Assembly: GCA_034766995.1 (NCBI GenBank)
Contig: CM068318.1
Location: forward strand, 7,327,001 to 7,391,000
Direction: 5' to 3'
Origin: Acanthacorydalis orientalis
Lineage: Eukaryota; Arthropoda; Insecta; Megaloptera; Corydalidae
Length of the DNA stretch: 64,000 bases
Notes under the pieces: model-generated
Seen by the model: the letters and a program-made list of their open reading frames with translations, nothing else
Told to the model about the DNA's origin: nothing
The model's database searches: none
Translations under genes and position numbers: made by a program
Part shown: piece after piece, positions 1-64,000 of the stretch
Position numbering within the stretch: position 1 is the first letter of the stretch
Layout: every line of letters starts with the position of its first letter

Positions 1-1179
1 AATTATTATTTTATAAGAGTATTCGAATAAATAATATTTTCTTTTCTTTTTGAGTAATTTGAAAATTGTTACAATATTTACTTCAGAGTATATATATATA
101 TATATTTGAAATTAAAAGAAAACTAATTATAAATAACGAAATTTAATGAACTAAAATAATTTAGTTGTGTTACTGAATATTGATATCAGACAGATTGAGA
201 CTCTGGCGATATTTTTATAATTTTAAAATATTGAATCCTCTATGGAGGTTTGAAATTCAACTAAACTGACTTATTAGTGATCAAATTACAAAGAAATCTA
301 ATCGGTGCAGCAATCTCGTCTAATAGTTTTTTTTTTACTAAGATTGATTTGATGTTAAAAGCTACACGGATTTCGTGATGGTTTTCTATAGTGATTTTAT
401 CCTCACTGTTGTACACAGAAGCATATGATTTATGTTTTATTAAATTGAGATATTTGACGGTTTTGTAGCTTCTGTTATGAATCAAGCTTGTGAGAGACTG
501 AGTGTGAAAATGTGACTTCGTACTAATCCAGCGTCAGGGATTATCTGCATCGAAAATACTAATCAGTAGCTTAAGAATACTTGGAATGAGTTGGATGATA
601 TTTCCTATATTTTAAAGTAGTGAAAACTCAATTATAGTATACTAATGCTATCAATTACAATAAACAAATTATGAAGGTTTATCTTACATACAGTCAAGAT
701 ACATCTTTTCAAATTTATTTTTTGTTACCACCTCTGATGGAAATGTTAAATAAATAAAGGATAAAATCAGAAGATAATCACTATGAGCAGTTTTACAATA
801 TTCATAAAAAATTTAGTATGTAGATAGATTTTACAATCTGTATTGGATATGTTTTTAAACAGGAACCTACATGAAACATTGCTCAAAGTATTGAATGTAT
901 TTTTTTTAAGATGAATCTGCCTGGATTGGTGTTCGAAAAAGATTATTAGGAAGTATTAATTTTATAATTAATTTTATAATTGCATCGCATGCGGTTAGAA
1001 GGATGTAATAATTTTAGATATGAGGAAAAATTTATTAAGGTTTTACACGAGACAACTTCATCAACGATATCTGTTTTCTCACTCGTGGATATGAATTTCA
1101 TAAATGTTACCACGAGATTAGTGTTCGTGTGTTATCTATTCACATGAAAGTATCTGTGCTGCGAATTGTTGACCGAGAC
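1..1179. other. AT-rich non-coding stretch
   Basis: No gene is recognisable. It holds a short (AT)n tract near 90-105 and homopolymer T runs. The one open frame (261-485, minus) is Lys/Ile/Asn-rich with no recognisable motif and is probably chance. Confidence 0.6.
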
Positions 1180-1640
1180 TGTTATAAACGAAACTCTCTT
1201 ATCACGGAGTCAAGTGAAGCGACCTATATTATTTTTAAAAACAATAAATAACGAACGCGCGCGTGTCGTTTTATTAAACTTTTTTTTATGCCGTAGCGAT
1301 ATTCAAAAACCATAAACTAACGGCCTCTGGTGCGTCGCTCGGAGGTTATTTGAAAAGGACGAAATTAGTTTGGCGAAGTATCTAGATGTCGCATGGGAAA
1401 TCTTATATAAGTTCGCACAGATACACGCGGCACTTATATTGCCGTAATGTCAGTTTGTGTGCGAAACGAGAGACAGATAAACGTGTCTTCGTCGTCGACG
1501 TCGTCGGGACATTGCTTCTGTTTTGTTTTTGCGAAGTTTCGCGCTCGGTGACAAAACACGGACGATGCCGCCGCGACGTTCACTTTTTTTTATTCATTGT
1601 CATAAACATAGACATGTCTGCCAACTTTTACGCCCAACCC
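1180..1640. other. CpG-containing patch, possible regulatory or 5' exon DNA
   Basis: CpG and GC content rise sharply against the neighbours (cgacgtcgtcggg, gccgccgcgacg, ggcctctggtgcgtcgctcgg). An open frame from 1386 on the plus strand runs through it but continues into the (AT)n tract and resembles no known family. Inference: unmethylated or conserved DNA such as a promoter, enhancer or untranslated exon. No core promoter could be assigned. Confidence 0.35.
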
Positions 1641-1754
1641 GCCAGTAACCATTCTTGCTGTCTATCACTCGGTTTAGTTTTTTTTTTCTTTTTTTATTAC
1701 CCATACATTTATGGAAATCTTTTCGTATTTTCAGGCGTCGATGCATTTATCGTA

Positions 1755-1756
<2 letters not shown>

Positions 1757-1796
<40 letters not shown>
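1757..1796. repeat. (AT)20 microsatellite
   Basis: Forty bases of uninterrupted AT dinucleotide, followed to about 1857 by degenerate TATATTTATA sequence. It creates Ile-Tyr open frames in several phases, none of them genes. Confidence 0.95.
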
Positions 1797-1808
<12 letters not shown>

Positions 1809-1859
1809 GTATATATTTGTACATATTTTTTTTTATTTATATATTTATGTACATGAGTT

Positions 1860-2539
1860 TTCCCGGAACTGGATATATAAACAGGATAAACATTTTATAC
1901 GAGATTTACTGCACCGTAGACGTATTTTGAATAATAACTGTTTACTAAACGACAAAATGAATTTAAATCATTCCAATTTGAATATATTACGTTCGTGAGC
2001 AAATTGTGAATTTGAATAAATACAATGAATCATAAAACAAGATTAAGAACATTAAACACTTTTGACGAGGAATTTTTATACTTATAATAAAATTAAAGAA
2101 TCTTTCATATTAACATACAAATCCTCTCACTCTCACTATGGAGATCTTAAATTTATCAGTATTGAAATTGAATAGAAAATGATCAGGTTAAACATTTATA
2201 CGGACATGACAAGAAATTACAGTTGTTCTTGAAATGAAGATGTGTGAAAATTGAAATCAGAATAAATAAGTGACAATAAATACAAAACAAGAACATGATA
2301 AGAAAACAAATTAAATTAATGAACATTTCATTAGTCAGTACAAGTGTAAATCATAAAGTAAAAATAATATCAATAATATTTTTAAATATGATTAAATTTA
2401 TGATTATCTAAAAGGATATTTATAGTTTAGTTATGATACTATGGCTAAATTCACTTACACAAATGAATTATTTTTTCATCTTGCAAACCACTTAAATGTT
2501 TCCGGTCAAAAAGTTCAAGAAATCATTAGTCATATTTTT
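1860..2539. other. AT-rich non-coding stretch
   Basis: No open frame of interest and no motif recognised; plain AT-rich DNA. Confidence 0.6.
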
Positions 2540-2790
2540 TGATAGTTGCTCATGCGTTTTTAGACGATGATTCTATTATCTTCTGACTGATAAGGTACAA
2601 AAAATCTGTATTTAGATTTTCCGTATCTTGGTGCAAAGAGGATAATAGCATAGATACTATCAAAATATGCATCAGCCATAATCAAAAATGATTAATAGTG
2701 TTTTATTGAACACTTTTGATCAGAAAAATTTCTATGTTTTTTGGGATGAACAAAGATTTTATTGTGAAAATGGCATTATTTAAAGATACC
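2540..2790 (+). repeat. Short dispersed repeat family, copy 1
   Basis: Shares an ordered set of words with six other places in the window: AATCAAAAATGATTAATA, then GAACACTTTTGATCAGAA, then a TTTTGGGATGA segment and GTGAAAATGG. Relatives lie near 4.4, 16.6, 22.4 (reversed), 24.7, 57.1 and 58.6 kb. The upstream part (TTGCTCATGCG, GACGATGATTCT) also matches the 58.5-kb copy. It looks like an old non-autonomous element; the ends are not defined. Confidence 0.5.
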
Positions 2791-3059
2791 AGTAATAATT
2801 AAATTATATATTTACTGAATGAAAGATTTTCTATTATGTTTATTATCATACACGACGTATACTCTTTTTACTAGCAAAGAATTGATTATCTCTGGTGTGG
2901 TTTGTATAAAATGTTACCAAATATAAATTACAAACTAATGTTTTACAGTATGAAGCGGTTGTAACGTTCGAATTTATCTTATGCGCCGATCTTCGCATCA
3001 AACTATTATGATAAAACTGTATATACAACCGAAGTGAAAGTAGATGATGTTGCTGAGTA

Positions 3060-3450
3060 CGATTTAAATCATGCACCGCGAGCAGAAAAACATTTTTATA
3101 TGTGTGCGCACGGTGCGTTTGTTAAACGCCGCGAACGTGTGGCAGTTGTGCCGTGAGCCGTGTGTTTCTGACAAGCAAGAACACCCTCAACTAACACGTA
3201 CGAATAAGTTTTAAGATGTTATCATGCGAAAGTTCATCAATCATATATTCAACTAAATAAAATTGCGTAGCTAGCGGCAGAAAGCAGCAGCGGCGCTCTG
3301 GCTGATCTGTTTCTATTGCGAAATTTTTGTTGTTGGTAACGGATCGACACAGAGTTTCGTTGCAAGTTTCACACGCGCGAAATGTGTTCAGACGTTGAAC
3401 TTTTTGAGTATTTCGAATGTTACACGCAGATAAAATGATTTAAAGGAATC
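3060..3450. other. CpG-containing patch
   Basis: A run of CpG-bearing words (gtgcgcacggtgcg, aacgccgcgaacgtg, gcagcagcggcgctctgg) in AT-rich DNA. No convincing open frame. It may be regulatory or an untranslated exon; the function is unknown. Confidence 0.3.
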
Positions 3451-4339
3451 GCAGTGACGTTACAAAGAACATAAATCAATATGGGGTTCTGCTTTTTTAT
3501 CTTTATCTACTGAACGATTTTTTACGTTTCTAGAGATATTCTCCAATAAAGAAAAAGTTACTATCTTTTTTTGAAAAGTTATGCTTTACAATGTTTAGAC
3601 TGTTTTTATTTATTTCCTAATAGTGATATTAGATGTAACGAGAAACGATAATCTAAAAATATTACCACATGGTCTCAATAAATGAATATTATAATTCTAT
3701 TGTAATTAAAAAACAGATTCTGACATAAATACATTCTAGTAATTGTATACTGTACGCGTTAAACACTGATATATAAAAAGATGCCTTTTACAAATAGATT
3801 CAGTACACAACTTGCTATTAGAATTGGTTTTTGAGTCCTGATTATATCCCCAGTCTAATATGTGTTCGGACACTATTGACTTTAGTTGTCGCCACACACT
3901 TAAACCCCAAGCAATCAACCAACTATCTAATATGCGAATATGTGAATGTGAATCTAAGAAGAAGCTCCACTTATATTAAAAGTACAACTATTAGTTGCTC
4001 GACCTTACATTAGAATCGTCAACAAAAACTACCACACATATATTACAATGTCAAATATAATAGATATTAAACATGATACTAACAAAAAACCTTCAACGTC
4101 ACAAACATTTTACATTAGAACTCTAACTATCAAGGACTTAATACAAAGATCGATTTATATAATCAGAATTATAAAAAAATGTTATTCAGCTAAACATTTG
4201 TTCTATTTTAATCAAAAATTATAATTTAAAGCCTGAGAGATAATAAAAAATAATTTTTCCAGATATCTATTTCAATACATTTTATTGCCATTTTCTGAAA
4301 TTTAATCTACTATTTTTTTTCTGTTTGCGCACATGAACT
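3451..4339. other. AT-rich non-coding stretch
   Basis: No gene recognised. Two overlapping 60-codon open frames at 3736-4013 on opposite strands show no family resemblance. The segment 3825-3960 is less AT-rich than its surroundings and could be a decayed transposon fragment, but nothing identifies it. Confidence 0.5.
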
Positions 4340-4510
4340 TTTCTGTACCTTAACTTACTAAAGATGATAGCTACGCTATAGAAATTAATAAAAGAAACAA
4401 TCAAAAATGATCAACATATATTTACTGAAAAGTTTATAGTGATTTGTGGGGTAGTGAAAAATTATGCTGGGAAAATGAATTTAGGTAGTGCTAAAAACTA
4501 TATTATGTTT
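4340..4510 (+). repeat. Short dispersed repeat family, copy 2
   Basis: Contains AATCAAAAATGATCAACA, then GATTTGTGGGGTAGTGAAAA and GGGAAAATGAATT, in the same order as the other copies of this family (best compared with 16,520-16,690). Confidence 0.5.
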
Positions 4511-4727
4511 TTTTTTGTCGAGTTTTGTTATAAGTGCAGTTTATATAAATGCAATACAGAGCTATAAATAGTCAATAAAAGTTGCATTATTTATAGAAAA
4601 TCAAAGGCAATATAAATTCATATTTTCAGAAAAAATAGAAATTCTATAAAAACAATAACGTGCTATTTAAAAAGGGTTTCCTTGAAAAAATCATTTAAAT
4701 AGATTGTCTGTTTATTTACTTTTGGTC

Positions 4728-4730
<3 letters not shown>

Positions 4731-4768
<38 letters not shown>
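4731..4768. repeat. (AT)n microsatellite
   Basis: Nineteen uninterrupted TA units. Confidence 0.95.
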
Positions 4769-4769
<1 letters not shown>

Positions 4770-5748
4770 TTCAATAAAAAAATCTCGAGTTTTATGAATT
4801 GACTGATGAAATTTACTTGCAATGACGAATATTAAAAACAAACGTCTTAACATTAATTATATTTATTGCACAAAAAGACATACACATGATTGCGTTTTAA
4901 TTTCATACCGGAATCCGTTTAAACAAATAAAAATATTAGACACACACGAGTGATTTTCCAAGGACTTGGAAAAAAGATGTTCAAGTTTTGAAGAACGAAC
5001 AGAACAAGATAATATTTTCAACGAGAGAGGCAGTCGGTACATCCCGCCGACGAAAGTATTCCTTTAATTAAGTATTTACGTAAAATTACTTGCATAAAAC
5101 AGTCGTCCGTCAACGTTGAAAAAGAACGTTTAACGGAAAATAAAAACAGCTCAAGAGCGTCTAAAATAAACAAAAGATACAAACGAAAAACAAAAGATAA
5201 GAAAAGCACCGTTGAAACAAAACACTCTCGTCCTACTGTTCATACTTGCTTCTCCTACGTACATCTACTTCAAATGTTCATAATGAGCGGTGGATTCTTT
5301 CGTTAAGATGTGCCTATTAACTTTTAATGTCGATATAGCCGTAGTTTTATTTTGTAAGCTTTGTACAATATATATATATATATTCTCTCTCTGTGTGTAA
5401 GTGTAGTTACATACATGTTAACAGAATAATTAGTACAACTCAATCAATTTTCAGTCTGATTTTAATTTCTTTAAATTGATATGCAGATATACTAATTAAA
5501 AAATAATTATCACAAAGACAAAGACTATCACAATTCGTGACTGAATCATGTATTTATTATTCTATGCGTTAATTATTTTTTATCAATATAATAAATGTAG
5601 TAAAATATAAAAACCACGAGAAAAATATTTAATAACAAGAGACGCGATGAGTTTGTGTGCAATTACATAAAAATACAATATTGATAATGCAAAATAAGTA
5701 ATATAAAGATGATTCGTGAAGTAAATTCATATACATATATATGATTCA

Positions 5749-5751
<3 letters not shown>
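4769..5751. other. AT-rich non-coding stretch
   Basis: No gene seen. The minus-strand 63-codon open frame at 5018-5209 lies in slightly CpG-richer DNA but has no recognisable domain. Confidence 0.55.

Positions 5752-5817
<66 letters not shown>
5752..5817. repeat. (AT)n microsatellite
   Basis: About 65 bases of AT dinucleotide with a single G interruption near 5801. Confidence 0.95.
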
Positions 5818-6463
5818 CACAAGATGTAGAAGTTTATCCTTCTCCACTACTAATATATAAGTCTATGTTTATACGTATTCTGTGTATTCTGTTTCATTTC
5901 ACTACTTCAAATAATTTTAACCGTGAAAATATTATTTAAATATATTTAAAAGTTCAATCAGTCTAATCATATTTATAATTTAATTAAATAACATGAAATG
6001 TTTTTATATGATTTATTTTAAATTAAATTTATATATATATATTTCAATGGTACACTTATTACAAATACTAAAATATTATCACAGATAGCTATGACTTAGT
6101 TTACCCTTCCTCTCTACTGGAACACAGCTCCATGTTCACATGCATTCTGCGCAATACATGTCACTTTTTTCTGGTTCAAATTAAACAAATCGTATAAATG
6201 TTCTTCAGATATAAACAGAAGTTCAATCAGTGTAATCACATCTTTAATTTAATATTTGCGTTCCTGATGGTATCATGTAAGTCTATTTGATCTCTTTTTT
6301 AGTGAATGTATAGTTAACCTGTCATATATTAAGAACATGTTGTACGTAGTATACGAAGTATATTTTATCGTTGTGAAAATAATATATCAATGTTAGTACG
6401 AAACCGCTTTTTAGTTTGGCTGTAATCGATTCTAAATCAAAAAACATTTTTATGAAATGTCAG

Positions 6464-6491
<28 letters not shown>
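6464..6491. repeat. (AT)n microsatellite
   Basis: Uninterrupted TA units. The word TTCAATGGTAC follows here, and a close match (TTTCAATGGTACAC) follows the shorter tract near 6045, so the two flanks may be related copies of one sequence. Confidence 0.9.
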
Positions 6492-6496
<5 letters not shown>

Positions 6497-6835
6497 GGTA
6501 CCTATGATAAAATTATTAAAATAATTTTCAAGTCAGCCATATTGTAGACAGGTGTATTCATCCCCTCTACTAGGATCAACTAGTATTCATGTGTGCTGGT
6601 GTATTCCACATGCAGTTTAAGTAAAATATTATTTTAATGTAGTGTAGAGTTCAGATAAGCTAATCCAGTTTATTATTTAATTTAATATTTGTGTTTTTAC
6701 TGGTATACACGTACGTATTATTCATATTTAATTTCAATAATGTCCAGTTAACATTTTATACATTGAAAGCATGCCATAAAGTATTATTACTGCGTAGAGA
6801 ATGAAATACACTTTGTATCATTGTTCATATTAAAT

Positions 6836-7077
<242 letters not shown>

Positions 7078-7454
7078 TGCAGTGGTGGCCTCAGGATTTA
7101 ATCTTGGGAGGGAAGAGTTAATCGTATAATTTCTTTAATGCGAATTCAATAAAATTTATTAAGTTATTATAAAAATTTATTTAAATAATATAATCCAGTT
7201 TAACTTTCTTTTTACAAAGCTCCTGAATTACTTCAGTCGTGGCTATATTAATCTCTTGGTGTATATAAAGGAATTTTCGCATGTGATTTTATTTTGTTTT
7301 CTAGTGTTTGTTTTCTTTTTTTTTGGGGATGCCAAAGCCTCTTGCCTCACTTTATGTATATATATATGTACACATAAAATAAAAGTACAACTCAAAATTC
7401 ATAATCCTGAGAGCGTTCAACCTTTTGTTCATTGTTTATAAATAGTATTGCACT

Positions 7455-7720
7455 TTTTGTTAATTGAAGTCGTGCTGGAAATAGTATCAAAAAATATCGT
7501 AGAAAATCAAATACATAAATTAGAACATTTTGAAGAGAATGTTTATTGAAATTAAAAATTTATAAATGCTTTTCGAAATAATTACATTTTATCATCTTAA
7601 CCCTATAAAGCCTGAATTTTTATTTTAAGAACAAACTTTTCTTTTCATTGTTTAGTTCCATAGTTATTGTAAAATTTACAATTTCTTTCATATGTTACCA
7701 AAACGTTACATTCGTCCTTG
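7455..7720 (+). repeat. Dispersed repeat, partner of 48,140-48,350 in opposite orientation
   Basis: Shares GTGCTGGAAATA near its start and AACCCTATAAAGCCTGAATT with a following TTTTATTTTAAGAA segment and CATTGTTTA with the reverse complement of 48,140-48,350, in the same order. Two diverged copies of one unknown interspersed element. Confidence 0.55.
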
Positions 7721-8039
7721 GATTCATGATAAATCTATACAGAAGTATTTAAACCAAAATATATCTTTATTTATAGTTTTTATAGTTGTTTGAATATGTG
7801 TGTCCTTTTTTCACATATTTGAATTTATAACTACTAGTAAATCTACTTTTTTGAATTACATTAGCGTTCTTAGAGTTCACTTTTGCGTATTTGTTTTCAA
7901 AACCATTAATAAATTGAAACACTGCAAGTTATCATACATACTCGTATTTGAATAAATCAACCGATTCGTCTTATTTAATTTGGACTAAAGCAAAACGCAA
8001 AAAAAAAATACAAATTGCCGTTTCATAAGAACCTCGTCA

Positions 8040-8430
8040 CGCGTCAGACATTCGTTACGATGTAACGTATAACCACCCTCTGTTTCGAACATCGTTGAAC
8101 GAAATCGTATTAACAACGTTCGTTGAACAGATACGACCACACATTAACGGTAAAATAACGAATGACTCGAACGAACCGCACAATTCGAATCGTAATTTTA
8201 CGCAAAAGAATAAAAGAGCGTCCCGTGTATCTGACGTTCGAGAACGCAAAACTCTATTCGTTAGTGTAACGACTCCTTAACGGAACCGACGTCGTCGTCG
8301 TCGCCAGGCAACAAAGTACTTGTTGCGTGACTGAGTGAATTGAAGCGTGACTTATAACCTGACGAGCCACTTGTAAGAAAGACGACGACTACGACACAAC
8401 GAACTCCTCTTCTGTATATGAATACGCACA
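8040..8430. other. CpG-rich patch
   Basis: Dense CpG (cgtcgtcgtcgtcgcc, gacgacgactacgacac) with near-direct copies of CGTTGAAC at about 8,090 and 8,122. Two 60-codon open frames overlap on opposite strands without recognisable motifs. Possibly a promoter-like or conserved non-coding segment; no TATA box or splice site could be assigned with confidence. Confidence 0.35.
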
Positions 8431-8462
8431 GACCATGGCGGTATCGGTTTTATACTCGTTCG

Positions 8463-8486
8463 CACACACACACACACACACATGCT

Positions 8487-8531
<45 letters not shown>
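8463..8531. repeat. (CA)n plus (AT)n compound microsatellite
   Basis: About ten CA units (8463-8482), a short spacer, then about 21 AT units (8490-8531). Confidence 0.95.
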
Positions 8532-8533
<2 letters not shown>

Positions 8534-9205
8534 TATTAGACGCAGTAGTGCTTGAACGAGTCCGTTTCGAAGAATGTATTTCTTTTCGTATTTTTATTAT
8601 ATCTTTCTGCGACCACTTGTATGGAGTACCCTAAAATGTCGATTTATTATAATTTGTTTTGATTCGATATCTAATTTAGTTGTATGCATCGGCGAGGAGG
8701 TAACGTTTTAACGGAGTGTACTTCAAATAAACGGTAACAATTTTGTCAATGAGCCATCTTGAAAATGAAATATTTTCGTATCATGAATTTATAATAAATG
8801 AAGACAATTTTATGCGAATATTTTATACGAAGATAAAAACATATAAAGTATGATTAAATATATTTTTTACATACAATATAATTAGAAAATGAAAATAGAA
8901 TGATATGGAATTAGTTTTACGGAACAATTATTGAAAATGTGTTTAAGAGATTGTTGATTCTTTGCATTCGGAGATTTTATTCACTTCACCTGTTAGCAAT
9001 TCAAATATACTTTTTAACAAAATAGCAAGTAACTTATTTGTAAGTTATTTATAATGCTATATAATTTCAAATAAAATGATATAGCATTATAAATAATTTC
9101 TTTATTCAAATGAATCTTCAAAAATTCATTTATTAGTTCATGTTTTATAAAAAAAATAGTATTGTTATGTTAGATTTATGATGTCCTCTCAGAGGATACA
9201 GTCGA

Positions 9206-9207
<2 letters not shown>

Positions 9208-9242
<35 letters not shown>
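9208..9242. repeat. (AT)n microsatellite abutting a mariner end
   Basis: Uninterrupted TA units ending directly beside the mariner terminus TATTGGGTCATCTCATAAG. This fits the known insertion of mariner elements at TA dinucleotides. Confidence 0.9.
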
Positions 9243-9243
<1 letters not shown>

Positions 9244-9247
<4 letters not shown>

Positions 9248-10405
9248 TGGGTCATCTCATAAGTAATGCGGTTTTTAAAATAAGTTTTGGAACAGAAAAA
9301 AAATGACGTTCTAATTTTGACCCGAAATATATTTTCCGTTATTTTCAACAACTTCTTCTGTCTTAATATTAAATATTCAATACACTGATGACAAAAATTT
9401 TTGAGGGTTTGCGTTAAAGAGCTGAGTTTCATGCAGAAATCACTCTCTGTACTAAGCCGTTTTTCATTGATGCAATTTCGGAGATTTTCGAACAGATGAC
9501 AATCCGATGATGCTAGGTCAAGGGAGTATGGGGCATGAGTCATAACTTCTCATTTAAATTTTCTCAATTTTTGGAGGGATTCGTGTGCCGTGTGAAACAT
9601 TATTCATTTTCTGTTGGCTAATTCTAATAGTTTTTTCATCAATGGATTGTTATATCCGCACCAGTTATTCACAATACGATTTCTTTGTGATGATTCGATT
9701 CTCTGGTAATAGTAATGGTTAGTTTTTTCCATATTCTACCAACCAGACAACATAAACTTTTTTTGAATGAAGTCCTCCTTTCATAGTTGAAGATGGTGTT
9801 TTTTTGCAGTCAACCCATTGTCTTCCACGTTTAATATCGTTATAAACAATCTTTTTTTCATTAACAGTAACAATTCTATTCATAAACGGATAATTTTGCA
9901 ATCGGAATACATGAGAAGTACAAATGTCCACATTTTGGTTTAAATTAACGTCTGATAACTCGTGCGGAACCCATTGACTCAGCTTAGAAACCTTAACAAT
10001 CATTTTTAAGTGTCGATAAATAGTTGAACGCATTAATTTGAGTTTCTTGGTTAATTCTTCTTGAACTAGTATTTTGGTCCACTAATGTTCGCAGGATCCC
10101 ATCATCAAACTCTTGAAGACGACCTGACCTCTCCTCATCTTCAAGGCTGTGGTTCCTGGACCGAACTCGTTGAAATTATCTTTGTCATTGGCTAAGATTA
10201 AAGATCTGAACCATACATTTCTCACAATTTTTTCACTGTAGTTGTAGCGTTGTTACCCTGATGAAACTCCTAAAGTAAAATACGCGTTATATGCTCTTTT
10301 GACATTTCCATGATCACTAATATTTTTTTTTGTAAATTTGCGTGATCACTGTTAATCTTCCAGTTAGACTGAGAAAGAAAACATTACGTAATTTTTTGAT
10401 CAAAA
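9244..10405 (-). mobile_element. Decayed mariner element (mellifera-like subfamily)
   Basis: One terminus is clear: TTGGGTCATCTCATAAGTAA, continuing into TGCGGTTTTT, has the typical start of this mariner group. The other terminus, expected as its reverse complement, is only faintly visible (AAAACATTACGTAATTTTTT near 10,378-10,400). The length, about 1.16 kb, is close to the usual 1.2-1.3 kb of full mariners. The transposase inside is broken by stops and frameshifts, so the copy is dead. The outer edge at 10,405 is approximate. Confidence 0.8.
9250..10311 (-). pseudogene. Mariner transposase pseudogene
   Basis: Reading from 10,311 downwards, the start (MEMSKEHITRILL, stop, EFHQGNNATTTVKK) matches the mariner N-terminal helix-turn-helix region. 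It is followed by IYRHLKMIVKVSKLSQWVPH and ELSDVNLNQNVDICTS, then RIVTVNEKKIVYND, where family members have the first catalytic Asp (TGDE); here it reads Asn (TVNE). Downstream, the usual DNARPH block appears as NNVSHG, so the second Asp also seems lost. The C-terminal block HAPYSLDLASSDCHLF keeps the third Asp. Several in-frame stops and at least one frameshift interrupt the reading. This is a normal-length mariner transposase relic with two of three catalytic residues changed. Confidence 0.85.
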
Positions 10406-12779
10406 TATTTTTGCGTTTTGTAAAGAGTGAAAAATTTACTTGTGAGAATAAATTTTGTACATTGATGACTTTTTCCAATAATATTCCTTACTAATTCTTC
10501 CGAAAAGAAAAACTACATATTTTTTTTATTAAAAGGTCTGTTTTTAAGGATTTTTTCTCTAAATTTAAACTTTATAATTATTCACATACTCAGTGGTTTG
10601 TTGACTCTGATGTATAATAATCACTGTTGCAGGATTTGTTTAGTAAAAGTTTATTGCAATTTTTTAATACAATATTGGATAAAAACCAAATGTCGATTCA
10701 TAAAATAATACTAGTTAGAAGTAAATTAAAATTATGTCATAATTATAAAAACGAAAAGACAAAGATGATAACTCTTTGATTCATATTTAAGATTAGAGTT
10801 GAAAATTTATGATTGTTGTAGAGTATTCAGTAGTATCTAAATTTTAAACTGACTTCTATTGTGATGAAGTACTTAGTTTTTTGTATAAGAATTTGTATTT
10901 TACTAATGAATGACTGACAAGTTTATAAGTTGTATTTAGTGTAGTGTACACTGCTGATATTTTAAATAATATTTTTCGTTTGATTCTAAGTTAATAACTG
11001 TACTTACTAAGAATTAAAAAAAAAATCTTCAGGTATGTTAAATATTTTCAGTCAAGTCTGTAAGTAATAAGAAAAACACTTCTTACGCACATTAAGTTTT
11101 TAATTTTAATTTAAATGAAAAACAACGTCGTGTTTATTTATATACAGACGCACTGTACGAGATAGTTAATAAATATTATTAATGATTTTCAGTAAAAGCT
11201 AGAACAAAGAAAGCGAACAAGAGAAACAAAAAGGTATACGCACACGCTAAGATAAATATATTTTATTCAACTTCATTCTTTTATGTGTATATGTGTTAAA
11301 GCTGAATAAAAAATAAGCTAGTACGGCGTGCAAAAGAAAAACTAAGTACGTTTATATATGTACGTATCTTTCCGGCAAGTAATATTTAACCAGTATCTTG
11401 TTGTTTTGTTGAGTCGATGAATGTTCTCAAACTTCGTACTGAAACTGAAACTTCATTATCCATACAAGTATCTCGCACTGTAAATATTCTTGTACACCGT
11501 TTTTATGGCGAGCAAGTCCAGAAAAGTTTTACTTGAAAACTTAAGTCTTTTCGTAATTCACTCTATATATTAAAGTTTATGGTTTCATATGAATATATAT
11601 ATATACTCGTATATATATATTCATAAAGAATTCATTGCTTTCCGGAAAGTTGATATCGACAGATTTTAATTTATAGTAATTTTAACTGATAAAAATGTAA
11701 TAACTCTTTTAATATAGATTTTAAAAATTGCTATCGAAGATATTAATATAACTAACTGAAACTAGCCATAGGAAATAAAATAAAAGCATTTATACTGAGA
11801 GGTAACAAAATAAAATTAAAATATTGAGCACATTAAATATAGTTCGGTAATTTTGTCTAAATGAATAAACTATACTTTATATTATTATCTAATATAATAC
11901 TATTATATATTACTGTACCATTTTATCATTTTAACTGATATTTTATTATTTAATCTAATCATTATTACTATTTTAATTGTAAAACTGTAATATAAAAAAT
12001 AATATGTGAAGTGAATATGAGTTTGTAGTCAGCGAGACTTATTCCTTTACGATTCACACGGCAGTAAAAGATTTTTGTACCATTTGACTGTTTTTATTGT
12101 ATTTTCTTTGATAGAAAAAAATTAACTTTCCAATAAATCAAAAAATATCGCTGCGCACAGAATTTTAAATTCTTTTTGCGATTCATGTGAAGAACGTGGG
12201 ATCTCCAAATTTTTTATACGCTTTCTTCCATTGATAAACTTTTGGGAAAAAATATTATTCAACCCAATTCTCAAATTTACAATTTTTAAATGAAAAAAAA
12301 CTGCATTTTTTCTTATTTTTGGACGACTGTAATTTTTTTCTCATGTAAGAAAAAGTTATAAATTTAGTCTCATTGGAAATAAATTAGTGAGCTTTAAATA
12401 TATCATCATCACTGGATTCCTAGATCCACGCCCGGATTCAAAGGATAAATAAATGCTATAAAAGAACCAATTTTTATGCTCCTACAATTCGAAGATATAG
12501 ATATCTTTACCAAAATGCACATTAACTAAAATTAAAACTTATTTTCGAACAGTAAGAAAGAGTGAAGTTCTATGAGATACTTAATAAAAGCACAGGTCGT
12601 TTCAGAAGGCCCCTATATATGGGTATCAACCAAAGAATGTACGAGTCGTCGATGTCGATGTGTTCGCTTATTAAAAGCAAATTTGTCTTTCTAATTGTCA
12701 ATCTCGAATATGAATATTTTAATCGGATAACAAAATCTCAGTTATTAAACCATCTTATCGCATTATCCGTCTCTAATTG
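10406..12779. other. AT-rich non-coding stretch
   Basis: No gene recognised. The 72-codon plus-strand open frame at 12,562-12,780 has no family resemblance. The segment 12,150-12,450 (gatctccaaattttttatacgc, shown in part) is slightly more complex but unidentified. Confidence 0.5.
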
Positions 12780-13160
12780 AAACATTCATTATTCAAACGA
12801 TCATTTGACGTCGACGACGACGATTCTTCGTAATTATTCGAACACAGAGCACTGTTTGACTTTTCATTATTCAAATTGTTGCGATCGAAACGGAAGATCT
12901 CCGTGTACTTATTGCTGCGCGCATTCTTTTTATCGAGTCGAAATACAAAGCCAAAACAAATGAACTCGAGCTCACAATTGCTCGTCGAGTCTAATTAGTG
13001 TCGTGCCAGACCTGTACTGCACGACAGAGAGAAATGACGCCGATAAAATGTACGTAAGATGAATCTATTTCAAACCGTTTCTTTTAGACAAAAAAACGTT
13101 AACGGACAGACATCCGGGGAAAAGTAAAAGTATTCGGGTTTTACGCATTGCGGATTATAT
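12780..13160. other. CpG-containing patch
   Basis: GACGTCGACGACGACGATTC at the left edge and further CpG words to about 13,150 stand out from the AT-rich background. No open frame of note. Function unknown. Confidence 0.3.
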
Positions 13161-14128
13161 CAAACTTTCTTTTCCCAGTGTATACGGTCGGGATTAGTGA
13201 GTTTTGAATAACACGAATGTATTTTATATTCTACGGAAGTTAACTGAATCAATATTAATTACTTTTAATAATAATCCGACGCTTTTATAAATACAACACT
13301 TTATAACTTTATAAGTACAATCTGTTCAAATACGCAAGAAATATAAATATTTATAGGGACGGAATGGTTTTTTTTAATACACTGATTATTTCGTTTAACC
13401 AATGTTATTATTAATTGATTATTAAAATCATATTGTATATAAGTAAAAGGATATTCTTATTGTTTATGAATAGTGTTTGATAACGAATCAAAAATCACAC
13501 AGAACTTAAAATTTATTATTCTTTTTTACAAGTCTTAATCAATTAGTAAAAGAAATCATTCGTATTACATCAAATTCTTAAGTAATTAGTTAAAGTACTT
13601 GTATGAATAATTAAGCAATAAAATGTTTTGAAATTATAAAAATATTCAAAATGTAGAAAAAGTATACAAATTAAAAATATCGATATTTCAGTTTTTTTTC
13701 AATAATATTTGTTATAATTTGAAAAAATGTTCTCATATTTATAGTACAGTAATTTGAACAGTTTCTCTTTTTCTTCATCCTATAAAAATATCCCTTTATC
13801 ATCTACGTTAATATCCACGTATGGATGACCTGTTGTTAGATAAAGTCCTCTCATAACTTCTATTTTTATTCATTTTTTGTCATATTTATCTTACTATTTA
13901 AGTGAAATGATAAAATAATATACAGGGAATAAATATAAATAGGAAAGTTTAATATAAAGAAGAAAATTCACATTTCCAGTTTGTATATTTTAGTTATATT
14001 GAAATTCGGTATAAACGGAATTTAATTCTATGATATTATTTTTATTTTTCTAAAGAAAATGACTATATATTATAAATTATGTTAGAAAATTATAAAAATC
14101 AAACTGATGAAATATTACTCTTTTATAG
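13161..14128. other. AT-rich non-coding stretch
   Basis: Nothing recognisable besides homopolymer runs. Confidence 0.55.
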
Positions 14129-14263
14129 AAGTGCTGGTTCCTGCACGCTGCTATTGCCGTTTCCTTCAGTGAAATTCTAAGAATGGATTGTGGAGGGGAA
14201 TCAACTAACAGAGAATACAGCTTTCTCCCTTGGTACAACCCCTGAAATTGCTGATCTAATCAG
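14129..14263 (+). other. Candidate internal exon, possibly a pseudo-exon
   Basis: A 135-bp segment of balanced base composition in very AT-rich DNA. It is preceded by an acceptor-like TATTACTCTTTTATAG and ends in CAG followed by GTATGT, a good donor. The frame starting at 14,130 reads AGSCTLLLPFPSVKF, a TAA stop, then EWIVEGNQLTENTAFSLG and TTPEIADLIR, which looks protein-like. The frame starting at 14,129 is open for 38 codons (KCWFLHAAIAVSFSEILR onward) before a stop. I recognise no family in either. It could be a real exon of an untranslated or non-coding transcript, a coding exon with a nonsense change, or a fragment of a decayed transposon. No partner exon is evident nearby. Confidence 0.35.
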
Positions 14264-14859
14264 GTATGTTCACAGTTATTATAATATTGTTATTCGAATG
14301 TTCCTATATATTAAAAATATTGTGTAAACTATTTAAATATACCCTTTTTAAGAACTTGTCGAAGGACGAACCCTTTTTTAAACTAATGCTTATTTTAATT
14401 AATTCAATCATTAGTTGTCATCGTGACGAATCTAAAATAATTTTCTGACCTTGTTTATAAATTATAATTAATGCTCATAATTTGAACTACAGTCCAAATA
14501 TATTATTTAAAATTATAATTTAATGTAATTTAAAGAATGATTTTTGCGTCAATTTATTTCTTAAATATTAAGACAAGAATATTAATTTATGAAAAGAAAT
14601 TAAAACTCAATGAACGCAACAATATTAAAACTTGTTAATGAAAATGTATATACGACTAATAAAAAAACTTATATGAGCTTTTAAACGATACAGTGAACTT
14701 CTCACTTAATAAAGAAAATAGCATAGAGGGAAGCGAAAAAAAGTCGACGCAAATTTTTCAAAAAGTTTTATGAAGAAATTAACACATTTTTGTGCACACC
14801 ATCTATTCCCCTTGCAATGTTCTCTGAACAAACTACATGCATAATGTAATTCAGTGACA
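14264..14859. other. AT-rich non-coding stretch
   Basis: No feature recognised. The plus-strand 60-codon open frame 14,266-14,448 continues out of the candidate donor and is Ile/Leu-rich low-complexity. Confidence 0.5.
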
Positions 14860-15010
14860 GCCGCTATGTCCTGTCAGAAAGTTCGCGTGAAGCAAATGCG
14901 CACGGAATTTCGTTGGAAAAGGGTGCCGACGTTCCCGAAGGGCGACGTCGACAACACATCGCCGCGTCTGTCGGCTGCGAGCGAACGGGCGTAACTACTG
15001 CTCTATGTCG
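14860..15010. other. GC- and CpG-rich patch
   Basis: A 150-bp block with dense CpG (gaagggcgacgtcgacaac, atcgccgcgtctgtcgg, gagcgaacgggcg) between AT-rich flanks. No open frame or splice site assigned. Candidate regulatory or untranslated sequence. Confidence 0.35.
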
Positions 15011-15192
15011 TATTTTGTCGTTTTATACTTTCGTGATTAACTTGACTTTATTGTTATGATGGACTGTCAATTGATAATTAACGTTGTTGACACAAACGTT
15101 ATTGTTCCAACGGTGTAATTGAGTTTTGTAAAATTTAATGCCAGGATATTTTGATGCCATTAAATTTTATCCTGTTAATAGCTAACAAGTTG

Positions 15193-15194
<2 letters not shown>

Positions 15195-15234
<40 letters not shown>
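15195..15234. repeat. (AT)20 microsatellite
   Basis: Forty uninterrupted bases of AT dinucleotide. Confidence 0.95.
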
Positions 15235-15237
<3 letters not shown>

Positions 15238-15489
15238 TATTTATGTTGAAAACGTTTTATGTCCATAATTTCATTATAAAATTAGATAGTTAATAATGTT
15301 TTCAATTAAAGTGTAAAATAGTTAGAGTTTATTCAATATAAAACTTTAGTGAGATATTTATATCCGAGTGAATGATATGCCGAGATGCTAAACAATATTT
15401 TTTAGTCTGAATCTCGGTTTCTAACATTAAAGGAGAATTCGCGGTATCATTTCTTATTTTGTAAATTTGAATATAAATCTGTTATACAG

Positions 15490-16552
15490 CGAGCGTCCAA
15501 AAAATTTTCCAGATTTTAAAGGTTGACAAAAAAGGCATGGTAAATGCTATTTAAAATTTTATTACATAATGTAGAAGTACATGGAGTACAGTTGATTTTT
15601 CATTGATTTTGAGTGTGATATCGTCTATACGGTGGGATTCATTCACTTTACACATTTGTAGTTGATTTATGAACTTTTTCATTGCTCTGTAGGTCATTTT
15701 AGGCGCTATTGATTCAATTTATTGGTATATAGCAACCTTCAGTTTATTAATGGTTGTTGGCCGATGTTTGTAGACTACAGATTTCAGATGGTCTTAAAGA
15801 AGTGAGTAATAAGGAGCAAGATCGGGTGAAGATATAGGCCACCCAACGTCACCACCGGGTACAGAGATAAAGTGCCTTGGAAAAATTTCTCTCAAAACTT
15901 CTATTGGTCTACTCGATGTGTGAGCGATAGCCCCAACTTGTTAAAACCACACTTTCGGATTTCCAAGTTTGGCGAGCTTCGGTTCCAAGAAGTTCCGTGG
16001 GGTTTCCACATATCGATGGGAGGTTATAGTAACAGGTTTGCCTTCCTGTTCAAAAAAGCAAGGGCCATAAACAACAAAATACTCGCAAATAGTGACACGT
16101 TGGTTGTATGGAGGCTTTTCATGAAGTTGATGAGGATTATTTTCCGCCCAGTAATGAAAATTCTGCTTGTTAACGTAGCCAGACAAATAAAAGTGAAGTT
16201 CGTCATTTATGAACAGGATAGCGTTTGTAGGAATATTTTGAAGGGTACCCTCACAACAACCCATTCGGTTCTCCCAGTCACGTTCCTTGTGTTTCTTAAC
16301 AACCATTATTTTGTACGCATGAAACTTAAGATCGGCATGTAAAATTCTTCTGACAGTTCGGTCATAAAACCCCAAAACAGAAGCACGTTTAGGGGCTGAA
16401 CGTTTGGGAAATTGTACAATGGACTGTTTCACAACGTTGACATTTTCTGGCATCTGAACGCTCCGTGGTCTTTCAGCAGGTTTTCGTTTTAACGTCGAAC
16501 TTCTGAACCTTCTGAAACTTCTGAAAATGATGGCATTGTCATCGAAATGCAC
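15490..16552 (-). mobile_element. Decayed Tc1/mariner-superfamily transposon fragment
   Basis: The minus strand encodes most of a transposase. The likely 3' terminus is at about 15,493 (GCGTCCAAAAAATTTTCCAG read on the plus strand). No matching inverted terminus is seen beyond 16,552, where the sequence passes into a short dispersed repeat. The 5' part with the first DNA-binding helix is therefore missing or replaced. Confidence 0.75.
15500..16552 (-). pseudogene. Tc1/mariner-superfamily (IS630-like) transposase pseudogene
   Basis: A 203-codon open part (16,552-15,941) carries the second half of the DNA-binding region (LKRKPAERPRSVQMPENVNV; DRTVRRILHADLKFHAYKI) and the catalytic domain block INDELHFYLSGYVNKQNF followed by HYWAENNPHQLHEKP, characteristic of this transposase group and including the first catalytic Asp. 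After a stop, the frame continues as QVGAIAHTSSRPIEVLREIF, where the family has QDGAT, so the second Asp is Val. Then comes PISSPDLAPYYSLL, stop, DHLKS, where the third acidic residue is Tyr. The N-terminal about 80 residues are absent. With two of three catalytic positions changed and several stops, it is inactive. Codons MHFDDNAIIF at its start fall in a repeat present elsewhere without the transposase. Confidence 0.85.
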
Positions 16553-16690
16553 ATAAAAAATAATCTAAAATAATTAATAATGATTTTTTGAACACTTTTG
16601 ATCAGAAGGGTTTTTGTGATTAGTGGGGTGAAAAAGTAATTCATTTGCGAAAGTGAATTCAGACAGTGTCAGAACTGTATTGTGGCAAAC
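16520..16690 (+). repeat. Short dispersed repeat family, copy 3
   Basis: Runs from AAAATGATGGCATTGTCATC through GAACACTTTTGATCAGAAGG to GATTAGTGGGGTGAAAAAGT and GCGAAAGTGAATT. The best preserved copy, useful as a reference. It overlaps the first codons of the transposase relic. Confidence 0.55.
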
Positions 16691-16849
16691 AGAAGTTCTT
16701 AATAAAATTACAACTCATTGGAATTAATGGGGTCTTTATTATTTGATTTTAAATACAATATTTTTAATTCAATTGAAAACTTTTTTGATGTATGCGGTTA
16801 TACAAAACTTTGCATAGAAAATTTCTTGCGTGGAGAAGTACATTCAACT

Positions 16850-16851
<2 letters not shown>

Positions 16852-16895
<44 letters not shown>
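16852..16895. repeat. (AT)22 microsatellite
   Basis: Forty-four uninterrupted bases of TA dinucleotide. Confidence 0.95.
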
Positions 16896-16897
<2 letters not shown>

Positions 16898-17029
16898 GTT
16901 GATAAGAAATGCAGGAACAAGATAATCAGGATTAAAACTCATTTAATACGGTTCGTCGACAAGGTTTACCATCGAACAAAACGAACACAAACACATAATA
17001 TAAAACCTTATACCGAATAATAAAAATAT

Positions 17030-17350
17030 AATTGACATATCTGCAGCAGACATTGCAATCGAGGGGCCAGTCAGAAGTTCGTCGAAAGAACTCTTTACGT
17101 TTCCGCTCGATGTTTGTGTCGTCGCCAGCGCAAGACACTCTGTCACGTTAAGACGCTTGACGTAATTAAAACTCGTCAGCGGCGTTTCCTTGTTCTCGTT
17201 TTTAATCTGCGAACTTTTACCACATCATCAAACGCTCGTTCCTGTTTTATAACGTTTCTTTGGAGTGCTCGCCCAGACTTTCGGTACTTATTCATCGTTA
17301 AGTTTTTGCTGTCTTTTTGTTTCACTCGCGCTTTAACGGACGGATGATTA
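17030..17350. other. CpG-containing patch
   Basis: Richer in CpG (gttcgtcgaaagaac, ttccgctcgatg, gtcagcggcgtttcc, ctttaacggacggatg). Short open frames overlap on both strands without known motifs. Function unknown. Confidence 0.3.
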
Positions 17351-18296
17351 GTCGGTTGAGTATGAACGGTACGGTTAACCGAATAAATTTGCAGAATTAT
17401 TCGTTAATAACGTTTATACGGATTCTTAGATCAATATATAATTCGATGTTTAAGGCAGGTATAAATACAATAATAGAAATATCCCAAATTAAAAAAAAGA
17501 TTCTTATTGGAAACCATAATGAAATACAAGACCGATTTTAATATTTCTAAACAATATTGTATCTATTAAATGTGCATTAAGTGGATTAAGTATTTATAAT
17601 AATTAATTGAATAGTGTGTCATATCTTTTAAAATACCTGTATTGTGTGATAAATTTTAATTTATTAGTAAAAAAATACTTATTAATTATAATCATTTATC
17701 AGATATTAAATTCAAAACTAAAATAAAAATTTCTGTTAATTAAGCAAATTTATTTTATTATTTTATGAAATTAAGGAATATATTTATTTCAAAAATAATA
17801 TATTATAAATATTTGAAAATTTGATATTTTTTAATTGGAAGTAATTGGATTAATAGTATTTTAAATATTTGCATTTAGAAATATTTTTTCACAAAATTTT
17901 AAAATTACAATGATTAATTATTATGGCGACCATCCATTTGAGTCACTTGGATTTTCTGTTTTCTATACTAGTTTCGGCACTTGTACGATCTTTAAGCAGA
18001 TGTTTGACATCTAATTTATTGAGTTATTTTAAATATAATACAGAAGATAAATTCAAAAGATCTAAAACGACTAAAAATACTAGAAAAGTGCATCAATGAT
18101 CTTACAAATATAAAGAACAGTTATAAAATTGAATAAAACATTACATAATGTGAGTTTTTATAAGATAGAATGTTATATATGAAATTTGCATGTGTTTATT
18201 AATTTATGAGTTTTTTGTGTTAAGGTTTTGTAAACAGTTTTATGTCTGAATGCAAACAATGTAGTAAAATGTTATGAAGTGTTCCTCAAAATGTGT

Positions 18297-18298
<2 letters not shown>
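17351..18298. other. AT-rich non-coding stretch
   Basis: Nothing recognised. Confidence 0.6.

Positions 18299-18334
<36 letters not shown>
18299..18334. repeat. (AT)18 microsatellite
   Basis: Uninterrupted AT units ending at ATGCATG. Confidence 0.95.
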
Positions 18335-18337
<3 letters not shown>

Positions 18338-18349
18338 TGTTTATTGTCA

Positions 18350-18720
18350 ACATTTTGTGCACTGCCAGTTGTCCAAACTGTTATAGAATCAGCACTAACT
18401 GGCACACTGTTGTCCCGCGTTCGTGAGCAAACAATACTCCGTTGAGTTATAAAAGTTGTCGTGGCATAAAACAACTCGTTATAATAAAATAGCGAGGTGC
18501 AAATGTGGTAATAACCTGAACGTCGACAGACACGCCAAGCGACCGGCATGTGCACCGCTATATAGAAATGAAACAATAATTTATATGTAACCGCAGAGTT
18601 TGCAGTCCTTTCAGCTCGGTTACTGCTACAACATAACTGACATAATTATCGTTTCCGTTTTGCAACATATCCGAAAAACTTCAATGGCAATAAGTGCCCG
18701 AGAACTTTTCGAATAATTCC
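18350..18720. other. CpG-containing patch
   Basis: Moderately GC-rich (gttgtcccgcgttcgtg, gaacgtcgacagacacgcc, gcgaccggcatgtg). A 96-codon minus-strand open frame (18,576-18,286) covers part of it but ends in translated microsatellite and has no recognisable domain. Confidence 0.3.
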
Positions 18721-18984
18721 GTTTTTATTATGATTTGTAGTTAACGGATGACATCTTGTTGGAATAGTTATGATATGCTTTTATACTAAAGAATGCACGT
18801 TAAATTTTCGTCTAAAGAAAATGTGAGTGTTTTATGATTCCAAAGTGCAGAACTGAATAGATCGAAACGATATTTGAAAGTTTTCCATTCAAATTCATTT
18901 GATTTATAAGAATAAAATTTTGTATAAAGGGTACGTTCCGAATGTAGATTTTGTAAAAGAATTATTTACTGAACGAATATTGAT

Positions 18985-18988
<4 letters not shown>

Positions 18989-19047
<59 letters not shown>
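18989..19047. repeat. (AT)n microsatellite
   Basis: Fifty-nine uninterrupted bases of TA dinucleotide. Confidence 0.95.
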
Positions 19048-19049
<2 letters not shown>

Positions 19050-19520
19050 TACAGAAAGAACACATAAAGTTACAAAAGTCAATATCACCCTTCATTTAAT
19101 AAGTAATGGAACAAAGAGGAAAGTAGAAATACTAAGACCCTCAGTTTATGAGCAATAATCCAGATTCTTGTAGGGTGAAAATAAATGGTTTTATAATAGA
19201 GCATGTCGACAAGTGTATTTTTCTAGACTAAATGGCTAAGAAAAACCATTCTATGTTAGTGTCAAGGAGGGTAAATAAACGATGAATGACACATTGACGA
19301 TTAGAATAAACTGTTTAAAATTGGTTGTTAAAGTTTTCTCACGATTTGACATGATAAATTATTGACTAAATTATTAGCCTGGATTTTATTTCTTAATTAT
19401 ATATTTTGAAATGTTAACAAATGTTTTTCATTTTGTATCTCTTGTTTGATATTTTATTATAAATTGTGATTTTTTTTAGTACAAATATTTTGAGATAGAA
19501 ATAATTATCAAGTGTAAAAA

Positions 19521-20032
19521 GTAATTCGGTGCTTTTATATTGAATCAATCATAACTCTATTATGATTGATTATAAAAATATTCTCTCACCGTTTTAGGAT
19601 TTGGAAGTGTCAACCTTAACATTTAAAAAACTATATATCTTGACCAAGCCGTTGATATAACATCAAAAAACAGTAGTGCACATAATGTTGTTCGAAAATA
19701 AGCTTATTATCCATTGCAAACTTTTCGCATTCCAGTAGAAAAAAATACTGCCAAATCCGCGGGATAGATTTGATCAGTGTGAGAGGAAGGTTTTGTGCCG
19801 CATAAAAGATGAAAAAATACTTAAAAGGTCCGAAAATGTATTACAACTTGATCGACTCAAAGTCGCTATCTTTTTTCGACAAAGCATTCATCATTAATCC
19901 TACAGATGGAGCAAAGTTATATAAAATAATGAGCGATATTTTGAGGATTGAAATGTGTTTCATTTTTCAGTAAACATTCATTTTCTATAAAAAAGTCTAT
20001 TCATTTTCTATAACCGAATTAATTGGTAGACC
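19521..20032 (+). mobile_element. MITE-like element, copy 1
   Basis: Aligns along its length with 54,651-55,096: AATTCGGTGCTTTTATATTG at the start, then TTGAATCAATCATA, GTAGGATTT-type word, AACATTTAAAAA, AAACAGTAGT, TTTCGCATTCCA, TCCGAAAATG, and ACTCAAAGTCGCTATC. The end has ATAACCGAATTAATT, an imperfect inverted match to the start. No coding capacity. A short internal duplication of CATTTTCTATAA near the right end makes this copy longer. Confidence 0.6.
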
Positions 20033-20093
20033 TAACATAATCAATTTAATTCCGAAAATATATATTGAATTGAACATATATTAAATGTGTACC

Positions 20094-20096
<3 letters not shown>

Positions 20097-20153
<57 letters not shown>
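20097..20153. repeat. (AT)n microsatellite
   Basis: Fifty-seven uninterrupted bases of TA dinucleotide. Confidence 0.95.
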
Positions 20154-20156
<3 letters not shown>

Positions 20157-20469
20157 CGTATCTCCTTATATCAAAAGAACATTCCGCTTGAAAAACTATA
20201 CTTTAAATTGACAAGACGATCAAAATTTCCAAAAAAGCGGAGAACGAGCCCTCAGCCAAAGCCGCGTCGCTCACGAAACAATTTCATTGTAATATCATTA
20301 CAAATAAGAAAACAATTTAAAATATCATCATCGTCATCACAGACGGTCGAGTTTATCAATTAGTTTGAAGGTCGCATTTTGAGGTGAGTCTTTATATGGA
20401 ACTTAATAACAATTCCGTGTAATAAAGGAATGGAGTAATTGCAATAACGACGAAGTAGTACTAACATAA

Positions 20470-20910
20470 AAGGAGCGAATAAACATACACACCGTTGGAA
20501 AACAACCGTCGGCCGCGTCCCGTGCCCTTCCTGCGCCGGCAGCCGTTCTGGCGAGTTCGAAACGCGGCCAGGCTGCTTGGTATTTTACTTTTCTGGCGTT
20601 TGTCTCGGCTCATAAATTTGAGCGCCGTCAGCGAACAAAGCGGCTGCGGATTCGCTTTGCACTCTGGTGGGAGTCTGTGTATGTACTATACGGGATATGA
20701 ACGCACGCGTATGGGTATTATACACATATACACGATATATATATATATATACACACACACACGAATGTGTGTGTGAGTATACGACCGCTCATATACTTGC
20801 ACGCAACACACATATGCGTGGCGTTTTGACGTCGCAATAACAAATGCTGAACGAAGAGTGCTATTATCGGACGTAAAAGTCTGTTTATCACACCCCGAGC
20901 ACGTAGAGGA
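20470..20910. other. GC- and CpG-rich patch
   Basis: The strongest GC block outside the satellite (ggccgcgtcccgtgccctt, ctgcgccggcagccg, aaacgcggccaggctgc, gagcgccgtcagcg). A plus-strand frame from 20,495 (93 codons, Arg-rich) passes through it and ends in translated microsatellite; no domain is seen. A donor-like GAGGTGAGT lies just upstream at 20,380. Candidate promoter, 5' exon or enhancer. Confidence 0.35.
20734..20775. repeat. (AT)n(AC)n(GT)n compound repeat with hairpin
   Basis: AT units are followed by CACACACAC (20,754-20,762), the loop GAAT, then GTGTGTGTG (20,767-20,775). The two arms are perfectly complementary. Confidence 0.8.
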
Positions 20911-21149
20911 AACAAGGAAAACAGTTTATAAACTAAGCTAGTGATAAATTACACCCACAACTTTAATTATTTTAATAATAACCGTTTGTTTGTTTAAATA
21001 AATGTATTTAATAACGTGAACAGTTTTTATATGTTTATAATTTTTGTTCATATGTTCGATCAGATTTTTTTTATGATAATTAGTTCGTTTAATCATATAA
21101 ATTAATAATAATTAAAACCAATGGTTTTATTTTGTTAGTTTTCTTTATT

Positions 21150-21235
21150 ACGACCCAGTGGGATTCGTTCCCTAATCGCTACGCTCGTCGACCACTGGGG
21201 AGCTCCGCCCTCACTCGCTTCGCCCGCTGTCGTTA
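21150..21235. repeat. GC-rich block with an 8-bp inverted repeat
   Basis: CCCAGTGG (21,154-21,161) and CCACTGGG (21,192-21,199) enclose a CpG-rich loop (TTCCCTAATCGCTACGCTCG). They are followed by GAGCTCCGCCCTCACTCGCT and CGCCCGCTGTCG. The composition is unlike the AT-rich flanks, suggesting an inserted element. The identity is unknown. Confidence 0.45.
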
Positions 21236-22050
21236 AGTATTAACAATTTTTGAATTAAAAATGATATATTTAATGAAACATATAATTTTTGGATATTGCT
21301 TAATGAAATTTATCTTTTGATTTCAAATGAAACCGTGAAAATAGTGAAACTGAAAAGAAAACTTATTATAATTTACTGTAAACTTATTCTTATACTTCTA
21401 TGTACACGATATTAGTCATTGATTTGTGTTCTTCTGTACACTGAAACTTGATACCCTACTTAGAAGTACATCTGGAGCAGCCGTATGCTACTCGCTTATA
21501 CTGCCAATACATTTCTCTGGTTAGGGAATGTAAATGCCACACGTGACACTGCCAATAGTTTATTCTCGAACCTTTCGTTCGCTCTTGTCGCGCTCATTCA
21601 TTACGTGCGCATTGAAAATGTAAACAAACAAATCTAAATCTGTAATGTTGGTCGTTTTTGTTCAGTACAAAAATGTCTCAAGTATAATTTTGAGAAAATT
21701 GAAACAAAGTTAAATTCCTTCAATGTCCGAGCTGATGAAACAAATTATTTGTGTAAAATAATGTGCATTTGGGTAATGAGAATTTTTTAAACTCGCGCTC
21801 AGAAATAATGACATACCACTAGTACCGCCACATCAAGTTTACAGGGGGTTTACAGGGGAATTTTTAACAAGAACATCATCTTAAAAGAATATATATAATA
21901 ATATTTCCATATTTTGGAATTTATAAAATGATGAAATTTCAATCTAAATTTATATTAGAACAACAGTATTGATGATAATTAATTATAGGTCATTTTGATA
22001 AAAAAATTACTAGATTTGAAATATTAAAATTGGAACAATTTATCTATTAA

Positions 22051-22052
<2 letters not shown>
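21236..22052. other. AT-rich stretch with a mixed-composition middle
   Basis: No gene. 21,430-21,640 is less AT-rich and may be a decayed element. At 21,838-21,858 the word TTTACAGGGG occurs twice in tandem. Nothing else recognised. Confidence 0.45.

Positions 22053-22096
<44 letters not shown>
22053..22096. repeat. (AT)22 microsatellite
   Basis: Uninterrupted AT units. Confidence 0.95.
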
Positions 22097-22098
<2 letters not shown>

Positions 22099-22384
22099 CT
22101 AGATTTTTAAAACAAGGACATAAATTTATGTCAATTTAAAAAGGTAAAATTGAATTGATTTATGTATAAACTTATTATAAAGAAATTAAACTAAATTCAA
22201 ACTAAAATATTTATTCTAATTTGACATTAGAAGAATACAAATAAATCTGAATTACACAAAGGTACGGCGTTTTAAGTGAAAGTTAAGTTAACAAAGAATT
22301 CAATACTTTTGGGTATTGAGTACCTTAAAGTTTTTAAATTACTATCTTAAATAGTTCACGCATTGTTATTGTCGGCACTATAAA

Positions 22385-22520
22385 TAAATGTACTTTTACT
22401 TTATAATTTTTCTCATTCTCTCACAGATCAAAAAGGTTTTTTTTTTAGTAATGATATTAAATAATTGTTTGATTGATCATTTTGATTCTTGTTTATGCCT
22501 ATTTCAATAGCAATAATGAT
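22385..22520 (-). repeat. Short dispersed repeat family, copy 4
   Basis: On the reverse strand it reads GGCATAAACAAGAATCAAAA, TGATCAATC, then CTTTTTGATCTGTGAG and GAGAAAAATTA, in the same order as the other copies. The only copy in reverse orientation. Confidence 0.4.
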
Positions 22521-22916
22521 CACCCTCAGAGTATTAAGGTAGTGATAGAGTTTATTTTTAAATACTATTTACATTCAATATTTTACATCAAAAACACTTT
22601 TTCTCGTTTATTAGATTTTTCAAAAAATAAAATCCATGTTATGATAATTTCTTTTTGTTATAAAATTAAACTCTATTGTATATTGTTTTTCTTTTTAAAT
22701 CGTAATAAGATAAGTTTATTTAGAAACCTACATCGACTCAAATAACACATTGATTGAATTGTAGTGAATAGTATTAAGCTTAGTTCAAACCACTTTCGTG
22801 TTTGCCTGTGATGGTATTGAGTCTTAACAACAAAAATATATAGTAACATTGTATAAGTATTTTCTGATGTTAAACTGTACACCTTGTACCATTTTCCTCT
22901 ACATATGTATCTGTAA

Positions 22917-22917
<1 letters not shown>

Positions 22918-22970
<53 letters not shown>
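22918..22970. repeat. (AT)n microsatellite
   Basis: Fifty-three uninterrupted bases. Confidence 0.95.
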
Positions 22971-22975
<5 letters not shown>

Positions 22976-25900
22976 TATATGAATGCGTCGCGTTTCACGA
23001 AAAACGTTCGACCAATTTAACAAAGAACTGAAATTGGAAAGAGGACAACGCGCTCGCAGTAAATGTTTTCGAAATGGCTAGTATATAACAAAGCAAACGG
23101 CGGGCACATTGTGATTCTGGTTGAAATGCTGCTCCGAGGATAAATAACACAATAATGGATTTTGTTTGTTCGGAAGAAATGTTGTGTTCCTTAGTAAACT
23201 ATTTTTTTTTCGGGAGAAATTCGGAGAAGTTTCAATCGTTTTGTTCTATATAAACTGTTTGATTATTTTATAACGAATACCGTGTAAATATTAGTCAATT
23301 GCAAACTTAATTTTCATGTTAAGATCCATTTGTGTTGTTATGTTATTTTGCCTATTTGTAGACACGTTTTTTTTAAAACATTTATTTTGTATAATATGGG
23401 CAAATATTGAAGAGATTAATTTCAGTAAGATAAAATACAAGTTAAATATGCTTCTCAGTATTTACTTAAATATGTCCATGTAATATTCGTATGTTTCAAC
23501 CGATTTATTACTTTAGTTTTTTAGAGTATACATAACGTATTTATTTTGGGTTTTTTAAAAATCAATTTTATTTTTTAAAACAATTTCTTAGTTTTCATCG
23601 GTGGACTCTCAGACTATATTTTTTAAAAATAGACTAATTATATGCAAATATGACCTTAAGTAATCAATCTTTGGATGTAAATATCCATTCACAGTTTCAT
23701 TAAAATTATTGCCAACAAGCACATAGTAATGACTTTGGGACTGTTAAAAACCAGCAAAGTAAAAGAGAAAGTCATTATTATATTTTATTTATTTTATAAT
23801 TCGTGTATAAATTCAATAAATAAAAAAGTAAATTCGAATATCCATTTTGACATTTTTAAAAGTTTTTTTTTAAAACAACTATGAATAACAAAGTATCAAA
23901 TAATAGAACTACCTAAAATTACATTTACATATTTTTTATTAACAGTAAGGGGTATTTAAAAAAATACTAATTTATTTAACTGAACAGAAAATAAACAAAA
24001 CTTTAAATAATTCTTAATGGTGCAGTTTAACCAATAAAAAATGGAATAAAAGAAAGAAAATTGGAAAAGTTTCAGATTATGTTAATTTAGGTCAACTCAT
24101 TTAGAAAGATGTGACAACTATTGAAAAAGTTAAAAGGTAATTGAAAAAGGGATGTTAACTCGGACAAAACACTTTTGTATTCAGTAAAATGGTACTTTTC
24201 GTTTGAAGGAATTTTGGAATTTTTTTATTCAGCGACATATTTTGATTTTATTCATATATATATATATTTGTGTATATATGATACAAAAACTATCAAGTTT
24301 GTAAAACATATGGAGTATTTTTTCTCAAATGTGTTTACTAGACTGTATTCTGTTATACAAAAGACTATTTGAATTGAAAAGTAATTGCTTTCTATTAAAA
24401 AAAAAGATTCAACAAACTAAAAAGAAAAATTCAAGGCAGGTCTCGTTAAATAAACTGAAAGATCAAACACGTGTTTTTAAATTATATCTGTGTTATAATG
24501 GAAATATTCACTTTGAAAATATTAAAAAAACTATACAAGTTGAAAATATATTTATAAAATCGAAAAACGGAATAAAATATGAAATAAAAAGCTAGAAAAA
24601 TGCACAATGTGTTCTATACCTTAGAACTATGAAAATGATAGTTTTGTCATCTAAAAGCATATAAATAATAATTTAAATTATCAATAATCGAATATTTCTT
24701 AATTATGAACAGAAAAAATGTATAGTTTATAACTGATTTTTGAAAAGGTTGTTTAAATGACTCATGAATTTATCTACTATGTCAAAAACAATTACTGTGA
24801 CAAATTCTTTTTGGAATTTATTAAAAATGTCTATAGTTTTTTAATAAGTAAAGTCTATCAGTGGAATATACCATAGAAAATCGTTTAAGAAATACTATTT
24901 AAGAATTTATTTTTAAATTTTCTTATTTTAACTCTTCTAGCCTGGCGTCGTTTTAAAAATCTTTGTAACGGTGCAGTAAACACAGTTTTCCACTAATATT
25001 TCTCATGAAAATTATTTTTTATGGAAAAATAGAAAGATTTTTATTTAGTTGACTATCAAAGTCAATCCTTACACCACCATTTACTGTTAATAGAATATGT
25101 GCATTATAAGAAAATAAAGAAATATAATTAAAAATATCACTCTAATTCCTCAAGGCAAATCTTTGACCATCAGTCAACTGAGATTTATTGAACAGATCAT
25201 GCGTATCAAAGTTGATGGTGGTTTTGAAATAAAAGAGAGAATTAAAGGAATATTTGCAGTTTATATCATTATTTTTTAAAATTCATTAGTGATAGTACTG
25301 AATTATAGAAGATAACAAGGAATATCAGTGTTCTGCGAGTAACAAAAAGAAGGATATTTACAAATAAAAATATTCGGTTACCTGAGTTTACTGCACCGGA
25401 ACGGGAGAGTTGAGGCGCTTTCAAGATCCAATATTTTCTAATTACTTGAATCATAAACCTTCGCAATGAAAGATGTCACATGTCACAAAATTCAGATTCA
25501 AATTCAATGTTTAACAACTTGATAAACTACCATTTTTAATGATTTTTTTATAAAATAAAACAATAAATTGAAATTTATTTACTATTACAAATTGATGTTA
25601 TTTTCAATTCATTTGATTGAAAAATAATAACTAACTTAATTTTATTTAGTGCAGCCATTTAAAGTACATTGTTTAAAACACTACATTTCATATAAATATA
25701 TTATTAAAAATGAAGAAACTTTTGAATTAAAGTATGGGATATTAAATATTAATAATATTTTACATTCTACAATATTGTTATCGATTTTGGTTTCGATTTA
25801 TAATGACTAATCCAAAAAAATGAATGTTTTGAAAGTATTTTTTTTCTAAAAGTACATAAAAACTATCTATTTGTTACTATGATGTTGTTTAACTTTATTT

Positions 25901-26039
25901 ATTTTCCTCGAAAAATTGCACTTATTTATTTCATAAATTAGTATTACAAACTCTATTAAGAAAACAAGCTGCTCTCTTCATTAACGATCTGAAATTACAT
26001 TAAATGGAATAACATTTTCGACTGTTCTCCGAGTATTGT
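22971..26039. other. AT-rich non-coding stretch
   Basis: About 3 kb without a recognisable gene. Short Lys/Ile-rich frames (24,175-24,595) are compositional. A short dispersed repeat lies inside (24,600-24,730). Confidence 0.55.
24600..24730 (+). repeat. Short dispersed repeat family, copy 5
   Basis: Matches the start of copy 3: GAAAATGATAGTTTTGTCAT, AAAGCATATAAATAATAATT, ATTATCAATAATCGAATATT, then AATTATGAACAGAAAAAATG. More diverged than the others. Confidence 0.35.
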
Positions 26040-26460
26040 TCGATTATCAGAACGCGCATTTTGATAACACAACGACAACGGCTCTATGTAACGTTTATTA
26101 CACAAGAGTATAACGAAAAGAAAACAGTGGAAAGCGAGATAGAAAAAGAGGTATATCGATATACGACAACAACAAAAAAAACTGCTGATATTCTAATCAG
26201 CGGGACACTTTATTTTAATCGCGGTACATTTCCGCAAGTGGGGAGTTATAATAATAAGCGTGGAGAGCATACAAAAAATAAATATCGAGCCGGAAGAATA
26301 TCAGCGGTACGACTATAATATCGTACGTACCTCTTTAGCGAAACCCAATTTATTAGTAAGAGGTGCACGCCGCTATAATATAAAGTAGCTACCGCCGTTA
26401 CACGGCCTCGGGATTCGAATAAGAGGTCTCAGTGGCGGATCGTTTGCGTTTATTGTTTAA
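26040..26460. other. CpG-containing patch just left of the satellite array
   Basis: Less AT-rich sequence with CpG words (acgactataatatcgtacg, gtgcacgccgc, ctaccgccgttacacggcc, tcagtggcggatcg). Two short frames without known motifs (plus 26,061-26,318; minus 26,688-26,398). It is the last ordinary sequence before the array. Confidence 0.3.
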
Positions 26461-27515
26461 TTTCGTACCATTTACTCTTTTTCGTAAATGACGAATATGT
26501 CGATCATAATTCAAGAACTTATATTGTTGTGAAGTTTGATTGCGATAGTAAAATAAATAGAAAAATAACTTAAGAAATGTATTCTTGTTCGCTTTTTCTG
26601 ACATTGTGATTTCCGTTATTCCTTCATAAAATATGCAAAATGTTATAAAACTAGCAACTATTTCATACTGTTCGATGCGTAATTTCATGTTCTATATCGT
26701 AAAAGAGACAAAATTAACATAAGTTTATAATTGATACCGAAAAAGTGACAAAAACCGCGAAATATCCGCAAAACATCCGCAAAAATAAACGTTTTTCATG
26801 CTTAAAATATCCAAAATGTAAAAAAAAGACAAAAATTTCATACTGTTCGATGCGTATTCTCATGTTCTATATCATAAGATAATAATAAATACCAAAAATA
26901 ACTCAAAAACCCCCCAAAATCGCATTTCTTTGGATTTTGCGGATATGCGGATATGGCGGATACGCAAAAATAAACGTTTTTCTTGCTTAAAATAGCCAAA
27001 ATGTAAAAAAAATGACAAAAATTTCATACTGTTCGATGCGTATTCTCATGTTCTATATCATAAGATAATAATAAATACCAAAAATAACTCAAAAACCCCC
27101 CAAAATGCATTTTTTTGGATTTTGCGGATATGCGGATATAACGGATACGCAAAAATAAACGTTTTTCTTGCTTAAAATATCCAAAATGTAAAAAAAATTA
27201 CAAAAATTTCATACTGTTCGATGCGTATTCTCATGTTCTATATCATAAGATAATAATAAATACCAAAAATAACTCAAAAACCCCCCAAAATCGCATTTCT
27301 TTGGATTTTGCGGATATGCGGATATGGCGGATACGCAAAAATAAACGTTTTTCTTGCTTAAAATAGCCAAAATGTAAAAAAAATGACAAAAATTTCATAC
27401 TGTTCGATGCGTATTCTCATGTTCTATATCATAAGATAATAATAAATAACAAAAAATAACAAAAAACCCCCAAAAATCGCATTTTTTTGGATTTTGCGGA
27501 TATGCGGATATGGCA

Positions 27516-27620
27516 GATATGATATCCGCCGCGGATATGATATCCGCCGCGGATATGATATCCGCCGCGGATATGATATCCGCCGCGGATATGATATCCG
27601 CCGCGGATATGATATCCGCC
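27516..27620. repeat. A-dyad core 1: six 18-bp units
   Basis: Tandem GATATGATATCCGCCGCG, the last unit cut after GCC. Each unit contains GCGGATAT-G-ATATCCGC, a perfect inverted repeat about one central base. Four left-facing monomers precede it and four right-facing monomers follow, mirrored around the core, so the dyad extends from about 26,611 to 28,540. Confidence 0.95.
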
Positions 27621-28549
27621 ATATCCGCATATCCGCAAAATCCAAAAAAATGCGATTTTTGGGGGTTTTTGAGTTATTTTTGGTATTTATTATTATCTTA
27701 TGATATAGAACATGAGAATACGCATCGAACAGTATGAAATTTTTGTCATTTTTTTTACATTTTGGCTATTTTAAGCAAGAAAAACGTTTATTTTTGCGTA
27801 TCCGCCATATCCGCATATCCGCAAAATCCAAAGAAATGCGATTTTGGGGGGTTTTTGAGTTATTTTTGGTATTTATTATTATCTTATGATATAGAACATG
27901 AGAATACGCATCGAACAGTATGAAATTTTTGTCATTTTTTTTACATTTTGGCTATTTTAAGCAAGAAAAACGTTTATTTTTGCGTATCCGCCATATCCGC
28001 ATATCCGCAAAATCCAAAGAAATGCGATTTTGGGGGGTTTTTGAGTTATTTTTGGTATTTATTATTATCTTATGATATAGAACATGAGAATACGCATCGA
28101 ACAGTATGAAATTTTTGTCATTTTTTTTACATTTTGGCTATTTTAAGCAAGAAAAACGTTTATTTTTGCGTATCCGCCATATCCGCATATCCGCAAAATC
28201 CAAAGAAATGCGATTTTGGGGGGTTTTTGAGTTATTTTTGGTATTTATTATTATCTTATGATATAGAACATGAGAATACGCATCGAACAGTATGAAATTT
28301 TTGTCATTTTTTTACATTTTGGATATTTTAAGCATGAAAAACGTTTATTTTTGCGGATGTTTTGCGGATATTTCGCGGTTTTTGTCACTTTTTCGGTATC
28401 AATTATGAACCTATGTTAATTTTGTCTCTTTTACGATATAGAACATGACAATACGCATCGAACGGTATGAAATAGTTGCTAGTTTTATAACATTTTGCAT
28501 ATTTTATGAAGGAATAACGGAAATTTTTGCAGATATTTTGCGGTTTTTT

Positions 28550-29055
28550 TGATATTTCCGACATTTATTATGGACCGATGTTAATTTTGTCTAGAAATAT
28601 ACATAAAGCATTAAAAGACGAATCGACCAGTAATAACTAGTTACCAAAATATCCTACATATCAACAAAATAAACCATATCCGCCATATCCTCAATATCCG
28701 CCATATCCGCAATATATAAAATATCCAAATTGTTTTAAAAATGGCAACTATTTCATACCGGTCGATGCGAATATAATTGTTCTATATCATATCTTATTTA
28801 AAATTAATATCAGTCCATAAAATATGTAGGAAATATCAAATAAACTGCAAAAAATCACATTTTTTTGATATTGCGGATAATGCGGATATTTCGTATATGG
28901 TGGATATTACGAATATTGCTTATTTTGTGGATATGTAGGATAATTTGGCAACTAATTAATACTGGTCGATTCGTCTTTTAATGCTTTATGTATATTTCTA
29001 GACTAAATTAATATCTGTCCGTAATAAATGTCGGAAATATCATAAAAACCGCAAA
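28550..29055. repeat. B dyad 1, centre about 28,796
   Basis: GACGAATCGACCAGT on the left and ACTGGTCGATTCGTC on the right mark two arms of about 125 bp that are imperfect reverse complements. The left arm includes TCTAGAAATATACATAAAGC and the right arm GCTTTATGTATATTTCTAGA. The middle has CATATCCGC-type words and two diverged half-monomers. Arm identity is lower than in A dyads. Confidence 0.85.
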
Positions 29056-30304
29056 AAATCAGCAAAAATTACAGTTTTTCCTTCATAAAATACCCAAAAT
29101 GTTATAAAACTAGCAACTATTTCATACTGTTCTATGCGTTATTTAATGTTCTATTTCATACTTGAGTCAAAATTGACATCGGTTTATAATAGATACCGAA
29201 AAAGTCACAAAAACCGCGAAAAATTAACAAAAATAAAGGTTTTTCATGGCTAAAAGATCCAAAATGCTATAAAAATGGCAACTATTTCATACTATCCGAT
29301 GCGTATTTTAATATACTATATCATACATGAGTCAAAATTAACATCGGTTCATAATAGATACCAAAAAAGTCACAAAAACCGCGAAAAATTCGCGAAATTA
29401 AAGGTTTTTCATGCCTAAAATATCCAAAATGTTAAAAAAGTGGCAACTATTTCATACTATCCGATGCCTATTTTAATGTTCTATATCATAAATGAGACAA
29501 AAATAACATCGGTTCATAATGGATACCGAAAAAGTTACAAAAACCGCGAAATATCCGCAAAATATCCGCAAAAAAAAACGTTTTTCTTGCTTAAAATATC
29601 CAAAATGTAAAAAAAATTACAAAAATTTCATACTGTTCGATGCGTATTCTCATGTTCTATATCATAAGATAATAATAAATACCAAAAATAACTCGAAAAC
29701 CCCCCAAAATCGCATTTCTTTGGATTTTGCGGATATGCGGATATGGCGGATACGCAAAAATAAACGTTTTTCTTGCTTAAAATAGCCAAAATGTAAAAAA
29801 AATACAAAAATTTCATACTGTTCGATGCGTATTCTCATGTTCTATATCATAAGATAATAATAAATACCAAAAATAACTCAAAAACCCCCCAAAATCGCAT
29901 TTCTTTGGATTTTGCGGATATGCGGATATAGCGGATACGCAAAAATAAACGTTTTTCTTGCTTAAAATATCCAAAATGTAAAAAAAATTACAAAAATTTC
30001 ATACTGTTCGATGCGTATTCTCATGTTCTATATCATAAGATAATAATAAATACCAAAAATAACTCAAAAACCCCCCAAAATCGCATTTCTTTGGATTTTG
30101 CGGATATGCGGATATGGCGGATACGCAAAAATAAACGTTTTTCTTGCTTAAAATAGCCAAAATGTAAAAAAAATGACAAAAATTTCATACTGTTCGATGC
30201 GTATTCTCATGTTCTATATCATAAGATAATAATAAATAACAAAAAATAACAAAAAACCCCCAAAAATCGCATTTTTTTGGATTTGCGGATATGCGGATAT
30301 GGCA

Positions 30305-30391
30305 GATATGATATCCGCCGCGGATATGATATCCGCCGCGGATATGATATCCGCCGCGGATATGATATCCGCCGCGGATATGATATCCGCC
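30305..30391. repeat. A-dyad core 2: five 18-bp units
   Basis: Same unit and phase as core 1, one unit fewer. Four left-facing monomers before it, four right-facing after. Confidence 0.95.
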
Positions 30392-31324
30392 ATATCCGCA
30401 TATCCGCAAAATCCAAAAAAATGCGATTTTTGGGGGTTTTTGAGTTATTTTTGGTATTTATTATTATCTTATGATATAGAACATGAGAATACGCATCGAA
30501 CAGTATGAAATTTTTGTCATTTTTTTTACATTTTGGCTATTTTAAGCAAGAAAAACGTTTATTTTTGCGTATCCGCCATATCCGCATATCCGCAAAATCC
30601 AAAGAAATGCGATTTTGGGGGGTTTTTGAGTTATTTTTGGTATTTATTATTATCTTATGATATAGAACATGAGAATACGCATCGAACAGTATGAAATTTT
30701 TGTCATTTTTTTTACATTTTGGCTATTTTAAGCAAGAAAAACGTTTATTTTTGCGTATCCGCCATATCCGCATATCCGCAAAATCCAAAGAAATGCGATT
30801 TTGGGGGGTTTTTGAGTTATTTTTGGTATTTATTATTATCTTATGATATAGAACATGAGAATACGCATCGAACAGTATGAAATTTTTGTCATTTTTTTTT
30901 ACATTTTGGCTATTTTAAGCAAGAAAAACGTTTATTTTTGCGTATCCGCCATATCCGCATATCCGCAAAATCCAAAGAAATGCGATTTTGGGGGGTTTTT
31001 GAGTTATTTTTGGTATTTATTATTATCTTATGATATAGAACATGAGAATACGCATCGAACAGTATGAAATTTTTGTCATTTTTTTACATTTTGGATATTT
31101 TAAGCATGAAAAACGATTATTTTTGCGGATGTTTTGCGGATATTTCGCGGTTTTTGTCACTTTTTCGGTATCAATTATGAACCTATGTTAATTTTGTCTC
31201 TTTTACGATATAGAACATGACAATACGCATCGAACGGTATGAAATAGTTGCTAGTTTTATAACATTTTGCATATTTTATGAAGGAATAACGGAAATTTTT
31301 GCAGATATTTTGCGGTTTTTTTGA

Positions 31325-31810
31325 TATTTCCGACATTTATTATGGACCGATGTTAATTTTGTCTAGAAATATACATAAAGCATTAAAAGACGAATCGACC
31401 AGTAATAACTAGTTACCAAAATATCCTACATATCAACAAAATAAACCATATCCGCCATATCCTCAATATCCGCCATATCCGCAATATATAAAATATCCAA
31501 ATTGTTTTAAAAATGGCAACTATTTCATACCGGTCGATGCGAATATAATTGTTCTATATCATATCTTATTTAAAATTAATATCAGTCCATAAAATATGTA
31601 GGAAATATCAAATAAACTGCAAAAAATCACATTTTTTTGATATTGCGGATAATGCGGATATTTCGTATATGGTGGATATTACGAATATTGCTTATTTTGT
31701 GGATATGTAGGATAATTTGGCAACTAATTAATACTGGTCGATTCGTCTTTTAATGCTTTATGTATATTTCTAGACTAAATTAATATCTGTCCGTAATAAA
31801 TGTCGGAAAT
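31325..31810. repeat. B dyad 2, centre about 31,568
   Basis: Nearly identical to B dyad 1, including the CCTCAATATCCGCCATATCC word in the middle and AGTAATAACTAGT in the left arm. Confidence 0.85.
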
Positions 31811-33262
31811 ATCATAAAAACCGCAAAAAATCAGCAAAAATTACAGTTTTTCCTTCATAAAATACCCAAAATGTTATAAAACTAGCAACTATTTCATACT
31901 GTTCTATGCGTTATTTAATGTTCTATTTCATACTTGAGTCAAAATTGACATCGGTTTATAATAGATACCGAAAAAGTCACAAAAACCGCGAAAAATTAAC
32001 AAAAATAAAGGTTTTTCATGGCTAAAAGATCCAAAATGCTATAAAAATGGCAACTATTTCATACTATCCGATGCTTATTTTAATATACTATATCATACAT
32101 GAGTCAAAATTAACATCGGTTCATAATAGATACCAAAAAAGTCACAAAAACCGCGAAAAATTCGCGAAATTAAAGGTTTTTCATGCCTAAAATATCCAAA
32201 ATGTTAAAAAAGTGGCAACTATTTCATACTATCCGATGCCTATTTTAATGTTCTATATCATAAATGAGACAAAAATAACATCGGTTCATAATGGATACCG
32301 AAAAAGTTACAAAAACCGCGAAATATCCGCAAAATATCCGCAAAAAAAAACGTTTTTCTTGCTTAAAATATCCAAAATGTAAAAAAAATTACAAAAATTT
32401 CATACTGTTCGATGCGTATTCTCATGTTCTATATCATAAGATAATAATAAATACCAAAAATAACTCGAAAACCCCCCAAAATCGCATTTCTTTGGATTTT
32501 GCGGATATGCGGATATGGCGGATACGCAAAAATAAACGTTTTTCTTGCTTAAAATAGCCAAAATGTAAAAAAAATGACAAAAATTTCATACTGTTCGATG
32601 CGTATTCTCATGTTCTATATCATAAGATAATAATAAATACCAAAAATAACTCAAAACCCCCCCAAAATCGCATTTCTTTGGATTTTGCGGATATGCGGAT
32701 ATGGCGGATACGCAAAAATAAACGTTTTTCTTGCTTAAAATATCCAAAATGTAAAAAAAATACAAAAATTTCATACTGTTCGATGCGTATTCTCATGTTC
32801 TATATCATAAGATAATAATAAATACCAAAAATAACTCAAAAACCCCCCAAAATCGCATTTCTTTGGATTTTGCGGATATGCGGATATGGCGGATACGCAA
32901 AAATAAACGTTTTTCTTGCTTAAAATATCCAAAATGTAAAAAAAATTACAAAAATTTCATACTGTTCGATGCGTATTCTCATGTTCTATATCATAAGATA
33001 ATAATAAATACCAAAAATAACTCAAAAACCCCCCAAAATCGCATTTCTTTGGATTTTGCGGATATGCGGATATGGCGGATACGCAAAAATAAACGTTTTT
33101 CTTGCTTAAAATAGCCAAAATGTAAAAAAAATGACAAAAATTTCATACTGTTCGATGCGTATTCTCATGTTCTATATCATAAGATAATAATAAATAACAA
33201 AAAATAACAAAAAACCCCCAAAAATCGCATTTTTTTGGATTTGCGGATATGCGGATATGGCA

Positions 33263-33403
33263 GATATGATATCCGCCGCGGATATGATATCCGCCGCGGA
33301 TATGATATCCGCCGCGGATATGATATCCGCCGCGGATATGATATCCGCCGCGGATATGATATCCGCCGCGGATATGATATCCGCCGCGGATATGATATCC
33401 GCC
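33263..33403. repeat. A-dyad core 3: eight 18-bp units
   Basis: Same unit. Five left-facing monomers precede it, four right-facing follow. The flanking word just right of the core has a unique CCGTATATCC variant. Confidence 0.95.
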
Positions 33404-34334
33404 ATATCCGTATATCCGCAAAATCCAAAAAAATGCGATTTTTGGGGGTTTTTGAGTTATTTTTGGTATTTATTATTATCTTATGATATAGAACATGAGA
33501 ATACGCATCGAACAGTATGAAATTTTTGTCATTTTTTTTACATTTTGGCTATTTTAAGCAAGAAAAACGTTTATTTTTGCGTATCCGCCATATCCGCATA
33601 TCCGCAAGATCCAAAGAAATGCGATTTTGGGGGGTTTTTGAGTTATTTTTGGTATTTATTATTATCTTATGATATAGAACATGAGAATACGCATCGAACA
33701 GTATGAAATTTTTGTCATTTTTTTTACATTTTGGCTATTTTAAGCAAGAAAAACGTTTATTTTTGCGTATCCGCCATATCCGCATATCCGCAAAATCCAA
33801 AGAAATGCGATTTTGGGGGGTTTTTGAGTTATTTTTGGTATTTATTATTATCTTATGATATAGAACATGAGAATACGCATCGAACAGTATGAAATTTTTG
33901 TCATTTTTTTTACATTTTGGCTATTTTAAGCAAGAAAAACGTTTATTTTTGCGTATCCGCCATATCCGCATATCCGCAAAATCCAAAGAAATGCGATTTT
34001 GGGGGGTTTTTGAGTTATTTTTGGTATTTATTATTATCTTATGATATAGAACATGAGAATACGCATCGAACAGTATGAAATTTTTGTCATTTTTTTACAT
34101 TTTGGATATTTTAAGCATGAAAAACGTTTATTTTTGCGGATGTTTTGCGGATATTTCGCGGTTTTTGTCACTTTTTCGGTATCAATTATGAACCTATGTT
34201 AATTTTGTCTCTTTTACGATATAGAACATGACAATACGCATCGAACGGTATGAAATAGTTGCTAGTTTTATAACATTTTGCATATTTTATGAAGGAATAA
34301 CGGAAATTTTTGCAGATATTTTGCGGTTTTTTTG

Positions 34335-34820
34335 ATATTTCCGACATTTATTATGGACCGATGTTAATTTTGTCTAGAAATATACATAAAGCATTAAAAG
34401 ACGAATCGACCAGTATTAACTAGTTACCAAAATATCCTACATATCAACAAAATAAACCATATCCGCCATATCCTCAATATCCGCCATATCCGCAATATAT
34501 AAAATATCCAAATTGTTTCAAAAATGGCAACTATTTCATACCGGTCGATGCGTAATAATTGTTCTATATCATATCTTATTTAAAATTAATATCAGTCCAT
34601 AAAATATGTAGGAAATATCAAATAAACTGCAAAAAATCACATTTTTTTGATATTGCGGATAATGCGGATATTTCGTATATGGTGGATATTACGAATATTG
34701 CTTATTTTGTGGATATGTAGGATAATTTGGCAACTAATTAATACTGGTCGATTCGTCTTTTAATGCTTTATGTATATTTCTAGACTAAATTAATATCTGT
34801 CCGTAATAAATGTCGGAAAT
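34335..34820. repeat. B dyad 3, centre about 34,578
   Basis: As B dyads 1 and 2 but with AGTATTAACTAGT in the left arm and GATGCGTAATAATTG in the middle, variants shared with all later units. Confidence 0.85.
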
Positions 34821-36087
34821 ATCATAAAAACCGCAAAAAATCAGCAAAAATTACAGTTTTTCCTTCATAAAATACCCAAAATGTTATAAAACTAGCAACT
34901 ATTTCATACTGTTCTATGCGTTATTTAATGTTCTATTTCATACTTGAGTCAAAATTGACATCGGTTTATAATAGATACCGAAAAAGTCACAAAAACCGCG
35001 AAAAATTAACAAAAATAAAGGTTTTTCATGGCTAAAAGATCCAAAATGCTATAAAAATGGCAACTATTTCATACTATCCGATGCGTATTTTAATATACTA
35101 TATCATACATGAGTCAAAATTAACATCGGTTCATAATAGATACCAAAAAAGTCACAAAAACCGCGAAAAATTCGCGAAATTAAAGGTTTTTCATGCCTAA
35201 AATATCCAAAATGTTAAAAAAGTGGCAACTATTTCATACTATCCGATGCCTATTTTAATGTTCTATATCATAAATGAGACAAAAATAACATCGGTTCATA
35301 ATGGATACCGAAAAAGTTACAAAAACCGCGAAATATCCGCAAAATATCCGCAAAAAAAACGTTTTTCTTGCTTAAAATATCCAAAATGTAAAAAAAATTA
35401 CAAAAATTTCATACTGTTCGATGCGTATTCTCATGTTCTATATCATAAGATAATAATAAATACCAAAAATAACTCGAAAACCCCCCAAAATCGCATTTCT
35501 TTGGATTTTGCGGATATGCGGATATGGCGGATACGCAAAAATAAACGTTTTTCTTGCTTAAAATAGCCAAAATGTAAAAAAAAATACAAAAATTTCATAC
35601 TGTTCGATGCGTATTCTCATGTTCTATATCATAAGATAATAATAAATACCAAAAATAACTCAAAAACCCCCCAAAATCGCATTTCTTTGGATTTTGCGGA
35701 TATGCGGATATGGCGGATACGCAAAAATAAACGTTTTTCTTGCTTAAAATATCCAAAATGTAAAAAAAATTACAAAAATTTCATACTGTTCGATGCGTAT
35801 TCTCATGTTCTATATCATAAGATAATAATAAATACCAAAAATAACTCAAAAACCCCCCAAAATCGCATTTCTTTGGATTTTGCGGATATGCGGATATGGC
35901 GGATACGCAAAAATAAACGTTTTTCTTGCTTAAAATAGCCAAAATGTAAAAAAAATGACAAAAATTTCATACTGTTCGATGCGTATTCTCATGTTCTATA
36001 TCATAAGATAATAATAAATAACAAAAAATAACAAAAAACCCCCAAAAATCGCATTTTTTTGGATTTTGCGGATATGCGGATATGGCA

Positions 36088-36192
36088 GATATGATATCCG
36101 CCGCGGATATGATATCCGCCGCGGATATGATATCCGCCGCGGATATGATATCCGCCGCGGATATGATATCCGCCGCGGATATGATATCCGCC
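36088..36192. repeat. A-dyad core 4: six 18-bp units
   Basis: Same unit as core 1. Four left-facing monomers before it, four right-facing after. Confidence 0.95.
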
Positions 36193-37124
36193 ATATCCGC
36201 ATATCCGCAAAATCCAAAAAAATGCGATTTTTGGGGGTTTTTGAGTTATTTTTGGTATTTATTATTATCTTATGATATAGAACATGAGAATACGCATCGA
36301 ACAGTATGAAATTTTTGTCATTTTTTTTACATTTTGGCTATTTTAAGCAAGAAAAACGTTTATTTTTGCGTATCCGCCATATCCGCATATCCGCAAAATC
36401 CAAAGAAATGCGATTTTGGGGGGTTTTTGAGTTATTTTTGGTATTTATTATTATCTTATGATATAGAACATGAGAATACGCATCGAACAGTATGAAATTT
36501 TTGTCATTTTTTTTACATTTTGGCTATTTTAAGCAAGAAAAACGTTTATTTTTGCGTATCCGCCATATCCGCATATCCGCAAAATCCAAAGAAATGCGAT
36601 TTTGGGGGGTTTTTGAGTTATTTTTGGTATTTATTATTATCTTATGATATAGAACATGAGAATACGCATCGAACAGTATGAAATTTTTGTCATTTTTTTT
36701 ACATTTTGGCTATTTTAAGCAAGAAAAACGTTTATTTTTGCGTATCCGCCATATCCGCATATCCGCAAAATCCAAAGAAATGCGATTTTGGGGGGTTTTT
36801 GAGTTATTTTTGGTATTTATTATTATCTTATGATATAGAACATGAGAATACGCATCGAACAGTATGAAATTTTTGTCATTTTTTTACATTTTGGATATTT
36901 TAAGCATGAAAAACGTTTATTTTTGCGGATGTTTTGCGGATATTTCGCGGTTTTTGTCACTTTTTCGGTATCAATTATGAACCTATGTTAATTTTGTCTC
37001 TTTTACGATATAGAACATGACAATACGCATCGAACGGTATGAAATAGTTGCTAGTTTTATAACATTTTGCATATTTTATGAAGGAATAACGGAAATTTTT
37101 GCAGATATTTTGCGGTTTTTTTGA

Positions 37125-37615
37125 TATTTCCGACATTTATTATGGACCGATGTTAATTTTGTCTAGAAATATACATAAAGCATTAAAAGACGAATCGACC
37201 AGTATTAACTAGTTACCAAAATATCCTACATATCAACAAAATAAACCATATCCGCCATATCCTCAATATCCGCCATATCCGCAATATATAAAATATCCAA
37301 ATTGTTTTAAAAATGGCAACTATTTCATACCGGTCGATGCGTAATAATTGTTCTATATCATATCTTATTTAAAATTAATATCAGTCCATAAAATATGTAG
37401 GAAATATCAAATAAACTGCAAAAAATCACATTTTTTTGATATTGCGGATAATGCGGATATTTCGTATATGGTGGATATTACGAATATTGCTTATTTTGTG
37501 GATATGTAGGATAATTTGGCAACTAATTAATACTGGTCGATTCGTCTTTTAATGCTTTATGTATATTTCTAGACTAAATTAATATCTGTCCGTAATAAAT
37601 GTCGGAAATATCATA
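37125..37615. repeat. B dyad 4, centre about 37,367
   Basis: Same variants as B dyad 3; still has the 18-bp CCTCAATATCCGCCATAT segment lost in later units. Confidence 0.85.
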
Positions 37616-39063
37616 AAAACCGCAAAAAATCAGCAAAAATTACAGTTTTTCCTTCATAAAATACCCAAAATGTTATAAAACTAGCAACTATTTCATACTG
37701 TTCTATGCGTTATTTAATGTTCTATTTCATACTTGAGTCAAAATTGACATCGGTTTATAATAGATACCGAAAAAGTCACAAAAACCGCGAAAAATTAACA
37801 AAAATAAAGGTTTTTCATGGCTAAAAGATCCAAAATGCTATAAAAATGGCAACTATTTCATACTATCCGATGCGTATTTTAATATACTATATCATACATG
37901 AGTCAAAATTAACATCGGTTCATAATAGATACCAAAAAAGTCACAAAAACCGCGAAAAATTCGCGAAATTAAAGGTTTTTCATGCCTAAAATATCCAAAA
38001 TGTTAAAAAAGTGGCAACTATTTCATACTATCCGATGCCTATTTTAATGTTCTATATCATAAATGAGACAAAAATAACATCGGTTCATAATGGATACCGA
38101 AAAAGTTACAAAAACCGCGAAATATCCGCAAAATATCCGCAAAAAAAAACGTTTTTCTTGCTTAAAATATCCAAAATGTAAAAAAAATTACAAAAATTTC
38201 ATACTGTTCGATGCGTATTCTCATGTTCTATATCATAAGATAATAATAAATACCAAAAATAACTCGAAAACCCCCCAAAATCGCATTTCTTTGGATTTTG
38301 CGGATATGCGGATATGGCGGATACGGAAAAATAAACGTTTTTCTTGCTTAAAATAGCCAAAATGTAAAAAAAATGACAAAAATTTCATACTGTTCGATGC
38401 GTATTCTCATGTTCTATATCATAAGATAATAATAAATACCAAAAATAACTCAAAACCCCCCCAAAATCGCATTTCTTTGGATTTTGCGGATATGCGGATA
38501 TGGCGGATACGCAAAAATAAACGTTTTTCTTGCTTAAAATATCCAAAATGTAAAAAAAATTACAAAAATTTCATACTGTTCGATGCGTATTCTCATGTTC
38601 TATATCATAAGATAATAATAAATACCAAAAATAACTCGAAAACCCCCCAAAATCGCATTTCTTTGGATTTTGCGGATATGCGGATATGGCGGATACGCAA
38701 AAATAAACGTTTTTCTTGCTTAAAATAGCCAAAATGTAAAAAAAATGACAAAAATTTCATACTGTTCGATGCGTATTCTCATGTTCTATATCATAAGATA
38801 ATAATAAATACCAAAAATAACTCAAAAACCCCCCAAAATCGCATTTCTTTGGATTTTGCGGATATGCGGATATGGCGGATACGCAAAAATAAACGTTTTT
38901 CTTGCTTAAAATAGCCAAAATGTAAAAAAAATGACAAAAATTTCATACTGTTCGATGCGTATTCTCATGTTCTATATCATAAGATAATAATAAATAACAA
39001 AAAATAACAAAAAACCCCCAAAAATCGTATTTTTTTGGATTTTGCGGATATGCGGATATGGCA

Positions 39064-39204
39064 GATATGATATCCGCCGCGGATATGATATCCGCCGCGG
39101 ATATGATATCCGCCGCGGATATGATATCCGCCGCGGATATGATATCCGCCGCGGATATGATATCCGCCGCGGATATGATATCCGCCGCGGATATGATATC
39201 AGCC
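39064..39204. repeat. A-dyad core 5: eight 18-bp units
   Basis: The last unit reads GATATGATATCAGCC instead of GATATGATATCCGCC, and AATCGTATTTTTTT replaces AATCGCATTTTTTT at the left. Cores 6 and 7 share both changes. Five left-facing monomers before it, four right-facing after. Confidence 0.95.
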
Positions 39205-40134
39205 ATATCCGCATATCCGCAAAATCCAAAAAAATGCGATTTTTGGGGGTTTTTGAGTTATTTTTGGTATTTATTATTATCTTATGATATAGAACATGAG
39301 AATACGCATCGAACAGTATGAAATTTTTGTCATTTTTTTTACATTTTGGCTATTTTAAGCAAGAAAAACGTTTATTTTTGCGTATCCGCCATATCCGCAT
39401 ATCCGCAAAATCCAAAGAAATGCGATTTTGGGGGGTTTTTGAGTTATTTTTGGTATTTATTATTATCTTATGATATAGAACATGAGAATACGCATCGAAC
39501 AGTATGAAATTTTTGTCATTTTTTTTACATTTTGGCTATTTTAAGCAAGAAAAACGTTTATTTTTGCGTATCCGCCATATCCGCATATCCGCAAAATCCA
39601 AAGAAATGCGATTTTGGGGGGTTTTTGAGTTATTTTTGGTATTTATTATTATCTTATGATATAGAACATGAGAATACGCATCGAACAGTATGAAATTTTT
39701 GTCATTTTTTTTACATTTTGGCTATTTTAAGCAAGAAAAACGTTTATTTTTGCGTATCCGCCATATCCGCATATCCGCAAAATCCAAAGAAATGCGATTT
39801 TGGGGGGTTTTTGAGTTATTTTTGGTATTTATTATTATCTTATGATATAGAACATGAGAATACGCATCGAACAGTATGAAATTTTTGTCATTTTTTTACA
39901 TTTTGGATATTTTAAGCATGAAAAACATTTATTTTTGCGGATGTTTTGCGGATATTTCGCGGTTTTTGTCACTTTTTCGGTATCAATTATGAACCTATGT
40001 TAATTTTGTCTCTTTTACGATATAGAACATGACAATACGCATCGAACGGTATGAAATAGTTGCTAGTTTTATAACATTTTGCATATTTTATGAAGGAATA
40101 ACGGAAATTTTTGCAGATATTTTGCGGTTTTTTT

Positions 40135-40615
40135 GATATTTCCGACATTTATTATGGACCGATGTTAATTTTGTCTAGAAATATACATAAAGCATTAAAA
40201 GACGAATCGACCAGTATTAACTAGTTACCAAAATATCCTACATATCAACAAAATAAACCATATCCGCCATATCCGCAATATATAAAATATCCAAATTGTT
40301 TCAAAAATGGCAACTATTTCATACCGGTCGATGCGTAATAATTGTTCTATATCATATCTTATTTAAAATTAATATCAGTCCATAAAATATGTAGGAAATA
40401 TCAAATAAACTGCAAAAAATCACATTTTTTTGATATTGCGGATAATGCGGATATTTCGTATATGGTGGATATTACGAATATTGCTTATTTTGTGGATATG
40501 TAGGATAATTTGGCAACTAATTAATACTGGTCGATTCGTCTTTTAATGCTTTATGTATATTTCTAGACTAAATTAATATCTGTCCGTAATAAATGTCGGA
40601 AATATCATAAAAACC
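40135..40615. repeat. B dyad 5, centre about 40,370
   Basis: Lacks an 18-bp CATATCC-type segment in the middle that dyads 1-4 have; the same deletion is in dyads 6 and 7. Confidence 0.85.
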
Positions 40616-41871
40616 GCAAAAAATCAGCAAAAATTACAGTTTTTCCTTCATAAAATACCCAAAATGTTATAAAACTAGCAACTATTTCATACTGTTCTAT
40701 GCGTTATTTAATGTTCTATTTCATACTTGAGTCAAAATTGACATCGGTTTATAATAGATACCGAAAAAGTCACAAAAACCGCGAAAAATTAACAAAAATA
40801 AAGGTTTTTCATGGCTAAAAGATCCAAAATGCTATAAAAATGGCAACTATTTCATACTATCCGATGCGTATTTTAATATACTATATCATACATGAGTCAA
40901 AATTAACATCGGTTCATAATAGATACCAAAAAAGTCACAAAAACCGCGAAAAATTCGCGAAATTAAAGGTTTTTCATGCCTAAAATATCCAAAATGTTAA
41001 AAAAGTGGCAACTATTTCATACTATCCGATGCCTATTTTAATGTTCTATATCATAAATGAGACAAAAATAACATCGGTTCATAATGGATACCGAAAAAGT
41101 TACAAAAACCGCGAAATATCCGCAAAATATCCGCAAAAAAAAACGTTTTTCTTGCTTAAAATATCCAAAATGTAAAAAAATTTACAAAAATTTCATACTG
41201 TTCGATGCGTATTCTCATGTTCTATATCATAAGATAATAATAAATACCAAAAATAACTCGAAAACCCCCCAAAATCGCATTTCTTTGGATTTTGCGGATA
41301 TGCGGATATGGCGGATACGGAAAAATAAACGTTTTTCTTGCTTAAAATAGCCAAAATGTAAAAAAAATGACAAAAATTTCATACTGTTCGATGCGTATTC
41401 TCATGTTCTATATCATAAGATAATAATAAATACCAAAAATAACTCAAAACCCCCCCAAAATCGCATTTCTTTGGATTTTGCGGATATGCGGATATGGCGG
41501 ATACGCAAAAATAAACGTTTTTCTTGCTTAAAATATCCAAAATGTAAAAAAAATTACAAAAATTTCATACTGTTCGATGCGTATTCTCATGTTCTATATC
41601 ATAAGATAATAATAAATACCAAAAATAACTCGAAAACCCCCCAAAATCGCATTTCTTTGGATTTTGCGGATATGCGGATATGGCGGATACGCAAAAATAA
41701 ACGTTTTTCTTGCTTAAAATAGCCAAAATGTAAAAAAAATGACAAAAATTTCATACTGTTCGATGCGTATTCTCATGTTCTATATCATAAGATAATAATA
41801 AATAACAAAAAATAACAAAAAACCCCCAAAAATCGTATTTTTTTGGATTTTGCGGATATGCGGATATGGCA

Positions 41872-42012
41872 GATATGATATCCGCCGCGGATATGATATC
41901 CGCCGCGGATATGATATCCGCCGCGGATATGATATCCGCCGCGGATATGATATCCGCCGCGGATATGATATCCGCCGCGGATATGATATCCGCCGCGGAT
42001 ATGATATCAGCC
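41872..42012. repeat. A-dyad core 6: eight 18-bp units
   Basis: Same as core 5, including the TCAGCC end. Four left-facing monomers before it, only three right-facing after. Confidence 0.95.
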
Positions 42013-42756
42013 ATATCCGCATATCCGCAAAATCCAAAAAAATGCGATTTTTGGGGGTTTTTGAGTTATTTTTGGTATTTATTATTATCTTATGATATAG
42101 AACATGAGAATACGCATCGAACAGTATGAAATTTTTGTCATTTTTTTTACATTTTGGCTATTTTAAGCAAGAAAAACGTTTATTTTTGCGTATCCGCCAT
42201 ATCCGCATATCCGCAAAATCCAAAGAAATGCGATTTTGGGGGGTTTTTGAGTTATTTTTGGTATTTATTATTATCTTATGATATAGAACATGAGAATACG
42301 CATCGAACAGTATGAAATTTTTGTCATTTTTTTTACATTTTGGCTATTTTAAGCAAGAAAAACGTTTATTTTTGCGTATCCGCCATATCCGCATATCCGC
42401 AAAATCCAAAGAAATGCGATTTTGGGGGGTTTTTGAGTTATTTTTGGTATTTATTATTATCTTATGATATAGAACATGAGAATACGCATCGAACAGTATG
42501 AAATTTTTGTCATTTTTTTACATTTTGGATATTTTAAGCATGAAAAACATTTATTTTTGCGGATGTTTTGCGGATATTTCGCGGTTTTTGTCACTTTTTC
42601 GGTATCAATTATGAACCTATGTTAATTTTGTCTCTTTTACGATATAGAACATGACAATACGCATCGAACGGTATGAAATAGTTGCTAGTTTTATAACATT
42701 TTGCATATTTTATGAAGGAATAACGGAAATTTTTGCAGATATTTTGCGGTTTTTTT

Positions 42757-43240
42757 GATATTTCCGACATTTATTATGGACCGATGTTAATTTTGTCTAG
42801 AAATATACATAAAGCATTAAAAGACGAATCGACCAGTATTAACTAGTTACCAAAATATCCTACATATCAACAAAATAAACCATATCCGCCATATCCGCAA
42901 TATATAAAATATCCAAATTGTTTCAAAAATGGCAACTATTTCATACCGGTCGATGCGTAATAATTGTTCTATATCATATCTTATTTAAAATTAATATCAG
43001 TCCATAAAATATGTAGGAAATATCAAATAAACTGCAAAAAATCACATTTTTTTGATATTGCGGATAATGCGGATATTTCGTATATGGTGGATATTACGAA
43101 TATTGCTTATTTTGTGGATATGTAGGATAATTTGGCAACTAATTAATACTGGTCGATTCGTCTTTTAATGCTTTATGTATATTTCTAGACTAAATTAATA
43201 TCTGTCCGTAATAAATGTCGGAAATATCATAAAAACCGCA
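42757..43240. repeat. B dyad 6, centre about 42,992
   Basis: Same 18-bp deletion and variants as B dyad 5. Confidence 0.85.
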
Positions 43241-44678
43241 AAAAATCAGCAAAAATTACAGTTTTTCCTTCATAAAATACCCAAAATGTTATAAAACTAG
43301 CAACTATTTCATACTGTTCTATGCGTTATTTAATGTTCTATTTCATACTTGAGTCAAAATTGACATCGGTTTATAATAGATACCGAAAAAGTCACAAAAA
43401 CCGCGAAAAAATAACAAAAATAAAGGTTTTTCATGGCTAAAAGATCCAAAATGCTATAAAAATGGCAACTATTTCATACTATCCGATGCGTATTTTAATA
43501 TACTATATCATACATGAGTCAAAATTAACATCGGTTCATAATAGATACCAAAAAAGTCACAAAAACCGCGAAAAATTCGCGAAATTAAAGGTTTTTCATG
43601 CCTAAAATATCCAAAATGTTAAAAAAGTGGCAACTATTTCATACTATCCGATGCCTATTTTAATGTTCTATATCATAAATGAGACAAAAATAACATCGGT
43701 TCATAATGGATACCGAAAAAGTTACAAAAACCGCGAAATATCCGCAAAATATCCGCAAAAAAAACGTTTTTCTTGTTTAAAATATCCAAAATGTAAAAAA
43801 ATTTACAAAAATTTCATACTGTTCGATGCGTATTCTCATGTTCTATATCATAAGATAATAATAAATACCAAAAATAACTCGAAAACCCCCCAAAATCGCA
43901 TTTCTTTGGATTTTGCGGATATGCGGATATGGCGGATACGGAAAAATAAACGTTTTTCTTGCTTAAAACAGCCAAAATGTAAAAAAAATGACAAAAATTT
44001 CATACTGTTCGATGCGTATTCTCATGTTCTATATCATAAGATAATAATAAATACCAAAAATAACTCAAAACCCCCCCAAAATCGCATTTCTTTGGATTTT
44101 GCGGATATGCGGATATGGCGGATACGCAAAAATAAACGTTTTTCTTGCTTAAAATATCCAAAATGTAAAAAAAATTACAAAAATTTCATACTGTTCGATG
44201 CGTATTCTCATGTTCTATATCATAAGATAATAATAAATACCAAAAATAACTCGAAAACCCCCCAAAATCGCATTTCTTTGGATTTTGCGGATATGCGGAT
44301 ATGGCGGATACGCAAAAATAAACGTTTTTCTTGCTTAAAATAGCCAAAATGTAAAAAAAATGACAAAAATTTCATACTGTTCGATGCGTATTCTCATGTT
44401 CTATATCATAAGATAATAATAAATACCAAAAATAACTCAAAAACCCCCCAAAATCGCATTTCTTTGGATTTTGCGGATATGCGGATATGGCGGATACGCA
44501 AAAATAAACGTTTTTCTTGCTTAAAATAGCCAAAATGTAAAAAAAATGACAAAAATTTCATACTGTTCGATGCGTATTCTCATGTTCTATATCATAAGAT
44601 AATAATAAATAACAAAAAATAACAAAAAACCCCCAAAAATCGTATTTTTTTGGATTTTGCGGATATGCGGATATGGCA

Positions 44679-44801
44679 GATATGATATCCGCCGCGGATA
44701 TGATATCCGCCGCGGATATGATATCCGCCGCGGATATGATATCCGCCGCGGATATGATATCCGCCGCGGATATGATATCCGCCGCGGATATGATATCAGC
44801 C
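44679..44801. repeat. A-dyad core 7: seven 18-bp units
   Basis: Same as cores 5 and 6 with one unit fewer. Five left-facing monomers before it, three right-facing after. Confidence 0.95.
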
Positions 44802-45544
44802 ATATCCGCATATCCGCAAAATCCAAAAAAATGCGATTTTTGGGGGTTTTTGAGTTATTTTTGGTATTTATTATTATCTTATGATATAGAACATGAGAAT
44901 ACGCATCGAACAGTATGAAATTTTTGTCATTTTTTTTACATTTTGGCTATTTTAAGCAAGAAAAACGTTTATTTTTGCGTATCCGCCATATCCGCATATC
45001 CGCAAAATCCAAATAAATGCGATTTTGGGGGGTTTTTGAGTTATTTTTGGTATTTATTATTATCTTATGATATAGAACATGAGAATACGCATCGAACAGT
45101 ATGAAATTTTTGTCATTTTTTTTACATTTTGGCTATTTTAAGCAAGAAAAACGTTTATTTTTGCGTATCCGCCATATCCGCATATCCGCAAAATCCAAAG
45201 AAATGCGATTTTGGGGGGTTTTTGAGTTATTTTTGGTATTTATTATTATCTTATGATATAGAACATGAGAATACGCATCGAACAGTATGAAATTTTTGTC
45301 ATTTTTTTACATTTTGGATATTTTAAGCATGAAAAACATTTATTTTTGCGGATGTTTTGCGGATATTTCGCGGTTTTTGTCACTTTTTCGGTATCAATTA
45401 TGAACCTATGTTAATTTTGTCTCTTTTACGATATAGAACATGACAATACGCATCGAACGGTATGAAATAGTTGCTAGTTTTATAACATTTTGCATATTTT
45501 ATGAAGGAATAACGGAAATTTTTGCAGATATTTTGCGGTTTTTT

Positions 45545-46030
45545 TGATATTTCCGACATTTATTATGGACCGATGTTAATTTTGTCTAGAAATATACATA
45601 AAGCATTAAAAGACGAATCGACCAGTATTAACTAGTTACCAAAATATCCTACATATCAACAAAATAAACCATATCCGCCATATCCGCAATATATAAAATA
45701 TCCAAATTGTTTCAAAAATGGCAACTATTTCATACCGGTCGATGCGTAATAATTGTTCTATATCATATCTTATTTAAAATTAATATCAGTCCATAAAATA
45801 TGTAGGAAATATCAAATAAACTGCAAAAAATCACATTTTTTTGATATTGCGGATAATGCGGATATTTCGTATATGGTGGATATTACGAATATTGCTTATT
45901 TTGTGGATATGTAGGATAATTTGGCAACTAATTAATACTGGTCGATTCGTCTTTTAATGCTTTATGTATATTTCTAGACTAAATTAATATCTGTCCGTAA
46001 TAAATGTCGGAAATATCATAAAAACCGCAA
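45545..46030. repeat. B dyad 7, centre about 45,781
   Basis: Same deletion and variants as B dyads 5 and 6. The last B dyad of the array. Confidence 0.85.
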
Positions 46031-46194
46031 AAAATCAGCAAAAATTACAGTTTTTCCTTCATAAAATACCCAAAATGTTATAAAACTAGCAACTATTTCA
46101 TACTGTTCTATGCGTTATTTAATGTTCTATTTCATACTTGAGTCAAAATTGACATCGGTTTATAATAGATACCGAAAAAGTCACAAAAACCGCG

Positions 46195-48052
46195 AAAAAT
46201 TCGCGAAATTAAAGGTTTTTCATGCCTAAAATATCCAAAATGTTAAAAAAGTGGCAACTATTTCATACTATCCGATGCCTATTTTAATGTTCTATATCAT
46301 AAATGAGACAAAAATAACATCGGTTCATAATGGATACCGAAAAAGTTACAAAAACCGCGAAATATCCGCAAAATATCCGCAAAAAAAAACGTTTTTCTTG
46401 CTTAAAATATCCAAAATGTAAAAAAAATTACAAAAATTTCATACTGTTCGATGCGTATTCTCATGTTCTATATCATAAGATAATAATAAATACCAAAAAT
46501 AACTCGAAAACCCCCCAAAATCGCATTTCTTTGGATTTTGCGGATATGCGGATATGGCGGATACGCAAAAATAAACGTTTTTCTTGCTTAAAATATCCAA
46601 AATGTAAAAAAAATTACAAAAATTTCATACTGTTCGATGCGTATTCTCATGTTCTATATCATAAGATAATAATAAATTCCAAAAATAACTCAAAAACCCC
46701 CCAAAATCGCATTTCTTTCGATTTTGCGGATATGCGGATATGGCGGATACGCAAAAATAAACGTTTTTCTTGCTTAAAATATCCAAAATGTAAAAAAAAT
46801 GACAAAAATTTCATACTGTTCGATGCGTATTCTCATGTTCTATATCATAAGATAATAATAAATAACAAAAAATAACAAAAAACCCCCAAAAATCGCATTT
46901 TTTTGGATTTTGCGGATATGCGGATATGGCGGATACGCAAAAATAAACGTTTTTGATGCTTAAAATAGCCAAAATGTAAAAAAAATGACAAAAATTTCAT
47001 ACTGTTCGATGCGTATTCTCATGTTCTATATCATAAGATAATAATAAATACCAAAAATAACTCAAAAACCCCCAAAAATCGCATTTTTTTGGATTTTGCG
47101 GATATGCGGATATGGCGGATATCATATCCGCGGCGGATATCATATCCGCGGCGGATATCATATCTGATATATCCGCATATCCGCAAAATCCAAAAAAATG
47201 CGATTTTTGGGGGTTTTTTGTTATTTTTTGTTATTTATTATTATCTTATGATATAGAACATGAGAATACGCATCGAACAGTATGAAATTTTTGTCATTTT
47301 TTTTACATTTTGGCTATTTTAAGCAAGAAAAACGTTTATTTTTGCGTATCCGCCATATCCGCATATCCGCAAAATCGAAAGAAATGCGATTTTGGGGGGT
47401 TTTTGAGTTATTTTTGGTATTTATTATTATCTTATGATATAGAACATGAGAATACGCATCGAACAGTATGAAATTTTTGTAATTTTTTTTACATTTTGGA
47501 TATTTTAAGCAAGAAAAACGTTTATTTTTGCGTATCCGCCATATCCGCATATCCGCAAAATCCAAAGAAATGCGATTTTGGGGGGTTTTCGAGTTATTTT
47601 TGGTATTTATTATTATCTTATGATATAGAACATGAGAATACGCATCGAACAGTATGAAATTTTTGTAATTTTTTTTACATTTTGGATATTTTAAGCAAGA
47701 AAAACGTTTTTTTTGCGGATATTTTGCGGATATTTCGCGGTTTTTGTAACTTTTTCGGTATCCATTATGAACCGATGTTATTTTTGTCTCATTTATGATA
47801 TAGAACATTAAAATAGGCATCGGATAGTATGAAATAGTTGCCACTTTTTTAACATTTTGGATATTTTAGGCATGAAAAACCTTTAATTTCGCGAATTTTT
47901 CGCGGTTTTTGTGACTTTTTTGGTATCTATTATGAACCGATGTTAATTTTGACTCATGTATGATATAGTATATTAAAATACGCATCGGATAGTATGAAAT
48001 AGTTGCCATTTTTATAGCATTTTGGATCTTTTAGCCATGAAAAACCTTTATT
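46195..48052. repeat. Terminal fold-back of the satellite array
   Basis: After B dyad 7 one diverged monomer of about 165 bp is missing: the CCGCGAAAAATTAACAAAAA-type monomer is skipped and the text goes straight to CCGCGAAAAATTCGCGAAAT near 46,195. Four left-facing monomers lead to core 8. To its right the sequence is the reverse complement of the left-facing set and then of the diverged monomers that follow B dyads, including the monomer missing on the left. The array stops at CATGAAAAACCTTTATT followed by unrelated ACACATTACC. Confidence 0.9.
47115..47170. repeat. A-dyad core 8: three 18-bp units in opposite orientation
   Basis: Reads GGCGGATATCATATCCGC, the reverse complement of the unit in cores 1-7 (ATATCATAT in place of ATATGATAT at the centre), with the last unit diverged to CATATCTGATATATCC. 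Confidence 0.9.
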
Positions 48053-48139
48053 ACACATTACCTACTTAATATTATAATTTAAGCTTTTTGTTCAAGTTAG
48101 AAAAGTATATATATATATATAATCAAAAATTGAGGTAAC

Positions 48140-48350
48140 TCTATAACGCAGAGTGCGAAATTTTCGCAACGTTTCAATATTTTTTAAATATATTTAATCA
48201 TTTATATGTTAATAAACAATGGAAATAAAGATTAAAAAGAGAAAACAATCTTTTTTCTTAAAATAAAAATTCAGGCTTTATAGGGTTAATATATGTAATG
48301 GGGAAGTTATTCAAAAGAACATATAGTTTTATTTCCAGCAAGATATCCGT
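48140..48350 (-). repeat. Dispersed repeat, partner of 7,455-7,720
   Basis: On the reverse strand: TTGCTGGAAATA, TTAACCCTATAAAGCCTGAA, the TTTTTATTTTAAGAA segment, TTTCCATTGTTTA, in the order seen at 7.5 kb. It begins about 90 bp beyond the satellite's right border. Confidence 0.55.
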
Positions 48351-48945
48351 AAAAAGACTACTAAAATAAATCTAAAACTGAGGTATTTGCGCAGTCGTTC
48401 ACAAGAAAGCAAACAAAACTCTATAACCATATTAAATACATCAATAGAATTAAAGTGTTTAACAATCACTTCAGTTCTGTTCGTCATTTAGATTCATTGA
48501 TAACACTAAGGGAAATAGCATTGTAATAATTAATTTTAAGCATTCGCATTAATTCTATTATACATTTAACGTTCAAAAATATTTTGTATTTTGAAAATAA
48601 AACTTTAAAATGTTTTGTTATCAGTAAATCAAATATAAAGTATGTAAATAATGCAGCATTAAATAACTTCTGCAATTTCATTATAACATATAATGGAATG
48701 CAATACCATACAACTGACTGTCCAAACAGAAATAACGTATTCAGAAACTTTATACACAGAGTACAACATAAAGTTTATGATATAACAATGAAGTACACCT
48801 TCCGCGTTTGATAAAAGAAATCTTGACAGAAGTATTTTACTTCAAGAGTTTGTAAACAGAACTTCTAAAAATATTATGATGAATCTTATTTCTAATAATA
48901 TAGCTTTTATTTTCTGTACTCATGAAAGTGTAAAGTATATATAAC

Positions 48946-48952
<7 letters not shown>
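48351..48952. other. AT-rich non-coding stretch
   Basis: No gene recognised; two short overlapping frames on opposite strands near 48,484-48,811 lack known motifs. Confidence 0.5.

Positions 48953-49001
<49 letters not shown>
48953..49001. repeat. (AT)n microsatellite
   Basis: About 24 uninterrupted AT units. Confidence 0.95.
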
Positions 49002-49005
<4 letters not shown>

Positions 49006-51102
49006 TATCCTTTATAAAAAAGACTGTATATTATAAACTTTTTGATAAATGCCTCTTCCAAATATTTTTAATTGAACAATTTAACATTTATCATTTCTCA
49101 GATTTACTTCAATGAAAACACCTTTACTGATTTTTTTATTCTATTTGTACATTCTGGTCTTTTCTCTACTCCATCTGTGCAGTATCATTCCTTCAGTTCT
49201 TTTTAGTTTTTCTTATCTTCTCTCAGCCAACGCTTTTTATCTTTCATCTGTTACTAATTTTATTTGAAATATGTCTCGTTCATTTATACTTTATATTTTT
49301 TCCTCTTCTTATTATATCTCTAAATGATATTTTTTAATTTAATCTAATTATTATTTATTAATTGAACCTAAAATCAGACTCATTTGTTGTCGGTTTAACA
49401 TCGAGCCATTTGAACGCTTTTTAATATATTTTCAAAAGATAAAAGTTATATATATATATATAATTCCAATTTAAAATTACTATCGACATCATATGTAAAT
49501 GACATAAAGTACTTTTTGAATAAAACCTGTCGATATAGACTTTATCGTTTAATGCAACCATTGAGATCTGCATATGATGGCGTATATTTATTACATTATG
49601 TAGATAATGATATACAAACTGTATGTGTGTGCATATATACGTTTCCGACTCATAAACTTCCATATTACCTGAGTCTGGTCGGATATTATGTGTTCAATTT
49701 CATTGAGTGCCATATATGTATATATATATATATATATATACAGAGAGAGATAGAGAGTTGTGTATGTTTTTAAAAACATATATTGTATAATTGTATGTAG
49801 TGTAACTTTTTTTTAAATGTTCATAAGCTAATTATTTTTTTCAAAGTAAACATTTATAATTCTATAATTGAAAAATATATATAAAATATACATTATTTAT
49901 TTTTTAAAATGGAAATAATTGAATAAGAATATAAGATGTATTTTCATAATAATCATAATTGAATTAAAGAGTTATTTTTGTTACTCTTTAATTATCTAAT
50001 GATTATCATCTAGTTCAACGTTTACTAGCGATCGACAATCTGTGAAAGAATTTTATGAAATTGCTACTAATGGCAATTTTTATTTATACTTTTTACCTTA
50101 GAAGACCAGATCGTCCCCCATATTATGATTCTATAAAGTTATTATTTTTCTGAACGATTTATTATGTTTAAGATAATTTAATTAATTAGCAGTTGTTTCG
50201 TATTGATAACCGAATATTTTGACAATAAAAGTTTCCTTTTTAAGTATTATTTTAATTGATTTTTAAGTAATTTTATTTTTCATTAATTTTTAATCGGTTG
50301 TGGGGTGAGTGGATTTTTTCTCACGTTCTAATGTTAAAAATAATGTTCAGGTTCACAGGATTTCAACATCATTTGAAAAGAAATATGCGGTTATCAATGC
50401 AGTTCTTATAAAATTGATTTATAGATATTAAACTTATTAAAATTTTCTCGAATTTTCTTGCATTCTCAACTTAACTTTGATGTACACATATTAAATAGTA
50501 CTGATTTAATCAGCTATTTTTAAATAAAGTTTGAAAATTTGGTTATAGACTTGAATTAATTGAATAGTCTTAAAACTAATTCCTTTTCAATTATTTGTTT
50601 TTTTTTTTAAAAAAAATCATTTTATTAAGGCAGCGAATTTTAAGTTAAATAAAATTAAGTATTATAATTTCAAATTATGTTCCTTCTGTACATTAAAACC
50701 AGTCTTTAATTAGAAATACAAAATGCAAAGAATACAAGAATTTCTAAATAAATAGTTATATATAAAAGAATTACTTGGTTTGGAAACTCGATATTTATGA
50801 AACATGAATAAAGTATGTAAATAAAAAGATCAGTGTAATGTTACAACTAAAATAATTATTAGGCTTCGAAGATATTTTAAAAATCACGATACTGTGAAGG
50901 ACATATTACGTTTATTTTTAGTAAAGTCGATTATGAAATGCGATATAATAAGAAAACTGATTGACATAAACAAGGGTCCAATCATTGAATGCGTCAGAGT
51001 TTCCATAATTTTCAGTAAATTACTATGTGGGCGATCGTACGACGAAATTCGTTGACATTAATTTGGGTAAAAAATCAATGTTTGTTCACGTGTTTATATT
51101 TA

Positions 51103-51106
<4 letters not shown>
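49002..51106. other. AT-rich non-coding stretch with small repeats
   Basis: Contains a short (TA)n at 49,719-49,740 followed by (GA)n-like CAGAGAGAGATAGAGAG. Short frames near 49,421-49,779 overlap on both strands and include translated repeat. No gene recognised. Confidence 0.55.

Positions 51107-51158
<52 letters not shown>
51107..51158. repeat. (AT)n microsatellite
   Basis: About 26 uninterrupted TA units after a TATATTTATA lead-in. Confidence 0.95.
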
Positions 51159-51160
<2 letters not shown>

Positions 51161-51734
51161 GTGCGATTACGAAAATATTTGAGAATGAAAGTAATAATAC
51201 ATAAAATAATTGCTAATACGGGAAAGAAAAGCGCGACAAAGTAAAAAAATAGGTTAAAATAATTTGAAATTAATTTACATTAAAATATTAAAGTTCATAT
51301 ACAAAATGTTTTCATCTACTTGAGTAATACATGGAAATAAGGCTAATAATTGCAAGTATTTACCGTGATATTTACTTCAAAATTTGCACATCCATATTTA
51401 AAAATAACAATAAATAATCTAAGTCAGAAATTTGTGGTTAACTTAATAGTACTGAAATGATAAAAAAATATATCAATTGCGAAGATAGAATTTATAAATA
51501 TTTGATAAAAAAAAGAAGTAAAATAATAGAAAAAGGAGTTAGTGTTGATAAATCAAGTTTATAATTAATTAATAAATTATAAATTAATATACTTGTAATA
51601 TTTTCCACAGAAGTAGAAAAGAAAATTAATATTTTTATGGAACAAATAAATATTTACATACATGTTTCAATCAGGTATTGATTTTAACATAAATTTTAAA
51701 GATACATTTATAAATTTCACAATATTTAAATTTC

Positions 51735-51737
<3 letters not shown>
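51159..51737. other. AT-rich non-coding stretch
   Basis: Nothing recognised. Confidence 0.6.

Positions 51738-51795
<58 letters not shown>
51738..51795. repeat. (AT)n microsatellite
   Basis: Fifty-eight uninterrupted bases. Confidence 0.95.
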
Positions 51796-51797
<2 letters not shown>

Positions 51798-52033
51798 CTT
51801 GTTTTAATCATTCTTTCTCTTGTATTCAGTTAATCTTCTTGTATTGTATTCCTCACTTCATTTAACTTAAGTTTCTTTCACACTTAGTTATTTGATCTTT
51901 AATTTACTTTATCTATAATAAGTAATGTCAATAAAAGAAATAATATTGATATTTTTAGCCATTTTAATAATGAATTGAGAATATTATGATCATAAAACTT
52001 GTATTATTATTTGGTGTGGAATGTGTTTACATA

Positions 52034-52036
<3 letters not shown>

Positions 52037-52092
<56 letters not shown>
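52037..52092. repeat. (AT)n microsatellite
   Basis: AT units to 52,081, then one phase slip (ATTATATATATAAT) to 52,092. Confidence 0.95.
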
Positions 52093-52479
52093 ATGCGTAT
52101 GTATACATCTAAAAATAATAAGTTTTCTAATAAGACTTTAAAGTGACAAGTTGAATTATAGTAAAAAAATTTAAAACACCCTCGGCATTCATTTCCGAGA
52201 AAATGTATATATTTGTTCATAAAATTTTTTACGGGTTGAAGGAATCTGTATTATGAAACCGGTTCACATAAGGATCAAGTCTTATATTTCCTTATTACTT
52301 GATAAGTGAACATGTAAAAAAAACAACCTTCCGACCTTATAAATGTTGAAAGCTCTGCATAGAGGCTTAAACTCGATATTAATATTTAAGGCATAAATAT
52401 GTAGCGATGTATCGAGTACCAGGTTGAGCATCCTTTATTTATGTCATATTTATAAATAATTCGATTTGCATTATTGAAA

Positions 52480-53080
52480 CACTTGCAAGGCACGTACATC
52501 GTTTTTATGCGTCCTCATAAGACTGCTACGAGGAAAACGGTCGTCGACGCGGTATTATACACACTGATGAGAGGGTCGTGGGTTCCGCAAGCACGAAGAC
52601 GAGAGCTCGTGTCCCGAGGGAAACTGTCGTGCGACCGCATCGGCGATGCTGGGAAGTCAAGGTTTCATCATCGCTACACAGAGATAATGTAAGTGATAAA
52701 GCCGATATTGCTGAGTGTCTTCCGTTGCTAAACATTACTATGCTGTGATCGCGACGTCGTCGACGCCTACGACCACCCTCTCCACATTGAGATGCCGAAC
52801 CGATAGCTTTGTGTGCAACGCGACACGCTCACTTCTATTAACCCTTTCATACCGGCTCGTTCGTTCGTTTAAATGGCGCAGATTGTGTACACTGAACGGA
52901 GCTCTTTTCAAATTGTGTTTGTGAGATGTTTTCCACCCCGCTCTTAGCTATTCACCGGATAATGTGAGTATTAATTCGTCGGTTGATTGTGAAGCCAACG
53001 TCACCTCTTTCATCTGTTATAGTCGATGTTCACTAGTGGAACGTACGAAGTGAATCGTTCGTACCAAACAGTAATTTTGA
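52480..53080. other. CpG-rich patch with a donor-like site
   Basis: A 600-bp block of higher GC and CpG (ggtcgtcgacgcgg, gtcgtgcgaccgcatcgg, gatcgcgacgtcgtcgacg). A 72-codon plus-strand frame (52,474-52,692) ends at AATGTAAGTGATAA, where GTAAGT at 52,690-52,695 is a consensus 5' splice site. Two other short frames overlap it. It could be a 5' exon with its promoter, but no product is recognisable. Confidence 0.35.
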
Positions 53081-54650
53081 AATGAAACCTGATTGTTATA
53101 AGGAAGCACCTGCTAGAGAAATCGTAAAGAACTGAAAATGCGTTCATACAGTACAGATATCTGAAAAGTTGGACAATTATTTTACTATAAAATTAACGGA
53201 TATTATTAACGATACATAAATTTAAACTAAAATAAAATCTTCGCATACAAAGAGGTTTTTTAACATTTATTTAGAAATGTTATTACCTACAATTATAATA
53301 AAAGTTTACTGAAAACTTGTTTATTTAAATTTTAGCTATTTCTTAATCAAACAGGCAAGACATCACCTATAATAAATATTATAATAGTGAAATTAGGTAG
53401 AATAATTTCAATTTTAAATTTTTTGATAAGAAAAACTATACTTTCAGTATTTAATAGAATTTAACTACTTGATAAATCTTGAGATTAATTTATCTAAATA
53501 CAAATTGTATACAAAAAAATACCATACATTTTGTATAATAATTACCATTTTTTAAAGAGTTGATTGTCTTTTTGAAAGTAAAAAAATATATAAATATAAA
53601 CTGATGAAAATGTAACTCGAAGAAAATTATTCCGACTAGAAATTCTTCAAAACAAAGAGTTAAATACTAATTGAACAAAAGGTAATTAATTAAGGAATTA
53701 ATTTAGATCATTACATGTGATTCAAAAAAGGTATATTCAAATACAATGACTGAAAAATACAAGTAATGTACAAAATATAACAATTTTCTTCAATTAAACA
53801 ACTGATATATATATATTTTGATACTCGATTTACATAGAACAATTAACATTCGAATTCAATACGAATCTGTTGATATTCTGATAACTACGCTCATGTTTAT
53901 ACAGAAAATTAAAGATACTGTTTAAAATTAATTCCCGTGTAAATGGTATCGAATTCGCCGCATGTTATGTTGTGCGGTGAATTCAATACAGAAAGGTTTT
54001 TCGTAATTACAGACAATTATTAATTGGTATCAATACACCTAATGGATTTAAATGGAAATAACACTTCAACGTTCGGTTCATTGTAAAAAGGTAATGTTTA
54101 TGATTATTTCGAAATTCATTTACGTGATTAATTTTTCATGGTATTCCATACGGTACGGTTTCCATTTCATGTACACATTTCTGTTCTTATATTTTTAATT
54201 CACTCATTAAATATTCAATATACATCATAAATGTTATTATTTATTGAGGTGTATGGATGTTTGTTTATTCGATTCTTGGTGTTTTAAAAAGTTGTACATA
54301 AAAACAATATGTGTGTTGCTAGGTAGTTTTTTTCAGGTTTGATATATTTATTATTTTAATTGGTAAGCAATTACTATGAAATATATATTAATGAGATATA
54401 TAAATATAACATTCTTCTTATATTTTCTTTCGGCGTTCTTTTTTCCATGGTCAAACATTAATAAATGAATAATTTCTACTTCTTTTGATGTAAATAATGA
54501 TTAGATGTTGAAAATTAAACTCAACAATTATAAAAAGCATGTTTGTAAATAATCAATTTTATTTATTTTTTATAAACGAGATTAATTTATTAAGGATATA
54601 CTAAATACGTTTTTGTCATGTGTTTTTTGTCCTTTTATTAGGCGCAAAAA
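53081..54650. other. AT-rich non-coding stretch
   Basis: Nothing recognised. The segment 53,935-54,000 contains GAATTCGCCGCATG and GCGGTGAATTCAATAC, a weak imperfect inverted repeat. Confidence 0.5.
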
Positions 54651-55096
54651 TTAATTCAGTGCTTCTAAATTGAATCAATCATACTTCTGTTTCAAATTAA
54701 AGTATTTTCTCCTCGTTGTAGGATTTTGAAGTGACAACTGTAACATTTAAAAACACTTTATATTTATTCCAAACAGTTGGCATAACCTCACAAAACAGTA
54801 GTTAACTCGATGTCGACTGAAAAGCAGCATATTAGGCATTGCATTTCTTTCGCATTCCATTTGAAGAAAAAGGTTCTTAAGTCGCGGAAATAAAATTTTC
54901 AGCTTTGTAGCTCATAAAACATGTAAATATGCTTAAACAGTGTAAGAGATTCGAAAATGCATTACGATTTCATTGAATCAAAGTCGCCATCTTTTTTTGA
55001 ACAAGAGATTTGTCAGTCACTCGACAGTATGGGATATTTGAAGTTTGAAATTTATTCCATTTCCGTTTCGTTTTCCATAAAAAAGGCACCGAATCA
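54651..55096 (+). mobile_element. MITE-like element, copy 2
   Basis: Starts TTAATTCAGTGCTTCTAA and ends AAAAGGCACCGAATCAATTT, whose reverse complement matches the start imperfectly (TTGATTCGGTGCCTTTT), so short terminal inverted repeats are visible. The interior aligns with 19,521-20,032 in the same orientation and is non-coding. About 450 bp, typical of a non-autonomous DNA transposon. The superfamily is not certain. Confidence 0.6.
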
Positions 55097-55761
55097 ATTT
55101 GTACACATAAAATATTGTTTGAGATTTTGATTTTAATACTAGTTTAAGCACGTGTGCTTTCTTGGATTATACTTTAGAAATATCTACAATTTTATAAAAA
55201 TGGCATGAGAGAAAAGAGAAGGAACGATAAAAGAAATAAGTAAATCGTTTAGTAAATAACAAAAATATATAACTTAAATAAAACTAATATTAGTATTGCT
55301 ATGAGAAATAAAATTTCATATATATCTGGAAACAAAATCTACTATACTTTGCAATATTAAAAATTCAAAAGTGAAAAAATTAAAACCCAGAAAATATATT
55401 TATAATTTATGCTTCTTATTTTAGGTATTTATTATTTCTTATTATTGATTTCTTTACATTATATGATGTAAGGGATTTAGATACATTTAATTAATTTATA
55501 TATTCATATCATTTTTAATGGAAAAAATCTTGAATATATAATTTCCTTAAATATATATATATATATAACATCCGAAAAGATATAAATTATTTACAGAAAC
55601 AATATCAAGTCATATTAACTTTTTTAAGAAGAAAACGAGAATGTTTTAATAAAATATTTTTCTATTTTTCTTAAGTGAAATCTTTACAAAAAGCACTTAA
55701 TATATATTCATATGCTTTATGAATATATTATTTGGGGTACATATTTAAATTTTTCATACAG
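55097..55761. other. AT-rich non-coding stretch
   Basis: Nothing recognised apart from a short (AT)n at about 55,550-55,567. Confidence 0.6.
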
Positions 55762-55773
55762 ACACACACACAC

Positions 55774-55811
<38 letters not shown>
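55762..55811. repeat. (AC)n plus (AT)n compound microsatellite
   Basis: ACACACACACACA (55,762-55,774) followed by about 17 AT units. Confidence 0.9.
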
Positions 55812-55812
<1 letters not shown>

Positions 55813-57019
55813 GAATAGGAACAGTTATGTATTAGTCTATATATTATTTACATTTTGATGAATGTAAAGATCTTGGGTTTTATGAAATGTATTTTCATAC
55901 TTCTTTCTAAATTATTTATACGAAGAATACTCTCATGATATGAGACTTTTAATGTATTTTTTTGTAAATTTTTAATTGAATAAAAAAATATAAGAAAACA
56001 GAATTAATGTACCGATGATCAGCATGTTAAAATGATGATTTATGCATCAAGAGTTTGAAAAAATTATTTAATAAAAACAATATTTGATTCTTTTATATTT
56101 GTCTCATAACTCTCTTAATATTTTTTATTACATCTGTATTACTACATATATAAATATTTACATATTGGGATGTAAATCAGTTGAAGCAAAAAACATTTTT
56201 ATCTTTTACTTCATATATTTAATTACAATCTCGTCATTTTTAATTTTAATAATTTTATTTTTGTGAATCTATATAGAAATAAAACATGCTTTTCGAATTT
56301 ATGTAATAAAGACTCAGTTTTATTTTCAGACATTATAGAATATTTATTAAAAATAGAAACAGTAAATATATTTATTACTAAAAAATCTTTTATATTTAAG
56401 ATTACTTCTTAAATGTTTAACATATTTTGATAAAGTGTTTAACTTATGCACATTTAATACACGGATTTCAGAGTACAAGAATCTGTATTAAATTCTTCTG
56501 TTACTAGCATTTAATTCAGAACATTTTTATTTAAAGTTTCATACAGAAAAATTATACAAATACTCGTATTGAAAAGGTTTTATTTATGCTTTTATAATAT
56601 ATATATATATATATATATTGAAAATTTTCAATAGAGTTATTGTAAAATATATGCAGTTGCGTATTTGCTGTTTTTTGTCTTTCGAATCGAAAAAAAGCTT
56701 TTCTTGAAATTGAACACATAGTGTACATGCCAGCTAACTGGATACTGAATGATATACATGTATTTTTCTGAAAGCTTTTTACAAAATACTGTTATTTCCA
56801 TATAAAACTCGAATGTATTGCAAGTTTATGTGCATACTATGTCACTATTTTGTTTTCGCACAGAAATATGGAATATGTTTACTGTTACTTTGAAATAGTT
56901 ATTTTATAAATATTTAATAATGTATTCAAATATAACAGTTTTTTTCACTGTTTTCTATTATTCTTGTATTGTACATATTTATATTTTCGTATATAAAATG
57001 TATATCATTATATAACGAT
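55812..57019. other. AT-rich non-coding stretch
   Basis: No gene. Contains a short (AT)n tract at 56,599-56,620. Confidence 0.6.
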
Positions 57020-57200
57020 ATCACTCATATTCGTATGTCTCTTATCGCTATGAAAATAATGACATGGTCGATGAAATGCGCATAAGCAAGAATAAAAATC
57101 GAACAAAGATCAAATATTTAATATTTTTAATCAGAAATGTTTTATGGTTTGTGGAGGATGTGAAAAATTAATTCTAAAATAGAATTTAATTGATAGAAAT
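57020..57200 (+). repeat. Short dispersed repeat family, copy 6
   Basis: GAAAATAATGACATGGTCGA, AATGCGCATAAGCAAGAATA, then TTTTTAATCAGAAATGTTTT, GGTTTGTGGAGGATGTGAAA and AATTAATTC, in family order. Confidence 0.45.
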
Positions 57201-57949
57201 ATATTTTATAATATTTAAAAAATAGAATACTTAGTGAAACAATGTAGAATATGTTTTTTATTATCGGAATATATCACAAACATGATTATTCTCCTCTTCA
57301 ATCATAAATACAAATACATAAGTTTTTGATAAAATACTTACTTATTAAAACTAATTAAACTTTTAAATTTCACAGAAATGTACATTTAATTTCGGTTTAC
57401 TTAACTTTTTTGAAGAGAATAATTTATTCTACCTTTCAGAGTTTCGAGAAAAGTATATAATTAAATTAAATCAAATAAAGGTTTAGTAAACTGAATATAT
57501 GAATCAAAGTATTTTATGTGATATAATTGAATCAAACAAATATTATACAAATATATTTCAGTGTGATAGTGCTTGCTTCTTCATTACAAATATTTTATCT
57601 TTTTGATTGGAAGAAAAAGAACTTTTCATTTGCTTTCTATTTGATTATGAAAGTACTATTTACATAATTCAACCTTCCAGTTATATATTTGATACATATT
57701 AAGCATAATATAAAATGATACTTAAAAAAATAAATATATCTTGAAAAATAACGTTTTATCCATTATAATTTTAAATAATAATTGATTTGAATCTATTGTA
57801 TGTATGTTAAATTATATAAATATTAACGGTCGTATAAAAAAAATAGTTAATGATTTCAAACAGATCAAGTTTTTTGTCAAATCTAAACAGACTTTTTTAA
57901 ATCGACAAAAACACCTTTAGTTCAAATTGTCAAGTGATCATTACACGAG
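57201..57949. other. AT-rich non-coding stretch
   Basis: Nothing recognised. Confidence 0.6.
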
Positions 57950-58180
57950 ATAGTGTCGTGTGTGATGCTTTCAGTTCAAACAACTTTTGTTCCTCGCCTG
58001 GCTCTGATCGCGTACACGTTTGAAAACGTTTTCTTTCACGACCTGTTGTGACACACGTGTGTTAACACCGTCACTTCACACCATTGAAGCGACGTTTCGT
58101 TTAAATGCATTGTAATGCTGACTGGAGATGCTTTAATCCACAATATCGTAGACCGGCTCTGAAGATTGTGAATAAATAGA
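57950..58180. other. CpG-containing patch with a 12-bp palindrome
   Basis: Higher GC than the flanks. ACACACGTGTGT (58,051-58,062) is a perfect palindrome holding a CACGTG E-box. A 60-codon minus-strand frame covers part of it without known motifs. Confidence 0.3.
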
Positions 58181-58267
58181 AATGTGCTATACGTTTTCAG
58201 AGGTTTTATTTGACACACATTGCATTAGTGCTTTAAAGGGTATGGATTGTAATTGATTTAATAGATT

Positions 58268-58269
<2 letters not shown>

Positions 58270-58314
<45 letters not shown>
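58270..58314. repeat. (AT)n microsatellite
   Basis: Uninterrupted AT units. Confidence 0.95.
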
Positions 58315-58319
<5 letters not shown>

Positions 58320-58479
58320 GAATTAAAAAAAATGCAAAAAATATAAATTTAATTAGCTAAATGCGAAAAAAATAAAGTAATAAGAGAATATTTTAAATTT
58401 TGATATTAGTTTATTTTATTTTTGAATAATTTTAGTATTTTTATAACAAGTTAGATTTGATACTGTTTATAAAATATTT

Positions 58480-58700
58480 TTTACAAAATTTATAGTTGCT
58501 TATACGTATTTTGATGACGATGCTGTGTCATTTTCAGAGTAGAAAAATCTTTTAGATTTTTTTGTATTTTAGTATTTTAAAAATTATGATATGGACATTG
58601 AAATGTAAATAAACTACAATCAAAAATGATCAATTGTTAATAATTACACATTTTTGGTTAGAATTCTTTTTGTGGTTTAAAAGTTGAGTGCTAATTGATT
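58480..58700 (+). repeat. Short dispersed repeat family, copy 7
   Basis: TAGTTGCTTATACG and GATGACGATGCTGTGTCATT align with copy 1's left part. AATCAAAAATGATCAATTG, TTTTTGGTTAGAATTC and TTTGTGGTTTAAAAGTTGAG follow in family order. Confidence 0.5.
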
Positions 58701-58989
58701 TCTGAAAGAAAAATCGTTATATTTTTTATTTCATTTATGATAATGAAATGCCGATTTAGTGGATCTTATTGAATGTATTTTGAATTGTACTTGTTACCAT
58801 AGGACAATTTAAATACTTTTTTTTAAGGGAAAAGAGTTAAATGTTGTTTCTAGTATCGTTCAAAAACAAAAACAAATGTCTAAGAAAACGGTTGATATTT
58901 GTCATTGTTTGCGTTCAAATTAAGACTTATTGAAATCCGACTGTACGAGAAAACATACAGTACATCTTATTACTGCGAATCATTTTTCG

Positions 58990-59530
58990 TTTCCCGTATC
59001 AATTGAAAAGAAATTTCCTCGTTTCATCGTCACGAAACTTTCCTGTTATACTTTTCGTACGGAGTCACAAATCTGGTTGTACTTTCAATAACGTAACTCC
59101 GTACGAAAATCAGGCAATTGACAATCCCCACACCAGAACGACAGATGCCAACAATAACGGTGAGAAATGCATTTCGTCTATGTCGCGGAGCTCAAAAACA
59201 TCTATCCTGCGTTCGACGAACGACGACGAATATAAGACATGCCGCTCCGATTGGGGTAGTATTAGGTAGTAACAGTAGTAGTAGTTCACTCGTCCGCTTT
59301 CCGTATCGCGAATCTGACATTTTCATCTAAGTTTTCTTCCAGTCGCTCCTATAAGTTAAAATGATCTTATCGCGGCGAACTTTACTACTACAACATCGCG
59401 AGATTCAAATATTGCTTGTTGGCAACACTTCGTCGTGTGGCATTGGAGCAGACTTTTTTAAATCATGTTATCAGTCGGATATTTGGTGTGACGTCGATCG
59501 CTGTTGTTGACAACTCGGTAATAATACGAC
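58990..59530. other. CpG-containing patch
   Basis: Higher GC and CpG (gcgttcgacgaacgacgacg, ttatcgcggcgaac, gtgacgtcgatcgc). A plus-strand frame at 59,003-59,269 (88 codons, Ser/Asn/Arg-rich) shows no domain. A GTAGTA-type short repeat lies at 59,258-59,284. Confidence 0.35.
59052..59109. repeat. 14-bp perfect inverted repeat
   Basis: TTTTCGTACGGAGT (59,052-59,065) and ACTCCGTACGAAAA (59,096-59,109) are exact reverse complements separated by 30 bases. In a patch of otherwise mixed composition this is unlikely to be low-complexity coincidence. It may be a hairpin or the end of a short inverted element. Confidence 0.8.
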
Positions 59531-59532
59531 GA

Positions 59533-59544
59533 ATATATATGTAT

Positions 59545-59610
<66 letters not shown>

Positions 59611-59611
59611 G
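59533..59611. repeat. Interrupted (AT)n microsatellite
   Basis: AT units with several ATAC and GTAT interruptions. Confidence 0.9.
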
Positions 59612-59749
59612 CAAATACTACAGTAGTCAGTACTCAATCTGACTTTATATAAATCGGATATAAACAGTATTCGTTTCTAAATTCGCTGAATAAACATGTA
59701 TATACAAACTACTGGAAATCCACTATCTTGTAGTTTATGCGAGTGACAC

Positions 59750-59755
59750 ACACAC

Positions 59756-59808
<53 letters not shown>
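59750..59808. repeat. (AC)n plus (AT)n microsatellite
   Basis: ACACACACACA followed by TAAA and about 24 uninterrupted TA units (59,761-59,808). Confidence 0.95.
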
Positions 59809-59812
<4 letters not shown>

Positions 59813-60101
59813 CCTACTCGTGTATATATAAGTAAAATATATTGCACTTTTGGAAATATTTCTGTTAAAATTATTTTCGAATAATTTCAAATAGAGTTGG
59901 CATCAAAAGTGTACCTGTCTTAGTACCAGCAATATATTTTATCATTTCATGTTAAGTAGATTACAAATATTCAGTTACAAAAACATTATTTAATGTTACA
60001 TTAAGAAAATGAAAATTTTAATGAATAGCATATTTATTTTTGATTATAATTAATATATACAAATTTTATATTTAAATTATACTTAAGGTTTTACAAATTA
60101 C

Positions 60102-60105
<4 letters not shown>
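59809..60105. other. AT-rich non-coding stretch
   Basis: Nothing recognised. Confidence 0.6.

Positions 60106-60136
<31 letters not shown>
60106..60136. repeat. (AT)n microsatellite
   Basis: Uninterrupted AT units; the small palindrome TTTATATGATTTCATATAAA follows at about 60,148. Confidence 0.9.
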
Positions 60137-60139
<3 letters not shown>

Positions 60140-60337
60140 GAAAGCATTTATATGATTTCATATAAAATTACAATCCATCTTGAAGAAGTTGTATACACAA
60201 CCAATATTATTCACTAATTAATTAAGTATTAACGATTTCGATGAATCAAACACGAACAAACAAACAAAGAAAACAAGTTTTGAACAATTAAGAATAAAAC
60301 CAATATTTTTCTGTCAGTCAAGAATAACAGATAGCGC

Positions 60338-60374
60338 AATAGATCATCTCAAATGTCATTCGAAATGATCTATT
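60338..60374. repeat. 10-bp inverted repeat (hairpin)
   Basis: AATAGATCAT (60,338-60,347) and ATGATCTATT (60,365-60,374) are exact reverse complements with a 17-base loop. Confidence 0.7.
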
Positions 60375-60437
60375 ATGCTCAGAGGTGTAAAACTATATTG
60401 CGTATGTCTGTATTTCGTTTTTTTCTGTTCGAATCCT
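60374..60437 (+). other. tRNA-like A and B boxes, possible SINE remnant
   Basis: TATGCTCAGAGGTG resembles the RNA polymerase III A box and GTTCGAATCC (60,428-60,437) is a good B box, about 44 bases apart. Acceptor and anticodon stems of a tRNA do not form, so it is not a tRNA gene. It could be the head of an old tRNA-derived SINE or coincidence. Confidence 0.2.
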
Positions 60438-60483
60438 TGTGAACACCAGCATACATGTATGAATTTATTCACATACAAGTCAT

Positions 60484-60520
<37 letters not shown>
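60484..60520. repeat. (AT)n(GT)n microsatellite
   Basis: About nine AT units followed by nine GT units. Confidence 0.9.
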
Positions 60521-61680
60521 ATCATAGATTCATGTACGTCATTACGTTGCGTTGGTGTTGTTTAATCGGTACTGAATTTTCATGCAAATGTGAAATTAAT
60601 TGTTTTTTTCCTATTTTACAACCGCTCTTTTTTCAACATAAACTACATGCAAGTAAATGTATCGCTGGATTTATAAATGATGCATATTGATTGTAATTGC
60701 AGGAAGTAAATTCGGCATTCTATAAAAAGTTTACATCCAGATGAGAAAAAAAACTACTGTTCCTGATGTAAATCCATGTAATTATAATCTGTATAATTTG
60801 TACAACATTCACGTAATATCGTTAGCCCAGTCAATCAAATATTCAATAATCCGGAATTGATTGGACTCGATTTTGTGATCAATTTATGTTTGGGATTATT
60901 CTCATTACTCAGATGATGATGACTGTGCAGCTGGAATCATTTTAATAATTGTTTTCGGCGTGGGTTCGACGCATTTTTGTATCGAACTGTAACCCGTACG
61001 CGTGTTTTAACACTTTATTCAGATCAAAAGTTCAAAATTTCAAAATCGGGTACGTTATTTACATTTCATGACATGTGGTATTTATTTACGTATCCTGTTT
61101 ATATTTGTTGGACCTATAGTAAAAATTGAAAGGTCTAATTCGTAACATTCACACATCGTTAGCATATTTTGACAGTCCTGTCGAATAAATTATATTAGAA
61201 TAATTCTGATTCATGTTTTAAAAATTTAAATATTTTTTCAAATATCTATATCTTAAATTTATTAGCCTCATTCTTTTTAATCTCCGATATCCATTTATTA
61301 CTTTTTTCTTTTTGCGATATTTTCATTTATTTGTTTAAATTTTCCTTCATTTTATTATTCTTAATATATTTTTTTCATTACTCTTATCTTAATATATTGT
61401 TCTGTCTGAAGAAAAAAATCCGAAATAAAAATAATCATTTTATTGTTAGCGAGAAATATTGCATATTTTGAATAAAATTTCGAAATATTCTCAAATTCGA
61501 ATTCGTGACAAAAACAATTATAGAAATTATTTAAATATTCTACCAACTTCCATACTGTTATTGTTATATTTTTTATAACTGTAACAATACAAACAGTAAA
61601 GATGAGAATATAATTCGAAGTTGTAAGATATTGTTTTGTTAAAACGACGGTATGTCATAAAATCCCTAAATGTATTAACA
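60521..61680. other. AT-rich non-coding stretch
   Basis: No gene recognised. Short frames at 60,505-60,690 and 61,361-61,721 lack known motifs. Confidence 0.5.
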
Positions 61681-62150
61681 GTCGACATTTTGACTATCGC
61701 CGGCATACGCTCCGTATGCACGGTAACATATCATTGCGGTTTGCCACAGCGGAACTTCAAATAGCCAAAGTTGGTGTGTTCGGTTCATTATCCAAGTTTG
61801 AAGACTTGCTAATCAAGGAAGCGGCGGGAACGGGAAGCAATTTCTGCTCTAAAATGGATCGCATAATCTATCCCAACGCTATGATCTTGATATAAACATA
61901 AAACATTGCGCGGAGACGGTACGCACAGACCGAGATGGAAGTTTCCGAACGCGTTCAATGTGTGTATGGCCTGTTCGTTCTTGCGCCGTTACTTAATAAT
62001 ATCTGAAACTTTGTGTCATTGATACGCATAAAGGAGTGTGTAAGGGTGTGCGTCGTGTTGTTTTCTTCGATCGAGATGTAGCTACCGAATCGCCGGTTCA
62101 ATAATGTAAGACTATCTCTTACGAATAAGTGTCTTCGAGATTGTTGAACT
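61681..62150. other. CpG-containing patch
   Basis: Higher GC (gccggcatacgctccg, gaagcggcgggaacggg, cgcggagacggtacgc). A 67-codon minus-strand frame (62,158-61,955) overlaps but has no recognisable domain. Candidate regulatory or exon sequence. Confidence 0.3.
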
Positions 62151-62347
62151 GATACCAATTTGATTTTATAATATGGTACAGAGGGTTAAACCACATATTG
62201 CAGCCAATATATTCGCTCTGGGTGTTTTATCACTTATTGTATACATTATAAAATCTATTTAAATGCACATTAGGTGAAAATATGACACTTTTTTTTCACG
62301 AAAAATCGTCAGATTTGAATACATTATATTAGATATTGAGATGGTAC

Positions 62348-62349
<2 letters not shown>
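62151..62349. other. AT-rich non-coding stretch
   Basis: Nothing recognised. Confidence 0.6.

Positions 62350-62385
<36 letters not shown>
62350..62385. repeat. (AT)18 microsatellite
   Basis: Uninterrupted AT units. Confidence 0.95.
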
Positions 62386-62389
<4 letters not shown>

Positions 62390-62697
62390 ACATGTATTTA
62401 AAAGAAATAATTCCACTTTTTTCGATTTTATATTATTTTTCAATCCTATTAAATTTTCTATAATATTTTGGTTATTTCTCGAATATATAAAAATATATAA
62501 TTGGCTTTATTGTCATTTTTAAATAGTTTTTCATCTATTTATTTATTTAATAACATTTTAAATTAATAAATATCAATCTTATCTTGACTTTAAAATTTTA
62601 ATAGTATTTTTGTTTATATATGAAAATAAATAATAATATTATTTAATTGGAAGGCGCATTGAATGCTCAGCAATTTTTTTAGGTTGAATACATGATT

Positions 62698-62702
62698 GTA
62701 TA

Positions 62703-62759
<57 letters not shown>
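62698..62759. repeat. (AT)n microsatellite
   Basis: About 60 bases with one G interruption near 62,708. Confidence 0.95.
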
Positions 62760-62761
<2 letters not shown>

Positions 62762-63664
62762 TTTTATTCAGAAAAACATGTATTGAGTAATTAATATCAA
62801 ACTTTATCAAATCAGCTTTTATTATTAGTTTAAAATAACGCCACTAAAAAAAATACAGAAAACATTCAAATCTTGGCAAGTAGATGATAAACAAAAAATA
62901 TTTTTTCTTCTAAATATCTATTTTAACACATTTTTTTAAAATAAGCTAAGCTAACATAAAGCTTTAGGTTAAAATATTTAGAAAACCATTAATGGAATTA
63001 AATCTAGAAATAATTTTCATTTATATACAAGAACAGATTTTTTCTGAATGAACACGATCTTTCATTATTCAATTCTACTCAATAGTTAACTGGATTTTTA
63101 TTCAATGATAAATTGAAATTTTTAAAATAGTTGATTTTTTAGGGACAACCGAGAAGTAGTTAATAATTGTTTGAAAATTTTAGTGTTATATTTAATATTG
63201 TCCCTAGTAGGAAAATTCATTTATCAAAAAATGAGAGTTAAATAAAATTATCAGGCATATTTAAGTGGATTATTTTTAAGAATATTGCAAATTAATGAAA
63301 GTAGATAATGATTTTCATGTGAAAAAAATTAAACTAGTACAATATATCTTTAAAAAACTCAAACAAATGAGAATTTATCTTCAGTTTCTACCACATTATT
63401 CTTGTATAAATATCTTATCTATCTCTGAAAATATGAAACATTCATAACCAGACTATTTTCCCTCTTTATGTATAAATACTATGTATAATAGAAAAATATT
63501 ATCTTAATCTTATATTCTATGAAACATTATATTTAGTAGACTTAATGCAATTATTTTAAATTTTTCAGATTCATTCCTGATAACTAATTACGGCGTAAGT
63601 ATTAAAAGAAACAAATATTGTAAAGGAGATCTCTCTATTACAGAAAATTTTATTATTACCTTCA
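62760..63664. other. AT-rich non-coding stretch
   Basis: Nothing recognised. Confidence 0.6.
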
Positions 63665-63728
63665 TATATATATATATATATATATATCAATCAAAGTAAG
63701 AACAAAAATGAGTTTCATTTTAATAAAT

Positions 63729-63769
<41 letters not shown>
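63665..63769. repeat. Two neighbouring (AT)n microsatellites
   Basis: TA units at 63,665-63,687 and 63,733-63,769 separated by 45 bases of unique sequence. The rest of the window to 64,000 is AT-rich without features. Confidence 0.9.
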
Positions 63770-63772
<3 letters not shown>

Positions 63773-64000
63773 GATATATAAAACGGATTGTTATTCTTCT
63801 TGATGTTTTTACCATCAAAACTCACCAATATTAATTAAAAATGTATGATATAAATACGTACATAATCATAAAAAAAGATATAGCGTTATAATAGACTCTC
63901 GTGACATTTATATAGACTCATTTATTTCGCATTCTTCTTTGATTCATGGCGTATTTTAAATATTCCAAGGTTTTATTATCTGTATTGTTCAGGAATGAAC

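What the first reader, a model, noticed from the sequence alone, without database searches (positions are those of the whole stretch)
26611..48052. A 21-kb satellite built from alternating palindromes rather than head-to-tail monomers
Seen directly: about 186-bp monomers lie in both orientations, and the 2.6-3.0-kb higher-order unit contains two different dyads (A and B) that alternate along the whole array. Most described insect satellites are head-to-tail. This one is symmetric at three scales: the 18-bp unit, the monomer blocks and the kilobase-scale unit. Such DNA can form cruciforms and could mark a centromere, a fragile site or a heterochromatin boundary. Those roles are inference.
Basis: partly seen in the sequence, partly recalled or inferred. 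Interest (0 to 1): 0.85.

Follow-up and report, generated by a model that had tools for sequence, protein, structure and literature searches.

The report
Dispersed satellite with nested mirror symmetry
A 21-kb block of repetitive DNA in what looks like an insect chromosome is built from a mirror-image repeat unit that occurs about a thousand times in clusters across the genome, a layout close to one described in flour beetles; its function is unproven.

Summary
The array is real: window 26,610-48,052 holds 64 monomers of ~186 bp plus ~165-bp relatives in both orientations, with eight A dyads (18-bp repeats) alternating with seven B modules. One correction: it is a polar, head-to-tail higher-order repeat whose unit contains two dyads, so the alternation follows automatically. 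The unit occurs about 1,040 times in the 548-Mb assembly; I located 33 sites on 10 contigs (8 known from 18-bp runs alone), several per chromosome. In 13 loci, 42 of 43 complete B cores follow their locus's polarity. Sampled arrays are homogenised locally, end at differing points of the unit, and cluster in interior chromosome zones. Four of nine measured terminal palindromes are near-perfect mirrors (97.8-98.5%), none of 26 internal ones (86.9-95.2%), suggesting fold-back template switching at array ends. At one site a larger inverted repeat (12.7-kb arms, 94%) holds this satellite and two others. Closest known: Tribolium macro-dyad satellites, stated in March 2026 to be documented only in that genus. 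A centromere role is unsupported: many sites per chromosome, genes between, no chromatin data. Most likely a hairpin-prone selfish satellite spreading as whole units. New variant of a known kind.

The parts
26610..48052 (.). whole array: polar HOR units, + polarity, with polarity-switched fragments at both ends
28356..31127 (+). one HOR unit as an example: B module, L arm (a, b, c 165-mers and four 186-mers, +), A dyad, R arm (four 186-mers, -)
27516..27620 (+). A dyad 1, 18-bp repeat x5.8
30305..30391 (+). A dyad 2, 18-bp repeat x4.8
33263..33403 (+). A dyad 3, 18-bp repeat x7.8
36088..36192 (+). A dyad 4, 18-bp repeat x5.8
39064..39204 (+). A dyad 5, 18-bp repeat x7.8
41872..42012 (+). A dyad 6, 18-bp repeat x7.8
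44679..44801 (+). A dyad 7, 18-bp repeat x6.8
47114..47164 (-). A dyad 8, 18-bp repeat x2.8, flipped relative to the other seven
28356..29566 (+). B module 1 (165d -, B core dyad 28591-29005, 165a/b/c +)
31128..32338 (+). B module 2
34139..35348 (+). B module 3
36928..38137 (+). B module 4
39940..41131 (+). B module 5
42562..43753 (+). B module 6
45351..46478 (+). B module 7, lacking 165b; the hit stops at 46478, about 100 bases inside the first following 186-mer
26610..26961 (-). left end: outer R-type arm facing inward, i.e. polarity-switched (98.0-98.3% to R outer arms, 93-94% to L outer arms)
46936..48052 (-). right end: flipped R-inner monomer, flipped A, then L-type arm reversed; arms 46062-46927 and 47169-48033 are 97.8% identical over 865

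Best explanation
A dispersed satellite whose amplifying unit is a higher-order repeat of about 2 to more than 5 kb containing an inverted pair of monomer arms. SHOWN: a polar unit in the sampled loci, order d(-) Bcore a b c (+), 186-mers (+), A, 186-mers (-); about 1,040 copies; many arrays; variants shared within arrays and, in one case, by two arrays on different chromosomes; array edges without common ends; polarity-switched mirror palindromes at some edges. INFERRED: whole units leave one array, probably as extrachromosomal DNA amplified by rolling circle, re-enter other sites, and expand and homogenise there by unequal exchange or conversion. Because the arms can fold back on each other, replication switches template across the hairpin, which changes monomer number, flips A, and caps some ends with homotypic palindromes. 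No sequence-specific host function is needed. Any chromatin or dsRNA effect would be secondary.
For: Polar unit in 12 fetched 9.9-kb loci and the window (11 arrays): 42 of 43 complete B cores point with the locus majority. 1045 + 1037 anchor hits, control 0. B modules (41 full-length of 53): within-array divergence 0.06-0.64%, between-array means 0.4-2.5%; nearest relative in own array for 37 of 40. One B variant occurs in 25 hits, all in two arrays, 9 of 9 + on C4 and 16 of 16 - on C6. Edges fall at differing points of the unit. Terminal palindromes: 4 of 9 measured have 97.8-98.5% arm identity; internal: 0 of 26 measured exceed 95.2%. The window's last palindrome shares between its arms a variant seen in no other of 64 monomers and has its A flipped. 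An array at C1:14.894 Mb is flanked by a 661-bp direct duplication (98.9%), full-length only at those two places among 40 of 7600 candidates scored.
Against: No extrachromosomal DNA was looked at; circles are inference. The long flanking duplication was seen at one array and not at the window; none was found for two further arrays with parts of both flanks in hand. Five of nine terminal palindromes are not near-perfect mirrors. Arm-to-arm copying is not general: of 364 186-mers the closest relative is in another array's same arm 230 times, in the own array's opposite arm 61 times, tied 73. The window's right-edge arm is also 100% identical over 335 bases to five of seven L arms elsewhere in the array, so copying from the adjacent arm is not required for its outer part. 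Conserved B modules could instead reflect selection.
Confidence: 0.6

Rival explanations
1. Functional (peri)centromeric macro-dyad satellite: the symmetry itself helps organise heterochromatin or specify centromeres, as proposed for Tribolium.
For: Sites cluster in one interior zone per chromosome (29 sites; mean pairwise distance 0.13 of contig length, uniform 0.333, 0 of 20000 simulations as tight). Inversion modules are conserved between chromosomes. A second satellite also lies in opposed blocks at some sites. Proposed function in PMC13081366 (passages).
Against: Many sites per chromosome, hit stretches of tens of kb rather than megabases, kinase genes in the zones at ordinary density. 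Site sampling was not random. No chromatin data.
Confidence: 0.2
2. Derived from a fold-back transposon (like Tetris of Drosophila virilis) whose inverted-repeat tandem units were amplified.
For: Inverted arms made of tandem monomers; dispersed sites. Precedent PMC4079207 (abstract and outline).
Against: Edges at differing points of the unit, no common terminal sequence among those read; no protein homolog of the longest array ORF. Edges of a minority of arrays were read.
Confidence: 0.14
3. Assembly artefact: fold-back chimeric reads or mis-joined inverted copies.
For: Inverted repeats are prone to such errors; the window's terminal arms are very alike. Reads were not available.
Against: Arms differ by 4.8-13.1% in the 26 internal palindromes measured and carry position-specific variants. 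The same architecture recurs at sites on several contigs with locus-specific variants.
Confidence: 0.03
4. A transcribed hairpin source: readthrough would give long double-stranded RNA and small RNAs that silence the arrays.
For: Folding potential (calculated as DNA). Inference only.
Against: No transcription data; no match to any Rfam family at gathering score in the window.
Confidence: 0.03

Closest known systems
Macro-dyad satellites of Tribolium (TmSat1/TmSat2 of T. madens, and T. castaneum, T. freemani; PMC13081366, passages read)
   Same: Satellite monomers switch orientation to give kb-scale dyads, conserved special sequences at inversion points, three nested scales of symmetry, two satellites intermingled in larger dyads (here seen at C4:45.9 Mb).
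   Different: Here the dyad sits inside a short polar HOR with two distinct dyads per unit; arrays are tens of kb at many interior sites, about 0.5% of the genome by estimate rather than nearly 38%; different monomer lengths (165/186 and 155 bp against ~110-bp subunits and a 704-bp monomer).
Tetris / TIR-220 of Drosophila virilis (PMC4079207, abstract and outline seen)
   Same: Inverted arms containing ~220-bp tandem repeats; dispersal; satellite-like amplification.
   Different: Tetris is described as a fold-back-like transposon with terminal inverted repeats; no constant ends were found here.
TCAST-like dispersed elements in T. castaneum euchromatin (PMC3411249, passages seen)
   Same: Satellite copies outside heterochromatin; rolling-circle replication of excised copies and reintegration proposed by its authors.
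   Different: Those are partial monomers, short arrays or one element type with inverted repeats; here long polar HOR arrays.
Helentron-carried satellite-like repeats in Crassostrea gigas (PMC7492417, abstract and outline seen)
   Same: Dispersed satellite-like arrays.
   Different: There arrays sit inside elements with defined flanks; here edges vary. Helentron ends were not searched for.

Membership tests
Macro-dyad satellite (Tribolium type) | kb-scale inverted subarrays of one satellite | tested here: met
Macro-dyad satellite (Tribolium type) | conserved, distinct sequence at inversion points | tested here: met
   B module: between-array means 0.4-2.5% among 12 arrays with full-length modules; C10 modules 96.3-96.5% to the window's by blastn. 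A 18-mers run with the array polarity in 36 of 42 clusters, against it in 4, mixed in 2; two further palindromes have no exact 18-mer
Macro-dyad satellite (Tribolium type) | two satellites intermingled in a larger dyad | tested here: inconclusive
   seen at C4:45.90-45.95 Mb; other sites not fetched
Macro-dyad satellite (Tribolium type) | multi-megabase putative (peri)centromeric blocks on all chromosomes | tested here: not met
   sites spread over interior zones; longest stretch of hits seen about 100 kb (C4 45.86-45.96 Mb, not shown continuous). Site lists are incomplete
Macro-dyad satellite (Tribolium type) | sequence homology to Tribolium satellites | not tested
   no Tribolium satellite sequence was compared
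Fold-back transposon | constant terminal inverted repeats | tested here: not met
   edges at differing unit positions; single isolated elements were not sought exhaustively
Fold-back transposon | short target-site duplication | tested here: inconclusive
   blastn between flanks would miss a duplication of a few bases; C1:14.894 Mb has a 661-bp duplication instead
Centromeric satellite | one array site per chromosome | tested here: not met
   9 sites located on C1, 6 on C2, 5 on C9
Centromeric satellite | CENP-A chromatin | not testable with these tools
   no chromatin data

The most novel reading that the evidence does not exclude
A second animal lineage has evolved nested macro-dyad satellites, and their ends record how they spread: arrays travel as linear or circular molecules whose free ends snap back at dyad A and prime their own copying, so that some integrated arrays are capped by homotypic palindromes (R'AR on the left, LAL' on the right). 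Palindromic structure would then be the replication device of a satellite, not a by-product.
Probability: 0.12. Interest if true: 0.75.

Novelty: new variant of a known kind. Interest (0 to 1): 0.5.

Why it matters
The March 2026 Tribolium paper states that macro-dyad satellites had been documented only in that genus (passage). If this genome is not a Tribolium, the layout has arisen elsewhere and can be compared. Because the unit here is short, polar and dispersed in many arrays, it lets one ask from sequence alone how inverted satellites move, expand and flip, which megabase blocks hide. The terminal palindromes give a concrete, testable footprint.

Tried and rejected
Rejected: protein-coding repeat. 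186 is divisible by 3, so frames stay open; Pfam DUF6900 scores 35.5 bits, above its cut-off of 24.1, but its best stretch covers only 19 residues and no stretch passes alone; no protein scored E <= 0.001 among 2078 candidates. Rejected: general arm-to-arm gene conversion. Rejected by reasoning, not by a test: simple whole-array inversion by exchange between inverted arms, because both switch points in the window lie in + oriented monomers. Led nowhere: exact monomer patterns in viral and prokaryote contigs, 0 hits; Rfam and tRNA scans, 0 hits; identifying the host: TTAGG x5 and TCAGG x5 have no exact match in the assembly, which may only mean that telomeres are not assembled or are of another kind. 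Literature: eight paper searches; all but held a term for inverted, palindromic, fold-back or macro-dyad repeats. 'macro-dyad' with 'satellite' is in two papers, one on Tribolium and one citing it in its reference list. Subscription journals are mostly not held.

Sampling limits: the 12 loci were taken from matches to an A-dyad query, so they favour well-kept units. The 33 sites were merged by hand (hits closer than 100 kb) and are a lower bound; eight (C1 32.14 and 35.92, C2 23.88 and 34.33, C3, C7, C9 23.70 and 27.95 Mb) are known only from 18-mer runs. Only (97 hits; 25 hits) were listed in full; one search listed the first 100 of 2082 hits, all on C1. The clustering test used 29 of 33 sites (contigs of known length). 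The kinase count used matches on six contigs, from 123 of 455 candidates scored, with zones drawn from the same sites. The B comparison dropped 12 of 53 modules shorter than 1,150 bases, which removed the C10 array; one C10 row is an overlapping opposite-strand match (81.9%) that inflates C10's mean distances there. The 26 internal palindromes are those measured, not all in hand; terminal palindromes at L021, L022 and L025-L028 were not measured.
Full report
WHAT IS THERE. The window is contig C6, 7,327,001-7,391,000, of a 547,984,239-base assembly in 27 contigs. From 26,610 to 48,052 it consists of a satellite with ~186-bp monomers (64 copies) and ~165-bp relatives, in both orientations. Eight runs of an 18-bp repeat (2.8 to 7.8 copies) mark the A dyads; seven B modules of about 1.1-1.2 kb lie between them. 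A-to-A spacing is 2.44-2.98 kb. The A region folds at z -46 and the B region at z -18.7 against dinucleotide shuffles.

WHAT THE UNIT IS. Labelling by module gives one prevailing order: d(-) Bcore(+) a b c(+) 186-mers(+) A 186-mers(-); b is missing in some units. Monomers are inverted inside the unit, but units are head to tail: 42 of 43 complete B cores in 13 loci (11 arrays) point with their locus; the exception is at an array end, in L012. The alternation of A and B is thus a consequence of repeating any unit that holds one inverted pair. Position-specific variants separate outer L, inner L, inner R and outer R monomers along the array, as in other higher-order repeats. The six internal A palindromes of the window have arms 92.3-95.2% identical.

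HOW MUCH AND WHERE. A 29-base B anchor with up to three mismatches gives 1045 forward and 1037 reverse hits, control 0; a typical B module holds one on each strand, so about 1,040 units, roughly 2.7 Mb or 0.5% of the genome at about 2.6 kb each (estimate). Merging by hand hits closer than 100 kb gives 33 sites: C1 9, C2 6, C3 1, C4 2, C5 2, C6 2, C7 1, C9 5, C10 1, C12 4. This is a lower bound, and eight of the sites are known from 18-mer runs alone. On the contigs of known length (29 of 33 sites) sites cluster: mean within-contig pairwise distance 0.13 of contig length against 0.333 expected, 0 of 20000 simulations as tight; 3 sites within 7 Mb of a contig end against 9.5 expected, P 0.003. 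Exact anchor hits on C1, listed in order up to 21.97 Mb, begin only at 11.80 Mb. Kinase loci inside the zones number 18 of 60 on six contigs, 14.9 expected, so the zones are not gene deserts by this crude measure. The site sample was not random, and the zones were drawn from the same sites.

HOW IT EVOLVES. Full-length B modules (41 of 53) differ by 0.06-0.64% within arrays and by 0.4-2.5% between array means; the nearest relative is in the same array for 37 of 40. C10 modules, not in that set, are 96.3-96.5% identical to the window's module 1 by blastn. One B variant is found in 25 hits, all in two arrays: 9 of 9 on + on C4 and 16 of 16 on - on C6. That points to transfer of units between chromosomes and fits uniform polarity within arrays. 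Of 364 186-mers the closest relative is in the same arm of another array 230 times, in the opposite arm of the own array 61 times, tied 73, so arms are mostly not homogenised with each other.

ENDS. The array edges read fall at differing positions of the unit, which argues against a mobile element with fixed ends. The window's left end begins with an R-type arm facing inward (98.0-98.3% to R outer arms, 93-94% to L outer arms) and its right end finishes with an L-type arm facing back, A flipped. Of nine terminal palindromes measured, four have arms 97.8-98.5% identical (window left 894/908, window right 846/865, L012 left 1100/1123, C4 45,923,951 1221/1246); the other five are L024 88.6%, L011 92.8%, L016 89.2%, C4 45,900,433 95.8% and C4 45,916,384 87.9%. 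Of 26 internal palindromes measured none exceeds 95.2%. In the window's last palindrome the two arms share a variant seen in no other of the 64 monomers. The simplest reading is template switching across the hairpin, but an outer arm taken from most other L arms of the array would look the same in its outer 335 bases. A is flipped at two of the four near-perfect ends (window right, C4) and not at the other two. At C1:14.894 Mb an array is flanked by a 661-bp direct duplication (98.9%); full-length copies of that segment occur only at these two places among the 40 of 7600 candidates scored, while its second part matches a dispersed repeat at 89% or less. The window's flanks show no such duplication, and neither do the flank stretches in hand of two other C1 arrays. 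The 599 bases left of the window array are single-copy.

A LARGER DYAD. At C4:45.895-45.954 Mb, 45,901,222-45,913,905 pairs with 45,941,344-45,953,999 as an inverted repeat (94.4% over 12.7 kb). Its arms hold parts of this satellite, a 155-bp satellite and a 41-bp tandem repeat. The 155-bp satellite is itself dispersed and lies in opposed blocks at C1 32.04-32.11 Mb and C2 14.42-14.45 Mb, among others in one orientation only as far as listed. It shows weak collinear similarity to the monomers (10, 14 and 59 of 1000 shuffles as good for three monomers on the same strand; 743 or more on the other strand).

COMPARISON. The Tribolium madens paper (passages read) describes kb-scale inverted subarrays, conserved inversion-site sequences, three scales of dyad symmetry and two intermingled satellites, and says such macro-dyads were documented exclusively in Tribolium. 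The present case shares the plan but differs in its short polar two-dyad unit, its dispersal and its small total amount. Host identity is unknown: TTAGG and TCAGG repeats have no exact five-fold match; TCAGG is the Tribolium telomere repeat by recall, so Tribolium is unlikely but not excluded. Tetris (abstract and outline), TCAST-like elements (passages) and oyster Helentrons (abstract and outline) are the nearest transposon-linked precedents found.

VERDICT. A real, well-ordered and dispersed higher-order satellite with nested dyads; a new variant of a known kind. Best explanation: hairpin-prone selfish satellite spreading as whole units (0.6). Function as a centromere or boundary is not shown.

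Noticed in passing
L020:8646-9901 (C4:45.904 Mb) and sites on C1, C2, C3, C4, C5, C6, C10: A second, 155-bp satellite abuts one array, is dispersed, and at several sites lies as opposed + and - blocks.
   Followed up: partly
L031:76-1153 (C4:45,925,276-45,926,353): The ATATCCGCC repeat beside a B dyad is expanded to about 60 copies of 18 bp, so the B side can expand like A.
   Followed up: no
L029, L031 (C4:45.905-45.915 and from 45.927 Mb): A 41-bp tandem repeat of about 200 copies or more lies on both sides of the larger dyad; blastn pairs the right-hand block (45.933-45.950 Mb) with itself on the opposite strand over 17 kb at 92%.
   Followed up: no
C1:14,893,230-14,893,886 and 14,901,833-14,902,490: Direct duplication of 657-661 bp flanking a small array, beside what reads like a mariner-type frame (recalled motif; repeat copies).
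   Followed up: partly
window 9719-10081 (-): Possible mariner-like transposase remnant; Pfam Transposase_1 at 17.3 bits, below its cut-off of 24.
   Followed up: no
whole assembly: Neither (TTAGG)5 nor (TCAGG)5 has an exact match in the assembly.
   Followed up: no
window 43606-44343 (+): Open frame of 245 codons through satellite monomers because 186 is a multiple of three; no protein homolog found.
   Followed up: yes
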